Source: Magnetospirillum sp.
GTDB taxonomy: Bacteria; Pseudomonadota; Alphaproteobacteria; Rhodospirillales; Magnetospirillaceae
Direction of reading: 5' to 3'
Length of the DNA: 64,000 nucleotides
Assembly: GCA_024707145.1 (NCBI GenBank)
Contig: JANQAI010000005.1
Span: forward strand, 1,054,001 to 1,118,000
The translations under genes and the position numbers were made by a program. Each line of letters begins with the position of its first letter. The stretch's first letter is position 1. Of this stretch, positions 1 to 64,000 are shown in pieces. Below the pieces are notes generated by a model. That model was not told where the DNA came from. It saw nothing but the letters and a program-made list of their open reading frames with translations, and made no database searches.

Positions 1-588
1 AACGTTCTCTTTGCTGCTCAATTCAGCAGAGCCGACCGCTGCAAGATGGTCCCGATTATCCCGCTGGAACGTGAGCGGTCGCTCCGGACCGCTTTCATTG
101 GACGGTCAAAGCCTCCGAGCTGCCGGCCGAACCAAGTCCCGACGAATGGAACGACAGCGGAATTCACAACGGCAGGCATGCGTGAACCAAATCCTTTTTT
201 CGACAGTCACTTATTCCATATAGGCGCGGCAGCTTCAGGCTTGGTATTGGAAGCCCCCACCGCTTCAGATCGGATGACGGAGGCGGCCGTTCCGCATGGT
301 GCCGCAGGAGCATGGGCACGAAGCGGGATGCAGGCGTCGATTGCCTCCTGAACGAGGCGCTCCCGGACTCCGAAGTCCGTCGGCGCGGCGACGCGCGCCA
401 AGGCGGAGGCCGCTCCGACGATCGGCAGGTGTCCCAGCCATGGAAGGAGGATCGGCCGTATTCGTCAACTCGGTTCGCCGACGAAAGCCCCGGCATTCCG
501 CGGTATTGGTCTCGACGGGGTGTTTGCAGCCGACCGCGGCGACGCGACATACTGCCGCTCCGTTCACGCCTCGCCAGAAAGTCGCCCG
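1..588. other. No supported gene
   Basis: Short open frames occur on both strands here, but they overlap one another, show no recognisable domain and lack convincing ribosome binding sites. The stretch may hold the promoter of the nuclease gene that follows. No repeat or RNA structure was noticed. Confidence 0.5.
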
Positions 589-1377
589 ATGTCCCCCCGC
601 ACCGCAGCCGTCCTGGTTCTCGGCGTTCTTGCCTTTGCCGGCGTTGTTTCGCCGGCCGCGGCGGCTCCCACCGCGTGCCCACAGCACTTCGTCGCCGGGC
701 AGGCGCCGGATTCGACGCGGCAAAGCCTGGCCGCCAAGACGCGCCCGCTTTGCTACGATGGCTACGCCCTGCTGCATTCCGGGATCAGCCGCACGCCGCT
801 GTGGACGGCCGAGCACCTGACCACGGAACGACTCGCCGCGGCGCGGGGGCTGAAGCGCAGGAACCGGTTTCATGCCGATCCCAACCTGCCGGCGGACGAG
901 CGGGCCGAACTGGACGACTACAAGGGATCGGGGTTTGATCGTGGGCACATGGCTCCCTCCGGTGACATGCCGACACCGGCAGCGCAGGAGGAGAGCTTCA
1001 GCCTCGCCAACATGATCCCGCAAAGCTCCAAGATGAACCAGCTCATCTGGGAATGGATCGAGAGCGGCATCCGTGACCTCGCGGAACGGCAGGGCGAGCT
1101 GTACGTTGTCACCGGACCGGTCTTCCAGGGGCAGAGCCTGCAGCGGATCAACGGCCGCGTCCTCGTGCCCAGCCACGCCTTCAAGGCAGTCTATGATCCG
1201 CAGCGGCGCCAGGCGGCCGCCTACCTCGTGGAGAACGTCACCACGAAGGCCCATCGGGTGTTGTCGATCGCCGAGTTGGAACAGCTGACCGGGGTTGCGG
1301 TGTTTCCTGGACTCCCAGAGGCGGTCAGAGCGATCGCGATGCCGTTGCCCGAACCCAAACCGCGTCGGCGGTCGTGA
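589..1377 (+). CDS. Exported DNA/RNA non-specific endonuclease (NUC1 type)
   Basis: Predicted secreted or periplasmic sugar-non-specific nuclease of the beta-beta-alpha-metal family, which cleaves DNA and RNA with a bound divalent metal. The family signature DRGHMAPSGD lies near residues 117-126, with His120 as the expected general base and Asn150 (in KMNQLIWEW) as the expected metal ligand. The ATG at 589 is preferred over the upstream ATG at 520 because it places a clear signal peptide (hydrophobic residues about 6-20, then an Ala-rich cleavage site) at the N-terminus. It overlaps or abuts the next small gene. Family length of about 260 residues fits. Substrate and role (nutrient scavenging or competition) are inferred only. 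Confidence 0.88.
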   Translation: MSPRTAAVLVLGVLAFAGVVSPAAAAPTACPQHFVAGQAPDSTRQSLAAKTRPLCYDGYALLHSGISRTPLWTAEHLTTERLAAARGLKRRNRFHADPNLPADERAELDDYKGSGFDRGHMAPSGDMPTPAAQEESFSLANMIPQSSKMNQLIWEWIESGIRDLAERQGELYVVTGPVFQGQSLQRINGRVLVPSHAFKAVYDPQRRQAAAYLVENVTTKAHRVLSIAELEQLTGVAVFPGLPEAVRAIAMPLPEPKPRRRS

Positions 1378-1676
1378 CCATGACCGGCGCCCCCACACAC
1401 CGCTCACCTGACGAGGCTCCGATGCCGTCGCCGATAACGCCCTTCGCCGATGAGGCCGACTCGCTGCAAATCGACGATCTGACGGTCGAGAACCGCACCG
1501 ACCGCGTATCCCTCTACGGCAGTGTCGCGCTCACCAAGGACCGCGCAGGCCTGGAGCACGCCCGCGCGCTGAAGGCCATCCTAGACGCGGTGGTTGCCGC
1601 CTTGGAAGACGAGGAGAACCTGCCCGAGGCGGTCGCGACGAAGCCGCCGGACCAAGTGCCGAACCCGTTCGGCTGA
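1374..1676 (+). CDS. Small hypothetical protein
   Basis: Up to 100 residues, not recognised. It begins by overlapping the stop of the nuclease gene (GTG at 1374). ATGs at 1380 and 1422 are alternatives, the last with a weak purine-rich site (ACGAGG) upstream. The middle (about residues 56-84) is rich in Ala, Leu, Glu and Asp and should be helical. The C-terminus is Pro-rich. The overlap suggests cotranscription with the nuclease, so it could be an accessory or immunity-like partner, but nothing in the sequence proves that. Confidence 0.5.
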   Translation: MTMTGAPTHRSPDEAPMPSPITPFADEADSLQIDDLTVENRTDRVSLYGSVALTKDRAGLEHARALKAILDAVVAALEDEENLPEAVATKPPDQVPNPFG

Positions 1677-1691
1677 GCGCCGTACGGCTGG

Positions 1692-2057
1692 TTGAGGACC
1701 GACGTCACCGCGTTTCGTCCGAAGGCCGACCCGCGGCCCCAACGGCTTCCGGGGTCCCGCTGGAGCCGGTTCTCGCACGCAGCGAGGCGACCAACCGAGC
1801 CCTCGCCCGAGCACCGTCAGCACAAGGGCATCAACAACCGGGCCGAGAACTCGCACCAACCGACCCGGCGACGCGAGCGGCAGATGAAGCGCTTCAAATC
1901 GCCCCGACAGGTGCAGCGCTTTCTGTCTATCCATGACCCGATCGCCAACCTCTTCCACCTCCACCGCGACCACCGCCCCGCCTCCGACTACCGCGCCGCC
2001 CGCGCCCAGGCCTTCACTGCCTGGGTTGAGGTCGCCGGTGCGCCGCTGGCCGCTTGA
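1692..2057 (+). pseudogene. IS6-family transposase, 3' remnant
   Basis: Only the C-terminal part of an IS6 (IS26-like) DDE transposase can be read. The segment with HKGINNRAENSH, then QMKRFKSPRQVQRFLS, is the typical region around and after the catalytic Glu; it spans roughly 1815-2057. The 5' part (1692-1800) is open but no longer resembles the family, and the N-terminal HTH and first two Asp residues are missing. The IS5-family element inserted 15 bp downstream of the stop codon, and the probable right end of this IS6 copy is now found beyond that insertion near 9145. Confidence 0.7.
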
Positions 2058-2068
2058 TCCCCCGATCT

Positions 2069-2072
2069 CTAA
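2069..2072. repeat. Target-site duplication CTAA, left copy
   Basis: CTAA directly precedes the left end of the IS5-family element. The same four bases follow its right end at 9141-9144. This fits the 4-bp duplications made by several IS5 subgroups and marks the original insertion site in the IS6 remnant. Confidence 0.7.
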
Positions 2073-2103
2073 CAGGGTGCGGAAAAAGGCTATGCCCGGC
2101 CTG

Positions 2104-2143
2104 CCGGTCGTGATTCTCTCCGGTTGAAGAGAATCACGACCGG
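2104..2143. repeat. Perfect 16-bp hairpin upstream of the IS5 transposase start
   Basis: Arms at 2104-2119 and 2128-2143 are exact reverse complements (16 bp) with an 8-base loop. The structure ends 10 bases before the transposase ATG at 2154, with the likely ribosome site GAGGGG just outside it. Some insertion sequences use such a structure to stop outside transcripts from producing transposase. That role is inferred here. Confidence 0.75.
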
Positions 2144-2153
2144 TGAGGGGACG

Positions 2154-2195
2154 ATGCGGGGATCGGACGAACACAGCGAGGGTCTGTTCAGCTAT
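2154..2195 (+). pseudogene. IS5-family transposase, N-terminal fragment
   Basis: Fourteen codons starting MRGSDEHSEGLFSY, the usual beginning of this transposase type. It stops at the IS1380-like insertion. The frame continues exactly at 3814 (VNCEARVPVSHPLRAI), after the second copy of the 4-bp duplication CTAT. Confidence 0.75.
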
Positions 2196-3809
2196 CCGCC
2201 TTTATGCACCGGGGTGAGGCGCGGGCTGGCCACCGGGTGGAGATGTTCAGCGTGGGGGTTGCATGGGCGCACGCCGTCAGCCGCCATGTGGATGGCGGGG
2301 TGAAGCGGGCGGAGTTGATGGTGGACGGGAGCGGGTGACGGCTGGGGCACGCTGCCCCGCTTCTCAGGAGATCAGCCGTGGCAAGCGACCGAGGGCGAGA
2401 TGGATGATCGCCTGATCGGGCGCGCTGGTCGGCAGGTGAACCTTGATCTGCGTCTTCATTTCGACGATGCGCGCGGCGATCTTCACCAGACGCAGCCGCA
2501 AGGTGTCGAACTGGACCGTGCGCCAGCGTGAGCGTTTCGGCATCACGGAGCGCAGGCTCCACAGCAGCCAGTACGCCCCGGCGTGCAGGAACAGGCGGAA
2601 CTGATTGGCGCTCGCCTTGGAGCAGGAGGTGCGGTCGGCGGCAAGGTGCGCTTTCCACGCCTTGATGTGGTTCTCGGCCTGTCCCCTCGCGCAGTACAAA
2701 ACCTCGTAGAGCCAGCGTCCGGTGCCGTGGCGCAGGTTGGTGACGATGAAGCGGGTGTCGGTGCCCTGGGCTCCGGCCTCGACCCGCGCGACGATGCGCC
2801 TCACCCGGCTCCAGGTGCTGGCGCCGTCGTAGAACTCCTTGAAGCGGCGCACCTTGTCGGCTCCGGGCATGGCCTGGAAGCGGGCGGCGGTGCTGGCCTC
2901 CAGCGTGGTCACATGACGGCGCAGCGTGCGGCTGGTCGGCAGGCCCAGCACGTAGTCGATTCGCTCGCCCTCGCACCAGTCCAGCACCTCCGGACAGGCG
3001 TAATGGCCGTCACCACGCAGCAGAATCCGGGTGTGCGGCCAGTTCGCCCGGATGGCGCGCAGCAGGCGGCGCAGGAAGGCCCGGATCTCGGTGCCTTTGG
3101 GACGTTTGGCCGGGCGCAGCACGGCGGTGACGAAGCGGCCGTCGCCGTCGAAGACGACGATGGGCTGAAAGCCGTACTCGTCGTAATGCGCGTTGAACAG
3201 GCGCAACTGCTGACCGCCGTGCACCGCATCGAAGGTGTCGTCCACATCGAGCACGATGCGCTTGGGCACCTGGCGAAACGAGGCGCAGTAGAGATCGACC
3301 ATGGCCCGGCCCATGCGCAGCAAGGCACGGGTATCCGGCAGGTTCTCCAGGCGCGAGATGGTGGCTTGCGAGCACAGGTCACGCTCGGACGGCAGGCGCT
3401 CCAGGGCCATCTTGAACAGCGGATCGCAGCGCAGGCTGTTGGCGTCGTTGCCGTCCTCGTAGCCCGCGGCGATCGCCAGCAGGCGGAAGCCGATGATGTC
3501 GGCCAACGGGTGCACGGTGCGCGTGGGATCGCGCGGGTCCTCAATGCAGGCGGCCAGCCGTTCGGCCATGCGCAGCCGTTTTTCGACCTCGCGCAGCACC
3601 AGCAGCCCGCCATCGGAGGACAGGCGCCCTCCATCGAAGCGTCCGATCACCGGTTTTCCGGCAACGGGTGACAGGCCGGGCAGTGGCAGCGTAGGATCAA
3701 CCATGGCGGGTGGGCGCTCCGGAAAAGGCGGGGATTGGCTTCAGCACCCAACTCCTACGGCCGCTCAACGGATGCCGCTACACCCGCCAACCCTCATGAA
3801 TTTTCCCGG
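2196..3809. mobile_element. IS1380-family insertion sequence
   Basis: A 1614-bp element with imperfect terminal inverted repeats: left CCGCCTTTATGCACCGGGG, and right, read inward, CCGGGAAAATTCATGAGGG. It is flanked by the direct repeat CTAT (2192-2195 and 3810-3813), the 4-bp duplication expected for this family. It carries one transposase gene on the minus strand and interrupts the IS5-family transposase after codon 14. Confidence 0.85.
2364..3704 (-). CDS. IS1380-family transposase
   Basis: DDE transposase of 446 residues, the normal size for IS1380. Typical family segments are seen: FDGGRLSSDGGLLVLREVEK near the N-terminus, DVDDTFDAVHG with the first catalytic Asp, LRGDGHYACPEVLDWCE with the second, and the C-terminal block ARGQAENHIKAWKAHLAADR containing the probable Glu. 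The gene appears intact and is read opposite to the IS5 gene it interrupts. It cuts and pastes its own element. The ATG at 3704 lies about 105 bp inside the right terminal repeat. Confidence 0.92.
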   Translation of the reverse strand: MVDPTLPLPGLSPVAGKPVIGRFDGGRLSSDGGLLVLREVEKRLRMAERLAACIEDPRDPTRTVHPLADIIGFRLLAIAAGYEDGNDANSLRCDPLFKMALERLPSERDLCSQATISRLENLPDTRALLRMGRAMVDLYCASFRQVPKRIVLDVDDTFDAVHGGQQLRLFNAHYDEYGFQPIVVFDGDGRFVTAVLRPAKRPKGTEIRAFLRRLLRAIRANWPHTRILLRGDGHYACPEVLDWCEGERIDYVLGLPTSRTLRRHVTTLEASTAARFQAMPGADKVRRFKEFYDGASTWSRVRRIVARVEAGAQGTDTRFIVTNLRHGTGRWLYEVLYCARGQAENHIKAWKAHLAADRTSCSKASANQFRLFLHAGAYWLLWSLRSVMPKRSRWRTVQFDTLRLRLVKIAARIVEMKTQIKVHLPTSAPDQAIIHLALGRLPRLIS

Positions 3810-3813
3810 CTAT

Positions 3814-4709
3814 GTGAACTGTGAGGCCCGTGTTCCGGTGAGCCATCCTCTACGAGCGATCCGGGCCATCGTGGATGAAGCGCTGGAGGTGATGTCGCCG
3901 ACGTTCGAGGGGCTGTACTCGACGATCGGTCGACCGTCGATCCCGCCGGAGAAGCTGCTGCGGGCGCTGCTGCTCCAGGCCTTCTACTCGGTGCGCTCGG
4001 AACGCCAACTGATGGAACAACTCGACTACAACCTGCTGTTCCGCTGGTTCGTCGGCTTGTCGATGGACGCCCCGGTGTGGGACGTGACCGTGTTCACCAA
4101 GAACCGAGAGCGCCTGCTGGCCGGCGATGTGGCGGGCAAGTTCCTGGCCACCGTACTGGGTCAACCCCGGGTCAAGGCGCTGCTGTCTGACGAGCACTTC
4201 TCGGTGGATGGGACGCTGATCGAAGCCTGGGCGTCGGTGAAGAGCTTCCGGCCCAAGGACGGCAGCGGTGAGCCGCCGGGGCCGGGACGCAACGGCGACC
4301 GCGACTTCCATGGTGAGAAGCGGTCCAACGAGACCCATGCCTCGACCAGCGATCCCGAGGCGCGGCTGTACCGCAAGGGCAACGGGCAGCCGGCGAAGCT
4401 GGCCTTCATGGGCTACGCCCTGATGGAGAACCGGAACGCCCTGGTGGTGAATGTCCGGCTGACGGCAGCCACCGGCTTGGCCGAACGCGAGGCGGCGGTG
4501 TCCATGGTCGAGGCGATCCCCGGCCGCCACCACATCACGGTGGGCGCCGACAAGGCTTACGACACCAAGGATTTCGTGGCGAACATGCGTGAGTTGGGCG
4601 CCGCTGCGCACATCGCGCAGAACACGAGCAACCGCCGCTCGGCGATCGATGGCCGGACCACCCGCCACCCTGGCTATGCTGTGTCCTTGCGCATCCGCAA
4701 ACGGATCGA
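3814..4709 (+). pseudogene. IS5-family transposase, central fragment
   Basis: Central 298 codons of the IS5 DDE transposase, from VNCEARVPVSHPLRAI to RKRIE. Recognisable parts are RPSIPPEKLLRALLLQAFY, EQLDYNLLFRWFVGL, SVDGTLIEAWAS with a catalytic Asp, and GADKAYDT with the next. The frame is cut at the GA dinucleotide 4708-4709 where the serine-recombinase element inserted. The remaining C-terminus resumes at 8854. A spurious start at 3796 lies inside the IS1380 right end. Confidence 0.85.
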
Positions 4710-4733
4710 AATAGTCCTTACGCAAATGACAAA
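4708..4733. other. attL: crossover GA plus recombinase arm site
   Basis: GA at 4708-4709 is followed by 13 bases and then CAAATGACAAA (4723-4733). Left of the GA is IS5 transposase sequence; right of it is the element. The spacing mirrors attR, as expected for recombinase half-sites. Confidence 0.65.
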
Positions 4734-6309
4734 ACCGCCCCCGCTCGCCGTTGGGGCTGAGCGGGATGACATAGTGGATTTCCACCTCACTGTCGGTGAC
4801 GACGACACGGTCGATCAGCAACTCAACAAGCTGCCGCCGTCGCGCGAAATCAGCCTCAGCGAGACCAGCCTGAATCCGGTGGCAGAAATCCGCGGCCGAG
4901 GCGGCCCAGCCGGCGAGCCGGGCCTGTCGGTCGGCCTGGGCCTCCAACTGCTCCGCTTGCGTGCCCAGGCCCTGCATTCGTTCCTCCAGGCGTTGGCGCC
5001 GGCGTTGATATTCGGGGAGAGGAACGACCCCAAGCAGATAGGCTTCGGTCAGGCGTTCCCTCTGCCGTTCGAGCCCGATCTGGCCTTGGCGTAGCTGCTC
5101 GCGCCGGGCTTGCAACTCTTGTGGCAGCCAGCCGCCGCCATGGGCTCGGGCGAGGGCCTGAGCGATCTGGTCGGGCGCGGTGAGCAGCGCACAGAGGTCT
5201 TGCCAGACCACCTCATCAAGCTGATGGGCCGGGGCAAACCGAGCCGGGCAGAGGGTGTCGCGCCCGCTGACGATCGGGTCACTCTTCCCGCGACAGACGT
5301 AGTAATCGTATCCCGGATGGACCGTGCGGCAAAAGCAACCCGACTGGCAGACACCGCAGCTCACCAGGGCGCGCAGCAGGTAACTGTACCGGGTGTTGTG
5401 ACGCCGGCTGAAGGCTTGATTTTGCGCGAGTTTAGCCTGCGCCCGCTGAAACAATTCGGCATCGATCAGCGCCGGAATGGTCGCCAGCGGCACCCATTCT
5501 TCTGACGGTGTCGGGGCCGCTGAGTCGGAGGAGTGGCTAATGGGATGCGTCGCCGAGCGGCGGGTGCGGACGGCTCGGGCACGCCGGCGACCAGCAAAGA
5601 CTTGGCCAGTGTAGCAGGGGTTGGTCAACATGCTGCGCAACGTCGTCGGCGACCACAGCGGCCGGCCGGTCGGCGACGCGATGCCGAGACGGCGCAGATG
5701 CTTGGCCAGGGCGAACAGGCTGCCCTGGTCCTCAACATAGCTGGTGAACAGCTCCTGGACCACGGCGGCCTCGGCCGGCTCAACCGTGATGCCTGCCGGA
5801 TCGCGGGGGCGGTCGGGGTCCACACGGTAGCCGTACGGGGCTCGGGTCCAGGGCAAGAGGCATCCGGCGCGCAGCTTCATCTGCCGGCCTCGTCGCATAC
5901 GTTCGGCGATCAAGGTGCGCTCATATTCGGCGACCGCACCCCGGATCTGCAACAGCAGGTGATCTTGTGGGTCCCGCCCCATCGGTCGATCCAGAAACTC
6001 GACCCGGCAGCCAAAGCGCTCCAGTTCCTCCAGGAGCACCATCAGCTGGACGTAGTTGCGCGCCAACCGGTCGGGGTCGGTGACCAGGACCCGCTCGACC
6101 TCACCGGTCCGCACGGCATCGCGCAGTCGATCCAGGCCCGGACGGTTCAGCGTCGCCCCGCTGTATCCGTCATCCCGGAAGATGTCCTCGCTGGCGAGGT
6201 CCTCACCGCACGCGTGGACATGGGCGCGGAGCCGGTCGAGTTGCTGCTCGATGGTCTGGGCTTGCGCCTGACGCGAGGTCGAGACGCGCACATAGGCAGT
6301 TGTTCTCAT
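4710..6309 (-). CDS. Large serine recombinase
   Basis: Site-specific recombinase that presumably integrates and excises this element. Domains in order: N-terminal resolvase domain with nucleophile Ser10 (AYVRVSTSRQ) and the Arg-rich DPDRLARN block; recombinase domain (about residues 165-275); a Cys-rich zinc ribbon (CGVCQSGC to YYVCRG); a coiled coil (about 400-460); and a C-terminal strand region ending FCHLRKDYF. ATG 6309 has a good site (GGAGGGG). The family-like part ends at attL, about residue 533. In the integrated state the frame has no stop there and runs on to 3850 through antisense IS5 sequence, giving 819 residues, so its 3' end depends on where it sits. Confidence 0.9.
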
Positions 6310-6496
6310 CGTTCCCCTCCGCTGTTGGTGGGGAAGTGACGGTCTCCGCGGCCACTGCTGATTGGCTGGCGGATGCGCTCCAGCGCAGGATGAGCATGTA
6401 TGCCCGATCCCACCGCTGGGCTCCGTCCGTGGTCGGCTGCATCTGCCGGCGGACCGCCCAGTGGCGCTTCATCGTCACCTCCCCGATCACTTTCAT
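6203..6496 (-). CDS. Possible small protein upstream of the recombinase
   Basis: Up to 97 residues, starting MKVIGEVTMKRHW. The segment RRQMQPTTDGAQRWDRAYML resembles small proteins I recall upstream of similar recombinases, but I cannot verify that. It overlaps the recombinase start by 107 bases in another frame, and its C-terminal half (within the recombinase gene) is probably not conserved. The start at 6496 or 6472 is unclear. It could be a control factor or simply an open frame. Confidence 0.4.
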   Translation of the reverse strand: MKVIGEVTMKRHWAVRRQMQPTTDGAQRWDRAYMLILRWSASASQSAVAAETVTSPPTAEGNDENNCLCARLDLASGASPDHRAATRPAPRPCPRVR

Positions 6497-6596
6497 GATC
6501 GGGAACGGTGCCCGCTCCCTTCTGCACGTAATCCCGCAGCCGCCGAGGCCGTCGCGACCAGGTCAAAGCAAGCTGCCCTGACCGTGACAGGCAGAA

Positions 6597-6622
6597 TTTG
6601 TCATTTGTGATCAGCCCATTGA
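6597..6622. other. attR: recombinase arm site plus crossover GA
   Basis: TTTGTCATTTG (6597-6607) is the inverted copy of the attL arm, followed by 13 bases and GA at 6621-6622. The bases after GA restart the IS5 transposase (Glu-Glu-Val-Phe), but they are themselves interrupted 5 bp later by the IS21-like element. Confidence 0.65.
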
Positions 6623-6755
6623 GGAGGTGTCAGGCGACACGTCAAACTGCCCCCCTGGCGACACGAGGAATTGCCCCCCTTGAGAGAAGGGGACTTGAGG
6701 GATGGCGAGCTTGAACGAGGCTTTTCCGCGGGGCTGTGAACCGCGGAGGGACGTG

Positions 6756-8006
6756 ATGAAGGCGCCGGATGACGTGTCGGCGATGCTGAAGCTGAAGGCG
6801 CTGGGTTGGGGCGTGAAGCGGATCGCGGCGGAACTTGGCTGCTCCAAGCACACGGTGAAGCGGTGGCTGGGTCTGGGCGCGTGGCGTCCGTGCGCATCGC
6901 CCTCGCGGTCGAAGCGGCTGGACGATCATGGCGATTGGTTGGCCGAGCGGTTCCAGCGGCACGCTGGCAACGCCGACGTGATCCGGCAGGAACTGGCGCG
7001 GGAGAAAGGGATCGCGGTCAGCCTGCGCACCGTGGAGCGGGCAGTGGCGCCGCTGCGCCGGGAACTGGTGGCCCAGGCGCGGGCGACGGTGCGCTTCGAG
7101 ACGCGGCCGGGTGAGCAGATGCAGATCGACTTCGGCGTCCGGCGCATCGAGATCGGCGGGGTGGCGACGGCGGTGTTCCTGTTCGTGGCGACGCTGGGCT
7201 TTTCCCGCCGGTTGCATGTGCGGGCCTACGGGCATGAGAAGCAGGACAGTTGGTTCGATGGCCTGGAAAGCGCCTTCCGGGCCTTCGGCGGGGTGCCCGA
7301 GGAGGTCCTGCTCGACAACGCGCGGGCGCTGGTCCTGCACCATGATGCGGCCAGCCGAGAGGTGGTGCTGCACCCGCGCCTGCACGCCTTTGCCCGGCAC
7401 TGGGGTTTTCGGGTGCGGGCCTGTGCTCCGTACCGGGCCCGCACCAAGGGCAAGGACGAGCGTGGCGTCGGCTACGTCAAGCGCAACGCCATCGCCGGCC
7501 GCTCCTTCGCGACCTGGGCGGAGTTGGAAGCGCATCTGGAGGCCTGGACGCGGGACATCGCCGATCAACGGCTTCACGGCACGACGGGCGAGGCGCCGAT
7601 CGAGCGGTTCCGGCGGGAGGAAGCCCAGGCGTTGAAGCCGCTGGCCGGCATCCCGCCCTTCACGACGGCGCGCGACCTGGTCCGCCGGGTCGGTGCGGAC
7701 TGCGCGGTGGAGGTGGACGGCAACGCCTACTCGGTGCCCTGGCGGCTGATCGGCGAGCGGGTCCGGGTGATGGTGGAGGCCGGCACGCTGCGGGTTCTCT
7801 ACGCCGGCCGCGAGGTGGCGGTGCATGCCGAGCTGAAGGGACGGCATGGGCGCTCGATGCAGGATGCCCACCTGGCCGGCGTCGCCGGGGCGGACGGCCG
7901 CCCGGTCCGCGTCGCCCGGGCCGAGGACGGCGGCGCGGTGGCGGCGGTTCCGGCGCTGCTGCGTCCGCTGGCCGAATACGAGGCCGTGGCCGGGGGAGGC
8001 TTCTGA
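6756..8006 (+). CDS. istA: IS21 transposase IstA
   Basis: DDE/integrase-type transposase. An N-terminal helix-turn-helix (GVKRIAAELGCSKHTVKRWL) is followed by the catalytic core: Asp in EQMQIDFGVRRI, Asp in EVLLDNARALV and Glu in KGKDERGVGYVKRN. The ATG at 6756 is chosen over 6702 because GGAGGGA lies just upstream. Length of about 416 residues is slightly short of many IstA proteins but complete. The stop overlaps the start of istB (TGATG), giving translational coupling. Confidence 0.9.
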   Translation: MKAPDDVSAMLKLKALGWGVKRIAAELGCSKHTVKRWLGLGAWRPCASPSRSKRLDDHGDWLAERFQRHAGNADVIRQELAREKGIAVSLRTVERAVAPLRRELVAQARATVRFETRPGEQMQIDFGVRRIEIGGVATAVFLFVATLGFSRRLHVRAYGHEKQDSWFDGLESAFRAFGGVPEEVLLDNARALVLHHDAASREVVLHPRLHAFARHWGFRVRACAPYRARTKGKDERGVGYVKRNAIAGRSFATWAELEAHLEAWTRDIADQRLHGTTGEAPIERFRREEAQALKPLAGIPPFTTARDLVRRVGADCAVEVDGNAYSVPWRLIGERVRVMVEAGTLRVLYAGREVAVHAELKGRHGRSMQDAHLAGVAGADGRPVRVARAEDGGAVAAVPALLRPLAEYEAVAGGGF

Positions 8007-8791
8007 TGAGCGAGCACGATCATCTGGTCGCCATGCTGAACCGGCTGAAGCTGACGGCCTTGCGCGACCAGCTCGACAGCCTGATCGACGAGGCCGGGCG
8101 GCGGGAACTGACGATCCGCGAGGCCCTGGCGCTGTTCTGCGAGCGGGAGATCGCCCGGCGCGACCAGCGCCGCATCGACATGGGCTTCGGGCTGGCCCGC
8201 TTTCCCTTTGTGCGCGACCTGGCCGGCTTCGACTTCGCCGCCCAGCCCTCGCTCGACAAGGCGCAGATCCGGGAGATCGCGTCGGGACGCTTCATCGCCA
8301 ACGGCGAGGCTGTTCTGTTTCTTGGGCCGCCCGGGGTGGGCAAGACGCATCTGGCGGTGGCCATCGGACGGGAGGCCATCGTGGCCGGCTATTCGGTGCT
8401 GTTCAGCCCGGCGACGACCCTGGTGGCCCAGCTTGCCAAAGCCCATGCCGACGGCCGGCTGGAGGAACGGTTGCTGCACTACGCCAAGCCCAAGCTGCTG
8501 ATCGTCGATGAACTGGGCTACCTGCCGTTCGAGCCGGACGCCGCGCACCTGTTCTTCCAGCTTGTCAGCCGGCGCTACGAGAAGGGGGCGATGCTGGTGA
8601 CCTCCAACCGGGCCGTGGGGGAATGGGGCAGCGTCTTCGGCGATCCCGTCGTAGCGACGGCGATCCTCGACCGGCTGCTCCACCACAGCCACGTCGTCAC
8701 CATCCGCGGCGACAGCTATCGACTTCGCGAAAAGCGCCGCAGCGGGCTTCTGCAGAAGCCCGCTGCGGCGCCTCAACCGACCACCGCCTGA
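8006..8791 (+). CDS. istB: IS21 ATP-binding protein IstB
   Basis: AAA+ ATPase that assists IstA by selecting and remodelling target DNA. Walker A is GPPGVGKTH (about residues 108-116), Walker B is LLIVDELGYL, and the sensor segment is MLVTSNRAVGEWGSVF. The N-terminal DNA-binding helical part is typical. 261 residues matches the family. The start codon overlaps the istA stop. Confidence 0.93.
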   Translation: MSEHDHLVAMLNRLKLTALRDQLDSLIDEAGRRELTIREALALFCEREIARRDQRRIDMGFGLARFPFVRDLAGFDFAAQPSLDKAQIREIASGRFIANGEAVLFLGPPGVGKTHLAVAIGREAIVAGYSVLFSPATTLVAQLAKAHADGRLEERLLHYAKPKLLIVDELGYLPFEPDAAHLFFQLVSRRYEKGAMLVTSNRAVGEWGSVFGDPVVATAILDRLLHHSHVVTIRGDSYRLREKRRSGLLQKPAAAPQPTTA

Positions 8792-8853
8792 GCGGCCCAA
8801 CCGGGGGCAACTCCTCATGTCGCCAGGGGGGCAGTTCGGGATGTCGTTTGACA

Positions 8854-8992
8854 GGAGGTGTTCGGCTGGATCAAGGGAGCCGGTTTGCGCAAAACGCGTC
8901 ATCGCGGCATGGCCCGCGTCGGTTGGATGTTCACCCTGACCACCGCCGCCTACAACCTGATCCGCCTGCCCAAGCTGCTGGCGGCGGCATAA
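8854..8992 (+). pseudogene. IS5-family transposase, C-terminal fragment
   Basis: The last 45 codons of the split IS5 transposase: EVFGWIKGAGLRKTRHRG, then MARVGWMFTLTTAAYNLIRL and the stop TAA at 8990-8992. The Glu at the start of this block is the third catalytic residue. Joined to 4709, it gives a continuous and family-typical C-terminus, which proves the interruption. Confidence 0.85.
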
Positions 8993-9140
8993 TCACGCCC
9001 GGCATCCGCCTGAATGGCGGTTCCGGGAGCCGCGGAGCGCGAAAAGGCGCTCAATGCTGACAAAAACGGGCGTCGGAAACCTTATTTCCAAGCCGAAGCG
9101 GGGGAAAAAGGCCGGTATATGTTCGTTTTTCCGCGCCCTG

Positions 9141-9171
9141 CTAAGCATCCGTGACCGAACTGCGCCAGCCA
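9141..9171. repeat. CTAA duplication and probable right end of the IS6 remnant
   Basis: CTAA (9141-9144) is the second target copy for the IS5 element. The following GCATCCGTGACCGAACTGCG and a few more bases resemble the outer end of IS6-type elements and would continue the sequence broken at 2072. The matching left IS6 end was not found, so the remnant is incomplete. Confidence 0.4.
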
Positions 9172-9210
9172 TCATGGCCGGTGCCAACGAGTTGACGGTG
9201 TCATTCAGGG

Positions 9211-10717
9211 CTACCGGCCGTAATGCATCATGTGCTGTGGCTCCAACAGCCGCTCGTATTCCATTTCGAGATACGCATCCACCGCTTCAACATCGAGACC
9301 GCCGGCCCTGTACCAAGCTCGCAGTTCCTTCAGCGCCAGGGTTCCGAAACGTGCCCAGCCGATGAGGTTGGACCGAAGCATGAACTGGATCATGTCGCCC
9401 CCGGATCGGAGGGCAGCGTCGGCACCATCGACGACACACAGCGTTCCGTGCCCGACGAGGAGCATTCTGCGAAGCTCGGGGTTGGCGGCCGAAGGCACGC
9501 ACTCTGTCCAAGGCCTGTCGTGATGGAACCGCTGCTTGAATGTCCACATCACCCGGATAAGAAGTTCCGTCACGAGGACAGGTATGGCCAAGGCCATGCC
9601 GTGCCGGAAATCGTAGCCCTTCTCGAACACCTGGACAGCGATCTTGGCGAAGGTCTGCTTGTGCTGCCCGAACTCGCCGATGTCGATGAACTGCAACAGA
9701 GAGAAGAAGGGGATGGGGATTCCCGAGCCTCGCCCTTGGGCGCCGGACGAGCCGGCGACGTCGGAGACCAGGTGCCCGAACCAGTTCACGAAGCCAGCGA
9801 AGACCTTCGACACAAAGTCGGAGCCCTTCAGCTCGAAGCCGCTGTCGCTCGTATCGACGGAGATGATCTTCCCACCGTCAACGAAGTGGGCCGTGTTCGT
9901 AAACTGGTCGAGAATGGAGAAGAACAGGCCAACGAGATCAGGTGAGTGAGCCAAGCTTTTGATGTGATGGTTCTTGGTGCTCATATCGAACAAGCCACCG
10001 ACGTCCCCGCCATGTCGATGGTCGTAGTTCACCTTGAAGTTTCTCTCTAGGAACGCAATGGCGCTTGCCATCGGGTCTTTGCCCTCGCGAGGTCCTTTCC
10101 AGCCGCAGACCCGCGCGAACTTCTGAACGAAGCCGTCGGTGACGTCGTCCGTGAACTTGGTCAACGCCCCCTTGTCCAGGGAGCCCGACGAAGAAGATGT
10201 CGATGAGCCCGCCGACGAACCCGCAAGTGCCGGCGATCATGTAGTCAAATTTGTCGCAGTTCGCGTTCTTGAGCGAGAACTCGTCCCTGATCCTCTTTTC
10301 GAGGGCGATCCGCTGGGTTGGGCTGAGGAGGCTGGCAAAGGGGTCTTCGGAGAGCGTCAGGCCGTTCCGGTCCGCATACCCCTGGACCTTGGCGAAGTAC
10401 GACGCCCAGTCGTCGCCCACTTCGATGTCGATGAAGTCCAAGGAGGGGATCGGCGCCGAGCGGACCTCGACTTCCACTTCCTCAATGACCAGTACCAAGT
10501 CGCCTGCCTCGGCCTTCCCTCCCGGAGCGATGAACCCGCCCTCCAGCATCTCCTCGGCCAGCGCATACAAGGCATCCAGGTCGTCCTGATTGTTGCGGAG
10601 GCGGGATGCGATGCCGTCGAGCGCGGCGTTCGCCGCGCCGAGCACTCCCTCGGCTTTGTTGAGCTGGTCCCGCTGCATCAGCAGGGCGTTGCCCTGATCG
10701 ACCAGATCCGTGCTCAT
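9211..10717 (-). CDS. Conserved protein with His/Asp motifs, partner of the PH/TerB-like protein (frame break)
   Basis: Function not recognised. Corrected length is about 501 residues. The N-terminus (about 1-60) is a coiled coil. Then come a small domain, a hydrophobic segment (AGTCGFVGGLIDIFFVGLPG) and a long C-terminal part with conserved-looking motifs: YDHRHGGDVGGLF, HHIKSLAHSPDLVGLFFSIL, FGHLVSDVAGSSG and GIPIPFF. Several hydrophobic helices suggest membrane association; the His/Asp clusters could bind metal, which is inference. The start overlaps the upstream stop (ATGA). A C5 run at 10167-10171 holds one base too many: the frame ends there and resumes as LTKFTDDVTDGF. I believe similar proteins occur widely beside a PH/TerB-like partner, but cannot verify it here. 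Confidence 0.75.
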
Positions 10718-12397
10718 GAGAGCAACCCGGCGAGCTTTTCCTTGGCCTTGAGCGTCATGTCCACGGCGGAGCCCTTGAGGACGTCGCCGACGTTGAAGTA
10801 GCCGATGGCCTCGAACGCCTTTGCAAGATTTTCGAGGCTCTTGGTGTCGCAGTCCGGTTTGAGGGTCAGCCTGCTCACCTCGGAGCGGGTTCCGTCCTTC
10901 TCGACGATTTCCGTCCGCTCTTCGTAGAATCCGCTGATGTAATCGTACAGCAGCAACTTCGTCGGCTCGCGCGTCAGAGCGTGCAGCGTGTTCTGATTGA
11001 GGTGTTGGGCGCACCTGATCCGGTTGGCGCTGTTCTGAGCGGTATCCGCCTTCCGGGTAAGGATGTCGCCTGCAGAGCTCATCTGCCTCATCAGGTTCAT
11101 GAGCTTCCTGATCTGGGCTTCCTGCCGGTCGGTGGCGGCGAGAGTCTCGTTCAGCCGGCCAACGATGAAATTGATGTCCTGCACCAGCAGGGCGATGGTG
11201 CCCTGGGTCTGCTTGATGACCTCGTTCAGCATCAACTCGCGACGTTTCGACCTTGTGACTTCGTTGACGCCCGTCAGCTTGCGGACACCGGCATAGGCGC
11301 CGACGCCGAGCAGCACGGCGACGCCAATCCCCGTCGCCATGCTCGACAAGCCGAGGAGCCCACCCATTCCCAGGGTTGCGAGGCCGGAGGTGATACCGGC
11401 CGCCGACATGCCGACCACGGACCCCGAGATGTAGACGGCGGCCAGCGGGGTTCCAACGGCGGCGGCCTTAGCCGACAGAAGCTTCATCGCCGCGACCAAG
11501 TGGTCGTCGGTGAACTCCGACTTCAGCATTTTGAAATCGTTCTCGATCGCCATCATGATGAGTTCGATCTCGCCGTCGGCGACATCCAGCAGCCTCCGGT
11601 ACTCCTGGAAGAAGCCGAAGTCCGCGACCGACCTGCCGCCCGTACTCATGTGCGTGTTGATCAGATCCTTCGTCAGCGAGACGTGTAGGGTCTTGATTTG
11701 CCCGTCGGGGCACCCGGCGTGGAGGTCGGCGAGTATACCCTCGAAGGGAGTCAGCCCATCCGCCGAGGACAGATAGGCCCTCAGCGTGAAGCGGGCGTCC
11801 GGGCTGAGGTTCAGCCGGGTCATCAGGAGCAGGATTTCGGCGAATTCCTTCTCGTCGATCGCGCCGTCATTCCAGTAGGCCATGTTGATGACGGCCTTGA
11901 CGTACGCGATCTTGACGGCGTCGCTCATTTCCTCGACGGGTATGAGCTGCTTCGCCTCCTTGTACTCGTCGAAGTCGTCGATGCACGATTGTAGAATGGC
12001 CGCGAGCCGCTCGTAGTCGCAGTCGATGAGATCTTTCAAAGCGACGGTGCCGCCGGCATTCAGGGCGATTTCGACCGCCTCGACGATCTTGTCGTTCTTC
12101 TTCCCGGTTGTGGTCTGCGAGTATTTGACGGATTCGACGTCGGTGAAGGGCACGCTGATCGGCGAGCCGAAGGCAGGGCGGAAAATGAATCGCTCGCCGG
12201 TGAAGAGAAGGCCGTCCTTTCCGCTGCCCAGCAGGGTGGTGTCATAGATGGCGATGACGGTGTCAATGCTTCCCGAAAAACCGAAGGCCTTGACGGCGTT
12301 GTTCAGCTTCCCCCTCCGGGATGTTCGGCGCGACGGACACCCTTTTGGCCGATACCCCGCTGATGTTATTGCGAAGATAGGTGTTTATGTCGGCCAC
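10714..12397 (-). CDS. PH-like and TerB-like membrane protein, first gene of a two-gene operon (frame break)
   Basis: About 560 residues after correction. Residues 1-90 (VAPNIPEGKLNNAVKAF, then IAIYDTTLLGSGKDGLLFTG) look like a bacterial PH-like sensor or lipid-binding domain. About 140-210 (AYVKAVINMAYWNDGAIDEK) resembles a TerB-type helical domain. About 300-365 is a Gly-rich hydrophobic stretch, probably membrane-inserted, followed by a coiled coil and a C-terminal domain. Start GTG 12397 has GAGGTGG upstream. A C5 run at 12310-12314 breaks the frame; the downstream part is open from 12153. It shares an ATGA overlap with the next gene, so they are one operon. A role in stress or phage defence is inference. 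Confidence 0.75.
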
Positions 12398-12693
12398 TAT
12401 GCCACCTCGCGGCGATCTTTCGGTGGATGATGGGGATTCCCAAACATCAGAGCGCAGCATACCTCTTTGGATCGGTCGCCAAAAGGGGTGTGTCGCCAGT
12501 GTGGATGGATCGGTGTGTACGTTACACGCGCTCAACTCGCCTTCACTCGTCGGGCTAATACCAAGTCCTGCGAAGTACGACTCATGCGGCGATTGAACAA
12601 AACCGCTGACGCGGTATAGGGCGACGGAGTCGGATCGGCTTCTGTCTGGAGGGTGCGGGCATTTCCGCCCCGTCTCACGACAGGAGCTATCCG
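12398..12693. other. Intergenic region upstream of the PH/TerB-like operon
   Basis: No gene supported. It should hold the leftward promoter of the operon ending at 9211. A 5-3-5 palindrome (GTGTA-CGT-TACAC, 12515-12527) is the only noticeable symmetric site; a regulatory role is a guess. Confidence 0.4.
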
Positions 12694-12743
12694 ATGGCTG
12701 AGATGAGCCCTCTGCGCCGCCGCATGATCGAGGACATGACGGT
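12694..12743 (+). pseudogene. Tyrosine integrase, N-terminal stub
   Basis: ATG 12694, with AGGAG upstream, opens [18 protein letters not shown], the start typical of a group of XerC/D-like integrases found with transposons. The similarity stops at about codon 17 where arsH sequence begins in another frame. It is a deletion or rearrangement scar and cannot be functional. Confidence 0.5.
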
Positions 12744-12995
12744 TCGATCCCGAACCAGTCGTCGGTGGCCAAGGCGTTCCAGGAATTCGACGAGGCCGGC
12801 CGGATGAAGCCGTCGCCCTACTACGACCGCGTGGTGGACGTGATGGAGGAGCTGGTGAAGTTCACCCTGCTGGTGCGCGACCGCAGCGACTATCTGACCG
12901 ACCGCTACAGCGAGCGCCGGGAGGCGGGCCGGGCTGTGGCCGGCGAAGCGCAGGCCCTCGTTGCTGCCGCCATGAGCGGAGAGCGCACCGCGTGA
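12744..12995 (+). pseudogene. arsH: ArsH (NADPH-dependent FMN reductase), C-terminal fragment
   Basis: The last 83 codons of an arsenic-resistance ArsH flavoprotein: [19 protein letters not shown], then [17 protein letters not shown] and [19 protein letters not shown]. Intact ArsH is about 230 residues, so the FMN-binding N-terminal two thirds are missing. It joins directly to the integrase stub. Together with the arsenite-transporter fragment near 19.6 kb it points to a former ars operon in this region. Confidence 0.75.
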
Positions 12996-13014
12996 CATTG
13001 GGAAGCGTGGCGCT

Positions 13015-14178
13015 TCATGGTTGGGACGCTTGGCGGGCTCGCCACGTCGACACCAGGAAGGTCGCCACCGTCCCAGCGAGGTTCACCGCCAGTTCCGCAT
13101 GCCGTGCCGACGGGCGGACCGCTTTGCGTCCACGGCCGTGGGCATCGCTCAGCTTGTTGCGGATGCTGGCCAAGCTGTTCACGACGTTCTGGCAGTTGCC
13201 GAGGATGATTTTGAACACTTCCTCGGTGTGCTGGTCCGGGGCGAGCTGGAGGTGCTCGGCGGCCGTCCTGTAAAGCTTCGGCAACTCGTCCCGATCGCTG
13301 TAAGTGCCGCCGGCATCCTCAATGATGTGCTTGCAGACGGTCTCCAGCAGCGTCCGGGCCGAGGTGATCGCTCCCTCCGGATGGGTTGTCCGCCGCTGCA
13401 GCGCCCGGGTCCAGGCTTCGTGCACGCTGGCCTCGTCGAAGGCGGCAAGTGTTTCTGAGATGAGAGGGTCGGCCGGAGCCCCGGCGGAGCCGCCGATGGC
13501 TTTGACGGTGAACACTGGATAGCCCGATATGGAACTGGTCTCGGCCAGATGGAAACCATCCCGTTGCAGGAGGGGATTCAGAACCGCGACCATCCGGCGC
13601 TGCTCGCCCTCCTCCCGGGTCCGTGGATGCAGCAGAGCCTCCAAGAAGCGAAAGAACCGGCGTTGCGAGCAGGTATAGGCACCGACGGCCTCCAGGGCGT
13701 CATCGTTGTCCATGTCTGCGTTTCGGTGCATGTGTCGGTCAAGGTCATCCTGCACCGTTCCACCGGAATAGAGACGGGACGGCAGGCGGTCGATCGGCCA
13801 GATGTCCCGCAGGAACTCGAATATTGGCACATGGCCGGAAAGGTCGAATGGGATAAGCGCCCGGCCAATCGATCGCCGAAGGAGTTCGGAGATCAACCGC
13901 TCGCCAGCCTCCTCAACCCGCCCCACGGCCTCTTCCAGCTCATAGTTCGGGCCATCCTGCAAAAGCTGGTACGCAAGCTGAAGCAAACGCTCACGTGACA
14001 ATCCACTGATCCGCCCCTGCACATAGTTGCGCTTGCTGGCGAACGCCTCCTCACGGTCACCGGACGCGAGCCCCAACCCTTCACACACCACCGGCAGAAT
14101 GTTGGCGCTGGTCGGATACAGGGCTTCGACGATGGCGCTGCGCAGCGGAGCAAGCGGGGCGGAGGGAGGCGGTGGCAT
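13015..14178 (-). CDS. Abortive infection family protein (Abi_C domain)
   Basis: About 387 residues. The C-terminal third (HPEGAITSARTLLETVCKHI, then YRTAAEHLQL, GNCQNVVNSLASIRNKLSDA and RHAELAVNLAGTVATFL) matches the Abi_C domain (PF14355) as I know it from phage-exclusion proteins. The N-terminal part is mostly helical and unassigned. Start at MPPPPSAP (14178) or 14208 is uncertain. The gene stands alone, convergent with the arsH remnant, in a region rich in mobile DNA, which fits a defence role. The protein would act by halting growth after phage attack; the mechanism cannot be read from the sequence. Confidence 0.75.
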   Translation of the reverse strand: MPPPPSAPLAPLRSAIVEALYPTSANILPVVCEGLGLASGDREEAFASKRNYVQGRISGLSRERLLQLAYQLLQDGPNYELEEAVGRVEEAGERLISELLRRSIGRALIPFDLSGHVPIFEFLRDIWPIDRLPSRLYSGGTVQDDLDRHMHRNADMDNDDALEAVGAYTCSQRRFFRFLEALLHPRTREEGEQRRMVAVLNPLLQRDGFHLAETSSISGYPVFTVKAIGGSAGAPADPLISETLAAFDEASVHEAWTRALQRRTTHPEGAITSARTLLETVCKHIIEDAGGTYSDRDELPKLYRTAAEHLQLAPDQHTEEVFKIILGNCQNVVNSLASIRNKLSDAHGRGRKAVRPSARHAELAVNLAGTVATFLVSTWRARQASQP

Positions 14179-14340
14179 CAGGACAGTCCAACCGTGAGGG
14201 GAGTACAAAGCTTAAGCTCAAGCCATGCTACCAACAATGCCGAGGTATCAGCCCGTCATGACCGTGTCGCTTGGCCTGGGCAGAGATACGGTGGAGACGC
14301 TCGGGCTGCTCCCCTGACCACGGGTTATTGCCTGTCACTG

Positions 14341-15315
14341 TTATGGGATGCTTTGCAGGCCTTTGAGCGATTTGGGCGGACGGCCGCGCCGGCGAGGCGC
14401 TTCCGGTGCAGGGAGCGGTCGATCTTCCAAAAGACCCTGTGCGACGGCCTGACCCAACAGATTCTGAACCGACGAGACCGACCAGCGCGTTTCTCCGCGG
14501 GGCGTCCGGCAATGCAGCTCTTCAAGATGCCGGGCAATGTTGGTCAGGGTCGGGTTGTCCAGCGTCTTCACCGCCGAGGCGACCAAGGTGACGAGGTCGT
14601 CGCTGTCCCGCCGCCGCGGCGTACGCTCCAGCACCCGGTCGTCCACGAACCCGTCCCGCGCGAGGCGACGCACGGCACGCGCCAGGGCCGGCCCGGTCCA
14701 GGGGCCACCGTCGGGGCGCCGCGAGTCGTTTCTAGCCAAGCTGCGGGCCACGGTTGCCCAGGAATAGCCGGGCCGCATCGCGCGGACGTGAGGCAGGATG
14801 TCGTCAGCCACCCGCAGCACATCGGCGTCGCGCCTCGCCTCGCGGGCGTCGTTGACGGCGCGCACCGCCGCCGCGGAACGGAAGCGCAGGCCCGGATTGC
14901 CGCCGATTCGGCCACGCTCCCTGGCGGCCTTCAGCCCGGCCTTGGTGCGCTCACGAATGAGCGCACGTTCGAACTCGGCCACCGCGCCGAGGATCTGCAA
15001 GGTGAAGCGGCCCTGTGGGCTGGTGGTGTCGATGGGATCGCCCAGCGAGCGGAAGCCCGCCCCTTGGGCGTCGAGCGCCTCGATGATCTCCAGGAGATGG
15101 GCGAGCGAACGGGCCAGCCGGTCGATGCGCACGACGACCAGCACGTCGCCGGCACGGCAGCGCGCGATGGCACGCTTCAGCTCCGGGCGCGACCGGTCGC
15201 CGCCGGAGCCATGCTCCCGATGGATCGTTGAGCAACCGGCCGCCTTCAGCGCGTCGAGCTGCGGGTCGGTGGTTTGCTCGTCGGTCGACACGCGGGCGTA
15301 CCCGATCAGGGCCAT
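14341..15315 (-). CDS. Serine resolvase with C-terminal extension
   Basis: Small serine recombinase. The catalytic domain starts MALIGYARVSTDEQ with nucleophile Ser10 and continues with VVVRIDRLARSLAHLLEII and EFERALIRERTKAGL. A longer C-terminal part (about residues 140-324) replaces the usual short helix-turn-helix and ends in a basic tail (RRRGRPPKSLKG). The start is placed at the conserved MALIGYARVS (15315). It lies just outside the left end of the Tn402-like transposon and points away from tniA. It is clearly related to the resolvase at 22401-23306 inside that transposon. Confidence 0.88.
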   Translation of the reverse strand: MALIGYARVSTDEQTTDPQLDALKAAGCSTIHREHGSGGDRSRPELKRAIARCRAGDVLVVVRIDRLARSLAHLLEIIEALDAQGAGFRSLGDPIDTTSPQGRFTLQILGAVAEFERALIRERTKAGLKAARERGRIGGNPGLRFRSAAAVRAVNDAREARRDADVLRVADDILPHVRAMRPGYSWATVARSLARNDSRRPDGGPWTGPALARAVRRLARDGFVDDRVLERTPRRRDSDDLVTLVASAVKTLDNPTLTNIARHLEELHCRTPRGETRWSVSSVQNLLGQAVAQGLLEDRPLPAPEAPRRRGRPPKSLKGLQSIP

Positions 15316-15378
15316 GGACCTCTCCCAACGCAGCGGTCCGGAAACGGTGCACGCCGCCAAATTTTACCCGATTAAGCT

Positions 15379-15508
15379 TGTCGCCGTAGAGTAGATCTGT
15401 TTAAAAGCTCACCAGGAAAACTGCGGGGTCGTAGGAAGTTTGGTTGAATAGATCAGGTTAGAAAAAGAGGTATTCTGGTTAGAAGTACAGAGCGGATCAG
15501 GTGAAAAG
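15379..15508. repeat. Left end of the Tn402-like transposon with four transposase-binding repeats
   Basis: Repeats: GATCTGTTTAAAAG (15394-15407), GATCAGGTTAGAAA (15451-15464), TATTCTGGTTAGAAG (15471-15485) and GATCAGGTGAAAAG (15495-15508). The last touches the tniA start, so TniA binding would also shut off its own promoter or translation start. Confidence 0.75.
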
Positions 15509-15510
15509 TC

Positions 15511-17189
15511 TTGGCCCGATCTCCGACCGATACTCCCCTGACCAAGGTGCCTGACGAGGTCTGGCAGACCGCGCGGAAGCGTGAACGGGTCATCAGAACG
15601 CTCGTCCAGCAGCCGGTCCTGTACGGAGCCCGCAGCGAGGCCATGGTTGCCGCGGCCAACGAGCTTGGGATCACCCTCCAGTATCTTTATCGCCTCGTCA
15701 AAGCCTATGCGGCTGACCCGCGCACCCGCTCTCTGCTGCCCAAGATCCCTGGGCCACAAGCAGGGTTGCGGCGCCTCCATCCTCGTGTCGAGACGATCAT
15801 CGAGGAGGAGATCCAGACCCGCTACATGGATCTGCTCAAGCCGAAGAAATCACTGCTGATGAAGGGCATCCACGCCCGGTGCGCCGCCGAAGGGCTGGGC
15901 AAACCGGCCCGTGAAACCGTCGAAGCCCGCTTGGCGGTCATCAGCAAGCGGGAGCAGACCAAGCGGCGCCACGGCCCCAAGAAGGCGCGTGAGGACTTCA
16001 ACCCGATCCGAGGATCGCTGGAGGCCGAACGCGCTCTGGAAATCGTCCAGATCGACCACACCCCAACCGACGTGATGGGGTGGAGCCCGACACGCTGGAG
16101 GTCATCGGGCGCCCGTTCATCACCCTGGCGATCGACATCCGAACCCGGATGTACTGCGGCTTCTACCTGACCTTCGATCCGCCCAGCGCGTCCAGCGTGG
16201 CGGCCTGCGTCGCCCACGCGGTGATGGACAAGAGTGACTGGCTGTCGGCGCGCGGTCTTCCGGCCAAATGGCCAGTCACGGGCCTGTGCGAGGTCATCCA
16301 TGTCGACAATGGCAAGGAGTTCCACTCCAAGGCCTTCACCCGGGCCTGCGAGGATTACGGCATCGAGGTGCGGTACCGGCCGCCGGGAACGCCGCACATG
16401 GGCGGCCATGTCGAGCGGCGCATCGGCCACCTCATGCAGGAGCTGCACCTCCTGCCCGGCACCACCTTCTCCAACATCAAGGAGCGGGGCATCTACGACC
16501 CGGCCGGCAACGCCTGCCTCACCATCGCCGAGATCGAGTGGCTGGTGGCCAGCATCATCCTGGAACATCACGCCAGCTTCCATGAAGGCATAGGCACGGC
16601 ACCGCTCGCCAAATGGACCGCCGACACGGAGGGGCGAACCTTCCGCACCCCGGCCGACCTGCGGACGTTCCACCGCGACTTCCTGCCGTTCGAGGATCGG
16701 AAGGTCCAGCAGGACGGCATCCATCTCTTCAACGTCCTCTACTGGCACGACGCACTGACGCCCTTCCTTCACGACAAAGCCTGGGTGACGGTCCACTACG
16801 ACCCGGCCAACCTGTCCAAGGTCTTCGTCCGGGGCGTGTCGGGGGACTATCTGGAGGTGCCTTACCGAAATCTGCGCCGTCCGGCCATTTCCAAGTGGGA
16901 GTTGAAGGCGGCCACCCGCGCGCTGCGCCGGCAGGGACGGGCCGGCGTCGACGAGGCGATGATCTTCGAGATGGTGCTGGCGCGGCGCAAGCTGGTCGAC
17001 GAGGCCCGCGGCCGCAGCCGGCGGGCGCGGCTGGAGCATGCCCGTAGCGCCCGGCCGGGATCGGGACCGACGTTGCCGGCCTCCGATCCGACGCGGACGA
17101 TCGACGCGGAGTTCCAGGTCATCGCCGACGACGCCGACGATGTTCCTCTCGACCTGCCCTTCTACGAGACCGAGGAGTGGGATGACTGA
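15511..17189 (+). CDS. tniA: Transposase TniA (frame break)
   Basis: DDE transposase of the Tn402/Mu/Tn7-TnsB type, about 559 residues after correction, the usual TniA size. Catalytic Asp in VQIDHTPTDV, Asp in IHVDNGKEFHS and Glu in GGHVERRIGHLM are present. The start is taken as TTG 15511 just after the last left-end repeat. The frame breaks at the G run 16077-16080: residues before it are read from 15511, and those after it are open from 16080 (PDTLEVIGRPFITLAIDIRT). One missing base explains this, probably a sequence error. The stop overlaps the tniB start. Confidence 0.88.
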
Positions 17190-18054
17190 CGCACACGGGC
17201 ATCTGGGAATCTCGGCGCGCGATGTGATCGGCTTGTCCCCCGAGGAACGGATCGCCCGAATGCAGAGCCGCCGCTTCACCGAGTACCCGCGCTGCCGCAT
17301 GGTGCTCGATCTGCTGAGCGACCAGGTCAACCAGCCGAGCGGCGTGGTGAAGCCCAACCTGCTGGTCTGGGGCGAGTCCGGACAGGGCAAGTCGACCATC
17401 ATGAAAAAGCACCTGCGCGACCACCCGGCGGTCTTCGACAAGCAGACCGGCGTGCGGCGCGCGGCGGTGGTTGGCCTGGAAATGCCGCCGATGTGCGACG
17501 TCAAATGGTTCTACATCAAGCTGCTCAGCGCCATCGACGCGCCGGTAAGCGAATCCCGCAGCAGCCTGCCGGTCATGGCGGACCGGGTGGTTGCCCTCTA
17601 CCGTCTCATGGGCGTCCGTCAGATCCTGGTCGACGAGGCGCACAACATGCTGATGGGCAGCGTGCGGCAGCAGCGCATGATGCTGGCGGTGATCCGGAAC
17701 CTGTCCAACGAGTTGGGCATTCCTCTGGTGCTCTTCGGCATTCAGGACGCCCGCGAGGCCTTGATGCACGACCGCCAGCTGACACGGCGTTTCCGTTTCA
17801 TCGAACTGCCGATGTGGGGGGCCGGGGAGGAGTTCCAGGCCTTGGTCGGCAGCATCCTGCGCTCCTTGCCGCTGCGCCGCCCCTCGCCCCTGACGGCACG
17901 CGCGCTCAAGACCCTGCTGACCCACAGCGACGGCGGGACCGCCAAGCTGTTCGAAACGTTGATCGACCTCGGTATCGACGCCATCCGCTCCGGGGAGGAG
18001 CGCATCACGCCGGAGATGATCAAGGATTACGTCAGCCTGCCGGTCCTGGCGTGA
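17182..18054 (+). CDS. tniB: Transposition ATPase TniB
   Basis: AAA+ protein (290 residues) that partners TniA in target selection, like TnsC and MuB. Walker A GESGQGKST is at about residues 64-72, and the Walker B region is RQILVDEAHNML. The ATG at 17182 overlaps the tniA stop (ATGACTGA) and the stop overlaps the GTG of tniQ, so the three genes form one coupled operon. Confidence 0.92.
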   Translation: MTDAHGHLGISARDVIGLSPEERIARMQSRRFTEYPRCRMVLDLLSDQVNQPSGVVKPNLLVWGESGQGKSTIMKKHLRDHPAVFDKQTGVRRAAVVGLEMPPMCDVKWFYIKLLSAIDAPVSESRSSLPVMADRVVALYRLMGVRQILVDEAHNMLMGSVRQQRMMLAVIRNLSNELGIPLVLFGIQDAREALMHDRQLTRRFRFIELPMWGAGEEFQALVGSILRSLPLRRPSPLTARALKTLLTHSDGGTAKLFETLIDLGIDAIRSGEERITPEMIKDYVSLPVLA

Positions 18055-19385
18055 CTGGCGGGCTGCTGTTCACCACCGTGCCGGGGTTGCCGGTGGTGCC
18101 GCTCCCGGCCAAGGGAGAAGCTCTGAACAGCTGGATCTGGGCGATCGCGCGCACCTACGGGCTGATGCCGAAGACCTACCTACGACGGTTGGGCATTCCG
18201 CATCGCTGGCTGACCAAGGCAATCGAACAGGACTTGGTGATCCAGCCACTGCCGAGCGTGATGGAGCGGCTTCAGGCCGACACCGGGATGGCTCCGGACG
18301 TGGTGTGGGGCATGACCTTCTTTGGGCTGGACCGCGAACTGGAGGACGCCTGCCGACGCCACCACGCCCCTTGCGCGGCTTGTGTGAACGAGGCGTCCGA
18401 GCGGGCGGGGCGACCAGTTGGCTTGCTTCATGCGCGGGCCGCGTGGCGCATTGTCTGCCCCGATCATCTGCCCACCCCGAAGCCGATGGAGATGGCGGAC
18501 AGTCTCCCCCTGGTGCCCTTCCATGGCCAAGTGCGAACCATCATCAGGTTTCTTGACCGGGCGGCGTTCGATCCGCGGGCCTTTGAAGGCATCGTTGGCA
18601 CACGGATGGCGCCAGCCTTCACGGTCACGGTCTTCCTGCGGTTCGTGTTTCTGCTGAACGCATATCTCAGCGTTCAAATCACCGAGTTCGATGAACTGCG
18701 TGACTGGGCCGGGTTCCGCATCCGGCGGACCTTCACCCGGAACGAGGCCGGCGAACCACTGCCGCTGCCGCCGGAGGAGGGCAACGATCCGGCCATCTCC
18801 CTGGTTCTGGCGTGGCAGCTCGTGGCCGCTCCGATCCGTACACTGTTGGCCGGTCTGCACACCGTCAATCCGGTTCACCGCAAGACGGCACGGGACACAG
18901 GACAGCTCATCGCCCTGGCCTGCCTCCTGCTGGAGTTCTGGCCGGGAGAGATGCTGACCCCGCTGTTGACCCGGCTCGCCTTGTCCCGCCAGGATTGGAA
19001 CGGCGATGGCGACCGCACCGGCCTGGCCATCGCCACGACCGCCCCTTGGAGCAACGATCCGAGCCATTCCGCGCGCTTGGCCGAGGCGCACTGGACGCAC
19101 ACCGCCTGGACCCGCGTTCTGTTCTCCGATGCGATCCGAAACCACCACACCCGGCGGGTTTCTCGGTTCCCAGCCGCCGGGCCGTTCCGCTGGCGGTTTT
19201 TGGCTGCCAACGGGCAAGCGGCGCCCCTGATCGGGGAGATCCGCCGCGAGGCGAGACAGAGCGGCCGGAAGAAACCTGCCAGTTTGGGGCTATTCCTGGC
19301 GAAGCCGGTGCCGGCGACCCGGGAGGCGCACGCAGCTCCGCCGCAACCGGTGTCGGTGCCCGCCATCCCGACGCACATCGCGTAG
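18051..19385 (+). CDS. tniQ: Transposition protein TniQ
   Basis: TniQ-family protein, about 444 residues, an accessory factor for target choice in Tn402 and Tn7 relatives. The N-terminal region (EALNSWIWAIARTYGLMPK) and a Cys/His cluster (CRRHHAPCAAC, then RIVCPDHL) that probably binds zinc are typical. It starts with GTG overlapping the tniB stop (GTGA). The C-terminal half is less conserved and ends in a Pro/Ala-rich tail. No CRISPR genes are nearby, so this is not a CRISPR-associated transposon. Confidence 0.88.
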   Translation: MTGGLLFTTVPGLPVVPLPAKGEALNSWIWAIARTYGLMPKTYLRRLGIPHRWLTKAIEQDLVIQPLPSVMERLQADTGMAPDVVWGMTFFGLDRELEDACRRHHAPCAACVNEASERAGRPVGLLHARAAWRIVCPDHLPTPKPMEMADSLPLVPFHGQVRTIIRFLDRAAFDPRAFEGIVGTRMAPAFTVTVFLRFVFLLNAYLSVQITEFDELRDWAGFRIRRTFTRNEAGEPLPLPPEEGNDPAISLVLAWQLVAAPIRTLLAGLHTVNPVHRKTARDTGQLIALACLLLEFWPGEMLTPLLTRLALSRQDWNGDGDRTGLAIATTAPWSNDPSHSARLAEAHWTHTAWTRVLFSDAIRNHHTRRVSRFPAAGPFRWRFLAANGQAAPLIGEIRREARQSGRKKPASLGLFLAKPVPATREAHAAPPQPVSVPAIPTHIA

Positions 19386-19564
19386 GCCGTCCAATTCGCC
19401 TTGGACGCCTATGGCCCCTTGCCGACCGGAAAGCTCCGCGCGCGCGAGCGGCGTGCAGTGCTGCGCAAGCTGTCCGCTGCGGCGGTCCGATGCTTGAATG
19501 AGGAGGCGTGGTGTGGGATCGCGGGCGCCACCCCACACGACGCGCCCGCTCCAGCCAGGAAGAA

Positions 19565-19830
19565 ACGTTGAGGCCGGACACGGGGCGCCGTGACGATCCT
19601 CACCACCGGGACTTCGACCAGCACGCCCACCACGTTGGCCAACGTGGCGCCGATCCCAACCCGAACAGGCTGACGGTGGCGGCCACAGTGAGTTTGAAGA
19701 CGTTGCTGGCACCGATGAGCGCTGCCGAGGCGGCCATACACCAAGCGACCCCGAACTGGCGGCTCAGCCTGGCGATGACGTAGAGATGGATCAGCATGGG
19801 CATGATCCTCGCGATCGACTGGAGCATGCT
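19565..19830 (-). pseudogene. ACR3-type arsenite transporter, C-terminal fragment
   Basis: On the minus strand, the segment MLIHLYVIARLSRQFG, then ASAALIGASNVFKLTVAA and TVSLFGLGS, and in a shifted frame GATLANVVGVLVEVPV, resembles the last two membrane helices of ACR3 arsenite efflux proteins. There is no N-terminal part and at least one frame break, so it is a dead remnant inside the transposon. Exact limits are approximate. Confidence 0.55.
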
Positions 19831-19984
19831 TGGGGCCGCGTCACCGTGCCCCGGCCGCCGGATGCAAACAGGCCACGGCGTCAGACCCACGCTGCACCTC
19901 CCAGGAGGAGATCAGCGTGTGGTTCAAGGCTTACTTTTCATTAGACCACCCAGGGACGTACGACCCTCTTCGGTCGTTCTGAAC

Positions 19985-20308
19985 TCAGTGACCGGAAGTC
20001 AGTTTAAGGCCGGCGATGCAGGCCACCAGCCCAAAGATGAGCAGGATGCGCACCGGCGTCGCCGGCTCGCCGAATGCCATCATGCCGATGACAACCGTGC
20101 CGAGGGCGCCGATGCCGGTCCACACTGCATAGCCGGTGCCCAGAGGAATGCCGGACCGCGTCGCCACTTCGAGAAGGGCCATGCTGAGGGTGAGCGAGAC
20201 GATGAAACCCAACGTCCAGGGCAGGTTCCTGAAACCATCCGTGTAGCGCAGGCAGGTCGTGAATCCGATTTCGAACACGCCGCCGAGAACAAGATAGAAC
20301 CAAGCCAT
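19985..20308 (-). CDS. Small multidrug resistance (SMR) transporter
   Basis: 107 residues with four hydrophobic helices. The conserved membrane Glu is in YLVLGGVFEIGFTT (near residue 13) and the C-terminal helices read LGTVVIGMMAFGEPATPVR, typical of SugE/EmrE-type proton-driven exporters of cationic drugs or guanidinium. It lies 2 bp downstream of the NADH dehydrogenase stop and is surely in the same transcript, controlled by the divergent TetR gene. Substrate is unknown. Confidence 0.88.
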   Translation of the reverse strand: MAWFYLVLGGVFEIGFTTCLRYTDGFRNLPWTLGFIVSLTLSMALLEVATRSGIPLGTGYAVWTGIGALGTVVIGMMAFGEPATPVRILLIFGLVACIAGLKLTSGH

Positions 20309-20310
20309 GG

Positions 20311-21633
20311 TCAGATCCTTGAATGCTGTGTGTCGTTGTGCCTGGAACTGCCGGGCTTCCCGCCGATGCGGCGTGGCGGCTGGCCCGGCCAGTGTGTAAG
20401 CAGGCGGGCGGCGCGGCGGTTTGTGAACCACGCCCAGGTCCAGTTGAGGTGGACCGACAGGCGGCTGCGATGGTCGACGAGGAGCAGCAGGTGGACCAGC
20501 GACCAGGTGAGCCATGCCATGTGCCCGCCAAGCCGCAGCCAACCGAAATCGGCGACGGCCCGCGACCGGCCGATCACCGCCATGGTCCCCCAGTTGCGAT
20601 AGTGGAAGGCTGCTGGCGCCGAGCGGCCGGCGAGGCGCGCCAGAATGAGCTTGGCGACGTAACGCCCCTGCTGTTTGGCAACCGGTGCCAATCCTGGCAG
20701 GACGGTCCCATCGGCGGTTCGGTGGCTGGCCACGTCGCCGATGGCGAAAACATCTGGATGACCCGGGATGGAGCAATCGGGAGCAACCAGCACGGCCTTG
20801 TTCCGCGCCGTCTCCGCGTGAAGCCAAGCTCCAGCCGGACGCGCCTGGGTGCCGGCGCACCAGATTACGTTTGCGCTCGCAATGCGCTTGCCACCGATAA
20901 CGATTCCGCTCTCGTCGATCCGCTCGACCGCCTGATCCAGCAGGACTTGAACACCCAGCGTCCGGAGGGCATGGAGGGCTTGGCTCGACTGCTCGGGGCG
21001 GAAGGCCGAGAGCACAGTCTTTCCAGCCTCCACCAACAGAATCCGCACCTGCTGGCTGGTCACGCGCCGGAAGGCACCGGCGAGCGCCGTCCGCGCCAAC
21101 TCGGCGATGGCGCCAGCCATTTCGACCCCGGTCGGGCCGGCACCGACGACGACGAAGGTCAGCAGGCGCTGGATCTCTTCGTCCTCGTCGCTCCGCTCGG
21201 CTTCTTCGAACGCGGCCAGCAAGCGCGCCCGGATGCGCAGGGCATCGTCCAGCGTTTTCAGAACCGGGGCGTGATCCGCCCACTCGTCGTGCCCAAAGAA
21301 GCTGTAATCGGCTCCCGTTGCCAGGATCAGGTAATCGTACGGAATGGCACCGCTCTGCGCAGCGTTCACCCGCTTGCGTGCGGTATCCACGCCCGTCACC
21401 TCGTCCATCACCACAGTGACGTTCGAGGATTTCCCGAACAAGGATCGTGTCGCCGCGGCGATGTCCGCCGGGGACAGGGCTGCGGTTGCGACCTGATAAA
21501 GGAGGGGTTGGAACAGGTGATGATTGCTTCGGTCGATCAGCACCACGTCGGCCGTGCTGCCCGCCAACGCCTTGGCGGCCGCGAGGCCGCCGAAGCCACC
21601 GCCAACGATGACGACGCGTTTGTGTTCTTCCAT
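20311..21633 (-). CDS. Type II NADH dehydrogenase-like flavoprotein
   Basis: FAD/NAD(P)-dependent oxidoreductase, 440 residues, of the NDH-2 family that passes electrons from NADH to quinone at the membrane without pumping protons. The FAD-binding VVIVGGGFGGLAAAKAL is at the N-terminus, the NAD-binding VVVGAGPTGVEMAGAIAEL lies near residue 165, and the FAD-contact motif FAIGDVAS near residue 300. The C-terminal WSLVHLLLLVDHRSRL helix is the likely membrane anchor. The gene is divergent from tetR and upstream of the SMR gene. The pairing suggests a respiratory or oxidative response to toxic compounds; this is inferred. Confidence 0.9.
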   Translation of the reverse strand: MEEHKRVVIVGGGFGGLAAAKALAGSTADVVLIDRSNHHLFQPLLYQVATAALSPADIAAATRSLFGKSSNVTVVMDEVTGVDTARKRVNAAQSGAIPYDYLILATGADYSFFGHDEWADHAPVLKTLDDALRIRARLLAAFEEAERSDEDEEIQRLLTFVVVGAGPTGVEMAGAIAELARTALAGAFRRVTSQQVRILLVEAGKTVLSAFRPEQSSQALHALRTLGVQVLLDQAVERIDESGIVIGGKRIASANVIWCAGTQARPAGAWLHAETARNKAVLVAPDCSIPGHPDVFAIGDVASHRTADGTVLPGLAPVAKQQGRYVAKLILARLAGRSAPAAFHYRNWGTMAVIGRSRAVADFGWLRLGGHMAWLTWSLVHLLLLVDHRSRLSVHLNWTWAWFTNRRAARLLTHWPGQPPRRIGGKPGSSRHNDTQHSRI

Positions 21634-21697
21634 ATCTCATGATCCGGAAGCTGTGGTCGATAAGCCAAGCCTTGCGGCGAAGCTGGCCGCGCTTTAA

Positions 21698-21711
21698 AAT
21701 ACGTGCGTATT
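21698..21711. promoter_or_regulatory. Palindromic operator between the NADH dehydrogenase and tetR genes
   Basis: AATACG-TG-CGTATT is a perfect inverted repeat in the 103-bp gap between the divergent starts (21633 and 21737). Position and symmetry fit a TetR-family operator controlling both directions. Confidence 0.65.
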
Positions 21712-21736
21712 GGTAATTTGCAAGAGAGATGAGGCC

Positions 21737-22282
21737 ATGGGGCGCCGCAAGACCATCGACCGAAACCATGTCCTTGAAGTTGCTGAGGAAATCATAGGCT
21801 CCCGGGGGGCCGCCGCGTTGACGATCGACGCGGTCGCGAAGGCTGCCGGGATCACGAAGGGAGGAGTTCAGTCCTGCTTCGGCACCAAGGAGGTGCTGAT
21901 CGCCGCAATGCTCAAGCGTTGGATTGGCGATTACGAACAGCAGTTCGATAAGATCGCCGGCGAGGGGGCGACCCCGGTCGAACGCGTTGCGGCTCATGTT
22001 GAGACGACCCACCGGCACGATGACGGTTCGCACAGTCGTGTCGTTGGGCTGTTGGCAGCGCTTCTGCAGACGCCGGAGCACCTCGCGGAAACCCGCCACT
22101 GGTATGAACGTCGGTTGGACGGCCTTGACCTCAACACCGACGAGGCCCGGCGCGCCCGGCTGGCCTTCCTGGCCACCGAGGGCGTGGTCCTCCTGCGATT
22201 CCTTGGACTGGTGCCGCTCACCAGTGGGCAATGGGACGACATCTTCAAGGACATCAAGACCTTGATCGCAGAAAATGCCTAG
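21737..22282 (+). CDS. TetR-family transcriptional regulator
   Basis: 181 residues. The N-terminal helix-turn-helix (TIDAVAKAAGITKGGVQSCFGTKEVLIAAML) is typical. The C-terminal part resembles the ligand-binding domain seen in multidrug-efflux repressors. Start at MGRRKTID (21737) is preferred to 21710, with a purine-rich AGAGATGAGG upstream. It is divergent from the NADH dehydrogenase-SMR operon, whose repressor it most likely is, with the 21698-21711 palindrome as operator. Confidence 0.9.
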   Translation: MGRRKTIDRNHVLEVAEEIIGSRGAAALTIDAVAKAAGITKGGVQSCFGTKEVLIAAMLKRWIGDYEQQFDKIAGEGATPVERVAAHVETTHRHDDGSHSRVVGLLAALLQTPEHLAETRHWYERRLDGLDLNTDEARRARLAFLATEGVVLLRFLGLVPLTSGQWDDIFKDIKTLIAENA

Positions 22283-22400
22283 TCAATCGGGGACGGCTCG
22301 ACTCAGCGCCGTAGACCTCCGGCCGAGCTTTCTGCCACGAGCGTTGGCTGCGGCAAGACCGGAGCGCAACCGGCCCACTTCCCTCAATCCGTACGCCGCA

Positions 22401-23306
22401 TCATGCCGACGTCCGGTCTTCCTCACGCACCAGCCCTTGTTCCTTGGCGCGGTCGAGTAGGTGTTTGACCGAGGCTGCGGCCCAGGTGCGCCCACCCCGC
22501 GGCGTGGTCTCCCGCATCGCCTCCAGCTGCGCACCGATCGCCCGCAGCGACAGCTTGGGGTTTGCCCGCGCGATGCCGGCGACCAGCACCATGAGCCGGT
22601 CGTCTCCGCGCACGGAGGGCACCTTGTCGAGCAGCGCCCGGTCGGCCAGCCCCTCGGCGACGAAGGCGCGGACGGCGCGGCGCAACCGCTCGGCGGTCCA
22701 GTGCCGGCCCGGCGGCAGCTTGGCGTTTACGGCGCGCGTCACCGCCGCCCACGAGCGGGAGGGCCGAAGACGCCGCACGGTGGGCAGCCACTCCTCCGCC
22801 GTGCGGGTCAGCTCCAGCAGGTAGAGCTGGCGCTGCCGGTCGGCGAGGCGCTGCGCCGTCGCCGTGTCGCCCCGCTTCAGCTTGGGATTGCCGCCGACCC
22901 GCCCGCGCGCCTTGGCCGCCGCCAGCCCGGCCCGCGTGCGCTCGCGGATCAGGGAGCGTTCGTACTCCGCCACGGCGCCGAGCATCTGCAGCACCAGCGT
23001 GCCGTGCGGGCTGGCGGTGTCGATCGGGCTGGTCAGGCAGCGGAAGTGGCAGCCGCGGCCGCGCAAGTCCTCGATCACCTCCAGCAGGTGGGCCAGCGAG
23101 CGGCCGAGCCGGTCGAGCTTCCAGATGACCAGCGTGTCGCCGCGGGTGATGCGGGCCAGGGCCCGCGCCAGTTCCGGCCGGGCTCGGGAAGCACCCGACG
23201 CCTTCTCCTCGAAGATCTCGGCGCAGCCGGCAGCGCGCAGCGCGTCCAACTGGCCGGCGGTGGTCTGCTCGTCGGTCGAGACGCGAGCGTAGCCAATGAG
23301 GGCCAT
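22401..23306 (-). CDS. Serine resolvase with C-terminal extension (transposon-borne)
   Basis: Starts MALIGYARVSTDEQ with nucleophile Ser10, then LVIWKLDRLGRSLAHLLEVI and EYERSLIRERTRAGL. The catalytic part of about 140 residues is followed by a longer extension than in classical resolvases. In Tn402-type transposons a resolvase (TniR) resolves cointegrates at a res site; this gene lies next to the right end and probably has that job. It is a diverged paralogue of the resolvase at 14341-15315. Confidence 0.88.
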   Translation of the reverse strand: MALIGYARVSTDEQTTAGQLDALRAAGCAEIFEEKASGASRARPELARALARITRGDTLVIWKLDRLGRSLAHLLEVIEDLRGRGCHFRCLTSPIDTASPHGTLVLQMLGAVAEYERSLIRERTRAGLAAAKARGRVGGNPKLKRGDTATAQRLADRQRQLYLLELTRTAEEWLPTVRRLRPSRSWAAVTRAVNAKLPPGRHWTAERLRRAVRAFVAEGLADRALLDKVPSVRGDDRLMVLVAGIARANPKLSLRAIGAQLEAMRETTPRGGRTWAAASVKHLLDRAKEQGLVREEDRTSA

Positions 23307-23592
23307 ATCCCTTCTCCCAAGCCGGAAAAAGACCCCCGGACAGCCCTTTTGTAAAGTCATGGAGAACGAGAGTAAACGACCGTTTCAGGGTGCGCCAATT
23401 CTTTTACAGCGACCACGCGGGCGGCTGTCCCATGATCGGGAGCGCCCCGGAGGAGATCTGCGACGTGGGTCAGGGGGCCGGACCGCGGACCGCAAAACCA
23501 GGCTGCGGAGATTGGCGGAATGGCTTGGCGATCCGGCTGAAGTTGAGCGCCCTGGCGCGCTTGGAGCGGCCGATCTCGGCGGCGGCGGTCCG

Positions 23593-23704
23593 GTTCTAAA
23601 CCGATCCACTCTCTTCTAAACGGATCTGGTCTGCAAAACGCTGGCCGGGACAGGGCGGAAGCCGCAGACAGCCGGCTTCTAAACTGATCCACCCGACAAC
23701 GACA
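23593..23704. repeat. Right end of the Tn402-like transposon with three transposase-binding repeats
   Basis: Inverted relative to the left end: GTTCTAAACCGATC (23593-23606), CTTCTAAACGGATC (23613-23626) and CTTCTAAACTGATC (23676-23689). The terminal CGACA at 23700-23704 mirrors the left TGTCG. The outer repeat sits 15 bases from the terminus in both ends. Confidence 0.75.
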
Positions 23705-24069
23705 AACGCCTCGATAAGTATCCATATCGGGGGGTTATCGCACGCGCGTCCGCCGCGAACTTCCAGTCGCGGAAGTCTTGACCGCTTTTCCTACAATTAC
23801 ACACCTAACGCGCCTGCGCTTTCGGTTTCTGGAACTCGAACGGAGCTCGGCGGGGCAATTCTGCGCACCCGCACAACGAGCGACGGCAAAAAAGTGACAA
23901 CGCATTAGGTCATATCTGACAGATGCTCAGAAACGTGGGCGACTGGTGTAAGGCCGCGAACAGCGCGAGTGCTCACTGACCTTCAAGAACTCAGTTCATA
24001 ATGACGGTGTTTCGTAGCGATCCGTCCTCCGTTACTGTCGAATTTCCTGCATCCGCGGCGCCACCCCTA
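23705..24069. other. No supported gene
   Basis: Less GC-rich spacer between the transposon end and a small hypothetical gene. No open frame with a plausible start, no repeat and no stable hairpin were noticed. Confidence 0.5.
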
Positions 24070-24486
24070 TCAAGCCTGCTGCCGAAGCGGACGGCGGAGG
24101 CGCGGAAAAGCTGGGAACGGCAGCACGGCATACGTGTCGCGGAAACGCAGCTGAAACGGCTCAAGCCGGTGTCCTCGGATGCGCCGGCCAATCCCTGGGC
24201 TGGGCGATCCACGGAGAAGCACGGGACGGCCCTGGAGCCGAGCCAGTTCCAATATACGTTGGAAGCGACGACGCGGAACGCGGCTGGGCACGCTGGTGAC
24301 CAGCCGGCTCGCTGAATGGGCCAGAACGCTTTCTTGCGCGGTGGTGCGCGTCAAAATAAGCTCCAGGTATGCCGACAGGGACAAACCGTGCTGGTGGGCG
24401 TCTTGAAGCCAGCGGTCACGCTCGACAGCATCGGCCTTGGCGGTTGCCAAGCGGTGGATGACTGGGCGTATAGGCATACCACTCAT
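24070..24486 (-). CDS. Hypothetical protein, possibly broken
   Basis: 138 residues. The first 65 (MSGMPIRPVIHRLATAKADA, then RDRWLQDAHQHGLSLSAYLE) look like a genuine helical protein, perhaps of ribbon-helix-helix type as in plasmid or mobilization genes. The Arg/Pro-rich remainder looks like non-coding frame, so the gene may be truncated or shifted near residue 70. No function is claimed. Confidence 0.35.
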   Translation of the reverse strand: MSGMPIRPVIHRLATAKADAVERDRWLQDAHQHGLSLSAYLELILTRTTAQESVLAHSASRLVTSVPSRVPRRRFQRILELARLQGRPVLLRGSPSPGIGRRIRGHRLEPFQLRFRDTYAVLPFPAFPRLRRPLRQQA

Positions 24487-24943
24487 TTACACTCTCCTCC
24501 AGAAACGTTGGCTGCAGCCGACGCCCGCTGGGCTTGCGACGCCCACAGACAAGTGCCGATGACCGGGCAAAAATCGCTGGTTTGAGCACGCTCCCACAGT
24601 CACTCGATCGCGCGAACCGCCGCGGACAGACTCTCGGGCAACCTAAGGTCAGCAGTTTGTCCAGCCACGCTTGTTGCGCCTCACGCCACTCCCGTTCATT
24701 GGTGTCAACCGATTGGGCGATCAGGCGCCAATTGAATTTGACTTCCAGCCCGCTGCATTAGCAGACCGACCTCATACCCGTCCCAAGCTGGCCGGTCGCA
24801 ACTCTTCAGCCATTCAAGCGTTTGGTCCCACGCCACCTTAAACTGTTCCGCTGCCACCATTTTGTCGACCCTGTGCTCCTGTGCGGGCAAACGGAACGGT
24901 CTGGCGCATGCAACGCTCAGCAAGTCCGGTAGCCCGACATTGA
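24487..24943. other. No confident gene
   Basis: A 72-codon minus-strand frame (24705-24923) with an internal start KMVAAEQFKVAWDQTLEWLK may be the remains of a small gene. It is not supported by a ribosome site or family resemblance. Nothing else stands out. Confidence 0.35.
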
Positions 24944-24971
24944 ATTTCGGGTTTCAGACATAAGCCGAAAT
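24944..24971. promoter_or_regulatory. Inverted repeat upstream of the XRE regulator
   Basis: ATTTCGG (24944-24950) and CCGAAAT (24965-24971) are exact inverted copies with centres 21 bp apart, two helical turns, 46 bp before the regulator start. This suits binding of a dimeric HTH protein, perhaps autoregulation. Confidence 0.5.
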
Positions 24972-25016
24972 CTTACCCTATGGTCAAGCCGTTTGCCCGA
25001 AAGGACAGTTCGGGAC

Positions 25017-25367
25017 ATGGCATATGACCTGAAACACACCATCGGATTGCGGGTGCGTGCGCGCCGGCTGGCGCTGAACCTCACGCAGGAGCAGGTCGCA
25101 GAAGCCATTGACCGGACCGTTGAGACGGTCTCAAACATTGAGCGCGGAAAAGCTTTCCCCAGCCTGGACACACTGGAGCAGATCAGTCGGGTGCTGAACT
25201 TACCGCTTGATGCATTGTTCGGAAGTGTGGACATGGTCGCATCGCCACGCCGGGCAGAACTACGGGCGCGTTTACTCGTCGTCGCCGACGCTCTTACGGA
25301 CATCGATCTGGAGATTGCCCTTCGCCAAATGGAAGCCTTGGCGCAGGGCCGTGAGCGGCGCGGCTAA
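25017..25367 (+). CDS. XRE-family transcriptional regulator
   Basis: 116 residues. The helix-turn-helix (LRVRARRLALNLTQEQVAEA, then TVETVSNIERGKAFPS) is at residues about 10-65. The C-terminal part is helical and unassigned. Start at MAYDLKHTIG (25017), with AAAGGA upstream, is preferred to 24993. The symmetric site at 24944-24971 may be its own operator. Targets are unknown. Confidence 0.85.
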   Translation: MAYDLKHTIGLRVRARRLALNLTQEQVAEAIDRTVETVSNIERGKAFPSLDTLEQISRVLNLPLDALFGSVDMVASPRRAELRARLLVVADALTDIDLEIALRQMEALAQGRERRG

Positions 25368-25544
25368 TGAAGACCGGTCCCGAGGTTGGCCTCATTCCAC
25401 GTCACTGTAGAACAGCAGGACCCAGATCTCGGCGCTGAAGTAGCAGCAATGCGCCCAGTCGGGGTTGGACCTGCGCCACGCTCGCTGCTATGCCCGCCGC
25501 CATACCGGTTCTGGACTCCGGCTCCGACTTCAGGACGCGGCCGC

Positions 25545-25850
25545 TTATCGCTGGCGCCCGTCGGAGAAGCACCCGCTTCCCAGCTTGGCCTCGATGCGCA
25601 GCAGATGGTCGGCCAGCCGCTGCTCCACGTCCCTCAGCATGGCGAAGGAGACGTGGGTCTTGGCGACCTCCAGCTTGTAGGCGGCCAAGCTCTCACGCAC
25701 CTGCGCCTGGGCGGTCTCGGCGCGCGCCCGCACCGTCTCCAGCGCGGATTCGGCGTCGCGGCGCAGCCGGGCGATCAACCAGAACAGCCCGCCCATCACG
25801 GGCAGTTCCACGGCCGAGATCCACCAGACCAGATCGACGGTATCTTGCAT
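25545..25850 (-). CDS. Small prophage membrane protein (holin or spanin-like position)
   Basis: 101 residues: one N-terminal transmembrane helix (LVWWISAVELPVMGGLFWLI) and then a long coiled coil (RLRRDAESALETVRARAETA onward). ATG 25850 has GGAGAAA upstream. It follows the terminase remnant, a place where T7-like phages keep lysis genes, so an accessory lysis role is possible. No enzyme motif is visible. Confidence 0.6.
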   Translation of the reverse strand: MQDTVDLVWWISAVELPVMGGLFWLIARLRRDAESALETVRARAETAQAQVRESLAAYKLEVAKTHVSFAMLRDVEQRLADHLLRIEAKLGSGCFSDGRQR

Positions 25851-25923
25851 TAGATTTCTCCGGTGCAAGTGAAAGAAAAGGCCGCCTCCCGGGTGGGACA
25901 CGGCCTTGCGGTGTCGGGTTGCG

Positions 25924-26290
25924 TCACACCTCCCACCCCGACGACGGCGCCACCACCGGCGCCGTGCCGCGCCAGTCGGACTGGTGCTCGGGCGCGGTGG
26001 AGCGGAAGGGCTCGCAGGACAGGGCGCCGGCGACGGCGTCCAGCCTGTCGTCCCGGCCCTTATAGTCGGCGTCCGGCGACCAGTCCCGCATCTCGCGGAC
26101 GAAGGCGGTCTCCTAGACGCGGGCGTGGGCCAGCAGGCGTTCGCCGACCAGCAGGGCGTCGAACGCCTGCTGGATGCGGACAGCCTTGCTGCGGGTGCTG
26201 CTCCACCTCTGTCTCGGCATCTCCGGGTCCACCGTCAGATAGAACACCCGGCGCAGGTAGCGGCACCCCTGATTTCCGCCACGGCTTCGC
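25924..26290 (-). pseudogene. Phage terminase large subunit, C-terminal remnant
   Basis: The minus-strand frame reads GCRYLRRVFYLTVDPEMPRQ, KAVRIQQAFDALLVGERLL and then, after an in-frame TAG, ETAFVREMRDWSPDADYKGR and DDRLDAVAGALSCEPFRST. This resembles the nuclease-end part of large terminases, including the D-D-LDAVAGAL block. The stop replaces what is probably Trp in related proteins. The ATPase half is absent, so the gene is dead. Confidence 0.7.
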
Positions 26291-26393
26291 CCGCCATTGT
26301 CACTGTAGTTGATACCTCAGAGCGCGCCTCGAATCACTGGCGAACAAATTTATGGTTCCTCCGATGAGGTTTTATGGGTGCTCTCGCGGAACA

Positions 26394-28781
26394 TTATGGT
26401 TCCCTCCAGAGCAGGCGCACGGCCAGCAGGTCGGCGGCCTGCCCGGCGGGTACCGGCCGCCCGGTCAGCCAGCCCTGGACCAGGGTGCAGTTGTGGTGGC
26501 GCAGGAAATTGGCCTGTTCCTGCTTCTCGACCCCCTCCGCCACCACGTCCAGCCCCAGCATGTCGGCCATGGCGATGATGGTGGAGACGATGCCGTTGTC
26601 CTCCCGCTCGCTCGGCACGCCGTTCACGAAGGAGCGGTCGATCTTCAGCGTCGTCACCGGCAGCCGCTTCAGGTAGCTCAGCGAGGAATGGCCGGTACCG
26701 AAATCGTCCACCGCCACCCGGATGCCCATGGCCTTCAGCGCCGCCAGAACGGACAGGGCGTGGTCCATGTCCTGCATCACCGCGCCCTCGGTGATCTCCA
26801 GCTCGACCAGATCGGGCGACAGGCGGTGGCGGTCGATGATGCGGCGGAAATCCTCGGCGGAGCGCTGGCGCAGATGGCGCGGGGAGATGTTGACGGCCAC
26901 CGGCACCGGTTCCAGCCCGCGGTCGATCCATTCCCGCAACTGGCGGCAGGCCTCGTCCAGCACCCAGTCGCCGAGCGGCACGATGAAGCCGGTGTCCTCG
27001 GCGACCGGAATGAACTCGCCCGGAGAGATCATGCCGAAGCCCGGCTTGTCCCAGCGCAGCAGCGCCTCGAACCCCTCCAGCGACTGGTCGATCAGCGACA
27101 CCTTGGGCTGGTAGTGGAGCTGGAACTCCCCGCGCGCCAGCGCCGCCCGCAGGTCGCGGTCCAGCGCGAGATGGCGGTGCGCTTGGTCGGCCAGCTCCTT
27201 GCGGAAGAAGGCGTGGCGCTTGCCGCCGGCCCGCTTGGCCGCGTAGAGCGCCGTGTCGGCGGAGCGGATCAGCTCCTGCGCGCTGTCGGCGTGGTCGGGG
27301 AACAGGGCGATGCCGATCGACGGGCGGACGTAATGCTCCGTCCCCATCAGCAGCACCGGCTCGTCGAAGGCGGCCAGGATGCGCTGGGCGGCGACCTCCG
27401 CCTCCTTCGCCTCGCCCACCTCGTCGAGGATCACCGCGAAATCGTCGGTGCCGATGCGCCCCACCGTGTCGCTGGCCCGCACCGTGACGACGATCCGCGA
27501 GGCGACCTCCTGAAGCAGCAGGTCCCCGGCGTGATGGCCCAGCGTGTCGGTGATCAGCTTGAAGCGCGACAGGTCCAGGCACAGCACCGCGAAGCGGCGG
27601 CCATGGCGGCGCGCCCGCTCGATCGAGGTGTCGAGCAGCGATTCGATCAGGGCCCGGTTCGGCAAGCCGGTCAGCCGGTCGCGGGTGGCGAGGCGCAGCA
27701 GCTCCCGCTCGTGGCGCAGCCGCTCCGTCATGTCGGCCAGCGCGCAGACGTAGCTGCGCCGTCCCTGCACGTCCAGGCAGGACAGGGAGAGCGAGGCGTC
27801 GATCCGCCCGTCCCCCCGCTCGATCACCAGCTCCTCGGCGCGCTCCGTGCGGCCGCCGGCGCCCATCACCGCATCCTCCCCGCCCGGCGTCCCCAGGCCG
27901 AGCAGCCGGGCGACCCGCTCGCGGTCCTCCTCGGCGAACAGGTCGGCGAAGCGATGGCCGTCGAGCCGCTCCGCGGGCACGCCGAACAGCGCGACGGCGG
28001 CGGGGTTGTGCTCCTGGACCAGACCGTCCTCGCCGACCAGCACGATGGCTTCGCCGATGTTGTTCATGATGCCGAACAACCGCTCGTCGCGCACGATCAG
28101 CGCCTCGGCGGCCTGCCGGAAATAGTCCATGGCGCGGGCCATGGCGCCGAACTCGTCCTTGCGGTCGCGGCCGGGGATGTCGATGCCGGTCTGCCCTTCG
28201 GTCAGCCGTTCCATCCGCTCCGACAGCGCCTCGATGGGACCCAGCACATGCTGCGACAGGAACACCGACAGCGGCCAGCTCAGCACCAGCAGAACGGTGA
28301 TGAACAGGACGAAGGCCAGGGCCTCCATGGCGAATTCGCGGTCGAGGTCGTCGGTCCCGCTGGCCGCCGCGATGGCCCAGCCCCAGGGCTCGAAGGTCAG
28401 GCTGGCGCGGACCGAATGCCCCTCGCCCATCCAGCCCTCGGGCACGCGCCCGTCGGTGAAGACGCTGACATGGAACGGGTCGCGCCCCAGAGCCCGCAGC
28501 GCCAGCCGCGCCTGCCCCTGGCCCTCGTCCCGCGGCAGGGCGCCCGCCTCGATGGCCGCGTTGATCTCGCCAAGCATGGCGTGCGCCGAGCCGACCAAAG
28601 CGTGCGTCAGCCGTTCCCGCTCCGAGATCAAACCGCTGCGCAGCAGGTAAAGCGCCGGTATTGCCGCCATGAGGCAGCCGATCAGGCCAATCCAGGTCAG
28701 CCAACGGATCTTGCGGCGCAGCGTCATCACGGTTCCGGCGGCGGTCGTCGCACCCGGCCGCTGCCTCCGGCCGGTTGTCAT
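26394..28781 (-). CDS. Membrane GGDEF-EAL protein, probable c-di-GMP phosphodiesterase
   Basis: About 777-795 residues. Two membrane helices (about 30-50 and 160-185) flank a periplasmic sensor region. Then come a HAMP-like segment, a PAS domain (about 245-365), a GGDEF domain and a C-terminal EAL domain. The GGDEF signature is degenerate (VGRIGTDDFAVIL), so cyclase activity is unlikely. EAL is well conserved: EALLRW, NISPRHL, LEITEGAV, DDFGTGHSSLSYLKRLPV and VAEGVE, so c-di-GMP hydrolysis is likely. Start at 28781 or at the internal ATG 28727 (MTLRRKIRW) is open. It sits between prophage remnants but looks like a host signalling gene. Confidence 0.9.
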   Translation of the reverse strand: MTTGRRQRPGATTAAGTVMTLRRKIRWLTWIGLIGCLMAAIPALYLLRSGLISERERLTHALVGSAHAMLGEINAAIEAGALPRDEGQGQARLALRALGRDPFHVSVFTDGRVPEGWMGEGHSVRASLTFEPWGWAIAAASGTDDLDREFAMEALAFVLFITVLLVLSWPLSVFLSQHVLGPIEALSERMERLTEGQTGIDIPGRDRKDEFGAMARAMDYFRQAAEALIVRDERLFGIMNNIGEAIVLVGEDGLVQEHNPAAVALFGVPAERLDGHRFADLFAEEDRERVARLLGLGTPGGEDAVMGAGGRTERAEELVIERGDGRIDASLSLSCLDVQGRRSYVCALADMTERLRHERELLRLATRDRLTGLPNRALIESLLDTSIERARRHGRRFAVLCLDLSRFKLITDTLGHHAGDLLLQEVASRIVVTVRASDTVGRIGTDDFAVILDEVGEAKEAEVAAQRILAAFDEPVLLMGTEHYVRPSIGIALFPDHADSAQELIRSADTALYAAKRAGGKRHAFFRKELADQAHRHLALDRDLRAALARGEFQLHYQPKVSLIDQSLEGFEALLRWDKPGFGMISPGEFIPVAEDTGFIVPLGDWVLDEACRQLREWIDRGLEPVPVAVNISPRHLRQRSAEDFRRIIDRHRLSPDLVELEITEGAVMQDMDHALSVLAALKAMGIRVAVDDFGTGHSSLSYLKRLPVTTLKIDRSFVNGVPSEREDNGIVSTIIAMADMLGLDVVAEGVEKQEQANFLRHHNCTLVQGWLTGRPVPAGQAADLLAVRLLWREP

Positions 28782-28958
28782 TCTGCGCGAAAGCGTCGCT
28801 TTTTTATTTCAAACACGCAACGGTCAAGTTGCCCGCCCCGGCCCTCCCGCACCACTTTCAATCCGGCTGCGACATTTCGCCCATCCGGCGCGGCGTGACT
28901 TCGCAGGCCCTCCCGAGAGGCCATCCGCGAAACCACGCCGCGCCGCCGGTCCGCCGCC
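28782..28958. other. Intergenic region, no gene
   Basis: Short gap between the GGDEF-EAL start and the end of the prophage capsid-assembly gene. It would contain the signalling gene's promoter. No clear motif was picked out. Confidence 0.4.
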
Positions 28959-29660
28959 TCAGGCGGTCGGGTAAAGGCGCCGGAACCCGTCGGTCACCCG
29001 CGACACCACCGCCGGGTCGCGGTCGCGCCAATAGCGGGGGTCGCGCATCAGCGCCTGAAGCTCCGCCTCTCCGCCGGCGGACGGCGCGCCGGCCGGCATG
29101 GACAGGGCGGCGGGCTCGCCGCCGGTCATCATCCGGTGAAGCGCCATCACCCCTTCATAGGTGGTCGACAGGCCCTCGACCGCCGCGGGCGGCAGGTTCT
29201 TCACCGCCCAGGCGTGGAGCTGCCGCGACACCTCCCGCCAGCGCTCGGCCCCGCCGAACTGGGCGGACAGCCGTTCGACCTCGCGTTCCGCCTGGAACTC
29301 GGCGGCCAGCTCCTGGATCAGCGGGACCAGCCGCTCGGCGGCGAGGTCGTAGACGAGCTGCGCCTGCTCCGGCGTGAAGCCGGCGCCGTGCAGACGGCCG
29401 TTGATCGCCGGGTCCGGCTCGAACAGCCCGTGGTCGCAGGCGATGCAGTAGCCCTCCGGCCCGTCCGGCACGCCCGGCGCCGCCAGCAGGCCGGGCCGCT
29501 CACCACCACCAGAAGCTGGGGCGGACAGCTTGCGCTCCAGCTCCAGATAGGACTTCAGCAGCGCCTCCACGCGCACCGCGCCGGTTTCCGGGTCGCGGAA
29601 CTTCTCGGGCACCGCTGGCGGGGCGCCGGGAACGGGCGAGGTCAGCAGATTGTCGGCCAT
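28959..29660 (-). CDS. Phage capsid assembly (scaffold-like) protein
   Basis: 233 residues starting MADNLLTSPVPGAPPAVPEK. It has the charged helical character and the short motif VRVEALLKSYLELERKLS found near the N-terminus of scaffold proteins in podovirus-like prophages. ATG 29660 has AAGGAG upstream. It is downstream of the portal and Bbp19-like genes in the usual head-gene order. The major capsid gene that should follow is missing. Confidence 0.65.
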   Translation of the reverse strand: MADNLLTSPVPGAPPAVPEKFRDPETGAVRVEALLKSYLELERKLSAPASGGGERPGLLAAPGVPDGPEGYCIACDHGLFEPDPAINGRLHGAGFTPEQAQLVYDLAAERLVPLIQELAAEFQAEREVERLSAQFGGAERWREVSRQLHAWAVKNLPPAAVEGLSTTYEGVMALHRMMTGGEPAALSMPAGAPSAGGEAELQALMRDPRYWRDRDPAVVSRVTDGFRRLYPTA

Positions 29661-29686
29661 GGATAGCTCCTTATCGATGAAAGTCT

Positions 29687-29959
29687 TCAGGCGCCCTGCC
29701 CGCGGGCGGTCAGGGCGAGGATGAGGGCGACCAGACGGCGCTGGCCCTCCAGGTCGCGCAGCGCGGCGTCGGAGGCATCGGGGCCGAGCGTGCGGCCCAA
29801 CGTCATCGCCTTCAGCGTGGCCAGCACCCGTACGCCGTCCGGCCCGGCGAAGCAGCGGGCGAAGCTGGGCGCCGGATCGCCGGCCGGAACGGCCTCGGCG
29901 GGCGTGGCGCCATCCAGCCAGTCCCACCCTCCGTTGTTCCAATCCGCCGGATCAGCCAT
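29687..29959 (-). CDS. Small phage protein, Bbp19-like
   Basis: 90 residues. The motif MTLGRTLGPDASDAALRDLE, then QRRLVALILAL, resembles the small Bbp19-type proteins encoded next to portal genes. Its start overlaps the portal stop by 8 bases, and the scaffold gene follows closely. Function in head assembly is presumed from position. Confidence 0.6.
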   Translation of the reverse strand: MADPADWNNGGWDWLDGATPAEAVPAGDPAPSFARCFAGPDGVRVLATLKAMTLGRTLGPDASDAALRDLEGQRRLVALILALTARGQGA

Positions 29960-31456
29960 GGGGCGCCTCCGCCCGCACCAGCTTGGCGGGGACGCCGAAG
30001 GCCTCGCCCAGCCAGCGCGCGGTCGCCGCGACGTCCACCGCGGACAGCGCCTCCGGGCCGAGCTGGCGCGCGGTGTCCAGCCAGCGCAGCGTCGCCTGGA
30101 CGTCGCGCTGCGCCTGCGCCTGGGCCAGCGGGGAACGGTGCTGCAGCGCCACCGTGCGCCCGTCGACCGCGATGTCCGGGATCTCGCCGCGGCGGCGCAG
30201 GATGCCGACGGCGCGCAGCACCAGCGGGGTGAGCAGCTCCGCCTGGAGCCGCCCGTAGGTCGCGCCGAGCAGCCGGGCCATCTCGGCGGACCGTTCGACC
30301 ACCTCGGTCGCGGTCATGCGCGGCTGGTCCAGCGGCCCCAGCCGGTCGGCGAGAAGCGCGTGGCGGATGCGCGCCCGCAGGTCGTCCAGCACGAGCTGCG
30401 ACACGTCGAACCGGCCGGGGTTGGCGAGCGGCGTCAGCCCGGCGGAGCCCACCGCCTTGGGGATGATCGTCCCCGGCACCAGCCGGATGGTCGCGGGATT
30501 CAGCACCCCGTCGTCGTCGGCCTGCCAGATGCCGGTGACGGCGACCGAGGCGTTCTTCAGAACCAGCTCGACCACCTTGTTGGCGGTCTTGATGTCGGGC
30601 AGCGCCTTCATGACCGGCGACCGGCCATAGGTTTCCCCCGGTGCCTTCAGCCAGCGGAAATTGATGAAGGGGGACTGCGCGAAGCGCCCCTCGGCCAGCG
30701 TGGCGGGATCGGCCAGCCCGCTGTCCAGGACCACCGTCCAGCGATAGGCCAGCCCGTCCGGCAGCACCGCCTCGACCAGCGGAAAGCGGCCGTCCGGCTC
30801 CGCGGCGCCGCGTTCCCGCACCGCGTCCGGGAGGGCCGCGCCGGGAAGCGGCGCTCGATCTGGGCCAGGGTCGCCTCGCTGCGCCGGAAGGTGCCGTCCA
30901 GCCGCCCGTCAGCCCCCTCCTCCAGCACCGCCTCGGCCAGCGGCACCGCGGTGAAGCGCAGGCTGGACGCGGCGCCGGGCGGGGCCTCCTCCATCAGCAG
31001 GCAGGCGGTGCCCACCGTCACCAGGTCGAGGAAGGCCTGATGGATCTCCACGGCGAAGTTGGAACGGTCGACATGCGCCTGCACGATGCCGGCGGCGCGG
31101 TCGAGCATCGGCGCCACGCGGTCGCGCTCGCCGTCCGGCAGCGACGGGCCGGGCTGCAGCCCGAACCACCGCGACCAGGGCGGGGTCAGCTCGGCCAGCA
31201 GGCTGGCGGCGAGCTGTTCCACCGCGTCCGGCGCGGTGCCGTCGAACAGCCGGTCCACCCGCCGCTCGCCGGGGGTGCCGCCGCCGCGGAAGGGCTGCCC
31301 GTTGGGCAGGGCGTGGTCGTAGCATTCCTGCCAATGGCTCTCCCAGACCGACCGGCGCTCCCGCGCAGCCCGGTAGCGCTCCAGCAGACGCTCCGGCCCG
31401 TTCGGCGGAGCGTCGGGGGCAGTGCCCTTGCGGTGCCCGTGCTTGGTGTCGCTCAC
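29952..31456 (-). CDS. Phage portal (head-to-tail connector) protein (frame break)
   Basis: About 501 residues after correction, the size of T7-like connectors. The N-terminal part (LLERYRAARERRSVWESHWQ, DRLFDGTAPDAVEQLAASLL, TPPWSRWFGLQPG) and the later part (YGRSPVMKALPDIKTANKVV, PRMTATEVVERSAEMARLLG) match this family. The portal forms the ring through which DNA enters the head. Start GTG 31456. The frame breaks near 30845, where one missing base in a C/G run would restore it. Confidence 0.85.
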
Positions 31457-31885
31457 GGCCTCCCTCCCCCAACAGGCGCTTGCGCAGCGGCACCAGCGCG
31501 CCGGCGTCCAGCGCGCCCCGCCAGGAGGTCTGGACCGTCCCCGCCCGTCCCCGGTTGCGCCGCTGGATCATCGCCTCGGCGGCCTTGGCCGGGTCCTTCT
31601 CCGTGGCCGGAGCCGGGGTGGCCGGATCGACGGCGGGCGGCGCCACGGGGGCCGGGGCCTCGACCACCGGGTTGGCCACCGGGGCGGCGGGTTCAGGATC
31701 GGTTCCGGGGCCGTGTTCCACCAGGGCGTCGTGACGGGAGCCGGCGCCGGAACCTCCACGGGCGCCGGTGCCGGTGCGGGCTCGGGCGCTGGGGTGGGTT
31801 GAGGCGCAGGTTGAGGGATGGGCGCGGGTTCCGGGGCGGGCGCCGGCGGCGCCGTCGGCCGGGGCGCCTTGAACAGGTTCGCCAT
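31453..31885 (-). CDS. Small Pro/Ala-rich phage head protein (frame breaks)
   Basis: Begins MANLFKAPRPTAPPAPAPEP, runs through a long Pro/Ala-rich linker and, after a shift near 31665, ends with EKDPAKAAEAMIQRRNRGRA and LRKRLLG. This basic RRxxGRA block followed by LxxKxLLG is familiar from small proteins encoded before portal genes in similar prophages. A second shift near the G run at about 31465 would give a stop overlapping the portal GTG. The exact end is inferred. Confidence 0.5.
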
Positions 31886-31951
31886 GGATGGGGATTCCTT
31901 GTTCGTGGTGAGACAGGGCGACAGGAAGCGGGGACGGACCGGCGGCGCGGA

Positions 31952-32359
31952 TCAGGACCCGGCGGCGGAGCGCGCCAGCCGCCGGTAAAGCTGCCAGGGC
32001 GTCAGGACGCCGGGCGCGTGCAACCCCAGTAGGCGCTTGACCGCCTCGACGCAGGTGAAGGGCGCCCAGGGGGCCGGACGGGTCAGGCCGCGCCGCACCG
32101 GCGCCGGGGTCACCGCCATGCCCATCCCGTGGTACCATCCCGGCAGATCGAAGGCCGCCGGCAGGTCGAGGACCGACACGTCGGTGAAGGGCGAGAGCGG
32201 ATCGACGATCACCCAATGGCGCCCGTCGTGCAGCAGCGCGAAGCAATGGCGGAATCCCGGCTTCAGCAGGCGCAGCCACCACAGCTCCGCCTCGCCCCGG
32301 AAGACCACCCAGACGCGCGGTGCGTCCGCTGCGGCCCGGCAGGGCTGAGGCATCGGCAT
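31952..32359 (-). CDS. Conserved phage protein of unknown function
   Basis: About 135 residues from MPMPQPCR. It contains WWLRLLKPGFRHCFALLHDG and FTCVEAVKRLLGL, then VLTPWQLYRRL. The paired Cys and His residues could suggest a papain-like fold, but that is speculation. It follows the previous gene's stop by 2 bases and so is cotranscribed with the head genes. Confidence 0.65.
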   Translation of the reverse strand: MPMPQPCRAAADAPRVWVVFRGEAELWWLRLLKPGFRHCFALLHDGRHWVIVDPLSPFTDVSVLDLPAAFDLPGWYHGMGMAVTPAPVRRGLTRPAPWAPFTCVEAVKRLLGLHAPGVLTPWQLYRRLARSAAGS

Positions 32360-32361
32360 GC

Positions 32362-32727
32362 TCACTGGACGATGCCCTTCTCGCGCAGCACCGGGCGGAG
32401 CCGGTCGAACGCCTCCCGCCACAGGGTGTGGGCGCGCTGTTCACGGTAGCGCGCCGGGTCCGGCGCCATCAGGCGGCGCCCGTAGTGAACCAGCACATGC
32501 AGATGGTCGCGGATCAGCAGGCGGCGGCGGTACAGCCGGTCCACCGCGCACAGCACGTCGCCGGGCTCGCACGGGCGCTGGACGAGCCCCCGCCCGGCGG
32601 CGATGCGCGCGCCGGCGGCCTTGGCGTCCTGCGCCTGGACCGACCAGAACCACGCCTCCTCCGCGCTGCCGAACGGTTCCCCGACAGCGTCGGACAGGAC
32701 CACGGACGTGTTGCGGTGATGGACCAT
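32362..32727 (-). CDS. Conserved phage protein of unknown function
   Basis: 121 residues. The segment AEEAWFWSVQAQDAKAAGAR, then CEPGDVLCAVDRLYRRRLL and LWREAFDRLRPVLREKGIV, is of a type found at the start of head-gene clusters in alphaproteobacterial prophages. It is the first gene of the leftward prophage operon, divergent from the S24 repressor, so its promoter should lie in 32728-32923. Confidence 0.65.
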   Translation of the reverse strand: MVHHRNTSVVLSDAVGEPFGSAEEAWFWSVQAQDAKAAGARIAAGRGLVQRPCEPGDVLCAVDRLYRRRLLIRDHLHVLVHYGRRLMAPDPARYREQRAHTLWREAFDRLRPVLREKGIVQ

Positions 32728-32864
32728 GCGTGGGGTCTCCCTCGGAATTGCAGCTCTTGCGTTCGCGGGCGCAGCTTCGCTCTCGGGCGGAGCGCCGGAT
32801 GGGCCGCGGCACGCGCGGCTGGCGAACAGATGTTCACGTTATGTACTGATTAAAATCCTTCGTC

Positions 32865-32890
32865 AAGGAAAATATGAATAGGTTCCTAGG
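32865..32890. promoter_or_regulatory. Candidate repressor operator between the prophage operon and the S24 repressor
   Basis: AAGGAAAAT (32865-32873) and CCTAGG (32885-32890) lie in the AT-rich divergent promoter region. The same two words occur in inverted order at 33580-33597 on the other side of the repressor gene. Spacing differs (11 versus 3 bases), so a common operator is only a suggestion. Confidence 0.35.
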
Positions 32891-32923
32891 GACGGGCCGG
32901 CCCGTTTATGTGATTATCCTCCC

Positions 32924-33556
32924 ATGCTCAAACATGCGGACATTTGGCGGGCGATCGACCGCCTCGCGGCCCAACACGGGCTGTCGGCCTCCGGGCTCGC
33001 GCGGCGGGCGGGGCTGGACCCGACGACCTTCAACAAGAGCAAGCGGACCACCGGCGACGGCAAGCTCCGCTGGCCCTCGACGGAGAGCGTGTCCAAGGTT
33101 CTGGAGGCGACCGGAGCGTCGCTGTCGGAGTTCGTCAGCCTCGTCGGCGATGCCGCGGGCGCCGGCTCGCTCCAGCGGGTGCCGGTCATCGGCTACGCCC
33201 AGGCCGGCAACGCCGGCTTCTTCGACGACGCCGGCTTCCCCTCGGGCGTTGGCTGGGACGAGCTTCTGTTCCCCAGCATCGGCGACCCGCACGCCTACGC
33301 GCTGGAGATCGCCGGGGACAGCATGGACCCCGTCTACCGCGACGGCGACACCATCATCGTCTCGCCCGCCGCGCAGATCCGGCGCAACGACCGCGTCGTC
33401 GTCCGCACCAAGGGCGGCGAGGTGATGGCGAAGCAGCTCCTGCGCGAAACCGCCACGAAGATCGAGCTGATCTCCATCAACCGCGCCCATCCGGACCGCA
33501 GCATCCCGCGCGCCGAGGTCGCCTGGATGGCCCGCATCGTCTGGGCAAGCCAGTAA
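32924..33556 (+). CDS. Phage-type repressor with S24 (LexA-like) self-cleavage domain
   Basis: 210 residues. The N-terminal HTH (IWRAIDRLAAQHGLSASGLA, then RRAGLDPTTFNKSKRT) is followed by an S24 peptidase domain with catalytic Ser133 (IAGDSMDPVYRDGD) and Lys170 (GEVMAKQLLR). Such repressors are inactivated by RecA-stimulated self-cleavage after DNA damage. The usual Ala-Gly cleavage pair may be AQAGNAGF near residue 92. The gene is divergent from the prophage head operon, which it may control. Similar genes also occur as host regulators in this bacterial order. Confidence 0.88.
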   Translation: MLKHADIWRAIDRLAAQHGLSASGLARRAGLDPTTFNKSKRTTGDGKLRWPSTESVSKVLEATGASLSEFVSLVGDAAGAGSLQRVPVIGYAQAGNAGFFDDAGFPSGVGWDELLFPSIGDPHAYALEIAGDSMDPVYRDGDTIIVSPAAQIRRNDRVVVRTKGGEVMAKQLLRETATKIELISINRAHPDRSIPRAEVAWMARIVWASQ

Positions 33557-33579
33557 GCGGCAGCCCTGCGGCACACGGT

Positions 33580-33597
33580 CCTAGGATAATTTTCCTT
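33580..33597. promoter_or_regulatory. Second candidate operator, downstream of the repressor gene
   Basis: CCTAGG (33580-33585, within the palindrome TCCTAGGA) and ATTTTCCTT (33589-33597) repeat the words found upstream of the repressor, in inverted order. It is 34 bp before the next gene (33631), so that gene may share control. Confidence 0.35.
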
Positions 33598-33630
33598 TAC
33601 ATTGGCGGCTTGAGGGCTTAGCGTCCGGTC

Positions 33631-33982
33631 ATGACCGGAATCGCCGGAACGCTCCCGCGTTCATCCCTTCTCGAAGATTTGGCCATTCTCGAAGACTTGG
33701 CCCCTCTCGAAGCTTTGGAACGCCGTCACGATGACGCGCCGCCCCGCGACGCCTTGCGGGCTGCGGTTCTGCAAGGGGGCGGAGCGCTACGCCATCCTGG
33801 CCCAGGCCGCAGCGCTTCGCCTGCATGCCCGAATGGCCGAGGAGGCGCGTCGGGGCTCCGCGCACCGTCGCCGCGCCCTGCCCGCCGACCGGACGGCCAG
33901 CGATGTCTGGCTGGCCCGCCTCGCCGCCGCGCTGACCCATCACCGCAACGCCGCCAGCGCGCTGGTCCGCGCGGACGGGTGA
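33631..33982 (+). CDS. Small phage-associated hypothetical protein (frame break)
   Basis: About 116 residues after correcting a G5 run at 33775-33779 that appears to hold one extra base. The first part contains LEDLAILEDLAPLEALERRH, encoded by an 18-bp tandem repeat. The second part (GAERYAILAQAAALRLHARM) is otherwise open from 33731. Codon pattern supports both halves. It follows the repressor and ends convergently, overlapping the next minus-strand gene by 43 bases. Function unknown. Confidence 0.5.
33668..33721. repeat. Three tandem copies of an 18-bp unit
   Basis: TTCTCGAAGATTTGGCCA (33668-33685), TTCTCGAAGACTTGGCCC (33686-33703) and CTCTCGAAGCTTTGGAAC (33704-33721). In the coding frame each unit gives a Leu-Glu-(Asp/Ala)-Leu hexapeptide. 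Confidence 0.8.
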
Positions 33983-34596
33983 ACCGGCGCGGTCCTCCAG
34001 ACCGCCGGAGGGGTGGCGGCCCCGTCCGTATCCGAGGACGCACCTTCGACGGCGGCGGGCGCGGCCCGCGCCTTCCTGACGCGCGGTTTGCGGACCGGCC
34101 GTGCGGGGGACGGGGCGTCCACCGGTTCGGCCGCGCCCTCCACGCCCGAAGACGGGGTGGGGGTGGGCGTCGGCGCCTCCGCCGTCGCCGCGACCTTGTC
34201 CCGGTCCGCGCCCCTTTTCAGCACCTTGCTCTTGGAGAATCCGGACTCGCGCAGGGCCGTCTTCAACTCCTCCCACGCCAGCCGGATTTCCGTGGCGAAG
34301 GCCCGCGCATCGTCGTCGCGGTGGGTGCGGAAATACTCCGCCGCCTCCCGCATCTGGGCCGGCAGGGTTTCCGCCCCGGCGCGCACCGCCTCGTTGCGCA
34401 GGCGGTTGTGGCGGCCGTCCAGATAAGTGAGGACCTCCGACAGCTCCTCCGGCGTGCAGCTTCTCTGAAGCTTGTCGGTGATCACGGGCGCGGCCTTGTC
34501 GATCTTCCCGACCAGCTCCGACCGCCCGCGCTTCAGGTCCGGATCATAGACGGTGCGGATCACCTGGATCACGCGGCGCCGTTCGCGGAATTGCAT
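33940..34596 (-). CDS. Conserved hypothetical protein with basic Pro/Ala-rich tail
   Basis: About 218 residues from MQFRERRRVI (34596, with GGAGGCAC upstream). Residues 1-145 form a charged helical domain (VYDPDLKRGRSELVGKIDKA, ELSEVLTYLDGRHNRLRNEA, EYFRTHRDDDARAFATEIRL). The tail is a low-complexity Thr/Pro run and then KPRVRKARAAPAAVEG, a lysine/arginine-rich stretch that could bind nucleic acid. No family recognised. It converges with the phage-associated gene at 33631. Confidence 0.7.
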   Translation of the reverse strand: MQFRERRRVIQVIRTVYDPDLKRGRSELVGKIDKAAPVITDKLQRSCTPEELSEVLTYLDGRHNRLRNEAVRAGAETLPAQMREAAEYFRTHRDDDARAFATEIRLAWEELKTALRESGFSKSKVLKRGADRDKVAATAEAPTPTPTPSSGVEGAAEPVDAPSPARPVRKPRVRKARAAPAAVEGASSDTDGAATPPAVWRTAPVHPSARTSALAALR

Positions 34597-34735
34597 GAGT
34601 GCCTCCCAGCCGCTTCCCTCGGCGGACCCGATCCGCCGTTTCGTAGGCATCATGCCGCGGAGAGCGCCGCCTATCAAGCCGGTTTCCGGGCCGCATACCG
34701 CCCGGAAACCGGCATTCTGAAGCGACCGGCGCCGC

Positions 34736-35583
34736 TCAACGGAAGGCGAATTCCCAATAGAGCGCCCGCGCCCGCGCCGCCAGGGGGCCGGGTTGCAGGG
34801 CGCGCTCCTCGACGCGGGTGACCGGCACCACCTTCGCGTAGTTGCCGGTCGAGAACACCTCGTCCGCCTCCAGAACGTCGCGGGCGCTCAGGGTGGCCTC
34901 CTCCACCGTCACCCCGTCGTCGCGCAGCAGGGCGATCACGCGCTGGCGGGTGATGCCGTTGAGGAAGGTGCCGTTGTGCACCGGCGTGCGCACCACCCCG
35001 TCCTTGGCGATGAACAGGTTGGCCGTGGCGAATTCCGCCACGCTGCCGATGGGGTCGAGCATGATGGCGTTGTCGAAGCCGCGCTGCCGGGCCTCCTTCA
35101 GGGCCAGCCCGGCGTTGGGGTAGAGGCAGGCGGCCTTGGCCTCGGTCGGCGCCATGTCCGGCATCGGGCGGCGGCGGCTGGACAGGCAGGCGGTGAAGCC
35201 GGCGGCGCTGGGCAGCGGCGCCTCGTAGACCGACAGGACGAAGCGCGTGCTTTCCGCGTCGGGGGCGACGAAGCCCTCCTCCGCGTAGAACATGGGCCGG
35301 ATGTACAGCTCGGCCTCCTTGGGGAAGCGGCGGATGCCGTCCCAGCACAGCTCCTCGATCTCCCCGGCGGTCAGCATGGGGCGAGGCCCATCACCTGGGC
35401 CGAGCGCACGACGCGGGCGCAGTGGCGGTCGAGGTCGGGGGCCACGCCCTGGAAGGCGCGGGCGCCGTCGAAGACGACCGAAGACAGCCAGAGCGCGTGA
35501 GTCATCGGGCCGACGATGGCGGGGTTGCCCGCGATCCATTCGCCCTGGATGTAGCTCAACGCCTGACCGGCCGTGCTGCCCAT
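34736..35583 (-). CDS. Class IV aminotransferase, branched-chain type (frame break)
   Basis: PLP enzyme of the IlvE/D-amino-acid aminotransferase fold, about 282 residues after correction. Family features: HALWLSSVVFDGARAFQGVA near the N-terminus, RPMFYAEEGF, the probable PLP lysine in EAKAACLYPNAGLALKEARQ, and AEFATANLFI with HNGTFLNGITRQRV. It would transfer amino groups between branched-chain amino acids and 2-oxoglutarate. The start at MGSTAGQAL (35583) has AGGGAG upstream. The frame ends after VMGLAP because the G run at 35378-35381 is one base short, and resumes at MLTAGEIEEL. Confidence 0.85.
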
Positions 35584-35735
35584 GATCTTCTCCCTTTGTG
35601 GCTTCGGGTTGGTTCTATCCGGATGGTTCGCTCCCTCGAAAAGCATACCCCTCATCGCCGCCGGTCAACCTGCGCAGACGGGCCGGCCGGACGGTTGATG
35701 CAGGACACCCTCACCACACCGGGAGCGACCGACCC

Positions 35736-35938
35736 ATGGGCTGGACCTATTCGAGCGCCTTTCCGCAGCCGCTGCGCGCGGCCCCGCCCTTCCCGCCGCC
35801 GGGCCAGGACGTTCCCACCCCGGGGCCCCTGACCGACAACCCGGACCTGCCGACCCCCGGCCCGCAGGAGGACATGCCCTCCCCCTGCCCAACGACGACC
35901 TGCCGCCGTCCCGGCCCACTGACCCGGACTTCGCGTAG
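35736..35938 (+). CDS. Small Pro-rich protein (frame break)
   Basis: Predicted 67 residues: MGWTYSSAFPQPLRAAPPFP at the start, then repeated PTPG-L/P units and a C-terminus PNDDLPPSRPTDPDFA after a one-base correction in the C run near 35881-35885. The codon pattern and a strong terminator right behind it (35967-36000) support a real small gene. Function unknown. Confidence 0.45.
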
Positions 35939-35966
35939 GCCGACGCGCCGCCGAAGGGCCAAGCAA

Positions 35967-36000
35967 ACGGGGCGCCCCCTTGCGGAGGCGCCCCGTTTTT
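35967..36000. terminator. Bidirectional rho-independent terminator
   Basis: A GC-rich hairpin, ACGGGGCGCC paired with GGCGCCCCGT around a short loop, with T5 on the right and an A-rich flank on the left. It separates the small plus-strand gene from the convergent sdhB. Confidence 0.85.
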
Positions 36001-36024
36001 CATCGGTGAACCGCAGCGGACGGA

Positions 36025-36801
36025 TCAGCGGCGCTGAACCATCAGCTTCTTGATCTCGGCGATGGCCTTGGCCGGGTTGAGGCCCTTCGGGCACGCCTTG
36101 GTGCAGTTCATGATGGTGTGGCAGCGGTAGAGGCGGAACGGGTCCTCGAGGTTGTCGAGGCGCTCGCCCGTCATCTCGTCGCGGCTGTCCACGATCCAGC
36201 GGTAGGCCTGGAGCAGGATCGACGGGCCGAGGTAGCGGTCGCCGTTCCACCAGTAGCTGGGGCAGGAGGTCGAGCAGCAGAAGCACAGGATGCACTCGTA
36301 GAGGCCGTCCAGCTTGGCGCGGTCCTCCGGCGACTGCAGGCGCTCGCGGCTCGGGGCCGGCGACTGCGACTGCAGCCACGGCTTGATCGAGGCGAGCTGG
36401 GCGTAGATGTGCTTCAGGTCGGGCACGAGATCCTTCACCACCGGCATGTGCGGCAGCGGGTAGATCTTGACGTCGCCCTTCACCTCCTCGATGGCCTTCA
36501 GGCAGGCCAGCGTGTTGGTGCCGTCGATGTTCATCGCGCAGGACCCGCAGATGCCCTCGCGGCAGCTCCGCCGGAAGGTCAGGGTCGAGTCGATGTTGTT
36601 CTTGATGTAGATGATCGCGTCCAGGATCATCGGGCCGAACTTGTCGAGGTCGACGACATAGGTGTCGACCCGCGGGTTCTGCCCGTCATCCGGCGACCAG
36701 CGGTAGATCTTGAAGGTCTTCGCCCGCTTGGCGCCGCTGGCGGCGTTGATGGTCTTGCCGACGCCGACCTTCGAATTGGCGGGCAGGTTGAATTCGACCA
36801 T
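36025..36801 (-). CDS. sdhB: Succinate dehydrogenase iron-sulfur subunit
   Basis: 258 residues. It carries electrons from the flavoprotein to quinone in complex II of the respiratory chain and TCA cycle. All three cluster motifs are seen: [15 protein letters not shown] with a later Cys for 2Fe-2[17 protein letters not shown] for 4Fe-4S, and [17 protein letters not shown] for 3Fe-4S. Last gene of sdhCDAB, 30 bp after sdhA, ending at a clear terminator. Confidence 0.97.
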
Positions 36802-36831
36802 GGTTCGTATCCTTGCCTTGCTCTTGCCGCC

Positions 36832-38613
36832 TTAGTAGACGCGGGCCTTGGGCGGGAACACCTGCACCTCGTCGGTCAGGGTGTAGAGATGGACCGGGCG
36901 GTACCCGATCTTCGTCTCGCCCTTGTCCGACACCTCGATGACGGTGTGCTTCATCCAGTTCTCGTCGTCGCGGTCCGGATAGTCCTCGCGGGCGTGGGCG
37001 CCGCGGCTCTCCGGCCGGTTCTTCGCCGAGTGGAGCGTGGCGACCGCCTGGTACAGCAGGTTGTCCAGCTCGATGGCTTCGACGAGGTCGGAGTTCCAGA
37101 CCAGCGAACGGTCGCTGATCGCCATGTCGCTCTTCTTGGCGAAGGTCTGGTCGATGAGCTTGACGCCCTCCTCCAGCACCTCGCCGGTGCGGAAGACCGC
37201 GCAGTTGTTCTGCATGGTCCGCTGCATTTCCAGGCGGAGCTCCGACGACTTGATGGAGCCCTTGGCGTTGCGGATCCGGTCGAAGCGCTCCAGCGCGACG
37301 TCGGTCGCGGCGGCGGACGACGACACCGACTTGCCCTTCTCGACGATCTCGGCGGCGCGGATGGCCGCCGAACGGCCGAACACCACGAGGTCGAGCAGCG
37401 AGTTGGAGCCGAGACGGTTCGCACCGTGCACCGACACGCAGGCCGCCTCGCCGATGGCCATCAGGCCGGGCACCACGCGATCCGGATCCTCGGCGGTCGG
37501 GTTGACCACCTCGCAACGGAAGTTGGTGGGGATGCCGCCCATGTTGTAGTGCACCGTCGGTAGAACCGGGATCGGTTCCTTGGTGACGTCCACGCCGGCG
37601 AAGATCTTGGCCGTCTCGGCGATGCCGGGCAGGCGCTGGTGGATGATCTCCGGCGGCAGGTGCTCCAGGTGCAGGTGGATGTGGTCCTTGTGCTCACCGA
37701 CGCCGCGGCCCTCGCGGATCTCGATGGTCATCGAGCGGGACACCACGTCGCGCGAGGCGAGGTCCTTGGCCGACGGCGCGTAGCGCTCCATGAAGCGCTC
37801 GCCGTTGGAGTTGGTGAGGTAGCCGCCCTCGCCGCGCACGCCCTCGGTGATGAGGCAGCCGGAGCCGTAGATGCCGGTCGGGTGGAACTGCACGAACTCC
37901 ATGTCCTGCAGCGGCAGGCCGGCGCGCAGCACCATGCCGCCGCCGTCGCCCGTGCAGGTGTGGGCCGAGGTGGCGGAGAAGTAGGCGCGGCCGTAGCCGC
38001 CGGTCGCCAGCACGACGAGCTGGGCGCGGAAGCGGTGGATGGTGCCGTCGTCGAGATTCCAGGCCACCACGCCCTTGCAGACGCCGTCCTCCATGATGAG
38101 GTCCAGCGCGAAATACTCGACGAAGAACTCCGCCTCGTGCTTCAGCGACTGCTGGTAGAGGGTGTGCAGGATGGCGTGGCCGGTGCGGTCGGCGGCGGCA
38201 CAGGTGCGGTAGGCCTGCTGCTTGCCGTAATGGGCGGTCATGCCGCCGAAGGCGCGCTGGTAGATCTTGCCTTCCGGCGTGCGCGAGAAGGGCACGCCGT
38301 AGTGCTCCAGCTCGATGATCGCCGGGATGGCCTCGCGGCACATGTACTCGATGGCGTCCTGGTCGCCCAGCCAGTCCGACCCCTTGACGGTGTCGTACAT
38401 GTGGAAGCGCCAGTCGTCCTCGCTCATGTTGCCGAGCGCCGCCGAGATGCCGCCCTGGGCGGCCACGGTGTGCGAGCGGGTCGGGAAGACCTTGGTGATG
38501 CACGCCGTCTTCAGGCCCTTCTCGGCCATGCCGAAGGTGGCGCGCAGGCCCGCACCGCCGGCACCGACGACGACGACGTCATAGGAATGATCGATAATAT
38601 CGTAGGCGGCCAT
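36832..38613 (-). CDS. sdhA: Succinate dehydrogenase flavoprotein subunit
   Basis: 593 residues, intact. The FAD-binding fold ([16 protein letters not shown]) is at the N-terminus and the covalent FAD attachment His is in [16 protein letters not shown]. Catalytic-region motifs include [28 protein letters not shown] and [18 protein letters not shown]. It oxidises succinate to fumarate on the cytoplasmic face of the membrane. It starts 6 bp after the sdhD stop. Confidence 0.97.
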
Positions 38614-38619
38614 GGCTCG

Positions 38620-39015
38620 TCAGGCTCCGAACGAAATCTTGAGGACGGCGATGACGCAGGCGGCACCCAGCACGAAGCACAGGGCTTTCACGGCCAGGAT
38701 GCTCAGGATCTTCGCCATCTCATTGTGCACGTAGTCCTCGATCACCACCTGCAGCCCGGCCTGGGCGTGGTGGAAGGTGACCACGGCGGTCAGCACCATC
38801 ATCAGCGCCGAGAAGGGCGACTTGAGCCACGCGACGAAGGCCGCGTGGTCGGCGCCGAGATGGCGGATCACCCCGAAGACGAACCAGACGGTCAGCGGAA
38901 CCAGGGCGATGGCGGTCACGCGCTGGTGCCACCAATGCTCGGTGCCGTGCTTGGCGGAGCCCAGGCCGCGCGCGATCTGCAGCGGCGAGCGGAGGGTCTT
39001 GCTGTTGGACGCCAT
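38620..39015 (-). CDS. sdhD: Succinate dehydrogenase membrane anchor subunit
   Basis: 131 residues with three membrane helices. The N-terminal SPLQIARGLGSAKHGTEHWW and the FHHAQAGLQVVIEDYVH segment, which includes the probable haem/quinone-site His, are typical of alphaproteobacterial SdhD. ATG 39015 is chosen for the GGAGAG site before it. Second gene of the operon. Confidence 0.93.
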   Translation of the reverse strand: MASNSKTLRSPLQIARGLGSAKHGTEHWWHQRVTAIALVPLTVWFVFGVIRHLGADHAAFVAWLKSPFSALMMVLTAVVTFHHAQAGLQVVIEDYVHNEMAKILSILAVKALCFVLGAACVIAVLKISFGA

Positions 39016-39026
39016 GTCTTCTCTCC

Positions 39027-39416
39027 TCACCACACGGCCAGGCCGATGATCCAGGTCAGCACGGTCAGCACGGCCGCCGCACCGATGACGATCTGGTTGC
39101 CGCGCTCGGCCTCGCTCAGCTCGAACGACTTGCCGGCGTCCCACACGAGATGCCGGATGCCGTTGCACAGGTGATAGTAGAGCGCCAGCGACCAGCCGAA
39201 CATCAGCAGCAGCCCGAAGAAGGAGCCGATGAAATGCTGCGCGCGCTCGTACGCGGCGGGGCTGGTGGCGGCGGCGACCAGCCACCAGGTCAGCAGAAGG
39301 GTGCCGACGGCCAGCCCCACGCCCGTGATGCGGTGCGTGATGGACAGGAGCGCAGTCCTGGGGAGTTTGTAGACTTGCAGATGCGGAGAGAGCGGCCGAC
39401 CGCTGCCGTTTGCCAT
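39027..39416 (-). CDS. sdhC: Succinate dehydrogenase cytochrome b556 subunit
   Basis: About 130 residues from MANGSGRPLSPHLQVYKLPR; upstream in-frame codons look non-coding. SITHRITGVGLAVGTLLLTW and YYHLCNGIRHLVWDAG contain the family signature and the haem-ligand His. Three membrane helices. It anchors SdhAB and helps form the quinone site. First gene of sdhCDAB; its promoter should lie in 39417-39664. Confidence 0.94.
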   Translation of the reverse strand: MANGSGRPLSPHLQVYKLPRTALLSITHRITGVGLAVGTLLLTWWLVAAATSPAAYERAQHFIGSFFGLLLMFGWSLALYYHLCNGIRHLVWDAGKSFELSEAERGNQIVIGAAAVLTVLTWIIGLAVW

Positions 39417-39664
39417 TGCGTCGTCCTCAGTTCGGCGACCGGTCGCGGCAAGGAGGGCTGTTGCCGCGACGGCGGGTGATGCGAGACCGAAAGTTTTAAG
39501 CCCTGCTGTGTTTGGCGATTGAATTACGCCTCTACCGCACACGAGTCAACGGCAGGGACTTGGCCGTGGCCAAAATGGCGCACCGCGGGAAGTGCCTGAA
39601 AACTAACGGGCTTTGCTGCAGCTGGTATTACCAGGGCCGAAACCCGGTTTCGCCGTTCAGCCTA
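39417..39664. other. Upstream region of sdhCDAB
   Basis: About 250 bp without a gene between sdhC and the small conserved gene on the same strand. It is expected to contain the sdh promoter; no operator could be named. Confidence 0.5.
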
Positions 39665-39928
39665 TTACTTGTCGAAGCGGCGAACATTCTCCACCATCAT
39701 CGAATACATCTGGGTAATCAGCTCCGCCGGACGCAGCCGGCCGAAGGGGATGTTCTCCTTGGCCCACTCCACCAGCCCCTCGGGCGGGCGGACCGGAGCG
39801 ACCTCGTAGCCGGCCTTCTTCAGCGCGTTCATCACCGAGCGGGCCTGCTTGGTGTAGTCCTCGTTGAAGAAGGACTTGTCCGCGTCCTTGATCGCCTTGG
39901 CGATGATGTCTTCGAGCGGAGTGGGCAT
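39665..39928 (-). CDS. Small conserved hypothetical protein
   Basis: 87 residues from MPTPLEDIIAKAIKDADKSF. Mostly helical with charged C-terminus (LITQMYSMMVENVRRFDK). I recall small proteins of this type being widespread in alphaproteobacteria, but not their function. It stands alone, divergent from the asd-like gene at 40061. Confidence 0.75.
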   Translation of the reverse strand: MPTPLEDIIAKAIKDADKSFFNEDYTKQARSVMNALKKAGYEVAPVRPPEGLVEWAKENIPFGRLRPAELITQMYSMMVENVRRFDK

Positions 39929-40060
39929 GCCCCGGAGTGCCGGTCGCGGTCGTTCGTGATAGGGCGCACACGGTGTCACAACGCGGGCGCTGTTGCAATT
40001 CCATTGGGAACCGCATACCTCAAGCCCTCTTCGCACCGTATATCACAGGGATTAACCGCC

Positions 40061-41080
40061 ATGGGCTACACAGTCGCGGTCGTCGGCGCCACCGGCAACG
40101 TCGGACGGGAAATGCTGGCCACCCTCGCCGACCGCCGGTTCCCGGCCGACGCGGTGATCGCCCTGGCCGCCGACAGCGCGGTCGGCAAGGAGGTGTCCTT
40201 CGGCGAGGACGAGGTGCTGAAGGTCCAGGACGTCGCCCGCTTCGACTTCAAGGGCGTGGACATCGCGCTGTTCGCCGCGGACGCCAAGGTCTCGGCGGCC
40301 CACGCGCCGCGCGCCGCCGCCGCGGGCGCCGTGGTGATCGACGCCAGCCCGCAGTTCCGCATGGACCCCGACGTCCCGCTGGTGGTCCCGGAGGTCAACG
40401 CCGACGCGCTCGCCGGCTACGCGAAGAAGAACATCGTCGCCAGCCCCGGCGGCGCGGCCATCCTGCTGGCCATGGCGCTGAAGCCCCTGCACGAGCAGGT
40501 CACGGTGAGCCGCGTCGTGGTCTCCACCTACCAGGCGGCTTCGGACGCCGGCAAGGAGGGCATGGACGAGCTGTTCAGCCAGACCCGCGCCATCTACGTC
40601 AACGACCCGGTGCAGAAGTCCGTCTTCTCCAAGCAGATCGCCTTCAACGTCATCCCGCACATCGGCCCCTTCATGGAGGACGGCGCGACGCGGGACGAGT
40701 GGGCGATGAACGTCGAGACGAAGAAGATCCTCGACCCCAAGATCAAGGTGAGCGCGACCTGCGTCCGCGTCCCCGTCTTCATCGGTCATTCCGCCGCGAT
40801 CACCGTCGAGTGCGTGGAGCCGGTGACCGCCGAGGAGGCCCGCCGCATCCTGCGCAAGGCGCCGGGCATGCAGGTGATCGACCAGCAGGAGAACGACGGC
40901 TACATCACCCCGGTCGAGGTCGCCGGCGACGATCCGGTCTTCGTCAGCCGCATCCGCGAGGACTACACGGTGGACAACGGCCTGTCCTTCTGGGCCTCCA
41001 CCGACAACCTGCGCAAGGGCGCCGCGCTCAACGCGGTGCAGATCGCCGAGCTGCTGGCGAAGGAGTATCTCGACGCGTGA
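40061..41080 (+). CDS. Aspartate-semialdehyde dehydrogenase-like protein lacking the catalytic Cys
   Basis: 339 residues. The whole fold is recognisable: NADP-binding VAVVGATGNVGREML, KKILDPKIKVSATCVRVPVF and the C-terminal GLSFWASTDNLRKGAALNAV. Normal Asd reduces aspartyl phosphate using Cys in the motif SPNCST. Here residues 128-135 read SPGGAAIL, so Gly131 stands at the Cys position. The later STYQAVSGAG-type loop is STYQAASDAG. These are in-frame changes, not read errors of the homopolymer kind. The protein is probably inactive as a dehydrogenase or has a new role; a true asd would be needed elsewhere. Its stop overlaps the next gene (GTGA). Confidence 0.85.
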   Translation: MGYTVAVVGATGNVGREMLATLADRRFPADAVIALAADSAVGKEVSFGEDEVLKVQDVARFDFKGVDIALFAADAKVSAAHAPRAAAAGAVVIDASPQFRMDPDVPLVVPEVNADALAGYAKKNIVASPGGAAILLAMALKPLHEQVTVSRVVVSTYQAASDAGKEGMDELFSQTRAIYVNDPVQKSVFSKQIAFNVIPHIGPFMEDGATRDEWAMNVETKKILDPKIKVSATCVRVPVFIGHSAAITVECVEPVTAEEARRILRKAPGMQVIDQQENDGYITPVEVAGDDPVFVSRIREDYTVDNGLSFWASTDNLRKGAALNAVQIAELLAKEYLDA

Positions 41081-41544
41081 TCCCGATCCGCTCCTCCCGC
41101 CCGGACGACGCCCCGGCGCTGTTCGCCGTCTGGCTCGCCGCGGTGCGCAGCACGCACGACTTCCTGAGCGAGGAGGACATCGGTTTCTACGCCGACCTCG
41201 TGCGCGACCAGTATCTTCCGGCGGCAGCGCTTCTGGTCGCCGTGGACGGTGACGACCGGCCGGCCGGCTTCCTGGGCATGAACGGGCGGAAGATCGACAC
41301 GCTGTTCGTCGATCCGGCGTGGCACGGCCGGGGGATCGGCCGCGCCTTGGTCGCCCGCGCGCTGGAAGGCGGGCCGGAGCTGACGGTCGATGTGAACGAG
41401 CAGAACGGCGCCGCCCGGGCCTTCTATCGGCGTCTCGGTTTCCGGGAGGTCGGGCGGTCCGCGCTGGACGACAGCGGCCGCCCGTTCCCCTTGCTGCATC
41501 TGACCCTCGATGGCTCCGGACGAAGCGACCCGACCGGAGCCTGA
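41077..41544 (+). CDS. GNAT-family N-acetyltransferase
   Basis: 155 residues, GTG start overlapping the previous stop, so coupled to the asd-like gene. The acetyl-CoA binding motif is WHGRGIGRALVARALEG, followed by DVNEQNGAARAFYRRLGF, typical of the YjaB-like group. Substrate is unknown; acetylation of a small molecule or protein is expected. Confidence 0.88.
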   Translation: MIPIRSSRPDDAPALFAVWLAAVRSTHDFLSEEDIGFYADLVRDQYLPAAALLVAVDGDDRPAGFLGMNGRKIDTLFVDPAWHGRGIGRALVARALEGGPELTVDVNEQNGAARAFYRRLGFREVGRSALDDSGRPFPLLHLTLDGSGRSDPTGA

Positions 41545-41549
41545 AGGGC

Positions 41550-42428
41550 TTACTTGACGAACAGCCGGTACAGGGCGGAGTGGTCCAGCCCGCCGTCGCC
41601 CTGTTCGGCCAGCAACTCGAACAGCTCCAGGCTGAGGCCCAGCGCGGGAAGCTGGATGCCGGACTGCTCCGCCAGTTCCTCCGCCTGTTTCAGGTCCTTG
41701 ATCTGGGTGACCACGCGGCCGCCCGGCGTGAAGTCGCCGGAGACCATGCGCTGGCCGTGCAGCTCCAGGATGCGCGACTCGGCGAAGCCGCCGCGGATGG
41801 CGTCGCGGACCTTGCCCGGCTCCACCCCCGCCGCCTTGGCCAGCGCCAGCGCCTCGGCCACCGCGCCGATGCTCAGCGCGACGATCACCTGATTCGCCAT
41901 CTTGGCGACCTGCCCGGCCCCGCTGTCACCGACATGGGTGATGCGCTGGCCCATCGCCTGGAACAGCGGCAGGGCGCGGGCGAAGGCCTCCTCCGTGCCG
42001 CCGGCCATGATGGTCAGGGTGCCGGCCTCCGCCGCCACCGTGCCGCCGGACACCGGGGCGTCGACCCAGTCCGCGCCCTTGGCGCGGACGGCCTCGGCCA
42101 GCTTGCGGGTCGCCCCGACCGCCGTGGTGCCCATGTCGATGACGAGATGGCCGGGCCGCAGCGCCTCGATCAGGGCCGCGGCCACCGCCTCCACCGCCAC
42201 CGTGTCCGACAGCATCAGAACGATGGCATCGGCGCGGGCGGCGACCTCGGCGGGAGAAGCGGCGGGGCTCATGCCCTCGCCGGCCAGCTCCTCGACCGGG
42301 CCGGGGCTGCGGCTGCTGATCACCAGGGCCGCGCCGGCCTTCGCCAGATTGCGGGCCATGGGCCGGCCCATCAGGCCCAGCCCGATGAAGCCGACCGTCC
42401 GCCCCGCCAGACCCGTCCGTCCGGTCAT
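41550..42428 (-). CDS. NAD(P)-dependent beta-hydroxyacid dehydrogenase (HIBADH/GarR family)
   Basis: About 292 residues. The N-terminal Rossmann motif is VGFIGLGLMGRPMARNLAKA; the substrate loop DAPVSGGTVAAEAGTLTIMA and the catalytic Lys in GAGQVAKMANQVIVA are present. The family includes 3-hydroxyisobutyrate, tartronate-semialdehyde and related dehydrogenases, so the exact substrate is open. It starts 11 bp after the terB-like stop and lies in the same direction. It converges with the GNAT gene with a 5-bp gap. Confidence 0.9.
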   Translation of the reverse strand: MTGRTGLAGRTVGFIGLGLMGRPMARNLAKAGAALVISSRSPGPVEELAGEGMSPAASPAEVAARADAIVLMLSDTVAVEAVAAALIEALRPGHLVIDMGTTAVGATRKLAEAVRAKGADWVDAPVSGGTVAAEAGTLTIMAGGTEEAFARALPLFQAMGQRITHVGDSGAGQVAKMANQVIVALSIGAVAEALALAKAAGVEPGKVRDAIRGGFAESRILELHGQRMVSGDFTPGGRVVTQIKDLKQAEELAEQSGIQLPALGLSLELFELLAEQGDGGLDHSALYRLFVK

Positions 42429-42439
42429 GTCGCGGTCCG

Positions 42440-42844
42440 TCACAGGCGGGTGTGGCGCGCCCGCGCGCCGCGTTCGATGGCGGCGGCGCACAGCCGGTCC
42501 ACGCTCAGCTTGTGCCGGATCAGCTCCAGCATCCGCAGCTCCTCCTGCGAGGCCGACGGGTCCGCCGCGGCGATGTCGCAGGCGAGCGCGTAGGCGGTTT
42601 CGGACAGCTTGGACGGAATCGCCTCCTTGACGATCTGGAGCGTCGTCTCCAGCCCGTCGGCGTCGGCCAGCAGGCCGGAGCATTCGCGGGTCACGTCGGT
42701 CAGCCGGTCGATGTCGAAATCCTTGAAGATCGGCAGGTAGCGGACGTTCTCGCCGATGGCCTCAAGCTCCGCGTCCGTCATGTCGCCGTCGCACGCCGAC
42801 ACCAGCACCATGACGTAGATGAGCGCGCTGTGGTGGTTGATCAT
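42440..42844 (-). CDS. TerB-family tellurite resistance-like protein
   Basis: 134 residues, all helical. It begins MINHHSALIYVMVLVSACDG and has DMTDAELEAIGENVRYLPIF and LACDIAAADPSASQEELRML, where acidic residues could bind metal as in TerB. AGGAG precedes the start. It is first in a two-gene unit with the dehydrogenase. Despite the family name, a role in stress response is as likely as one in tellurite resistance. Confidence 0.85.
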   Translation of the reverse strand: MINHHSALIYVMVLVSACDGDMTDAELEAIGENVRYLPIFKDFDIDRLTDVTRECSGLLADADGLETTLQIVKEAIPSKLSETAYALACDIAAADPSASQEELRMLELIRHKLSVDRLCAAAIERGARARHTRL

Positions 42845-42973
42845 CGAAACTCCTGCGGAAAAAGGGCCCCGCCCAATCTTGCCCGCCCCCCGCGCGCCGT
42901 CAAGGGAGCCATGTCTCCGACGGAAGGGTGGGTCCCTCGACAGGAGACGGGCTGCCCCTTAAGGTCGGGCCCC

Positions 42974-43921
42974 ATGTCGGTGGTCATCAACGTGGCGCTC
43001 CCGGTCTTCGCCATCATCCTGGCGGGCGTCCTCTCCGGTAAGGCGAAGCTGCTCGGTCCCGCCTCGTCGGAGGCGCTGAACAAGTTCGTCTACTGGATGG
43101 CCCTGCCGCCGGTGCTGTTCCTCGGCACCGCGAAGCGCTCGGTGGCGGAGATCTTCAACGGCCCCTTCATCGGCGCCTTCCTCGGCTCGATGCTGGCGGT
43201 CTACGCGCTGGGCGCGCTGCTCGGCTGGCTGATCCACCGGGAGCGGACGCAGATCCAGTGCATGCAGGGGCTGAACGCCTGCTTCTCCAACACCGGCTAC
43301 ATGGGCATCCCGCTGTTCCTGGCGGCCTTCGGCCCGGACCGTCTGGCCCCGGCCATCCTCGCCACCGTCATCATGAGCGCGATCATGGTCGGCATCGCGG
43401 TGATCTGGCTGGAATTCGCCAACAGCCAGGGCGGCGGGATCGGCAAGGCGCTGCGCGACGTCGGCCGGGCGCTGGTCAAGAACCCGCTGATCATCTCCAC
43501 GGCCCTCGGGCTCGCCTGGTCGGTCTTCCTGTCCGGCGTGCCGGTGCCGCGCCCGATCGCCATCTACTGCGATCTGATGGGCGCCTCCGCCGGTCCCTGC
43601 GCCCTGTTCGCCATCGGCCTGTTCCTGGCGACCCAGAGCCTGAAGGCCAACCTGCTGGAGGTCGGCTGGATCAGCGCCCTGAAACTGGTGGTGCAGCCGG
43701 CGCTGGCCTGGCTCCTCATCCAGACCCTGTTCCCGCTGGACCCCTTCTGGGCCGGGTCGGCCATCATCCTCGCCGGCCTGCCCACCGGCGCCCTGACCTT
43801 CGTGGTGGCCAGCCAGTACCGCATCTATGTGGAGCGCACCTCCGCCGCGATCCTGATGTCCACCATCGCCAGCGTGGTCACCCTGTCCTTCCTGCTGGCC
43901 ACCTACGCGCCGTCTCTCTGA
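42974..43921 (+). CDS. AEC-family (auxin efflux carrier-like) transporter
   Basis: 315 residues with about ten membrane helices. Family segments include NALNKFVYWMALPPVLFLGT-like ALNKFVYWMALPPVLFL, LNACFSNTGYMGIPLFLAAF and PTGALTFVVASQYRIYVE. AEC proteins export organic anions or act as malate carriers. Start at MSVVINVALPVF (42974). It is divergent from terB. Confidence 0.9.
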   Translation: MSVVINVALPVFAIILAGVLSGKAKLLGPASSEALNKFVYWMALPPVLFLGTAKRSVAEIFNGPFIGAFLGSMLAVYALGALLGWLIHRERTQIQCMQGLNACFSNTGYMGIPLFLAAFGPDRLAPAILATVIMSAIMVGIAVIWLEFANSQGGGIGKALRDVGRALVKNPLIISTALGLAWSVFLSGVPVPRPIAIYCDLMGASAGPCALFAIGLFLATQSLKANLLEVGWISALKLVVQPALAWLLIQTLFPLDPFWAGSAIILAGLPTGALTFVVASQYRIYVERTSAAILMSTIASVVTLSFLLATYAPSL

Positions 43922-44176
43922 CCCTTGGCCGGCGGCCTTCCGGCCGCGCGCGCCTCTCCGGCCGTTCATCTTTATTAAAAGAAAGAGTCCACCCGGGAAA
44001 GCGCAAGGCGGACCGCCCTTCGCCGCCCTTGCGTCTTTCTTAATATTTGTTGTTCCATCATTTGATCCCGGTAAGTCCAACGCCCGGCGCATGGGCGTCT
44101 GGTCTGCCAAATCCTTTCGTTCAGACTCAATACAATCGATCGCCATGATTTCGCTTCCGGGGAAGAGACACGTGCC
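43922..44176. other. Intergenic region before a chemoreceptor gene
   Basis: About 255 bp, AT-richer than its surroundings, without a gene. It probably carries the chemoreceptor promoter; no consensus site was assigned. Confidence 0.45.
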
Positions 44177-45867
44177 ATGTCCATGCTGAGTTCCATGACC
44201 ATCCGGACCAAGGTGGTCGCCGCCACCGTCTGTGTCCTGCTGATGTCGGTCGCCTTGGGACTGTTCGCCGTTGACCGGCTGAGCACCGTCAACCACGCCG
44301 CTGAGGAAATTCGCTCCAACTGGCTGCCCAGCGTCACCGCCATCGGGGAGATCGACGGTGCGGCGAACGACTACCGCATCCTGGAGGCCTCCCACATCCT
44401 CGCCCTTTACCCCGCGGAAATGGCCGAGGTGGAAAAGGAGATGACCACGGTTCTGAACCGCTTGGCGGAGGCCAGGCGGAAGTATGAGCCGCTGCTCGCC
44501 TCCGGCTGGGAAACCCAGACCTTCAAGCGCTGGGAGGCTGCCTGGGACAGCTATCTGAAAATCAGCCAAGGCAAGCTGCTTCCCCCTCCCGGGCCAACGA
44601 GAACGAGAAGGCCACGGGCATCTATCGAGAGGAATCGCGCAAGGCGTTCGATGAGTGCTCCGCGCTCGTCAACGAGCTGACCGCCTCCAACGTCCAGAAT
44701 GCGGCGAAGGCGGCGGACTCGGGGCGGGCCACCTATGTCGGGGCGCAGCGCTGGATTCTGGGGGCCATCGCCTTCGTGGCGGTCCTCTGCCTGTTCGCCG
44801 GCATCGCCATGACGAAGTCGGTCGCCCGGCCCATCGTCGCCCTGACCTCCATCATGGACCGTCTGGCCAAGCGCGACCTCGGCGTCGCGGTGGAGGGCGG
44901 CGCCCGCAAGGACGAGATCGGCGCCATGGCCCGCGCGGTGCAGGTCTTCAAGGACGGGCTGATCGAGGCGGAGCGCCTGACCGCCGCCCAGGCCGCCGAG
45001 GAGGAGAACAAGCGCCGCCGCACCGAACGGATCGATCTGCTGATCCGCAACTTCGACAGCGCGGTGCACAGCGTCCTGCAGACCGTGGGCGCCGCGGCGT
45101 CGCAGCTCGACACCACCGCCCGCAGCATGACCGACATCGCCGAGCACACCCGGGCCGAGGCCGGCAGCGCGGCGGCGGCGGCCGAGCTGACCTCCGCCAA
45201 CGTGCAGACCGTCGCCGCCGCGTCGGAGGAGATGGCCGCCTCCATCACCGAGATCTCCCAGCAGGTCTCGCAGTCGGCCGGCATCGCCGGCAAGGCGGTG
45301 GACGAGGCCGACCGCACCAACGCCACCGTGCAGGGGCTGTCGGAAGCGGCCCAGCGCATCGGCGACGTGGTGGACCTGATCCAGAACATCGCCGCCCAGA
45401 CCAACCTGCTGGCGCTGAACGCCACCATCGAGGCGGCCCGCGCCGGCGAGGCCGGCAAGGGCTTCGCCGTCGTGGCGAGCGAGGTCAAGAGCCTCGCCAA
45501 CCAGACCTCCAAGGCGACCGAGGAGATCGCCCAGCAGATCGGCGCCATCCAGGCGGCCACCGGCGGTGCGGTCGGCGCCATCCGCGGCATCGGGGCGACC
45601 ATCTCCTCAATCAACGACATCTCCTCCTCCATCGCCGCCGCGATCGAGGAGCAGGGTGCGGCGACCCAGGAGATCAGCCGCAACGTCCAGCAGGCGGCGC
45701 AGAGCACCCAGGAAGTGACCAGCAACATCGGCCGCGTGTCGCAGGCCGCGACCGAGACCGGCAGCGCCGCGACCCAAGTGATGTCGGCCTCCGGCGACCT
45801 GAACCAGGGGGCGATGCGCCTGAAGAGCGAGGTCGAGAACTTCCTCGTCGCCATCAAGGCGGCCTGA
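44177..45867 (+). CDS. Methyl-accepting chemotaxis protein (frame break)
   Basis: About 563 residues after correction. N-terminal membrane helix ([20 protein letters not shown]), a four-helix-bundle periplasmic sensor (about 35-190), a second helix ([20 protein letters not shown]), a HAMP domain and a cytoplasmic signalling domain with the conserved tip [20 protein letters not shown] and [14 protein letters not shown]. Signals ligand binding to CheA/CheW. The frame is lost at the C-rich stretch 44581-44590 and resumes as [19 protein letters not shown]; one missing base would explain it. A paralogue lies at 48277. Confidence 0.9.
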
Positions 45868-45882
45868 GGCGGCGCGGCCCTG

Positions 45883-45928
45883 GGCAACAGCGGCGGGACC
45901 GCCCGCCGGCGGTCCCGCCGCTGTTGCC
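45883..45928. terminator. Strong 21-bp hairpin after the chemoreceptor gene
   Basis: Arms 45883-45903 and 45908-45928 are exact reverse complements (21 bp) around CGCC. There is no T run, so it is either a non-canonical terminator or an RNA-stabilising structure. It ends only 16 bp before the metA -10 element and overlaps its probable -35. Confidence 0.6.
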
Positions 45929-45950
45929 AAGCCGCCGCTGCCCGTATAAT
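45922..45950 (+). promoter_or_regulatory. Predicted metA promoter
   Basis: A perfect TATAAT (45945-45950) with a weak -35 (TGTTGC at 45922-45927, 17-bp spacing, or TTGCCA at 45924). Transcription should start near 45957, a few bases before the predicted riboswitch. Confidence 0.65.
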
Positions 45951-45960
45951 GTGCACCGCG

Positions 45961-46030
45961 CATCAAGAGTTGAGCGGACGCTCAACGCCAACCTGCTTTC
46001 CCGAGCAAGGTGGCGTCCCGAAGGGGGATG
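45961..46030 (+). promoter_or_regulatory. Putative SAM-responsive riboswitch (S-box-like) in the metA leader
   Basis: Stem P1: CATC (45961-45964) with GATG (46027-46030). It is followed by AAGAG as in S-box RNAs. P2: TTGAGC/GCTCAA (45970-45985) with loop GGAC. P3: CGCCAACC with GGTGGCG (45986-46015), including the S-box-like words CAACCTGC and GCAAGGTG. The P2 loop GGAC can pair with GTCC (46015-46018) as a pseudoknot. Position at the transcript start of metA fits methionine/SAM feedback. The precise class (SAM-I, SAM-IV or variant) is not decided; it does not resemble SAM-II. Confidence 0.6.
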
Positions 46031-46108
46031 TGGCCGGACCGGCAAACAAACGGGGTTCGCCATGACGTCTGTTCCGACCGATGCACCGACAGCGGAGCCG
46101 GACGAGTC

Positions 46109-47032
46109 ATGCCCATCAAGATACCCAACGATCTTCCCGCCTTCACCGCCCTGCAGGCCGAGGGCGTCATGGTCATGCAGGAGGCCGACGCCATCCGGCA
46201 GGACATCCGGCCCCTGCGCTTCGGCCTGCTCAACCTGATGCCCGACAAGATCCGGACCGAGACGCAGATCGCGCGCCTTCTCGGCAGCACGCCGCTTCAG
46301 GTCGAGCTGTCGCTGATCCGGATCACCAACCATGTGCCGCGCAACACCGCGGCGGACCACATGAGCGCCTTCTACCGGTCGTGGGAGGACGTGCGCCGCG
46401 AGACCTTCGACGGCTTCATCATCACCGGCGCGCCGGTCGAGACGATGCCCTTCGAGGAGGTGTCCTACTGGGACGAGCTGTGTTCGGTCTTCGACTGGAC
46501 GCAGAGCCACGTCCATTCCTGCCTGAACATCTGCTGGGCGGCGCAGGCCGCCGTTCATCATTTCCACGGCGTGCCGAAGCATCTTCTGCCGCGCAAGGCG
46601 TCCGGCGTGTACCGGCACCGCAACCGCGCCCCCGCATCGCCCTATCTGTGCGGCCTGTCCGACGGCGTGCCCATCCCGGTCTCGCGCTGGACCGAGGTGC
46701 GGGAGGAGGACATTCCCCCCGAAAGCGGCCTGCGGGTGCTCCTGGACTCCCCGGAAACCGGCCCCTGCCTGCTGGAGGACGCCGCCCACCGGTCGCTGCA
46801 CATGTTCAACCACATCGAATACGACACCGACACGCTGCGCAACGAGTATGTCCGGGACGTCGCCAAGGACGCGGCCACGCCGGTTCCCCAGGGCTATTTC
46901 CCCGATGACGACCCCAGCCTCCCGCCCAAGAACCGGTGGCGGAGCCACGCCCATCTGCTGTTCGCGAACTGGATCAACCGGATCTACCAGACGACGCCCT
47001 TCGATCTCGCCCGCATCGGAACGGCGGGATAG
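46109..47032 (+). CDS. metA: Homoserine O-succinyltransferase (or acetyltransferase) MetA
   Basis: 307 residues, the usual length. First committed step of methionine synthesis: acylates homoserine with succinyl- or acetyl-CoA. Typical segments: [12 protein letters not shown] at the start, [20 protein letters not shown], the nucleophile Cys in [16 protein letters not shown], and [19 protein letters not shown] with the catalytic His and Glu. Start ATG 46109; an upstream ATG at 46062 begins a different frame within the leader. The acyl donor cannot be decided by eye. Probably controlled by the riboswitch-like leader. Confidence 0.95.
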
Positions 47033-47165
47033 GCCGCCATCAGGGCAGCCGATCCGCCCCGTCACCCTCCCCGCCGGCCGCACCGCGTCGTCCATCTGCA
47101 AGGCGAGCCAGAGCAGATGCGCCGCGGCGGCCGGGCTGACGCGCGGCGGGCGGGAGCCGCCCCCG

Positions 47166-47591
47166 TCACCGTCCTCCCCCCTCCATCGCCAAACCGTACA
47201 GGGCCGCCACGAGATTGCCCTTGGCGCGGGGCGACAGGCCCCGGTCCCGGTCGGCCAGCCCCTGCTCGACAAGGGCGATCGCCTCGCTCAGCAGCGCGAG
47301 GTCGAGCACCGGCCGGGGAACGCCGGATTCCCGCGGCGCGGGCGGAAGCGCGCCGTCGCCGGACTCCGGTCGGCCGCCCGCTGCCCGCATGCTGCCCCGT
47401 CCGGTCAGCAGCCAATTCATGTCGATGCCAAGGGCGGCAAGCTCCGCCAGGGTCTCCCCCTTCGGAAGCTTGCCGTTCAACTCGTACGACTGCCAGGTGT
47501 TCTCCCCGAGATGGAACCGGCGAGACATGGTTTTTTGTGTCTCGCCGAGAAATTCGCGCACGGCCTTGAGCCGATCCCCAAGCTGAGCCAT
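47166..47591 (-). CDS. HTH transcriptional regulator (XRE type)
   Basis: 141 residues from MAQLGDRLKAVREFLGETQK. The HTH continues with MSRRFHLGENTWQSYELNGK and ends LGIDMNWLLTGRG, a phrase common in phage-type regulators. The C-terminal part (LSEAIALVEQGLADRDRGLS) is helical. The C-terminus may be affected by a frame break: it stops in a G6 run near 47176, and the next frame continues SPAAAAHLLWLALQMDDAVR, but that frame has no early stop. It converges with metA. Confidence 0.8.
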   Translation of the reverse strand: MAQLGDRLKAVREFLGETQKTMSRRFHLGENTWQSYELNGKLPKGETLAELAALGIDMNWLLTGRGSMRAAGGRPESGDGALPPAPRESGVPRPVLDLALLSEAIALVEQGLADRDRGLSPRAKGNLVAALYGLAMEGGGR

Positions 47592-48276
47592 GCCGGCTTC
47601 TCCCGACCGTGGGGAAATATCCGTTGTCTCAAGGGTGAATTTGCTTTCCACGGCACCCCACGCGCGACGAGGCCAATCGTCGGTTGCACGCTTTCTCATG
47701 TTGCGACGATACGTATTATCGTGTAAGAAACGCTGGGATACGCGGTGCGCAGCACTTTTACACATGGATAAGACATGGGCATCCTCGGTGTGCGCTCCAT
47801 TCATTCCGCCTTCGGTCCGGGCTCCGCGGGGCCACCCGACTCCTGCCCATGACGCCAGAAACCATGCGCGTCCATGGGCCGCGCTGGTTCTGCGTCGATA
47901 GAATAGCGAAGTCTCCTTCACCGCCTGCGGGAGCAGGGCGGCCGTGATGACTGTGCGACGCCAGTTTCTTCCCGATCAACGTCTTCGGAGGCGTCCCGCG
48001 AACCTCTCCGCATGGTCACTCCTTGGCCGGCGATCAATCATTCAACTTATCGCAGAACATGTGGGGTTTTGCATTGCCCATCCGCGCGCCCGTGCAGCCG
48101 GGCGTGCGGAACCGTTTGAGACATCCCGTCACCGACACACAACGAACGATTTCGACGCAACGCACTCATCACGAAATTTTAAAAACCAACCAAAAACAAC
48201 AAAAATGGCGAACGCCTCTTTGGTGAAAACGCGAGGAAACCGACCACAAAACACCGCCGAAAGAGAAAAAAACACC
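47592..48276. other. Long intergenic region between an HTH regulator and a chemoreceptor
   Basis: About 685 bp. Open frames here lack ribosome sites and family resemblance. The last 120 bp before 48277 are A-rich with several A runs, perhaps an unstructured leader or UP-element-like promoter DNA for the chemoreceptor. No RNA gene recognised. Confidence 0.5.
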
Positions 48277-49957
48277 ATGAACGACATCAGCGTCAGAACA
48301 AAAACCTTCACCGTCTTTGCGTTTCTATCCCTGCTTTTTGCTGGAATCAGCGTTCTCGGAATCAATCGGCTGTCGGTGGTCAACGACAGCTCGACGGAGA
48401 TCGCCACCTTCTGGATGCCGCGGGTCGTGCAGGTCAACACGATGAACGACACCGTGTCGAACTTCCGCATCCTGCAAGAGCACGCACATCCTCGCCACCA
48501 GCGAGCCGGACATGGCCGCGGCGGAGAAGAAGATGGACGATCTGGAATCCGGCATCGCCACCGCCCGCCGGGTCTATGAGGCGACGCTGAGCAGCGTCGA
48601 AGGGCGCGCTCTGTTCACCCGGTTCGAACAGCAGTGGGGTCAGTATCTCACTCTTCACCGCCAGATCGTCGCCCTGTCGCGCCGCAACGAGAACACCGCC
48701 GCCACCGCCCTGTTCCGCGACGCGGCGGACAAGGGCTTCCAGGAGGTCGGGCAGGCGCTCGACGCCATGATCGACCACAACAACCGGGGGGCCGCCAAGG
48801 CGAACGACGACGCCGACGCCGTCTACGCCCAGTCCAGCTCGACGCTGATCGTCGCGCTGGTCATCGGCATCGCCGTCTGCCTGGGCGGCGCGCTGATGAT
48901 GATCCGCGGCGTCTCCTCGCCGATCGGCGCGATGACCGAGGCGATGCGCCGGCTGGCCGGCGGCGACAAGACGACGGCGATCCCCTTCGCCAACCGGGGC
49001 GACGAGATCGGCGCCATGGCCACGGCGGTCCAGGTGTTCAAGGACGGGCTGATCGAGGCCGACCGGCTGGCCGCCGAACAGGCCGCCGAGCAGGCCGCCA
49101 AGCTGCGGCGGACCGAGGCGGTCGAGCGGCTGATCGCCTCCTTCGAGGAGCAGGTCGCCGACGCGCTGCGCAACGTCGCCGCCGCCGCGACCGAGCTGGA
49201 CACCACCGCCCAGAGCATGGCGGTCACCGCCCGCCAGACCAACGACCAGGCGGCCAACGCCGCCGCCGCCGCGGAGCAGACCAGCGCCAACGTGCAGACG
49301 GTCGCCAGCGCCGCGGAAGAGATGTCCAGCTCCATCGGAGAGATCGGCTCGCAGGTCACCCGCTCCACCGGCATCGCCGGACAGGCGGTGCAGGAGGCCG
49401 GGCGCACCACCGACTCCGTGCGCGGGCTGGCCGACGCCGCGCACCGCATCGGCGCCGTGGTGCAGCTCATCACCAACATCGCCGGCCAGACCAACCTGCT
49501 GGCGCTGAACGCCACCATCGAGGCCGCCCGCGCCGGCGAGGCCGGCAAGGGCTTCGCCGTGGTGGCGTCGGAGGTGAAGCAGCTCGCCAACCAGACCGCC
49601 CGCGCGACGGACGAGATCGCCGCCCAGATCACCGCGATCCAGGAGGCCACCGCCGGCTCGGTCGGCGCCATCGAGGGGATCGGCCGCACCATCGCGGCGA
49701 TCAACGAGATCTCCACCTCCATCGCCGCCGCGATCGAGGAGCAGGCCGCCGCGACCAACGAGATCTCCCGCAACGTCCAGCAGGCCGCGATCGGCACGCG
49801 CGAGGTCTCCAGCAACATCGCCCAGGTGACCGAGGCCGCCGGCACCACCGGGGCCGCCGCCCATCAGGTGCTGGGCGCCGCCGGCGGGCTGGCGTCGCAG
49901 GCGGAGAACCTGCGCCGCGACGTGGAGAGCTTCCTGGCGGCGATCCGCGCCGCCTGA
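48277..49957 (+). CDS. Methyl-accepting chemotaxis protein (frame break)
   Basis: About 559 residues after correction. N-terminal helix ([20 protein letters not shown]), four-helix-bundle sensor, a second helix ([20 protein letters not shown]), HAMP and a signalling domain with [20 protein letters not shown]. The frame breaks near 48481 (after RILQE): one extra base precedes [20 protein letters not shown]. The signalling halves of this protein and the receptor at 44177 are nearly identical in the tip and both belong to the same receptor class, so a duplication is likely. Start codon ATG 48277 has only a weak ribosome site. Confidence 0.9.
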
Positions 49958-49971
49958 GGCGCTGTCCGCCT

Positions 49972-49998
49972 CCTGCGGGGTCTCACCAGCCCCGCAGG
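49972..49998. terminator. Hairpin between convergent chemoreceptor and dinG genes
   Basis: CCTGCGGGG and CCCCGCAGG form a 9-bp stem with a 9-base loop, covering the end of the helicase gene. There is no T run; a terminator or transcript-end stabiliser is possible. Confidence 0.45.
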
Positions 49999-52750
49999 AA
50001 CTCCGCCGTCGCCTCCACCGCCTCCTTGATGCCGACGCGGCGGACCTCCACCCCCTCGGGGAAGGCGCCGAACAGGCGGCTCGGCATCATCGGGTCGAGC
50101 AGGACGAACACCCCGGTGTCGTCGGCCCGCCGCACCAGCCGGCCGAAGGCCTGCTTCAACCGCAGCCGCGCGATCATGTCCTCGTAGCGCCGCCGCCCGA
50201 AGGCGTCGCGGCGGGCGCGGTGCAGGATGTCCGGGCGCGGCCAGGGCACGCGGTCGAACACGATCAGCCGCAGCGAGCGCCCCGGCACGTCCACCCCGTC
50301 GCGCACCGCGTCGGTGCCGAGCAGGCAGGCGTGCTCCTCCCCCGGAAAATGTCGATCAGGGTCGCCACGTCCAGCGGGTCAACATGCTGGGCGTAGAGCG
50401 GGACGCCGGTGGCGTCCAGCGGCTCCACGATGCGGTCGTAGACGGCGCGCAGCCGGCTGATCGCGGTGAACAGCCCCAAGCCCCCGCCCCCCGCCGCCTG
50501 GAACAGCGTGCGGTAGGCGGACGCCACCTGCCCCAGATCGTCCTTGCGCACGTCGGTGACCACCATCACCCGCGTGCGGTTGGGATAGTCGAAGGGCGAG
50601 GGCACCTGGGCGCGCAGCGCCGGCTTCGGCAAGTGGCTGGCGCCGCAGCGGTCCTCCGCCGCCTGCCAGTCCATGGCGGTGTCGCCGGTGCCGTCGGTCA
50701 GAGTGGCGGAGGTCACCACCATGCCATGCGCCGGCCCGGCCAGCGCCTCCGCGAAGGGAACCGTCGGGTCGATCCAGTGGCGGTAGAGCCCGACGTCGAC
50801 GTCGCGCCCGTCGATCCGCTCCACCGCGAACCAGTCCACGAACTGCGCCGGCGTCTCCACCGGCAGCGTCTTCAGCATGGCCCGCCACGCCTCGACCGTC
50901 AGCACGCCGCGCCGGGTCAGGCTGCGCGCCATGGCGTCGATGCGCCGCCGCTGGTCGCTGTCCAGCTCCGCCGTCTCGTCCTCCAGCCGTGCCGCCAGCC
51001 GCTTGGCCAGCCCGGCCAGCGGTTCCGACAGCCGGACCAGCGCCGCCTCCAGCGCCACCGCCGCATCCAGCAGCCCGTCCACCGGGTAGGCCTTGTCGGC
51101 CTCCAGGCTGTAGGGGCCGCCCTGCCCCGCCGTCCGCGAATAGACCTGACGGCGCGCGGCGAGCAGGAAGGCTTCGGTCGGCCCCTGCGGATTGTCGGCG
51201 GACAGCCGCGCCGCCCAGCCCTCCGCCGGCAGGACGCGGGCGCCCAGCATCACCGCGTCCATCAGCTCCTGCGCCTTCTCGTCGCTGGCCACCAGATCCT
51301 CGATGCGGCGCTTCAGCCCGCGGGCGCGGCTGCGCCCCGTCTCCTCGGCGCCCAGCAGCCAGCGCCGCAGCTCCTGCGTCTCCCGCCCGGTCAGATGCCC
51401 GGCGAAGGCGCTGTCCGCCGCGTCGAAGACGTGGTGCCCCTCGTCGAAGACGTAGCGGGTGGGCAGGGTCGGCTCCTCGCCGCCGCCCAGGGCGGCCTGC
51501 ACCATGACCAGCGCGTGGTTGGCGATGACCACGTCGGCCTTGCGGGCGCGGCGCACGCTCTTCTCGATGTAGCAGCGGGCGTAATGGTCGCAGGCGGAAT
51601 AGATGCACTCGCCCCGCCGGTCGGCGAGGCCGAGCGTCCGCCCGCGCCCGGCGATGTCCACCAGCCAGCCGGGAAAATCGCCGCCGGTCAGGTCGCCGTC
51701 GCGCGTCGCCGCGGCCCAGCGCGCCATCAGCCCGACACCGATGGCGTGGTGCGGCTGCATCGGCATGCCGCGGACGGCCTCCTCCAGGTTCAGCAGGCAC
51801 AGGTAGTTTTCCCGGCCCTTGCGCAGCACGACCTTGCGCGCCTTGGTCGCAGGCTCGGGGTAGAGGCGGTCCAGTTCCGCGTCGATCTGGTGCTGGAGGT
51901 TGCGGGTGTAGGTGGAGATCCACACCGTGCCGCCGTTCTTCTCCGCCCACACCGTGGCCGGCGCCAGATAGCCCAGCGTCTTGCCGACGCCCGTTCCGGC
52001 CTCCGCCAGAACGACGTTCGGCGTGTCGGGGGCGGGGCGCGGGGCGAAGGCGGCGGACACCGCGCTGGCGTAGTCGGCCTGCTGCGGGCGCGGCTCGGCC
52101 ACCTTGCCGGGCACGCTGGCCGCCAGCATCACCGACAGGCGGCGGCGCGCCTCGTCCGGCTCCACCGGGTGGTGGGCGGGCGGCGGTTCGGGCGGGCCGT
52201 CCTGCCACTCCTTGATGCGGGTCCAGACGCGCAGGCCGGCGCGGGCGGCGCCCTTCTCCGGCCCCTCCGGCTTGCCCAGGGCCGCCAGCACGGCGGGCGC
52301 CCACAGCCAGCCGGCGCGCCCCATCTCCCAGGCGAAGGCCACGGGGTCGGACGCCTCCTCCCGCCCCGGCGTGCCCAGCAACCCCAGCAGCTTGCGCACC
52401 GCCCGGTGCAGGGCCAGCGCGTCGTCCTCCAGCCCGTCGGGGATCGGCAGGTCCAGCGCCTCGGCCAGACCGCGCGGGGTCGGCACGCAGAAGCGGGCGG
52501 GCAGGACGAAGGCGAACAGCTCCAGCAGGTCGAAGGCGGCGAAGGGCTCCGTTCCCAGCCGCCGCGCCATCGCCCGCGCGTGGCAGACCAAGGGCGGCTG
52601 GCGACGCGCCCGCTTGGCCGCGGCGGCGGGCGGCACCTCCTCGACCTCGCCGTCGCCGGTCAGCAGAACCACGCGCCGCGCGCCGGCCACCAGTGCCGGC
52701 GCGTCATCGAGGCTGAAGGACGGGAGGGAGGGCGCCGAGGTCAGATCCAT
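49983..52750 (-). CDS. DinG-like superfamily 2 DNA helicase (frame break)
   Basis: About 922 residues after correction. ATP-dependent 5'-3' helicase of the DinG/XPD type, which unwinds R-loops and damaged DNA. Walker A is VVLAEAGTGVGKTLGYLAPA, the Cys cluster for an iron-sulfur site is in ENYLCLL...GECIYSACDHYARCYIE, the DEAH-like box is RYVFDEGHHVFDAAD, and the C-terminal motif VI is QAFGRLVRRADDTGVF. The N-terminal about 180 residues are an extra domain, partly exonuclease-like in position. The frame breaks in the C run 50339-50343 (one base short); the last 107 residues are in another frame. Confidence 0.9.
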
Positions 52751-52866
52751 GGCGCGCAGTATAAAGGCCCCCGCCGCCGCAATGCGAGCAAACCCGTGTT
52801 GACCGATCGGCCCGCCCCTCGAAAGTGCTCCCCGTCCTTGAGCGTCGCAGAGGAGAGGTCGAGCGC

Positions 52867-53553
52867 ATGCGGTTTCCGGTCCGGCGTCTGCTGAGACTCC
52901 TGATGGCCCTGGCCGTCGCCCTGGTGGCCTTCAGCGTCGGCTGGGCGGCGCTCTACCGCGTGGCGCCGGTGCCGGCCACGCCGCTGATGCTGATCCGCGC
53001 CGCCGGAGGGTCCGGACTGGCGCACGACTGGGTGCCCCTGTCGCAAATTTCTCCCCACCTCGCCCGCGCGGTCATCGCGTCGGAGGACACGCTGTTCTGC
53101 GGCCATGGCGGCTTCGACTGGGCGGCCATCGAAGGCGCCTTCGAGGACAACGAGGAGGGCCGGCGCCTGCGCGGCGGCAGCACGATCAGCCAGCAGACCG
53201 CCAAGAACGCCTTTCTCTGGCCGGACCGGAGCTGGACCCGCAAGGGTGCTGAGGCGTGGTTCACCCTGCTGATCGAGACGCTGTGGCCCAAGAGCCGCAT
53301 CCTGGAGGTCTATCTGAACATCGTGGAGTGGGATGACGGCGTCTACGGCGCCGAGGCCGCCGCCCGCCACCATTTCAAGAAGCCGGCGTCGGCCCTGACC
53401 CGCCGCGAGGCCGCCCTGCTGGCCGTCGTCCTGCCCAACCCCCGCAACTGGTCGCCGAACCCGCCCGGCGCCTATGTGGCGCGGCGGGCGGGCGTCATCG
53501 AGCGGCGCATGGCGGTGGTGGAGCGGGACGGACTGGCCGACTGCGCACGTTAG
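52867..53553 (+). CDS. mtgA: Monofunctional peptidoglycan transglycosylase
   Basis: 228 residues. N-terminal membrane helix ([20 protein letters not shown]) and a family GT51 domain: catalytic Glu in [17 protein letters not shown], then [20 protein letters not shown] and [20 protein letters not shown]. It polymerises lipid II into glycan strands in the periplasm. Start 52867 is favoured by a GGAG site. Divergent from dinG. Confidence 0.95.
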
Positions 53554-53707
53554 GCCCCGACCGCCATCGCTCAACCTGGGAACTTGCTGATCGACCATCA
53601 ATACAGCCGGTGGTAAACTGTCCCGATTGCCCTGCATGGGCTCGGGGTGGTCCGGCGCGCCGACACGCTCCGTCATTGGCAAACCTCGGCAATGGGAGGG
53701 CCGCCTG

Positions 53708-54535
53708 ATGAACGTCATGGAGCCATCGGTGGGTGCGGCTCGGCAGCCGGCCACCTTGTTCGCGACGACACCGTCCGCCTCCAAGGCGGCGGCGGGGACC
53801 AAAGATACGGGGCCAAAAGACACGGCCGGCGGCTCCTCCGCCGGCACGCGCGATGCGGCGGCCATCGATGCGGCGGCCGTCGTCACGCTGTCGGAGACGG
53901 CCCAGGCGTCCCTGGCGACCCAGACGGCGGGCAAGAAGGATTTCGCGACCGTCGCCAAGGACGCGCGGGCGGCCATCGACGCCAAATACGCGGAGCTGGC
54001 CGCGAACGGCAAGCCGATGGACTACATGCACGCCACCCAGGAAAGCTGGGACACCGTCTATGGCGGGCTCGACCGCCGCGCCCTCTTCGCCATCGCCAGC
54101 AACAGCGACGGCAGCTTTTCCAAGGACGAGCAGAACACCGCCCAATCGATCATGTCGCAGCAGCAGGGGCAGGCCATGATGGCCGCGGACCCGACGGGCA
54201 ACGATCACGCCGCCCGCTTCCGGGCCGGCGTCGCCTTTCTGGAGGGCGTCAGCGACGAGGAGAAGGCCTCGGCCAACTGGGCGGTCCAACGCGCCGCCAC
54301 CCAGTTCGGGTACGAACAGTCGATGCGGAGCAGCGGCCGGGAACCGGACGATCTCGACAGCGAGAATCCGCTGGTCGCCATGATCAAGGGCGCCATGGAC
54401 CGCCTCAAGGACAAGTCGCCCGAGGCCGTGGCCACCGGCGGCTATGTCAAGGACCTGAAGGACATGCCCTTGTTCCGCGACGGCGTCCCGGCGGTGGCGG
54501 CCGGCACCAGCCCGTCGCTCGACATCCGGGCATGA
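53708..54535 (+). CDS. Hypothetical protein with an EF-hand-like loop
   Basis: 275 residues, no family recognised. The N-terminal 60 residues are low-complexity Ala/Thr/Ser. The middle contains DRRALFAIASNSDGSFSKDE, where the run N-S-D-G-S-F-S-K-D-E resembles a calcium-binding EF-hand loop. The rest is helical. ATG 53708 has GGGAGG upstream. No signal peptide is evident, so it is likely cytoplasmic or secreted without one. Confidence 0.7.
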   Translation: MNVMEPSVGAARQPATLFATTPSASKAAAGTKDTGPKDTAGGSSAGTRDAAAIDAAAVVTLSETAQASLATQTAGKKDFATVAKDARAAIDAKYAELAANGKPMDYMHATQESWDTVYGGLDRRALFAIASNSDGSFSKDEQNTAQSIMSQQQGQAMMAADPTGNDHAARFRAGVAFLEGVSDEEKASANWAVQRAATQFGYEQSMRSSGREPDDLDSENPLVAMIKGAMDRLKDKSPEAVATGGYVKDLKDMPLFRDGVPAVAAGTSPSLDIRA

Positions 54536-54539
54536 GGAT

Positions 54540-54863
54540 CTACGCCCCGCCCCCCGACATCCGGAGGCTGACCACTCCCGCCACGATCAGCAGGATCCCC
54601 GCCAGCTTCAGGAAATTCAGCGACTCGCCGAACACCCACACCCCGATCGCCGCGATGGCCGCGGTGCCCACCGCGGACCAGATGGCGTAGGCGACGCCGA
54701 CCTCGATCTCGCGCAGCGCCTGGGCCAGCATCGCGAAGGCCACCAGATAGCAGGCCACCACCGCCAGGCTGGGCCACAGGCGGGTCATGCCGTCGGACAT
54801 CTTCATGGCGACGGTGCCCACGATCTCGAAGGCGATGGCGACGGACAGAAACAGCCAGCTCAT
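54540..54863 (-). CDS. Small multidrug resistance (SMR) transporter, EmrE type
   Basis: 107 residues, four helices, the conserved membrane Glu in SVAIAFEIVGTVAMKMSDG and the typical LREIEVGVAYAIWSAVGTAA and VWVFGESLNFLKLAGI. Proton-coupled export of cationic compounds, or spermidine as in MdtIJ, is expected. Start at MSWLFLSV (54863). Converges with the hypothetical gene at 53708. Distinct from the SMR gene in the transposon. Confidence 0.92.
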   Translation of the reverse strand: MSWLFLSVAIAFEIVGTVAMKMSDGMTRLWPSLAVVACYLVAFAMLAQALREIEVGVAYAIWSAVGTAAIAAIGVWVFGESLNFLKLAGILLIVAGVVSLRMSGGGA

Positions 54864-55008
54864 ACGGGTCCTCGGCGGGTGATCCACATCCAGACATGCG
54901 CCCGATCCGCGAAACGGACAAGCGGCGCCCGTTGACGGACGGCGCGGAGCGCCCTAGGGTCGCTGCCTTTCTTTCTACACTTCCGTCGAGTTTTGAAGGG
55001 GCTCTACC

Positions 55009-56578
55009 ATGACCGGCGAGCGGGAATTGGCGTTGCAGGCGAAGGCGTGGCCGTTCGAGGAGGCGCGCAAACTGGTCGCGCGCTTCGCGAAGGAGCCGCC
55101 GGCCAAAGGCTACGTCCTGTTCGAGACCGGCTACGGTCCGTCGGGCCTGCCGCACATCGGCACCTTCGGCGAGGTGGCGCGCACCACCATGGTCCGTCAG
55201 GCCTTCCAGCGGATGAGCGACATCCCGACGAAGCTGTTCTGCTTCTCCGACGACATGGACGGGCTGCGCAAGGTCCCGGACAACATCCCGAACAAGGAGC
55301 TGGTGGCCGCCAACCTCGGCAAGCCGCTGACCCAGGTGCCCGACCTGTTCGGCACGCACGACAGCTTCGGCGCGCACAACAACGCGCGGCTGCGCGCCTT
55401 CCTCGACAGCTTCGGCTTCGAGTACGAGTTCCAGTCCTCCACCGACTGGTACAAGTCGGGCCGCTTCGACGAGGCGCTGCTCGGCGTGCTGCGGCGCTAT
55501 GACGAGATCATGGCCGTCATGCTGCCGACGCTGGGCGAGGAGCGCCAGCAGACCTACAGCCCGTTCCTGCCCGTCTCCCCCTCCACGGGGCGCGTGCTGC
55601 AGGTCCCGGTGCTGGAGCGCGACGTGGACGCCGGCACCATCGTCTTCCAGGACGAGGACGGCAAGAAGGTCGAGGTCCCCGTCACCGGCGGTCACGTCAA
55701 GCTCCAGTGGAAGCCCGACTGGGGCATGCGCTGGTACGCGCTGGGCGTCGATTACGAAATGTACGGCAAGGACCTGATCCCGTCGGCCGAGCTGGCCGGG
55801 AAGATCGTCAACATCCTCGGCGGCACCCCGCCGCAGGGCTTCAATTACGAGCTGTTCCTGGACGACAAGGGGGCAGAAGATCTCCAAGTCCAAGGGCAAC
55901 GGCCTGACCATGGAGGAGTGGCTGGCCTACGCCCCGCCGGAGAGCCTCGCCCTCTACATGTTCCAGAAGCCGAAGTCGGCCAAGCGCCTGTATTTCGACG
56001 TGATCCCGCGGGCGGTGGACGAGTATCTCGCCTTCGTCGCCAAGCTGCCGGTGGAGGAGCCCGCCAAGGCGCTGGAGAACCCGGCTTGGCACATCCACAA
56101 CGGCACGGCGCCGGCGGTGCGCTCGGACGTGTCCTTCAACCTGCTGCTCAACCTCGCCGGGGCGGCGAACGCCGAGACCAAGGACGTGATGTGGGGCTTC
56201 ATCAGCCGCTACGCGCCCGAGGCGACGCCGGAGAACAGCCCCTTCCTGGACAAGCTGGTCGGCTACGCCGTCCGCTACTACCAGGATCAGGTGAAGCCGA
56301 CCAAGCGCTTCCGCGCCCCCACCGACGCCGAGCGCGCCGCGCTGGAGGATCTGCTGACCCGGCTGGACGGCATCCCCGCCGACGCGGCGGGCGACGTCAT
56401 CCAGAACGAGGTCTTCGCGGTCGGCAAGGAGCATGGCTTCACCGAGCTGCGCGCGTGGTTCCAGGCGCTCTACGAGGTGCTGCTCGGCCAGACCACCGGC
56501 CCGCGCATGGGCTCCTTCATCCAGCTTTACGGGCTGGACGAGACCAAGGCGCTGATCCGCGAGAAGCTGGTCGCCTGA
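55009..56578 (+). CDS. lysS: Lysyl-tRNA synthetase, class I (frame break)
   Basis: About 522 residues after correction. Class I enzyme charging tRNA-Lys, typical of archaea and some alphaproteobacteria instead of class II. The HIGH-like motif is [20 protein letters not shown], and the KMSKS-like motif [15 protein letters not shown] appears once the frame is corrected. The G run 55869-55873 has one base too many, so the frame read from 55009 goes wrong there and the correct one continues from about 55875. Since the enzyme is essential, a read error is likely. Confidence 0.92.
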
Positions 56579-56599
56579 ACGCCGGCCAACGGCCTTTTC

Positions 56600-56638
56600 C
56601 CCTCCCCCGCGCCGCCGGCCCGCCGCGGGGGAGGGTTT
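56600..56638 (+). terminator. Terminator after lysS
   Basis: A 12-bp stem (CCCTCCCCCGCG with CGCGGGGGAGGG) followed by TTT, 22 bases after the lysS stop. Confidence 0.7.
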
Positions 56639-56660
56639 CCCCAGCGGACCGGCGCCCCCC

Positions 56661-56876
56661 GCAAACAATTCGTCAAACGCACAAACCGCTCCCAAGGGAG
56701 GCGGTGCCCGAGGGCATGGCCGGATGAATGTCGCCCAGCGTTCGATGAGACTTCACCCGCCATCGTTCCCATTGCAAACAATATTCCCGCTCTGATCGTT
56801 TGCATTTCCATCATCCGCCTGTGCGGCTCGAATGTGTGCAAACGGTCGAAATCCTGCCCACCGGCTGGGCAAACAA
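56661..56876. repeat. Cluster of GCAAAC motifs
   Basis: GCAAAC occurs at 56661, 56774, 56838 and 56869, and inverted at 56798-56803. Three copies extend to GCAAACAA, and two are followed closely by ATTCCCGC. The stretch carries no gene. It may be a protein-binding array upstream of the palindrome at 56918; function unknown. Confidence 0.5.
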
Positions 56877-56917
56877 CATTTTATTCCCGCGTCGCCATGC
56901 ACACACCGCACCGCACC

Positions 56918-56934
56918 AATACCAACTTGGTATT
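56918..56934. promoter_or_regulatory. 17-bp palindrome, probable operator
   Basis: AATACCAACTTGGTATT is a perfect 8-1-8 inverted repeat. It overlaps a possible -35 element (TTACCA at 56933-56938) that pairs with TATGAT at 56957-56962, so a bound dimer would block transcription into the candidate sRNA. Confidence 0.6.
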
Positions 56935-56967
56935 ACCATCCGCCAAGGTCAGAGCCTATGATCCGCC

Positions 56968-57048
56968 CCGTTACTGCTTTTGCAGTGCGTTTCCTCCCTA
57001 AACTCTTCAAGGCCGCGCCCCATCGGGGTTGCGGCCCTTTTTCTTTTT
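56968..57048 (+). ncRNA. Candidate small RNA ending at a strong terminator
   Basis: A promoter-like pair (TTACCA, 18 bp, TATGAT) precedes about 80 bases: a small hairpin (ACTGC-TTTT-GCAGT), a single-stranded TTTCCTCCCTAAA with an anti-Shine-Dalgarno CCTCC, and a classic terminator (57011-57036 stem, T-rich 57038-57048). No open frame of sense lies inside. The layout is that of alphaproteobacterial trans-acting sRNAs. Alternatively it is a short leader with attenuator for the DUF2336 gene. Confidence 0.5.
57011..57048 (+). terminator. Rho-independent terminator
   Basis: GGCCGCGCCCC pairs with GGGG-TT-GCGGCC around ATC and is followed by CTTTTTCTTTTTC. It ends the candidate sRNA. Confidence 0.85.
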
Positions 57049-57188
57049 CAACCTTGGCATGCCGACGCTTTGACATCGCCGGCCGATGGCATGACTGCGG
57101 GCGCAGGGTACGGTTGCGCACGGTGGGCGCCGATGACAAGTTCGGCTTCATTAGCGGCCCGTTAACCGGCCCGTCGTTGGATATCCGG

Positions 57189-58415
57189 ATGCAGCCACGT
57201 CAGGCCCTCCATTCCGATCAAGGGGACGACCGTCCCGGCGCGGCCCGCTCGGCGCCGCGGCCGGACCCCTCTGCGGAGGATGGCGTGGACCCGGAACTCC
57301 TCGGCTATCTGTTCGACGATTCTCCCCCGCTCCTCCTGCGCCGGAACCGGCCCGCCGCCGCGTCGGCGCGGCGCTGGTCGAATCGCGGAGGGCCGGCATG
57401 GGCGACGCCGGGGTGCGCGCGCTGCTGGCGCGCAAACTGTGCCGATTGCTTCCCGATCTCCCCGGATCGCCAGGACAAGGCCACCGCCACCGCCCTGCGC
57501 ACGCTGGAGCGGCTGGCCCGCGATCACGCCGCCCATGTGCGGACGGCGCTGGCCGGGGCGCTGAAGGACGTCGCCTGCGCCCCGCCCACCGTGGCGCGCA
57601 CGCTGGCCCGCGACGTCGAGCGCTCGGTGGCGGAGCCGATCCTGCACTGCTGCGCCACCCTGACCGACGAGGACCTGCTGGAGATCATCGCCGCCCACCC
57701 CGCGGGCTGGGCGCTGGCGGCCATCGCGCGCCGGCCGGCGGTCAGCGCGCCGCTGTCCTGCGCCATCGTGGACACGGGCGACGCCGAGGCCACCGGCGTC
57801 CTGCTGGACAACGACGGCGCGGTCATCCCGGACGACCGGCTGGAGGATCTGGTGGAGCGGTCCGGCGGCCATCCGGACTGGCAGGCCAAGCTGGCCGGCC
57901 GGCCGGCCCTGCCGCAGCGGTTGGCCCTGCGGCTGGCGGAGTTCGTCGACGACTCGGTGGCCGATCTGTTGCGGCGGCGCACCGATCTCGACGCGGTCAC
58001 CGCGGCGGAGGTCGCCGCCGTCACACGGCGCCGCGTCGCCTGGGTCGAAGGGCGTGACCCGGGCGAGTCGCCGGGACGCCGCGCCGTCCGCCTGCACCGC
58101 CAGGGCGCCCTTGACGAGACGGCGCTGGGCGACGCCCTGTCCTGGGAGGAGATGGATTTCGTCCGCGCCGCCCTGGCCCTGCGCGCCGCCGTCCATCCGG
58201 GGATCGTGGACGACATCCTGCGTTCCGGCGATCCCCGCGCGGTCACCGCCCTGGTCTGGCGGGCGGGCTATTCGATGCGCTGCGCCATGCGGGTGCAGAT
58301 CCGCGCCGCCGGCATCCCGCCGCGCGCCGTGCTGAACGCCCGCCAGGGCACCGACTACCCGTTGCCTGCGGCGGACATGGCCCGCCACCTCGCGCTCTAC
58401 GGCGTCCGTTCCTGA
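57189..58415 (+). CDS. DUF2336 domain protein (two compensating frame breaks)
   Basis: About 408 residues. HEAT-like helical repeats typical of DUF2336: LERLARDHAAHVRTALAGAL, VERSVAEPILHCCATLTDED, LLEIIAAHPAGWALAAIARR and further units up to the C-terminus. Between about 57370 and 57465 the correct reading lies in another frame (GMGDAGVRALLARKLCRLLP), with one shift into it and one back at a C4 run. Start at MQPRQALHSD (57189) is likely. Function unknown; one DUF2336 family member has been linked to cell-cycle or signalling control in relatives, which does not define this one. Confidence 0.75.
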   Translation: MQPRQALHSDQGDDRPGAARSAPRPDPSAEDGVDPELLGYLFDDSPPLLLRRNRPAAASARRWSNRGGPAWATPGCARCWRANCADCFPISPDRQDKATATALRTLERLARDHAAHVRTALAGALKDVACAPPTVARTLARDVERSVAEPILHCCATLTDEDLLEIIAAHPAGWALAAIARRPAVSAPLSCAIVDTGDAEATGVLLDNDGAVIPDDRLEDLVERSGGHPDWQAKLAGRPALPQRLALRLAEFVDDSVADLLRRRTDLDAVTAAEVAAVTRRRVAWVEGRDPGESPGRRAVRLHRQGALDETALGDALSWEEMDFVRAALALRAAVHPGIVDDILRSGDPRAVTALVWRAGYSMRCAMRVQIRAAGIPPRAVLNARQGTDYPLPAADMARHLALYGVRS

Positions 58416-58445
58416 CGCCGCGGAGCGCTGTCCCCGAAATTTCCC

Positions 58446-58934
58446 CTACTGGATTTCCAGCGGCTGGCGGGCCGGCGCGCGCCGCGTGTCGGGGGCCAGC
58501 GTCGGATCGTTCTGGTAGAGGGGTCGCGACGGGTCGGTGTCGATCAGCTGCGGCGGGGTGACGATCTCCTCGCCGGACCCGGAATCGAACTGGATCACCG
58601 CCATCCGGCGCACCGTCTCGCACAGGTCGCGCTTGCGCAGGGTCGCCGGGTCGCTCGGCCCGTCGAAGGCCACGAAAGGCACCACGATGCCGCTGCGCTC
58701 CCCCGGCGGAACGGAGGTGTACACATAGTTCGACACGGGCCGGCAATAGAGCACGTCGGTGGCCGACGGGGTGTCCGAGGGCGCCACGGCGGCGGCCTCG
58801 CCCAGCGGCGCGCTGGCCAGCGGCGCCTTGGCCAGAGCGGCCTCATAGTCTGCGACGGTTTGTCCCAAGGCTGCGCCGCCGCTTCCCAGCGCCAGCGTCA
58901 CGGTCAGGCAAAATGCCGGTGCAAAGCGAATCAT
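58446..58934 (-). CDS. Exported hypothetical protein
   Basis: 162 residues. Signal peptide MIRFAPAFCLTVTLALGSGG followed by AALGQT. The mature part (PPGERSGIVVPFVAFDGPSD, then RRMAVIQFDSGSGEEIVTPP) has no recognised family. A possible Cys pair (LYCRPV and DLCETV) could form a disulfide in the periplasm. GGGGAAGAA precedes ATG 58934. Converges with the DUF2336 gene. Confidence 0.7.
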   Translation of the reverse strand: MIRFAPAFCLTVTLALGSGGAALGQTVADYEAALAKAPLASAPLGEAAAVAPSDTPSATDVLYCRPVSNYVYTSVPPGERSGIVVPFVAFDGPSDPATLRKRDLCETVRRMAVIQFDSGSGEEIVTPPQLIDTDPSRPLYQNDPTLAPDTRRAPARQPLEIQ

Positions 58935-60190
<1,256 letters not shown>

Positions 60191-60216
60191 GCCTGCGCGG
60201 CGACCTGCGGCCTCAT

Positions 60217-60254
60217 CGCCCGGGGTGGACGGTTGAACCGTCCGCTCCGGGTGG
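60217..60254. repeat. Two-part hairpin in the sucC upstream region
   Basis: GGACGG/CCGTCC enclosed by an outer CCCGG/CCGGG stem, about 170 bp before sucC. Purpose unknown; could be leader RNA structure. Confidence 0.4.
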
Positions 60255-60374
60255 TGCAGTGATCGCGGTCGTTCGCGCCAGCCGGCGTAAGGCTTCCTGA
60301 AGGACTCGTCCCCCCGAAGACTTGCGCCCTGGCGCGTCCGCCAGCAGGAAACGCCTGCCCGATCTTCGCCCATC

Positions 60375-60404
60375 GTCAGCCGACCACACTCTGTCAGCCG
60401 ACCA
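60375..60404. promoter_or_regulatory. 12-bp direct repeat upstream of sucC
   Basis: GTCAGCCGACCA occurs twice (60375-60386 and 60393-60404), 18 bp apart, ending 21 bp before the sucC ATG. This may be a binding site for a regulator acting in tandem, or part of the sucC leader. Confidence 0.5.
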
Positions 60405-60425
60405 TAAAAAACAGATGGACGCCCG

Positions 60426-61622
<1,197 letters not shown>

Positions 61623-61623
61623 G

Positions 61624-62499
61624 ATGGCTGTTCTCGTCGATAAGAACACGAAGGTGATCTGCCAGGGCTTCACCGGAGCCCAGGGCACCTTCCATTCCGA
61701 GCAGGCGATCGCCTACGGCACCAAGATGGTCGGCGGCGTCACCCCGGGCAAGGGCGGCACCAAGCACCTCGACCTGCCGGTCTTCGACACGGTGGCCGAC
61801 GCGGTCGAGAAGACCGGCGCCAACGCGTCGGTGATCTACGTGCCGCCGCCCTTCGCGGCGGACGCCATCCTGGAGGCGATCGACGCCGAGATCCCGCTGG
61901 TGGTGTGCATCACCGAGGGCATCCCGGTGCTCGACATGGTGCGCGTCAAGCGGGCGCTGGGCAACTCCAAGACCCGGCTGATCGGGCCGAACTGCCCGGG
62001 CATCATCACGCCCGACGAGTGCAAGATCGGCATCATGCCCGGCCACATCCACAAGCGCGGCAAGATCGGCATCGTCTCGCGCTCGGGCACGCTGACCTAC
62101 GAGGCGGTGGCGCAGACCACCGCGGCGGGGCTGGGCCAGACGACCTGCATCGGCATCGGCGGCGACCCGGTCAACGGGACCAACTTCGTGGACAGCCTGG
62201 AGCTGTTCCTGAAGGACCCGGAGACCGAGGGCATCATCATGATCGGTGAGATCGGCGGCGACGCCGAGGTCAAGGGCGCGGAGTTCATCCGCGACTCCGG
62301 GACCAAGAAGCCGGTCGTCGGCTTCATCGCCGGGCGCACCGCGCCTCCGGGCCGCCGCATGGGCCATGCCGGCGCGGTGATCTCCGGCGGCAACGACACC
62401 GCGGACTTCAAGATCGAGTTCATGAAGTCCGTCGGCATCGCCGTCGCCGACAGCCCCGCGAGCCTGGGTTCCACCATGCTCAAGGTCTTCAAGGGCTGA
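61624..62499 (+). CDS. sucD: Succinyl-CoA synthetase alpha subunit
   Basis: 291 residues. CoA-binding Rossmann part ([20 protein letters not shown]), [40 protein letters not shown] and the phospho-His in [14 protein letters not shown]. Forms the active heteromer with SucC and is cotranscribed with it. Confidence 0.97.
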
Positions 62500-62544
62500 T
62501 AAAGCGGGGGCGGGACCCCATATTCCCGCCCACTGCCGAAGGAC

Positions 62545-62586
62545 CGGCGGCCCCTGGCTTCTCTCCCGAGATCCAGGGGCCGCCCG
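62545..62586. repeat. Hairpin between sucD and sucA
   Basis: A 12-bp stem (GGCGGCCCCTGG with CCAGGGGCCGCC) with a loop of about 15 bases lies in the 147-bp gap, preceded by a smaller 8-bp stem near 62510-62535. There is no T run. It may adjust sucA expression or mRNA decay relative to sucCD. Confidence 0.45.
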
Positions 62587-62646
62587 GAGCCCCGCGACAA
62601 GCAAAAAACTCTCTGAGGGAACCGGGCAAACGCCCGAGGCAAACAT

Positions 62647-64000
62647 ATGTCCGCTAATCTGGAGAAGACCTCGTTCCTGTTCGGCTCGAACGCCGAATAT
62701 GTCGCGGAGTTGTACGCGCGCTTCCTGAAGGACCCCTCCTCGGTGGATCTCGAGCTGGAACGGCTTCTTCAGGGAGCTGGACGACTGTTCCCGCGCCGTC
62801 CTGAACGAGCTGAACGGCCCGTCCTGGAGCCTGGAGGAGGGCACGCTCGCCAACGGCGCGCTCGACCCCCGTCGCCGCCTCGCTGGAAAGCGTCGGCGCC
62901 CCGGCCCCGGCCAACGGCAACGCCGGCCTCGTCGCCCATGCCCAGCAGGTCTATGGCGGCATCAGCCACCAGCAGCTGCGCGCCGCGACGCTCGACAGCA
63001 TCCGCGCGCTGATGCTCATCCGCGTCTACCGCGTGCGCGGCCACATGAACGCGCATTTCGACCCGCTGGGCCTTGAGAAGCGCGAGCCGCACCCCCCGAG
63101 CTGGACCCGGCGACCTACGGCTTCGGCCCGGGCGACATGGACCGCCCGATCTTCCTGAACTACTCGCTGGGCCTGGAGACGGCGTCGCTGCGCCAGATCC
63201 TGGAGATCCTGCAGAAGACCTACTGCGGGAACATCGGCGTCGAGTTCATGCACATCCAGGACCCCGAAGAGAAGGCCTGGATCCAGGAGCGCATCGAGGG
63301 CGGGCGCAACCACACCGAGTTCACGGTGAACGGCAAGCGCGCCATCTACGAGCGGCTGATCGCTGCCGAGGGCTTCGAGAAGTTCCTCCAGCTGAAGTAC
63401 ACCGGCACCAAGCGCTTCGGCCTTGAGGGCGGCGAGTCGATGATCCCCGCGCTGGAGCAGGTCCTGAAGCGCGGCGGCCAGCTCGGCTTGAAGGAGGTCG
63501 TCGTCGGCATGGCCCACCGCGGCCGTCTGAACATGCTGACCAACTTCATGGGCAAGCCCTTCGCCGCCGTCTTCTCGGAGTTCCAGGGCAACCCGTCCAG
63601 CCCGCAGGACGTGCAGGGCTCCGGCGACGTGAAGTACCACCTGGGCACCTCGTCGGACCGCGACTTCAACGGCAACATCGTCCACCTGTCGCTGACCGCC
63701 AACCCGTCCCACCTGGAATGGGTGAACCCGGTCGTGCTGGGCAAGGTGCGCGCCAAGCAGGCGCAGCGCAACGACCTGGAGCGCGAGCAGGTCATGGGCG
63801 TGCTGATCCACGGCGACGCCGCCTTCGCCGGCCAGGGCATCGTGGCCGAGACGCTGGGCCTGTCGGAGCTGCGCGGCTACCGCACCGGCGGCACCGTGCA
63901 CTTCATCATCAACAACCAGATCGGCTTCACCACGAACCCGACCTATTCGCGGTCCGGCGTCTACTGCTCGGACATGGCGAAGATGGTCCAGGCGCCGATC
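62647..64000 (+). CDS. sucA: 2-oxoglutarate dehydrogenase E1 component, start of gene (three frame breaks, cut by window end)
   Basis: Thiamine-diphosphate enzyme that decarboxylates 2-oxoglutarate in the TCA complex with SucB and Lpd. The N-terminal MSANLEKTSFLFGSNAEYVA is followed by recognisable E1 sequence in changing frames: VYGGISHQQLRAATLDSIRA, EFMHIQDPEEKAWIQERIEG, GLKEVVVGMAHRGRLNML and VHLSLTANPSHLEWVNPVV. Frame shifts lie near 62755, in the C5 run 62866-62870 and in the C run 63093-63098. From about 63100 the frame stays open to the window end. Three shifts within 350 bp in a core gene are almost surely read errors. ATG 62647 fits the family. Confidence 0.9.

Follow-up and report, generated by a model that had tools for sequence, protein, structure and literature searches.

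Identification of a predicted Bunzi gene pair in Magnetospirillum sp., and an invariant His/Asp core and recurrent glycine-zipper partner among BnzB relatives

The window analysed here, a stretch of 64,000 nucleotides of Magnetospirillum sp. DNA, carries two genes on the minus strand, bnzA before bnzB, which are joined by an ATGA overlap and form an adjacent two-gene operon as in Bunzi. The initial annotation had described two long genes with this overlap; the overlap stands, but in this assembly neither gene is a single open frame since both change frame. The features of the pair are as follows, with BnzB residues numbered after the intact orthologue P0002.

10714..12397, minus strand: bnzA, frame-broken, with an N-terminal 44-amino-acid piece at 12263-12397 and the main open frame at 10714-12153 and upstream
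11974..12360, minus strand: predicted PH domain of BnzA, approximate, with the frame break inside
11455..11952, minus strand: predicted TerB domain of BnzA, from the fold in the predicted structure
11269..11466, minus strand: glycine-zipper-like membrane segment of BnzA, from the sequence, related to short partner proteins
11017..11247, minus strand: coiled coil of BnzA, long model helices 412-448 and 454-488
9211..10717, minus strand: bnzB, frame-broken near 10140-10165, in pieces 10140-10717 and 9211-10164
10244..10246, minus strand: BnzB D158 codon, D in 100/101 relatives
10021..10023, minus strand: BnzB D232 codon, YDHRHGG motif, 101/101
9946..9969, minus strand: BnzB H250 to H257, HHxxxxxH motif, both outer His 101/101
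9760..9774, minus strand: BnzB H315-x-x-S318-D319 motif, 101/101
9610..9612, minus strand: BnzB D369 codon, GYD motif, 99/101

The main bnzA frame (10717-12153) matches PADLOC BnzA with an E value of 7.7e-165, residues 2-479 aligning with positions 83-544 of 544 in the model. The two pieces of the second gene match PADLOC BnzB (2.9e-43 and 5.2e-151) and cover positions 8-193 and 191-502 of 504. Searches of the pair against Pfam gave sub-threshold matches only, and those against NCBIfam gave none. The initial annotation took the pair for an undescribed system, a view that has to be given up because PADLOC names both proteins Bunzi and papers list Bunzi as anti-phage (available portions of PMC10952713 and PMC12926258). 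Similarity to Bunzi (PADLOC PDLC03833 and PDLC03834) extends over almost the full length of both proteins and includes gene order, overlap and the TerB domain; there is no substantive difference in design, although the window copy is frame-broken in the assembly. Judged by these profile matches, the window pair is almost certainly a copy of Bunzi, a two-gene anti-phage system already named. The original report of Bunzi is said to be that of Millman et al. 2022.

In the available portion of PMC10952713, TerB is listed for 'Shango Bunzi' and the TerB entry for mechanism reads 'N/A'; that of PMC12926258 places Bunzi among the systems with mechanism 'Unknown'. We found no Bunzi mechanism in the available portions of seven open-licence papers (PMC10952713, PMC12926258, PMC11206119, PMC10121019, PMC12629846, PMC11305592 and PMC13379101), and no family-wide pattern of BnzB and glycine zipper in the available portions of the open-licence Bunzi papers.

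In the predicted structure of an intact BnzA orthologue, PH and TerB folds are followed by the glycine-rich segment and the coiled coil, in agreement with the PH-like, TerB-like, Gly-rich and coiled-coil parts originally proposed for the first gene. Shango and other TerB-containing defence systems have the TerB domain in common with the window BnzA (PMC10952713, available portion), but the window proteins gave no match to the Shango models in PADLOC at E up to 1.

For the second gene, our alignment comprised 101 BnzB-like proteins drawn from several bacterial phyla as well as from plasmids and phages. Identity between sampled pairs spans 12-97% (median 38%), and just 13 positions, the start Met included, are conserved in at least 99 of the 101 sequences. 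Seven residues are identical throughout (D232, H250, H257, G263, H315, S318 and D319); D158 and G332 are shared by 100 relatives, and P259, P336 and D369 by 99. The coiled coil, hydrophobic helices and three motifs that had been noted in this protein were borne out by an N-terminal coiled-coil-like long helix, by hydrophobic helices and by the presence of all three motifs, and the conservation check proposed for the motif residues gave a clear answer: HHIKSLAHSPD contributes its first and last His, FGHLVSD its His, Ser and Asp, and YDHRHGG its D, all of them invariant in 101/101. Since three His and several Asp are kept across such divergence, we read them as a metal or catalytic site; the invariant His/Asp set is likely to be a metal-binding active site, predicted to lie at the cell membrane, and we infer that these residues may form one joint metal site. 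The suggestion that the motifs may be an enzyme site thus stands as far as a probable functional site is concerned, while enzymatic activity is our inference.

Hydrophobicity of BnzB peaks in 19-residue windows near 159-177, 261-279, 375-393 and 418-436. Because there are just two to four strongly hydrophobic stretches, an integral membrane position is an uncertain prediction. The structure model of P0002, built with 71 sequences, has a mean pLDDT of 91.4. Its comparison with PDB and BFVD gave no convincing fold match, and a sequence search of the PDB returned no sequence related to BnzB. As no solved or viral fold matches convincingly, the fold assigns BnzB to no enzyme class.

We then compared the genes that accompany BnzB relatives. 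Full BnzA lies directly upstream of BnzB in 54 of 74 genome loci and overlaps it in 44, in keeping with the conserved two-gene unit that the initial annotation had supposed. From 96 loci, 77 had enough flank for partner typing and 19 lacked flank or a BnzB of >300 amino acids; the locus counts leave out L013 (BnzB ORF lost to the overlap filter) and L077 (a fragment), and count the identical pairs L074/L078 and L026/L027 twice. The 77 loci comprise 52 with full BnzA, 13 whose partner is of the PDC-M09A type, 4 whose partner is a short zipper protein, 2 in which one frame holds both parts, and 6 others. An ORF passing a glycine-zipper rule, a composition rule of our own that misses the segment in three BnzA loci, was found on the same strand within 3.5 kb in 68/77 loci, compared with 1/59 control genes of the same loci and a background of 1/615 distant ORFs. 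By type, the rule was passed at 49/52 loci with full BnzA, 12/13 with PDC-M09A, 4/4 with short partners, 2/2 one-frame loci and 1/6 others. The nine loci with no detected zipper are L035, L048 and L059, where BnzA is present, and L057, L064, L066, L072, L126 and L159; the zipper of L064 is present but beyond the counted distance. A glycine-zipper protein is therefore the near-constant partner of BnzB relatives, and the full PH-TerB BnzA accompanies only part of them. What is new here is that BnzB, as judged from the alignments, belongs to a broad family with an invariant His/Asp core and a near-constant zipper partner.

Clostridial BnzB relatives without the N-terminal coiled coil adjoin a separate glycine-zipper protein corresponding to M09A of the PADLOC candidate system PDC-M09 (5.2e-101, L062), as does a phage relative on NatCom_3357 (3.9e-70). 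The C-terminal tail of the clostridial and phage relatives matches the second component, M09B (3.7e-12, L062), and a small, separately encoded TerB protein occurs in addition at 7 of the 13 adequately flanked PDC-M09A-type loci (Pfam TerB 6e-7, L062). The window pair, in contrast, includes a complete BnzA in which both PH and TerB are present, and we found no M09A next to it. We found no mention of PDC-M09 in the open-licence literature. At L160 a separate gene matches positions 1-149 of BnzA, its PH end (1.6e-38). The BnzB relative of an Enterobacter IncHI2A plasmid (one record; 6.5e-53) follows a 165-amino-acid protein that matches BnzA at positions 301-414 only (1.6e-6), that is, in the zipper part, and on phage NatCom_11578 the partner of the BnzB relative is likewise a short zipper protein of this kind (BnzA 7.7e-5). 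A Streptococcus phage record has a BnzB relative with no full zipper gene, but with a 71-amino-acid ORF weakly matching the zipper family (2e-4). At L156 and L157 single ORFs of 777 and 793 amino acids combine a BnzB core (2.9e-37 and 1.6e-42) with a zipper, which matches PDC-M09A at 8.3e-19 in L156, and PDC-M09A at 0.001 and LeoBC at 8.5e-5 in L157. Links to the dynamin-type LeoA/LeoBC system are a weak match of LeoBC to zipper partners (5e-9, L062) and the locus L064, where the zipper is separated from BnzB by a LeoA homologue (1.5e-77) together with another P-loop protein, recognised by eye; the window pair differs in having no dynamin-like GTPase.

Profile comparison with hhalign related the BnzA zipper segment to the short partners at a probability of 96.5%, against 0.6% or less for five column-shuffled controls. 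The short partners matched PDC-M09A at 95.4%, the shuffled controls covering the BnzA-segment comparison only. Compared directly, BnzA and PDC-M09A gave a weak 10.4%, with the alignment on the coiled coil and not the zipper. Two open-licence papers, PMC11090510 and PMC12048535, match glycine zipper in combination with anti-phage; in the available portion of PMC11090510 the zipper protein accompanies an ATPase and belongs to CoCoNuT extensions, not to Bunzi.

Several loci hold additional genes of these families. At L057 (8577-9881), a BnzB relative has upstream of it a 435-amino-acid protein with CxxC pairs, zinc-ribbon-like by eye, and no zipper was found there. On a Lactococcus plasmid (L125:2735-3850), a cluster that lies downstream of a WYL regulator encodes, besides full BnzA and BnzB, a second BnzB-like protein of 372 amino acids (PADLOC BnzB 1e-17). 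In two Pseudomonas loci (L003:11673-13238 and L005:11694-13244) a second, distant BnzA-like gene (522 and 517 amino acids; 2e-23) lies just 3' of bnzB. The otherwise normal Bunzi loci of Exiguobacterium (L053 and L055) have a PDC-M09A-like zipper gene (279 and 283 amino acids; 1e-36 and 1e-39) one gene away, upstream of bnzA on the opposite strand.

BnzB is rare and patchy. It was found at E <= 1e-3 in 4 of 398 genomes of the phylum, the window genome included and two of the matches weak (2.7e-4 and 5.9e-4); in 15 of 341 genomes of the class of a Clostridium genome, this centre genome included; and in 1 of 321 genomes of the class of a Pseudomonas genome, the one being the centre genome itself. 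TBLASTN searches with P0002 matched 489 of 72,556 plasmid records, 435 of them typed conjugative; among the plasmid matches listed, 37/40 had <27% identity to P0002. The same query matched 3 of 50,697 phages, and three loci on viral contigs encode a BnzB relative. The carriers include the IncHI2A plasmid, with the relative ~11 kb from terD, and temperate phages. Bunzi-labelled genes on IncHI1 plasmids of Salmonella have already been published (PMC11305592, available portion). On a quickly built tree with long branches and no bootstrap, five partner labels required 19 changes compared with a shuffled mean of 32.1, and 6 changes once the 13 'other' rows were left unscored, indicating that partners cluster yet have been exchanged. 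Phyla are mixed on the tree around the window orthologue, as horizontal transfer would be expected to produce.

Parts that come and go in this comparison, namely PH, TerB and GTPases, are natural sensors, and the parts that last, the BnzB core and the zipper, a natural effector. We propose that the predicted PH and TerB domains of BnzA, which would be a replaceable sensor, would let it detect a signal of infection at the membrane, and that its glycine-zipper helices would engage BnzB in the membrane. BnzB would be the effector: switched on by BnzA and holding a metal through residues among D158, D232, H250, H257, H315 and D319, it would alter or break the membrane and so stop the phage. For the whole of this reading, Bunzi identity together with a BnzA sensor that switches on BnzB as a predicted metal-site membrane effector, we give a probability of roughly 0.4, and it is accordingly tentative. 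From the comparison come a minimal unit, the BnzB core together with a glycine zipper, and a small set of residues to mutate, and with these the mechanism of Bunzi becomes directly testable.

The main rival, itself unlikely, would have the zipper helices form the pore that kills and BnzB act as a scaffold or gate, its polar residues keeping the pore closed or conducting ions, with no catalysis. The near-constancy of the zipper, its ability to share one frame with BnzB, and the failure to find an enzyme fold for BnzB all speak for it. However, three His, several Asp and a Ser are invariant, more than a scaffold would require.

We also considered BnzB as a distant, lipid-cleaving relative of YdjM (PF04307), a family that we take to be a predicted membrane-bound, metal-dependent hydrolase. 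The order of His/Asp motifs is similar (Asp; His-x(n)-His; His-x3-Asp; Gly-x-Pro), and the top local profile alignment sits on the His-x3-Asp motif. The His-His spacing differs, however (H-x6-H in BnzB against H-x4-H), and when 7 and then 28 YdjM sequences were compared with BnzB cores and with the 101-row family the match was not significant (probability 0.2-0.7%, P at best 0.083); P0002 itself matched neither YdjM nor any other Pfam family at E up to 1. On the profile result we do not place BnzB in the YdjM family and keep the relationship as a rival only, an improbable one.

It is about equally improbable, if not slightly more so, that the window copy is a decayed, non-functional Bunzi with real frame shifts beside mobile elements. 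Frame changes affect bnzA (between ~12263 and 12310), bnzB (near 10140-10165) and apparently a nearby tniA-like transposase gene (15511-16170 and 16080-17189), this last split resting on position, with no Pfam match for the 15511-16170 piece. Yet two of two essential control genes are likewise broken in this assembly, which has 15 contigs, a completeness of 91.57% and a contamination of 6.31%: rpoB (90005-90664 and 90934-94146, contig 15) and carB (951986-954835 and 954804-955172, contig 2) each lie in pieces that are in different frames and match consecutive parts of the family model. The bnzA and bnzB breaks are on this ground probably sequencing or assembly errors. In addition, the window bnzB pieces keep all the invariant residues, retaining D158, D232, H250, H257, H315, S318, D319 and D369. 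Intact orthologues are close (P0122, 588 amino acids, 97% identical to BnzA; P0002, 501 amino acids, 95% identical to BnzB). An indel-prone assembly, and not decay of a defence pair, is probably the simplest reading of the breaks, and the Bunzi system is probably intact in the organism.

A role of the pair in general envelope or metal stress, like the one suggested for Ter systems, with phage protection as a side effect, is very improbable: the TerB fold of BnzA and the distant relative near terD on the IncHI2A plasmid fit it, but the patchy distribution, mixed phyla, nearby defence genes, phage-borne relatives and the listing of Bunzi as anti-phage (PMC12926258, available portion) argue against it.

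Returning to the sensor-effector proposal, its wider form would place BnzB at the catalytic core of a large superfamily of membrane immune effectors that has so far escaped recognition. A single invariant His/Asp metal site would work with a zipper partner under varied sensors: Bunzi would use PH-TerB, Clostridia would use either a separate TerB gene or dynamin-like GTPases, and for IncHI2 plasmids and gut phages we recognised no sensor. We put this at just short of an even chance, its odds having been slightly lowered by the plasmid-borne Bunzi in print and by the weak BnzA/PDC-M09A comparison. If it is true, Bunzi, PDC-M09 and the pairs on plasmids and phages would all share one mechanism. 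The comparison of relatives also suggests a possible defence role for the IncHI2A pair near the ter genes, whose annotations read 'membrane protein' and 'hypothetical protein'.

The initial annotation placed the window pair between mobile elements and an Abi_C gene, and both were confirmed. Beside the pair, at 13018-14208 on the minus strand, lies an intact 397-amino-acid AbiJ-type protein (Pfam AbiJ_NTD3 1.5e-39 and Abi_C 2e-21; PADLOC AbiJ 2.7e-20). A Tni-type transposon module at 14341-19385 comprises Resolvase, the tniA-like gene, apparently frame-split, TniB (8.3e-49) and TniQ (2.8e-8), and the Bunzi and Abi genes might be cargo of this adjoining module. For the enrichment in defence islands that had been proposed as a check, we compared 130 sampled near neighbours (of 258) with 130 genes >5.5 kb away (of 244) using PADLOC at 1e-15. 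The near set matches 148 models and the far set 106, and a WYL model matches 9/130 near genes and is absent among the far-set matches listed. The surroundings are defence-rich, as expected, but the contrast between near and far is not clean, since the near set keeps partners (PDC-M09A 4/130) and the far genes come from those very islands. The other flank of the window pair is formed by an IS21-type istA/istB (6702-8791, plus strand; IstB 1.9e-82), and beyond the transposon module a long ORF (19985-22231, minus strand) has an end that matches small multidrug resistance protein (PF00893, 7.7e-21).
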